The notes under the pieces: model-generated
Told to the model about the DNA's origin: nothing
What the model saw: only the letters and a program-made list of their open reading frames with translations
Database searches by the model: none
Position numbers and translations under genes: made by a program
Part shown: in pieces, positions 1 through 6,580 of the stretch
Position numbering within the stretch: position 1 is the first letter of the stretch
Layout of the letters: each line of letters begins with the position of its first letter
Source: a candidate division KSB1 bacterium
GTDB taxonomy: Bacteria > Zhuqueibacterota > JdFR-76 > DREG01
Direction of reading: 5' to 3'
NCBI GenBank assembly: GCA_022566355.1
Contig: JADFJB010000174.1
Coordinates: forward strand, 1 to 6,580
DNA: 6,580 nucleotides

Positions 1-172
1 GCTGTCGCAGAATGCGCAATATCATTAAAATGTCATTCTGAGCGCCAGCGAAGAATCTTGTTGGTACAGCCCTTAATAACTTGATTATACTTGAGTTACA
101 ACGAGTTTCAAACAAGATCCTTCACTCCGTTCAGGATGACAATTCCAGGCTTTTTGCCTATTCTGCGACAGC
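1..172. repeat. Nested inverted repeat element (MITE/REP-like)
   Basis: Two sets of arms share one centre. The outer arms are a perfect 13-bp inverted repeat: GCTGTCGCAGAAT at 1-13 and its reverse complement at 160-172. The inner arms, 31-62 and 111-141, match at about 26 of 31 aligned positions with one gap. The inner arm belongs to the 'TGTCATTCTGAGCG...GAAGAATCT' type of repeat that is scattered between genes in many environmental bacterial genomes; that recognition is from memory. No protein reading is convincing here. The element may extend to the left of the window because the outer arm begins at base 1. Confidence 0.7.
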
Positions 173-240
173 CTGCCAGGCGGGATTTTCTTCCCCCTTC
201 GTCAAGCTCAGGACGCAGCCTCTCAAAGAGGGGAATTCCA
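171..240. repeat. Palindromic intergenic repeat cluster
   Basis: This stretch directly follows the nested inverted repeat and has no coding character. GCCTG-C-CAGGC at 171-181 is an 11-bp palindrome. TTCCCC at 191-196 is complementary to GGGGAA at 230-235, and CCTCT-CAA-AGAGG at 219-231 forms a small hairpin inside that pair. The minus-strand text around 195-217 resembles the widespread 'GTCCTGAGCTTG(T/A)CGAAGG' intergenic repeat, recognised from memory. It is probably repeat DNA with folding potential rather than a gene or a dedicated terminator. Confidence 0.45.
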
Positions 241-290
241 ACAATCAACCATCTAATTTTCTTATTTCTTATACCTTATTCCTCTAGCAT

Positions 291-388
291 CATCCGGTAT
301 CCGGCATCCGGCATCTAGCATCCAGCATCCAGCATCTGGCATCTGGCATCTAGCATCCAGTATCCAGTATCCAGCATCTGGCATCTGC
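291..388. repeat. 14-copy tandem array of a 7-bp unit
   Basis: Fourteen consecutive 7-mers fit the consensus YATCYRG without a break in phase: CATCCGG, TATCCGG, CATCCGG, CATCTAG, CATCCAG (x2), CATCTGG (x2), CATCTAG, CATCCAG, TATCCAG (x2), CATCTGG, and a last degenerate CATCTGC. The units differ only by transitions at positions 1, 5 and 6. The array's right edge sits at the point where the minus-strand methyltransferase relic loses homology to its family (386-388). Similar heptad arrays are common between genes in some FCB-group genomes; their function is unknown. Confidence 0.9.
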
Positions 389-676
389 ACCAACACCAAA
401 ATGACGCGTTCCCTCCACTACGTCACGCTCAAGTTCGAGTAAATGACTAAACCTCAACCCTATTAACTCTTGACGCAATAGTTTTTCCGACATCATCAAA
501 TCTTCTGAAGGCGGGCCACCAGTACCATGCTTTAGTTGTTTCCGTGTATAGGCTTCAAGCAGTAAAACTCCGGTGTTTTTGAGCCCTTTTACTACTTTTT
601 TGTGCAGTTTCTTTCTTAGCTGTACTGGGACATGACAAAAAATGGATACAATTCCATCCCACTTTTTGATGCGGGG
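350..676 (-). pseudogene. C-terminal fragment of a class I SAM-dependent methyltransferase (TehB-like), relic
   Basis: The frame is open from 676 down to a TAG at 352-350 (108 codons) but has no plausible start. From about 661 it reads WDGIVSIFCHVPVQLRKKLH, then VVKGLKNTGVLLLEAYT, then KHGTGGPPSEDLMMS, ending EGTRHFGVGA. This is the C-terminal half of the small TehB-like methyltransferases, whose expected text is 'LKPGG...LEAY..EQL..GTGGP'. The N-terminal half with the glycine-rich SAM-binding loop is missing: an in-frame TAA lies at 679-677 and the upstream sequence is a different domain in another frame. The natural C-terminus after 'GVGA' is also gone, because translation runs into the 7-bp array. 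It cannot encode an active enzyme. The similarity was judged by eye. Confidence 0.75.
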
Positions 677-863
677 TTAAATCGATGGCGAATCGGTCCT
701 CTTGGGTCAAACCTTGAACTGTATATTTATATCCGCCAAGCCCAGGTTCGTAAAATTGTCCAGTTCCATAAATACGGCCTGCCGTGTGATCTAAGTCTAA
801 AACGAATTCACCCGCGTTCGTTCCACTGAGGTTTCCCATCCATTTACCAGTAAGATTTATCAT
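555..863 (-). CDS. Hypothetical beta-rich N-terminal domain, 3' part out of frame over a methyltransferase relic
   Basis: The ORF has 102 codons from the ATG at 863-861. Residues 1 to about 66 look like real protein: regular alternation of hydrophobic, Gly and aromatic residues (INLTGKWMGNLSGTNAGEF, then YGTGQFYEPGLGGYKYTVQG), as expected of beta-hairpins. I do not recognise the family. From about residue 67 the ORF reads the methyltransferase relic in the wrong frame, giving Lys/Ser/Cys-rich nonsense. The natural C-terminus is therefore probably lost at a junction near 662-680. The start codon overlaps the TGA of the upstream small gene as ATGA, which suggests translational coupling; there is no separate Shine-Dalgarno. 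There is no signal peptide or membrane segment. It may be a truncated gene whose first 66 residues are still translated. Confidence 0.4.
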   Translation of the reverse strand: MINLTGKWMGNLSGTNAGEFVLDLDHTAGRIYGTGQFYEPGLGGYKYTVQGLTQEDRFAIDLTPHQKVGWNCIHFLSCPSTAKKETAQKSSKRAQKHRSFTA

Positions 864-1039
864 ATAATTATCGACTGCTCGTTTTTTCCTAAAGTAGCGA
901 CTTCTTTTTCAAATTCATCAGCTTCTTCCAAAATATACTGTACACCATCTGTTCCTTGGATTATCACTGCGTCTAATTTGGCCAAACTTAATATTTTATC
1001 TATTGAAAGCTTTTCTTTTGCTAAATCAACTGTTTTCAT
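860..1039 (-). CDS. Small antitoxin-like protein (59 aa)
   Basis: The ORF runs from ATG at 1039-1037 to TGA at 862-860. The text is MKTVDLAKEKLSIDKILSLA, then KLDAVIIQGTDGVQYILEEA, then DEFEKEVATLGKNEQSIII. It resembles small acidic antitoxin-like proteins of the pattern 'LSL.ELL.LA...PV.I...DG.EFIL.EADDFE.EV..L', often annotated as hypothetical or as type II antitoxins; this is recognition by eye and not certain. The start is well supported: AGGAGG at 1052-1047 lies 7 nt upstream. The C-terminus looks shortened against the usual pattern, which continues with roughly 'S..F..FL..RS'. The TGA overlaps the next ATG by four bases, and no adjacent toxin such as PIN, RelE or MazF is visible. An A-AAA-AAC heptamer at 887-881 lies in the phase of a -1 slippery site. 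Confidence 0.7.
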   Translation of the reverse strand: MKTVDLAKEKLSIDKILSLAKLDAVIIQGTDGVQYILEEADEFEKEVATLGKNEQSIII

Positions 1040-1044
1040 AATTT

Positions 1045-1052
1045 CACCTCCT
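1045..1052 (-). promoter_or_regulatory. Strong Shine-Dalgarno for the antitoxin-like gene
   Basis: Read on the minus strand this is AGGAGGTG, a near-perfect anti-16S match. Seven nucleotides separate AGGAGG from the ATG at 1039. It is the best ribosome binding site in the window, and it is the main reason to treat the 59-codon ORF as a real gene. Confidence 0.8.
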
Positions 1053-1059
1053 CATTTCC

Positions 1060-1098
1060 TATGAACAAAGTATTATTCTTTATTTCTTTATGTTCATA
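1060..1098. promoter_or_regulatory. Inverted repeat upstream of the antitoxin-like gene, possible operator
   Basis: TATGAACA at 1060-1067 and TGTTCATA at 1091-1098 are perfect 8-bp inverted copies with centres 31 bp apart, close to three helical turns. The pair lies just upstream of the Shine-Dalgarno of the small minus-strand gene, where an autoregulatory antitoxin would bind. No clear -35/-10 pair was seen. The operator role is inferred from position only. Confidence 0.3.
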
Positions 1099-1188
1099 AC
1101 AAGAATAAAATTTAGAAAGGAAAAGTCTTCATTAAAAAATCTCCTCGCCAAAATCTTCAACTTCATAAGATTTTGATTAAACTTTGCA

Positions 1189-1231
1189 ATTCACTGGTTT
1201 AAGTTTATTTCTTACTTAAATTTAGGTGAAT
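1189..1231. repeat. Imperfect hairpin in the divergent intergenic region
   Basis: TTTAAGT at 1198-1204 pairs with ACTTAAA at 1214-1220 over a 9-nt loop. ATTCAC at 1189-1194 pairs with GTGAAT at 1226-1231, extending the stem past a small internal loop. It lies about 70 bp upstream of meaB. It could be a weak structured leader, an operator or chance. No cobalamin-riboswitch conserved box was found around it. Confidence 0.3.
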
Positions 1232-1246
1232 AGGAAAAATTGTAAT

Positions 1247-1272
1247 ATATTAAAATATTAATATTTTAATAT
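1247..1272. promoter_or_regulatory. 26-bp perfect AT-only palindrome upstream of meaB
   Basis: The 26 bases are a perfect palindrome made only of A and T; the central 16 read AAAATATTAATATTTT. The right edge is 29 bp before the meaB start codon, in the gap between divergent genes. The position fits an operator or a promoter melting region for the B12/acyl-CoA operon. I saw no convincing -10/-35 pair or Bacteroidota-type TAnnTTTG box. Low-complexity AT DNA makes palindromes more likely, but 13 consecutive matched pairs is well beyond the other inverted repeats here. Confidence 0.45.
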
Positions 1273-1301
1273 GTATTTGGTTCTAACTAAATTACTAAGA
1301 A

Positions 1302-2234
1302 ATGAAACAATCTGATATTCTAAACAAATTCTTCGATGGTGACCGGCTTGCATTAGCGCGTATGATTACCAAAGCCGAGAATAGTCACAATTCCCGTGAT
1401 CCTGTTCTTGATGAAGTGTTAAAGCAAAGCAAAGGTTCATTCCGCATAGGAGTTACAGGCCCACCTGGCGCCGGTAAAAGTACACTTTTGGACAGAATGG
1501 TTGTTCAATTTCGTCAAGATGGGAAAACGGTGGGGGTGATTGCTGTCGATCCAACCAGCCCATTTACAGGAGGAGCTATACTGGGTGATCGTATTCGCAT
1601 GAACTCGATTCAGCAAGATCCGGGAGTTTTTATTCGCAGTATGGCAACGAGAGGGAGTTTGGGAGGATTGGCTCATACTACCCAGGAAATTGCAGATGTA
1701 TTTGATTCTTTTGGCAAAGATATTATTTTTATAGAAACAGTTGGTGTCGGCCAATCAGAATTGGATGTGGTGCAGGCTGCAGACACGATTTTGGTGGTTT
1801 TGGTGCCCGAATCCGGTGACAGCATTCAAGCAATGAAAGCCGGTTTGATGGAAATCGCCGATATTTTTGTATTAAACAAATCCGATCATGAATATGCAAA
1901 ACGCGCTTATACGGACTTAAATTCGGTTTTACATTTAAATCGATCTCATAATGGCTGGTGGCCATCAATCGTCCAAACAGTTGCAAATACCGGAGAAGGC
2001 TTTGATAAATTATTTGAACAGCTGACAAAGCATAAGGCCTATTTGGAAGATAATAATGTTTTGGAAAATAAAAGACGAGAAAGGACACATGATCGTCTGA
2101 AATCCAAGGTGAATCAAAAAATATTTAAACAATTTTGGAATCCGAAAAAACTTGTAGATTTTGAACAATATATCGAAGAAATTTTGAATGGAAAACTATC
2201 TTATAACGAAGCGTTGGAGAAAATTTTGAAATGA
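1302..2234 (+). CDS. meaB: MeaB-family GTPase, chaperone of B12-dependent acyl-CoA mutase (ArgK family)
   Basis: The 310-aa protein belongs to the SIMIBI-class G3E/MeaB GTPases, which gate adenosylcobalamin loading and protect acyl-CoA mutases from inactivation in the cytosol. Motifs in order: Walker A GPPGAGKST at 53-61; the switch region DPTSPFTGGAILGDRIRM at 83-100, characteristic of MeaB/ArgK; a Walker B-like segment FIETVGVGQSE at 143-153; the base-specificity motif NKSD at 192-195; and NTGEG at 229-233. A charged helical C-terminal arm from about 245 fits the dimerisation arm of the family. Length is slightly below the roughly 330 aa usual. The ATG at 1302 is fixed by an in-frame TAA at 1296-1298; only a weak purine stretch precedes it. 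The mutase subunits follow on the same strand, supporting the chaperone role. Confidence 0.95.
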   Translation: MKQSDILNKFFDGDRLALARMITKAENSHNSRDPVLDEVLKQSKGSFRIGVTGPPGAGKSTLLDRMVVQFRQDGKTVGVIAVDPTSPFTGGAILGDRIRMNSIQQDPGVFIRSMATRGSLGGLAHTTQEIADVFDSFGKDIIFIETVGVGQSELDVVQAADTILVVLVPESGDSIQAMKAGLMEIADIFVLNKSDHEYAKRAYTDLNSVLHLNRSHNGWWPSIVQTVANTGEGFDKLFEQLTKHKAYLEDNNVLENKRRERTHDRLKSKVNQKIFKQFWNPKKLVDFEQYIEEILNGKLSYNEALEKILK

Positions 2235-2250
2235 TATTTCAAGCTGATCC

Positions 2251-2394
2251 TTTTTGCCACAAAGACGCGAAGTCTCTAAGAATATAAAAGTTATAATTAA
2301 AAGTGGCGAAAACTGATTTTGGAGTTAAAAAGATAATCAAACTATATATACTTTTTTCTAAAAGCTTTGAGCCTTCGAGTCTTGGAGGCAATAA
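2251..2394. repeat. Imperfect inverted repeat element between meaB and the mutase gene
   Basis: The arms 2251-2280 and 2365-2394 match at 24 of 30 positions after reverse complementing. The shared core is TTGCC.C.AAGAC.CGAAG with CTC.AAG beyond it. This is the 'gccacaaagacacgaag' type of intergenic repeat seen in many environmental bacterial genomes (from memory). The 84 bp between the arms are AT-rich with no ORF. It fills most of the 198-bp gap inside the operon and ends 38 bp before the mutase ATG. It may be a decayed MITE-like element, and it could also fold in the mRNA. Confidence 0.65.
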
Positions 2395-2422
2395 ATTATT
2401 CAGGTTAATAAAGAAAATATTT

Positions 2423-2426
2423 GGAG
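2423..2426 (+). promoter_or_regulatory. Shine-Dalgarno of the mutase large subunit
   Basis: GGAG is followed by six bases and then the ATG at 2433. It supports this start over the next Met, which is Met35 (codon 2535) and leads straight into the conserved region. Confidence 0.65.
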
Positions 2427-2432
2427 TATTAA

Positions 2433-4094
2433 ATGATAGATCCTACAAAGTTTAAAGTAGAAAAAGAAAGATGGGAAAAGGACAAGCAGACCAAAGGTAA
2501 AGACCGGAAGAAGAAATTTGTTACCACTTCTTCTATGGAAATTGAGGATTTGTACACGCCGGATGATCTTGAAAATATCGATTACAATCGGGATATTGGA
2601 TTCCCGGGCGAATATCCATATACTCGCGGTGTTCATCATAATATGTATCGCGGCAAATTGTGGACAATGCGTCAATTTGCCGGATTTGCCAGTCCTAAAG
2701 ATACCAATGAAAGATTCCATTACCTGTTAGAACATGGCCAAACCGGTCTTTCAACCGCCTTTGATTTACCCACATTAATGGGTTATGATTCGGATGATCC
2801 GATGAGCAAAGGAGAGGTGGGAGTTTGCGGGGTTGCAATAGACACTCTTGATGATATGGAAATTTTATTTAAGGGAATCCCATTAGATAAAGTAAGCACT
2901 TCCATGACCATTAACTCTCCAGCTGCAATGATACTAGCAATGTATTTTGCCGTTGCAGAAAAACAAGGTGTGCCTAAGGATAAAATACGCGGAACAGTTC
3001 AAAATGACATTTTAAAAGAATACATTGCTCAGAAAGAATATATATTTCCTCCTGGCCAATCCATGCGTATCATTATGGATATGATGGAATATTGTACACA
3101 GGAAGTGCCTCAATGGAACACGATTTCTATCAGTGGATATCATATTCGCGAAGCAGGTTCTACGGCAGTGCAGGAGCTTGCATTTACATTGGCCGATGGT
3201 TTTGCTTATGTGGAAGCTGCGATAAAGGTGGGAATGGATATTGATGATTTTGCTCCCCGACTATCTTTCTTTTTCAATGCCCACCTTGATTTCTTTGAGG
3301 AAATTGCTAAATACAGAGCAGCAAGAAGAATTTGGGCTCGGCACATGCGTGAGCGTTATAAAGCAAAAAACCCAAAGTCCTGGTTGTTGCGTTTTCATAC
3401 ACAAACGGCTGGCTGTTCTTTAACCGCTCAGCAACCTGAAAACAATATTGTTCGCACAGCTTGCCAAGCTCTTGCCGGTGTGTTGGGAGGCACACAATCA
3501 CTCCATACTAATTCTATGGACGAAACATGGGCATTGCCATCTGAAAAAGCTGCAAAAATTGCTTTGCGAACCCAACAAATTATTGCCCATGAAACCGGTG
3601 TGTCCAATACCATAGATCCACTGGCAGGATCCTATTTTGTTGAATCTCTAACAACGAAAATGGAGGAGGAAGCCGAAAAGTATTTTGAGAAGATTAAAGA
3701 ACTGGGCGGCGTTATTTCCGCTATAGAATTGGGATATTTCCAGAGAGAAATTTCTAAGGCCGCATCACTTTATCAGCAAGAAATTGATTCTAATGAAAGG
3801 ATCATAGTCGGTGTTAATGAATATGTTGAAGTAGAAGAAAAAATCGAAATCCCAATTTTAAGAATAGACCCCCAGGTAGAAAAGGATCAAATAAAAGCGT
3901 TGCAACAAATTAGAGCGCAAAGAAGTGATACAGAGGCTCAATCAAGTCTTTCCGGTTTGCGAGAGAGTGCAATTCATGGCAATAATATGATGCCGCACTT
4001 ACTGGCATGTGCCAGAAATTATGTTACAATTGGTGAGATGGTGCAAGTTTTACGTGAGGAATTTGGCGAGTACCTGGAGGCAGCGACTTTTTAA
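2433..4094 (+). CDS. Acyl-CoA mutase large (catalytic) subunit, methylmalonyl-CoA mutase family with isobutyryl-CoA mutase-type pocket
   Basis: The 553-aa protein is the TIM-barrel, acyl-CoA-binding part of a B12-dependent carbon-skeleton mutase. The B12 domain is a separate gene downstream, as in two-part IcmA/IcmB or archaeal-type mutases. Landmarks: charged N-terminal tail 1-33; [15 protein letters not shown] at 71-85; [15 protein letters not shown] at 109-123; [10 protein letters not shown] at 188-197; SGYHIREAG at 234-242; FHTQTAG at 321-327; the family signature region RTQQIIAHE...DPLAGS at 379-400. Aligning to Propionibacterium mutase by the conserved Gln197, Tyr243 and His244 (here Gln190, Tyr236, His237) gives a constant offset of 7. 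With that offset Tyr89 and Arg207, which hold the methylmalonyl carboxylate, become Phe82 and Gln200. Isobutyryl-CoA mutase has Phe and Gln there, so the usual 'methylmalonyl-CoA mutase' label may be wrong on substrate. Ala109 is not the Asp of 2-hydroxyisobutyryl-CoA mutase. Family is certain; substrate is inferred. Confidence 0.93.
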
Positions 4095-4105
4095 ATTATG
4101 AGTTG

Positions 4106-4132
4106 TTTGTAATGAGTTTTGGATATTACAAA
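4106..4132. repeat. AT-rich inverted repeat after the mutase large-subunit gene
   Basis: TTTGTAAT at 4106-4113 and ATTACAAA at 4125-4132 are perfect 8-bp inverted copies around an 11-nt loop. It begins 11 bp after the stop codon of the large subunit. No U-run follows, so it is not a standard terminator. It could be an RNA-stabilising 3' hairpin. Confidence 0.4.
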
Positions 4133-4141
4133 TTACGTATT

Positions 4142-4196
4142 CTTCAATCATTTCGCGGTATCATCGCGAGTGCAGTTTTAGGCACTCTTGGTGAAG
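4142..4196. repeat. Structured intergenic element between the two mutase subunit genes
   Basis: CTTCA at 4142-4146 pairs with TGAAG at 4192-4196 and encloses two hairpins: TCGCG/CGCGA (4153-4157 with 4165-4169) and GAGTGC/GCACTC (4168-4173 with 4182-4187). The inner stems share bases 4168-4169, so they compete at the edge. The layout resembles a three-way junction or a REP-type element. It sits in a 167-bp gap separating two subunits that must be made together. The folding is by eye. Confidence 0.4.
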
Positions 4197-4250
4197 TTGA
4201 ATGGTGATCAAGATGACAATTCATATTTTGTGAAATCTTTTGATATGAAA

Positions 4251-4255
4251 AGGAG
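4251..4255 (+). promoter_or_regulatory. Shine-Dalgarno of the B12-binding subunit
   Basis: AGGAG is followed by six bases and then the ATG at 4262. It gives this subunit its own strong initiation site after the 167-bp gap, so it does not depend on coupling to the large subunit. Confidence 0.75.
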
Positions 4256-4261
4256 CCATAA

Positions 4262-4675
4262 ATGACAGATCGGAAAATCAGGGTTCTGATTGCTAAACCC
4301 GGGTTGGATGGACATGATCGTGGTGCGAAAGTAATAGCCGGCGCTCTTCGTGATGCTGGCATGGAAGTTATTTATTTAGGATTAAGACAAACAGCTGAGA
4401 TGATTGTCGAAGCTGCTTTGCAAGAAGATGTGGATGTAATCGGGTTAAGCATTTTGTCAGGAGCTCATATGACGATCTTCCCTGATGTGAAAAAGAAACT
4501 AGACGATGCCGGATTGAATGATGTTTTACTTACGGGAGGCGGCATCATAGCTAAGGAAGATGCCGAAGATCTGACCAAACTTGGGGTGGGTAAGTTATTT
4601 GGGCCTGGCACAAATACATCGGCAATCATTGAATATATCAAGGAATGGCACTCTAAAAAAACAAAGTCTGATTAA
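4262..4675 (+). CDS. Cobalamin-binding small subunit of B12-dependent acyl-CoA mutase
   Basis: The 137-aa protein is a stand-alone Rossmann-like B12-binding domain. It supplies adenosylcobalamin to the large subunit, whose barrel caps the cofactor. The base-off/His-on motif DxHxxG is DGHDRGAK at 16-23, with His18 as the cobalt ligand. The second conserved stretch is GLSILSGAH at 61-69 (the SxL motif is Ser63-Leu65), and the third is TGGGI at 91-95, lining the nucleotide tail of the cofactor. The length matches separate small subunits such as IcmB (about 136 aa) and the C-terminal domain of fused methylmalonyl-CoA mutases. The start has a good Shine-Dalgarno. The stop is followed after four bases by the ATG of the carboxyltransferase, so those two genes are tightly linked. 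The sequence of this domain does not reveal which acyl-CoA is used. Confidence 0.95.
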
Positions 4676-4679
4676 AACT

Positions 4680-6230
4680 ATGGCAATCGATCCAAGAATT
4701 GAAAATCTACGCAAGTTAAAGTCTCAAGCATTATTAGGGGGTGGACAAAAAAGAATTGATACTCAACACAAAAAAGGTAAATTAAGCGCGAGAGAGCGGA
4801 TCAACCTGCTCCTGGACGAAAACAGCTTTGAAGAAATTGATATGCTGGTACGTCACAGCAGCCGTGATTTTGACCTGGATAAACAACGTTATTTCGGTGA
4901 CGGTGTAATCATCGGATACGGTACCATCAATGGGAGAAAAATATTCGTTTTTTCCCAGGATTTTACTGTTCTTGGCGGCTCTCTTTCGGAATCGCACGGC
5001 AAGAAAATTTGCAAATTAATGGACCTGGCCTTAAAAAACGGTGCTCCAATTATTGGCCTGAACGATTCTGGTGGCGCGAGGATTCAGGAAGGTGTGGTTA
5101 GTCTTGGAGCCTATGCGGATATTTTTCTGCGCAATACTTTGGCTTCCGGAGTCATTCCCCAGATTTCAGTAATTTTAGGGCCCTGTGCCGGTGGTGCAGT
5201 ATATTCGCCTGCCATTACGGACTTTGTTTTCATGGTTAAAAATAACAGCTACATGTTTGTAACGGGTCCAAATGTTGTAAAAACAGTTACGCATGAGGAG
5301 GTTTCTTTCGAAGACTTGGGTGGTGCTGAAACTCATGCAACCAAAAGTGGAATAGCTCATTTAATCTCAGAAAATGAAGTTGACTTACTTGAGCGTGTTA
5401 GAGAATTGATGCAATATCTGCCGCAAAATAATCTAGACGATCCGATAACAGAGGAAAACGATGACGATCCGAGTAGAGTTGACGATACGCTGAATACTAT
5501 AGTTCCTGAAAATTCCAATAAATCGTATGATGTTAAAGAAGTACTGTTTCGAGTTTTTGACGACGGTAAATTTTTTGAAATACATGAATATTTTGCCCAA
5601 AATATCGTCGTCGGTTTTGCACATCTTAATGGTTCACCTGTAGGAATTGTTGCAAATCAACCTGCATTTTTGGCAGGTGTGTTGGATATCAATTCATCCA
5701 TTAAAGCAGGGAGGTTTGTTCGTTTCTGTGATGCTTTTAATATCCCGATAATCACATTTGTAGATGTGCCTGGATTTTTGCCGGGAACCGATCAGGAATG
5801 GGGCGGAATCATCCGAAATGGCGCCAAATTGTTATATGCTTATTGTGAAGCAACGGTACCAAAAATTACTGTGATTCTTAGAAAAGCCTATGGCGGTGCT
5901 TATGATGTTATGAGTAGTAAACACATCAGGGGTGATGTTAACCTTGCATGGCCATCTGCTGAAATTGCGGTTATGGGTCCGAAAGGCGCTGTTGAGATCA
6001 TATTTCGCAAAGAGATCGAAGAATCGAAAGATCGACTGAAGACAACTGAAGAAATGGCTAGTCAATACCGGGAAAAATTTGCAAATCCTTATATCGCAGC
6101 CGAACGTGGATATATAGATGATGTGATTGAACCGTCAGAAACTCGGCCTAAATTAATCAAGGCTCTCGAAATGACCAAAAATAAGGTCGACCAAAATCCA
6201 AGAAAGAAACACGGAAATATTCCACTTTAA
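4680..6230 (+). CDS. pccB: Acyl-CoA carboxylase carboxyltransferase (beta) subunit, probably propionyl-CoA carboxylase
   Basis: The 516-aa protein is the biotin-dependent carboxyltransferase that moves CO2 from carboxybiotin to an acyl-CoA. It has two crotonase-fold halves. The N half holds SGGARIQEG at 130-138 and [12 protein letters not shown] at 168-179. The C half holds VDVPGFLPG at 361-369 and [11 protein letters not shown] at 401-411, with the Gly-Ala oxyanion pair at 406-407. Asp409 corresponds to Asp422 of Streptomyces PccB, a residue linked to preference for propionyl-CoA. The C-terminus KKHGNIPL is typical of PccB. I chose the ATG at 4680: [14 protein letters not shown] begins the family-like N-terminus, while an in-frame ATG at 4581 would add 33 residues overlapping the B12-subunit gene. 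There is no Shine-Dalgarno and only a 4-nt gap, so coupling is likely. The biotin carboxylase and biotin carrier partners are not in the window. Confidence 0.9.
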
Positions 6231-6251
6231 TTATCCTATTCAGCTATTGGC

Positions 6252-6269
6252 ATCCCGACGCTTCGGGAT
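6252..6269. terminator. Hairpin after the carboxyltransferase gene, possible terminator
   Basis: ATCCCGA at 6252-6258 and TCGGGAT at 6263-6269 form a perfect 7-bp stem with a CGCT loop, 21 bp after the operon's last stop codon. There is no U-run after it, so it is at best an atypical terminator. It may equally be a small palindromic repeat or an RNA-stabilising hairpin. Confidence 0.4.
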
Positions 6270-6400
6270 TGCTAAATTAAAGGAAAAATATAGGACTCTG
6301 AATATTTGCAATGAAGATATTTGCCATCGGTAAACAAATAAAAAAGTGATAATAGATCAGTTAAATAGTGAACAAAAAATGATAAACAATCTCATCAGTA

Positions 6401-6434
6401 AGCTAAAGGCCAACAGCTAAAAGCCAATGGCTGA
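6401..6434. repeat. Degenerate 14-bp (2 x 7) tandem repeat
   Basis: AGCTAAAGGCCAAC at 6401-6414 is followed directly by AGCTAAAAGCCAAT at 6415-6428 (12 of 14 identical), then GGCTGA. The phase is again a multiple of seven, as in the array at 291-388, with a different motif. AGCCA-A-TGGCT at 6422-6432 is a small palindrome within it. No coding potential was seen. Confidence 0.5.
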
Positions 6435-6453
6435 ATAGTTACGACCATCAATA

Positions 6454-6477
6454 AAAAGTTTGCTAAAATAAACTTTT
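6454..6477. promoter_or_regulatory. Inverted repeat just upstream of the oxidoreductase gene
   Basis: AAAAGTTT at 6454-6461 and AAACTTTT at 6470-6477 are perfect 8-bp inverted copies around an 8-nt loop, 16 bp before the ATG at 6494. The left arm overlaps a weak -35-like TTGCTA at 6460-6465, which is followed 18 bp later by TAATAA at 6484. An operator is possible but unproven; that promoter would leave almost no leader. Confidence 0.3.
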
Positions 6478-6493
6478 ACACTGTAATAATATT

Positions 6494-6580
6494 ATGCAAT
6501 CCAATGAATTTCATGTCATAGTGGTAGGTGGCGGACCCGCCGGTTCAACTTGTGCGGCGTTATTAAGCAAAGCCGGTTTG
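6494..6580 (+). CDS. FAD-dependent oxidoreductase, N-terminus only (cut by window end)
   Basis: Twenty-nine codons are visible, beginning MQSNEFHVIVVGGGPAGSTC and ending AALLSKAGL. A short beta-strand leads into GGGPAGS at residues 12-18, the dinucleotide-binding GxGxxG loop that holds the ADP part of FAD, followed by the first helix. The 'GGGPAGSTCAALL' style is typical of the geranylgeranyl reductase / FixC / flavin-dependent halogenase group of monooxygenase-like flavoproteins, but 29 residues cannot place it further. No Shine-Dalgarno precedes the ATG. The 263-bp gap and a hairpin after the carboxyltransferase suggest a separate transcription unit. Confidence 0.85.
   Translation, partial: MQSNEFHVIVVGGGPAGSTCAALLSKAGL

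Follow-up and report, generated by a model that had tools for sequence, protein, structure and literature searches.

A putative isobutyryl-CoA-mutase-type subunit in a candidate division KSB1 bacterium, and a B12-binding subunit that may be common to two mutases

Known acyl-CoA mutases and the KSB1 locus

Mutases of this family use radical chemistry to shift the CoA-thioester group from one carbon to the next. Their small subunit is charged with adenosylcobalamin by MeaB and docks on the barrel of the large subunit. Isobutyryl-CoA mutase (ICM) of Streptomyces cinnamonensis, IcmA/IcmB (EC 5.4.99.13), has separate large and small subunits, as does the locus described here, and IcmA carries a Phe/Gln pair. 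The present operon differs from IcmA/IcmB by its meaB and PccB-like genes, and by the existence, elsewhere in the genome, of a Tyr/Arg paralogue lacking a small subunit. The fused enzyme IcmF (4XC6) shares Phe/Gln/Ala at the three diagnostic sites and Leu at site 115 with our protein, but unites B12, G-protein and mutase domains in one chain where three genes are found here; in the part of the mutase that was compared, the two are 41% identical. Methylmalonyl-CoA mutase (MCM; 1REQ, human MMUT and the split Tyr/Arg enzymes) belongs to the same family and has the same partners, and the protein under study is 43-45% identical to 1REQ and to the human enzyme; MCM, however, has Tyr/Arg at the carboxylate-binding sites and His or Gln at site 115, instead of Phe/Gln and Leu. 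The closest solved sequence is that of 2-hydroxyisobutyryl-CoA mutase (HCM; 4R3U, 554 bits, 49% identity), which likewise has Gln at site 200 and Leu at site 115, but Ile and Asp in place of Phe82 and Ala109. Finally, the ICM cluster Slip_0757-0760, assigned by genome analysis in the isobutyrate-degrading syntroph Syntrophothermus lipocalidus (PMC5017805), also has its mutase divided into subunits and encodes a MeaB-like protein, but contains an adenosyltransferase where the present operon contains PccB.

The stretch of DNA analyzed, hereafter the window, is a whole contig of 6580 bases (C174) from a draft genome of 4.62 Mb (213 contigs, 98.5% complete). Its forward strand encodes meaB, a G-protein chaperone for the loading of adenosylcobalamin onto the mutase (1302..2234; TIGR00750, 334.9 bits for a cut-off of 240.75; PF03308, 304.5 bits), the putative ICM-type large, substrate-binding subunit (2433..4094, an intact frame of 553 aa; PF01642, 762.7 bits), a B12-binding small subunit of 137 aa (4262..4675; TIGR00640, 162.7 bits; PF02310, 92.3 bits) and a carboxyltransferase subunit of the PccB/MmdA type (4680..6230; TIGR01117, 806.3 bits, below the cut-off of 998.8; PF01039, 649.9 bits), whose ATG, as read from the sequence, lies 4 bases past the small-subunit stop. 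The mutase protein has no fused B12 domain of the kind found in ethylmalonyl-CoA mutase, and reached 382.6 bits against the fused-IcmF model NF045497 (cut-off 1500), so that it does not have the IcmF architecture. The large subunit would pair with the product of 4262-4675, itself loaded by the MeaB protein encoded at 1302-2234.

No RNA element, cobalamin riboswitch included, was detected in the window at Rfam gathering thresholds. The non-coding start of the contig holds about 12.6 tandem copies of a 7-bp unit (CATCCAG) at 291-386, and a 19-nt inverted repeat (1-19 / 154-172, 89% complementary) at the contig end. At the other extremity, an ORF start (6494-6580, MQSNEFHVIVVGGGPAGSTCAALLSKAGL) is truncated by the end of the contig, and its GGGPAG motif resembles that of FAD-binding oxidoreductases.

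Specificity residues and phylogenetic placement

A preliminary description of this DNA had placed Phe82 and Gln200 at the sites of MCM Tyr89 and Arg207, and had taken Ala109 as an argument against HCM. Both points were borne out by a MAFFT alignment with 1REQ, human MCM and 4R3U, where Phe82 (codon 2676..2678, forward strand, as are those below) stands opposite the MCM Tyr, Gln200 (3030..3032) opposite the MCM Arg, and Ala109 (2757..2759) opposite the HCM Asp. With 41-49% identity to solved mutases, neither of the two substrate sites is ambiguous in the alignment. Gln190, Tyr236 and His237 matched the invariant Gln, Tyr and His, and the constant offset of 7 deduced from them, as well as the spacing, is correct with respect to published numbering, because the chain-sequence index of 1REQ (88/206) runs one below the literature Tyr89/Arg207. 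The triplet at the three sites is Phe/Gln/Ala in both the window protein and IcmF 4XC6, versus Tyr/Arg/Ala in MCM and Ile/Gln/Asp in HCM, which upholds the earlier reading of an ICM-type rather than an MCM-type pair. In the deposited IcmF chain, the aligned columns hold Phe618, Gln762 and Ala646; subtraction of what is presumably a 20-residue tag gives Phe598/Gln742, which we take to be the literature numbers. An HCM identity was ruled out by residues (Phe82 and Ala109 instead of Ile/Val and Asp), as was a pivalyl-CoA mutase identity, Phe/Gln being found instead of the Leu/Asn of Xaut_5043, the protein we take to be that enzyme.

Four sites (82, 115, 200 and 201) fully separate 94 Phe/Gln proteins from 54 Tyr/Arg proteins, the window protein being excluded; the two classes were defined by these very residue pairs, whereas their separate clades in the tree were not. 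At each of the four, the window residue is of the Phe/Gln-class type. Leu115 (2775..2777) is ICM-like: IcmF and HCM also have Leu here, 1REQ has His, and the split Tyr/Arg enzymes have Gln. Phe and Gln were invariant in the 94 other members of their class, and Tyr and Arg in the 54 members of theirs. Chance or a frameshift as the source of the Phe/Gln pair was ruled out, the frame being intact and both sites invariant in 94 relatives. The substrate proposed here on the basis of residues follows a published rule, a Rhodospirillum enzyme having been assigned to MCM by its Tyr-92 and Arg-210, with citation of Jost et al. 2015 (PMC7238569).

The Phe/Gln pair is not rare, since it was present in 80 of 82 homologues (the window protein, its paralogue and the 80 best named matches), and named loci come from Ignavibacteria, Zixibacteria, Chloroflexi, Bacillota, Marinimicrobia, Deltaproteobacteria, Actinomycetota and some archaea, among others. 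A tree of 160 sequences grouped 93 Phe/Gln proteins, ours among them, in one clade with no intruder (support 0.91), and the split Tyr/Arg enzymes were placed apart from it. The sole proven ICM in this tree is the fused enzyme IcmF, which lies outside the clade, a point against the ICM-type assignment. The possibility, raised in the preliminary description, that the protein belongs to a clade of MCMs bearing Phe/Gln was checked: it sits in the all-Phe/Gln clade, away from the Tyr/Arg clade, and the genome has a separate Tyr/Arg paralogue, so that the ICM-type reading withstood this check. Streptomyces IcmA, looked for on plasmids as an anchor for the tree, was not found there, and the two Streptomyces plasmid mutases that were read are of the Tyr/Arg type. 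The window gene is thus a member of a known and widespread enzyme class.

Besides IcmF and its relative L238, one Bathyarchaeota mutase (L076, 5965-7647) and one haloarchaeal mutase (L102, 4875-6596) carry Phe/Gln yet fall outside the main clade, so that the pair may have more than one origin.

Substrate and gene neighbourhoods

Taken together, the residues and the tree make it quite probable that the gene at 2433-4094 encodes the ICM-type subunit of a two-subunit adenosylcobalamin mutase interconverting isobutyryl-CoA and n-butyryl-CoA, and they support the substrate interpretation of the first reading. From a mechanistic point of view, Phe82 and Gln200 would stand in place of the Tyr and Arg that grip the free carboxylate of methylmalonyl-CoA, and a monocarboxylic acyl-CoA would therefore be bound instead. 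Such a pocket is predicted to fit an uncharged alkyl end, allowing the conversion of isobutyryl-CoA to n-butyryl-CoA or the reverse, and n-butyryl-CoA could then feed beta-oxidation; the genome does encode a short-chain enoyl-CoA hydratase. The NCBIfam scores of the window protein and of its Tyr/Arg paralogue also shift in the way expected of an ICM-type and an MCM-type protein (646.8 versus 687.2 for the MCM model, 382.6 versus 336.5 for the IcmF model).

Gene neighbourhoods point the same way. Among genes on the same strand within 6 kb, and bearing in mind that related genomes are not independent, which gives p-values a purely descriptive role, methylmalonyl-CoA epimerase occurred near 1 of the 94 Phe/Gln genes versus 22 of the 54 Tyr/Arg genes. 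Conversely, acyl-CoA dehydrogenase (25/94 versus 1/54), 3-hydroxybutyryl-CoA dehydrogenase (10/94 versus 0/54) and thiolase (7/94 versus 0/54) were found beside the Phe/Gln genes, PccB being another neighbour of the Tyr/Arg ones. The trend is clear: butyryl-CoA oxidation is the context of Phe/Gln genes, and propionyl-CoA carboxylation that of Tyr/Arg genes.

The window is an exception among Phe/Gln loci, as it has PccB beside the mutase and no acyl-CoA dehydrogenase. This last gene of the operon, resembling an MCM-pathway partner, speaks against an ICM-type enzyme, and so does genome G002 (95% complete), in which no large subunit was found besides the Phe/Gln enzyme. Both observations would suit a methylmalonyl-CoA mutase that functions despite Phe/Gln, together with the PccB encoded behind it. 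We nevertheless regard such an enzyme as very improbable, given the presence of a Tyr/Arg paralogue in the genome, the scarcity of epimerase genes near the Phe/Gln class and the absence of the carboxylate-binding Arg from all of its members.

The main substrate could also be a different monocarboxylic acyl-CoA (isovaleryl-/pivalyl-CoA or 2-methylbutyryl-CoA, for example), isobutyryl-CoA being a minor one. Phe/Gln rules out dicarboxylates only, the clade is large and known from sequence, and IcmF also slowly turns over isovaleryl- and pivalyl-CoA. Such a preference seems unlikely, however, since the candidate pivalyl-CoA mutase Xaut_5043 has Leu/Asn, and since the 3-hydroxybutyryl-CoA dehydrogenase and thiolase genes adjoining Phe/Gln loci suit n-butyryl-CoA.

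The genome was also searched for the classical valine route, as an independent test. No clear candidate for 3-hydroxyisobutyryl-CoA hydrolase emerged, a short-chain enoyl-CoA hydratase giving the best match to PF16113; this test does not decide, because methylmalonate-semialdehyde dehydrogenase is present although the hydrolase is not evident. The search for an E1 dehydrogenase as a source of isobutyryl-CoA gave an ambiguous result.

One B12-binding subunit and two large subunits

A second large subunit, encoded on the reverse strand of contig C92 (L135, 9919-11601), has Tyr/Arg/Ala at the three sites and 58.5% identity to the window protein. By its residues, it is likely a real MCM. The genome also encodes a methylmalonyl-CoA epimerase, on contig C7, and with this Tyr/Arg paralogue an MCM would therefore be present apart from the window gene. 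A search of the 19 kb around the C92 gene found neither a B12-binding subunit nor meaB, epimerase or PccB. In the genome, the TIGR00640 cut-off was exceeded by one small subunit, that of the window; the other PF02310 matches belong to frames of 489-1238 aa, of which the longest is MetH-sized, the others being domains in frames of 489-534 aa.

On balance, we favour the interpretation that the small subunit of the window is common to the ICM-type and the C92 MCM-type large subunits. Lacking a small subunit of its own, the C92 enzyme would most likely borrow that of the operon, which would explain the PccB-type gene directly behind it; the B12-binding subunit and PccB of the operon probably serve the Tyr/Arg enzyme as well.

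The generality of this arrangement was assessed in 43 genomes in which both pairs were read directly, each having at least one Phe/Gln and at least one Tyr/Arg split large subunit; genomes with an unreadable pair, such as G048, G075, G077, G078 and G081, were left out. In 36 of the 43, a sample made up mostly of drafts and biased towards relatives of the window protein, one solo small subunit accompanied both large subunits, and a shared B12-binding subunit would be the simplest reading of this pattern. Two small subunits were found in the remaining seven (G001, which has a third large subunit, G008, G021, G066, G067, G071 and G072). The sole small subunit adjoins the Phe/Gln gene in relatives of the window protein and lies near the Tyr/Arg gene in G096, while in several Chloroflexi-type genomes (L221-L231, e.g., L223, 2355-3360) it stands alone with meaB, away from both large-subunit genes. 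In genomes whose MCM is a long chain that includes a B12 domain (e.g., G062, G065 and G069), a single solo partner was again found for the Phe/Gln subunit. The tree of small subunits gave no clean split by partner class, and therefore neither proves nor refutes sharing.

Alternatively, the C92 enzyme may be served by a dedicated small subunit that escaped detection, either through the draft state of the genome or through too great a sequence divergence. The assembly is indeed spread over 213 contigs, and in G008, G021, Carboxydothermus and Carboxydocella each of two small subunits lies beside its own large subunit. This is a real possibility, albeit the less probable one, as it has to be set against the 98.5% completeness of the genome, the 2:1 ratio of large to small subunits recurring in many lineages, the Chloroflexi-type loci remote from both large subunits, and the nature of the remaining B12-binding matches (a MetH-sized protein and domains of larger frames). 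Sharing of the small subunit was not described in the literature searched, in which coverage of subscription journals was thin; a report on the Chloroflexus genome lists three mut genes under MCM and does not state their pairing (PMC3150298). We are inclined, with some reserve, to view one B12-binding subunit as an interchangeable cofactor module for ICM-type and MCM-type large subunits, here and in many bacterial and some archaeal lineages.

These results matter for annotation. The preliminary description had warned that an automatic label would probably mislead as to the substrate, and the best NCBIfam match is in fact the generic "methylmalonyl-CoA mutase N-terminal domain"; ICMs annotated as MCM have been reported before (PMC7764203). 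Uncultured bacteria have many Phe/Gln mutases, to which general models give the name methylmalonyl-CoA mutase, so that pathway reconstructions based on gene counting can assume propionyl-CoA assimilation wrongly or count it twice, and can overlook the interconversion of isobutyrate and butyrate. If true, the use of one B12-binding subunit by two mutases would constitute a modular cofactor arrangement, and would alter the way in which subunit genes are paired in annotation.
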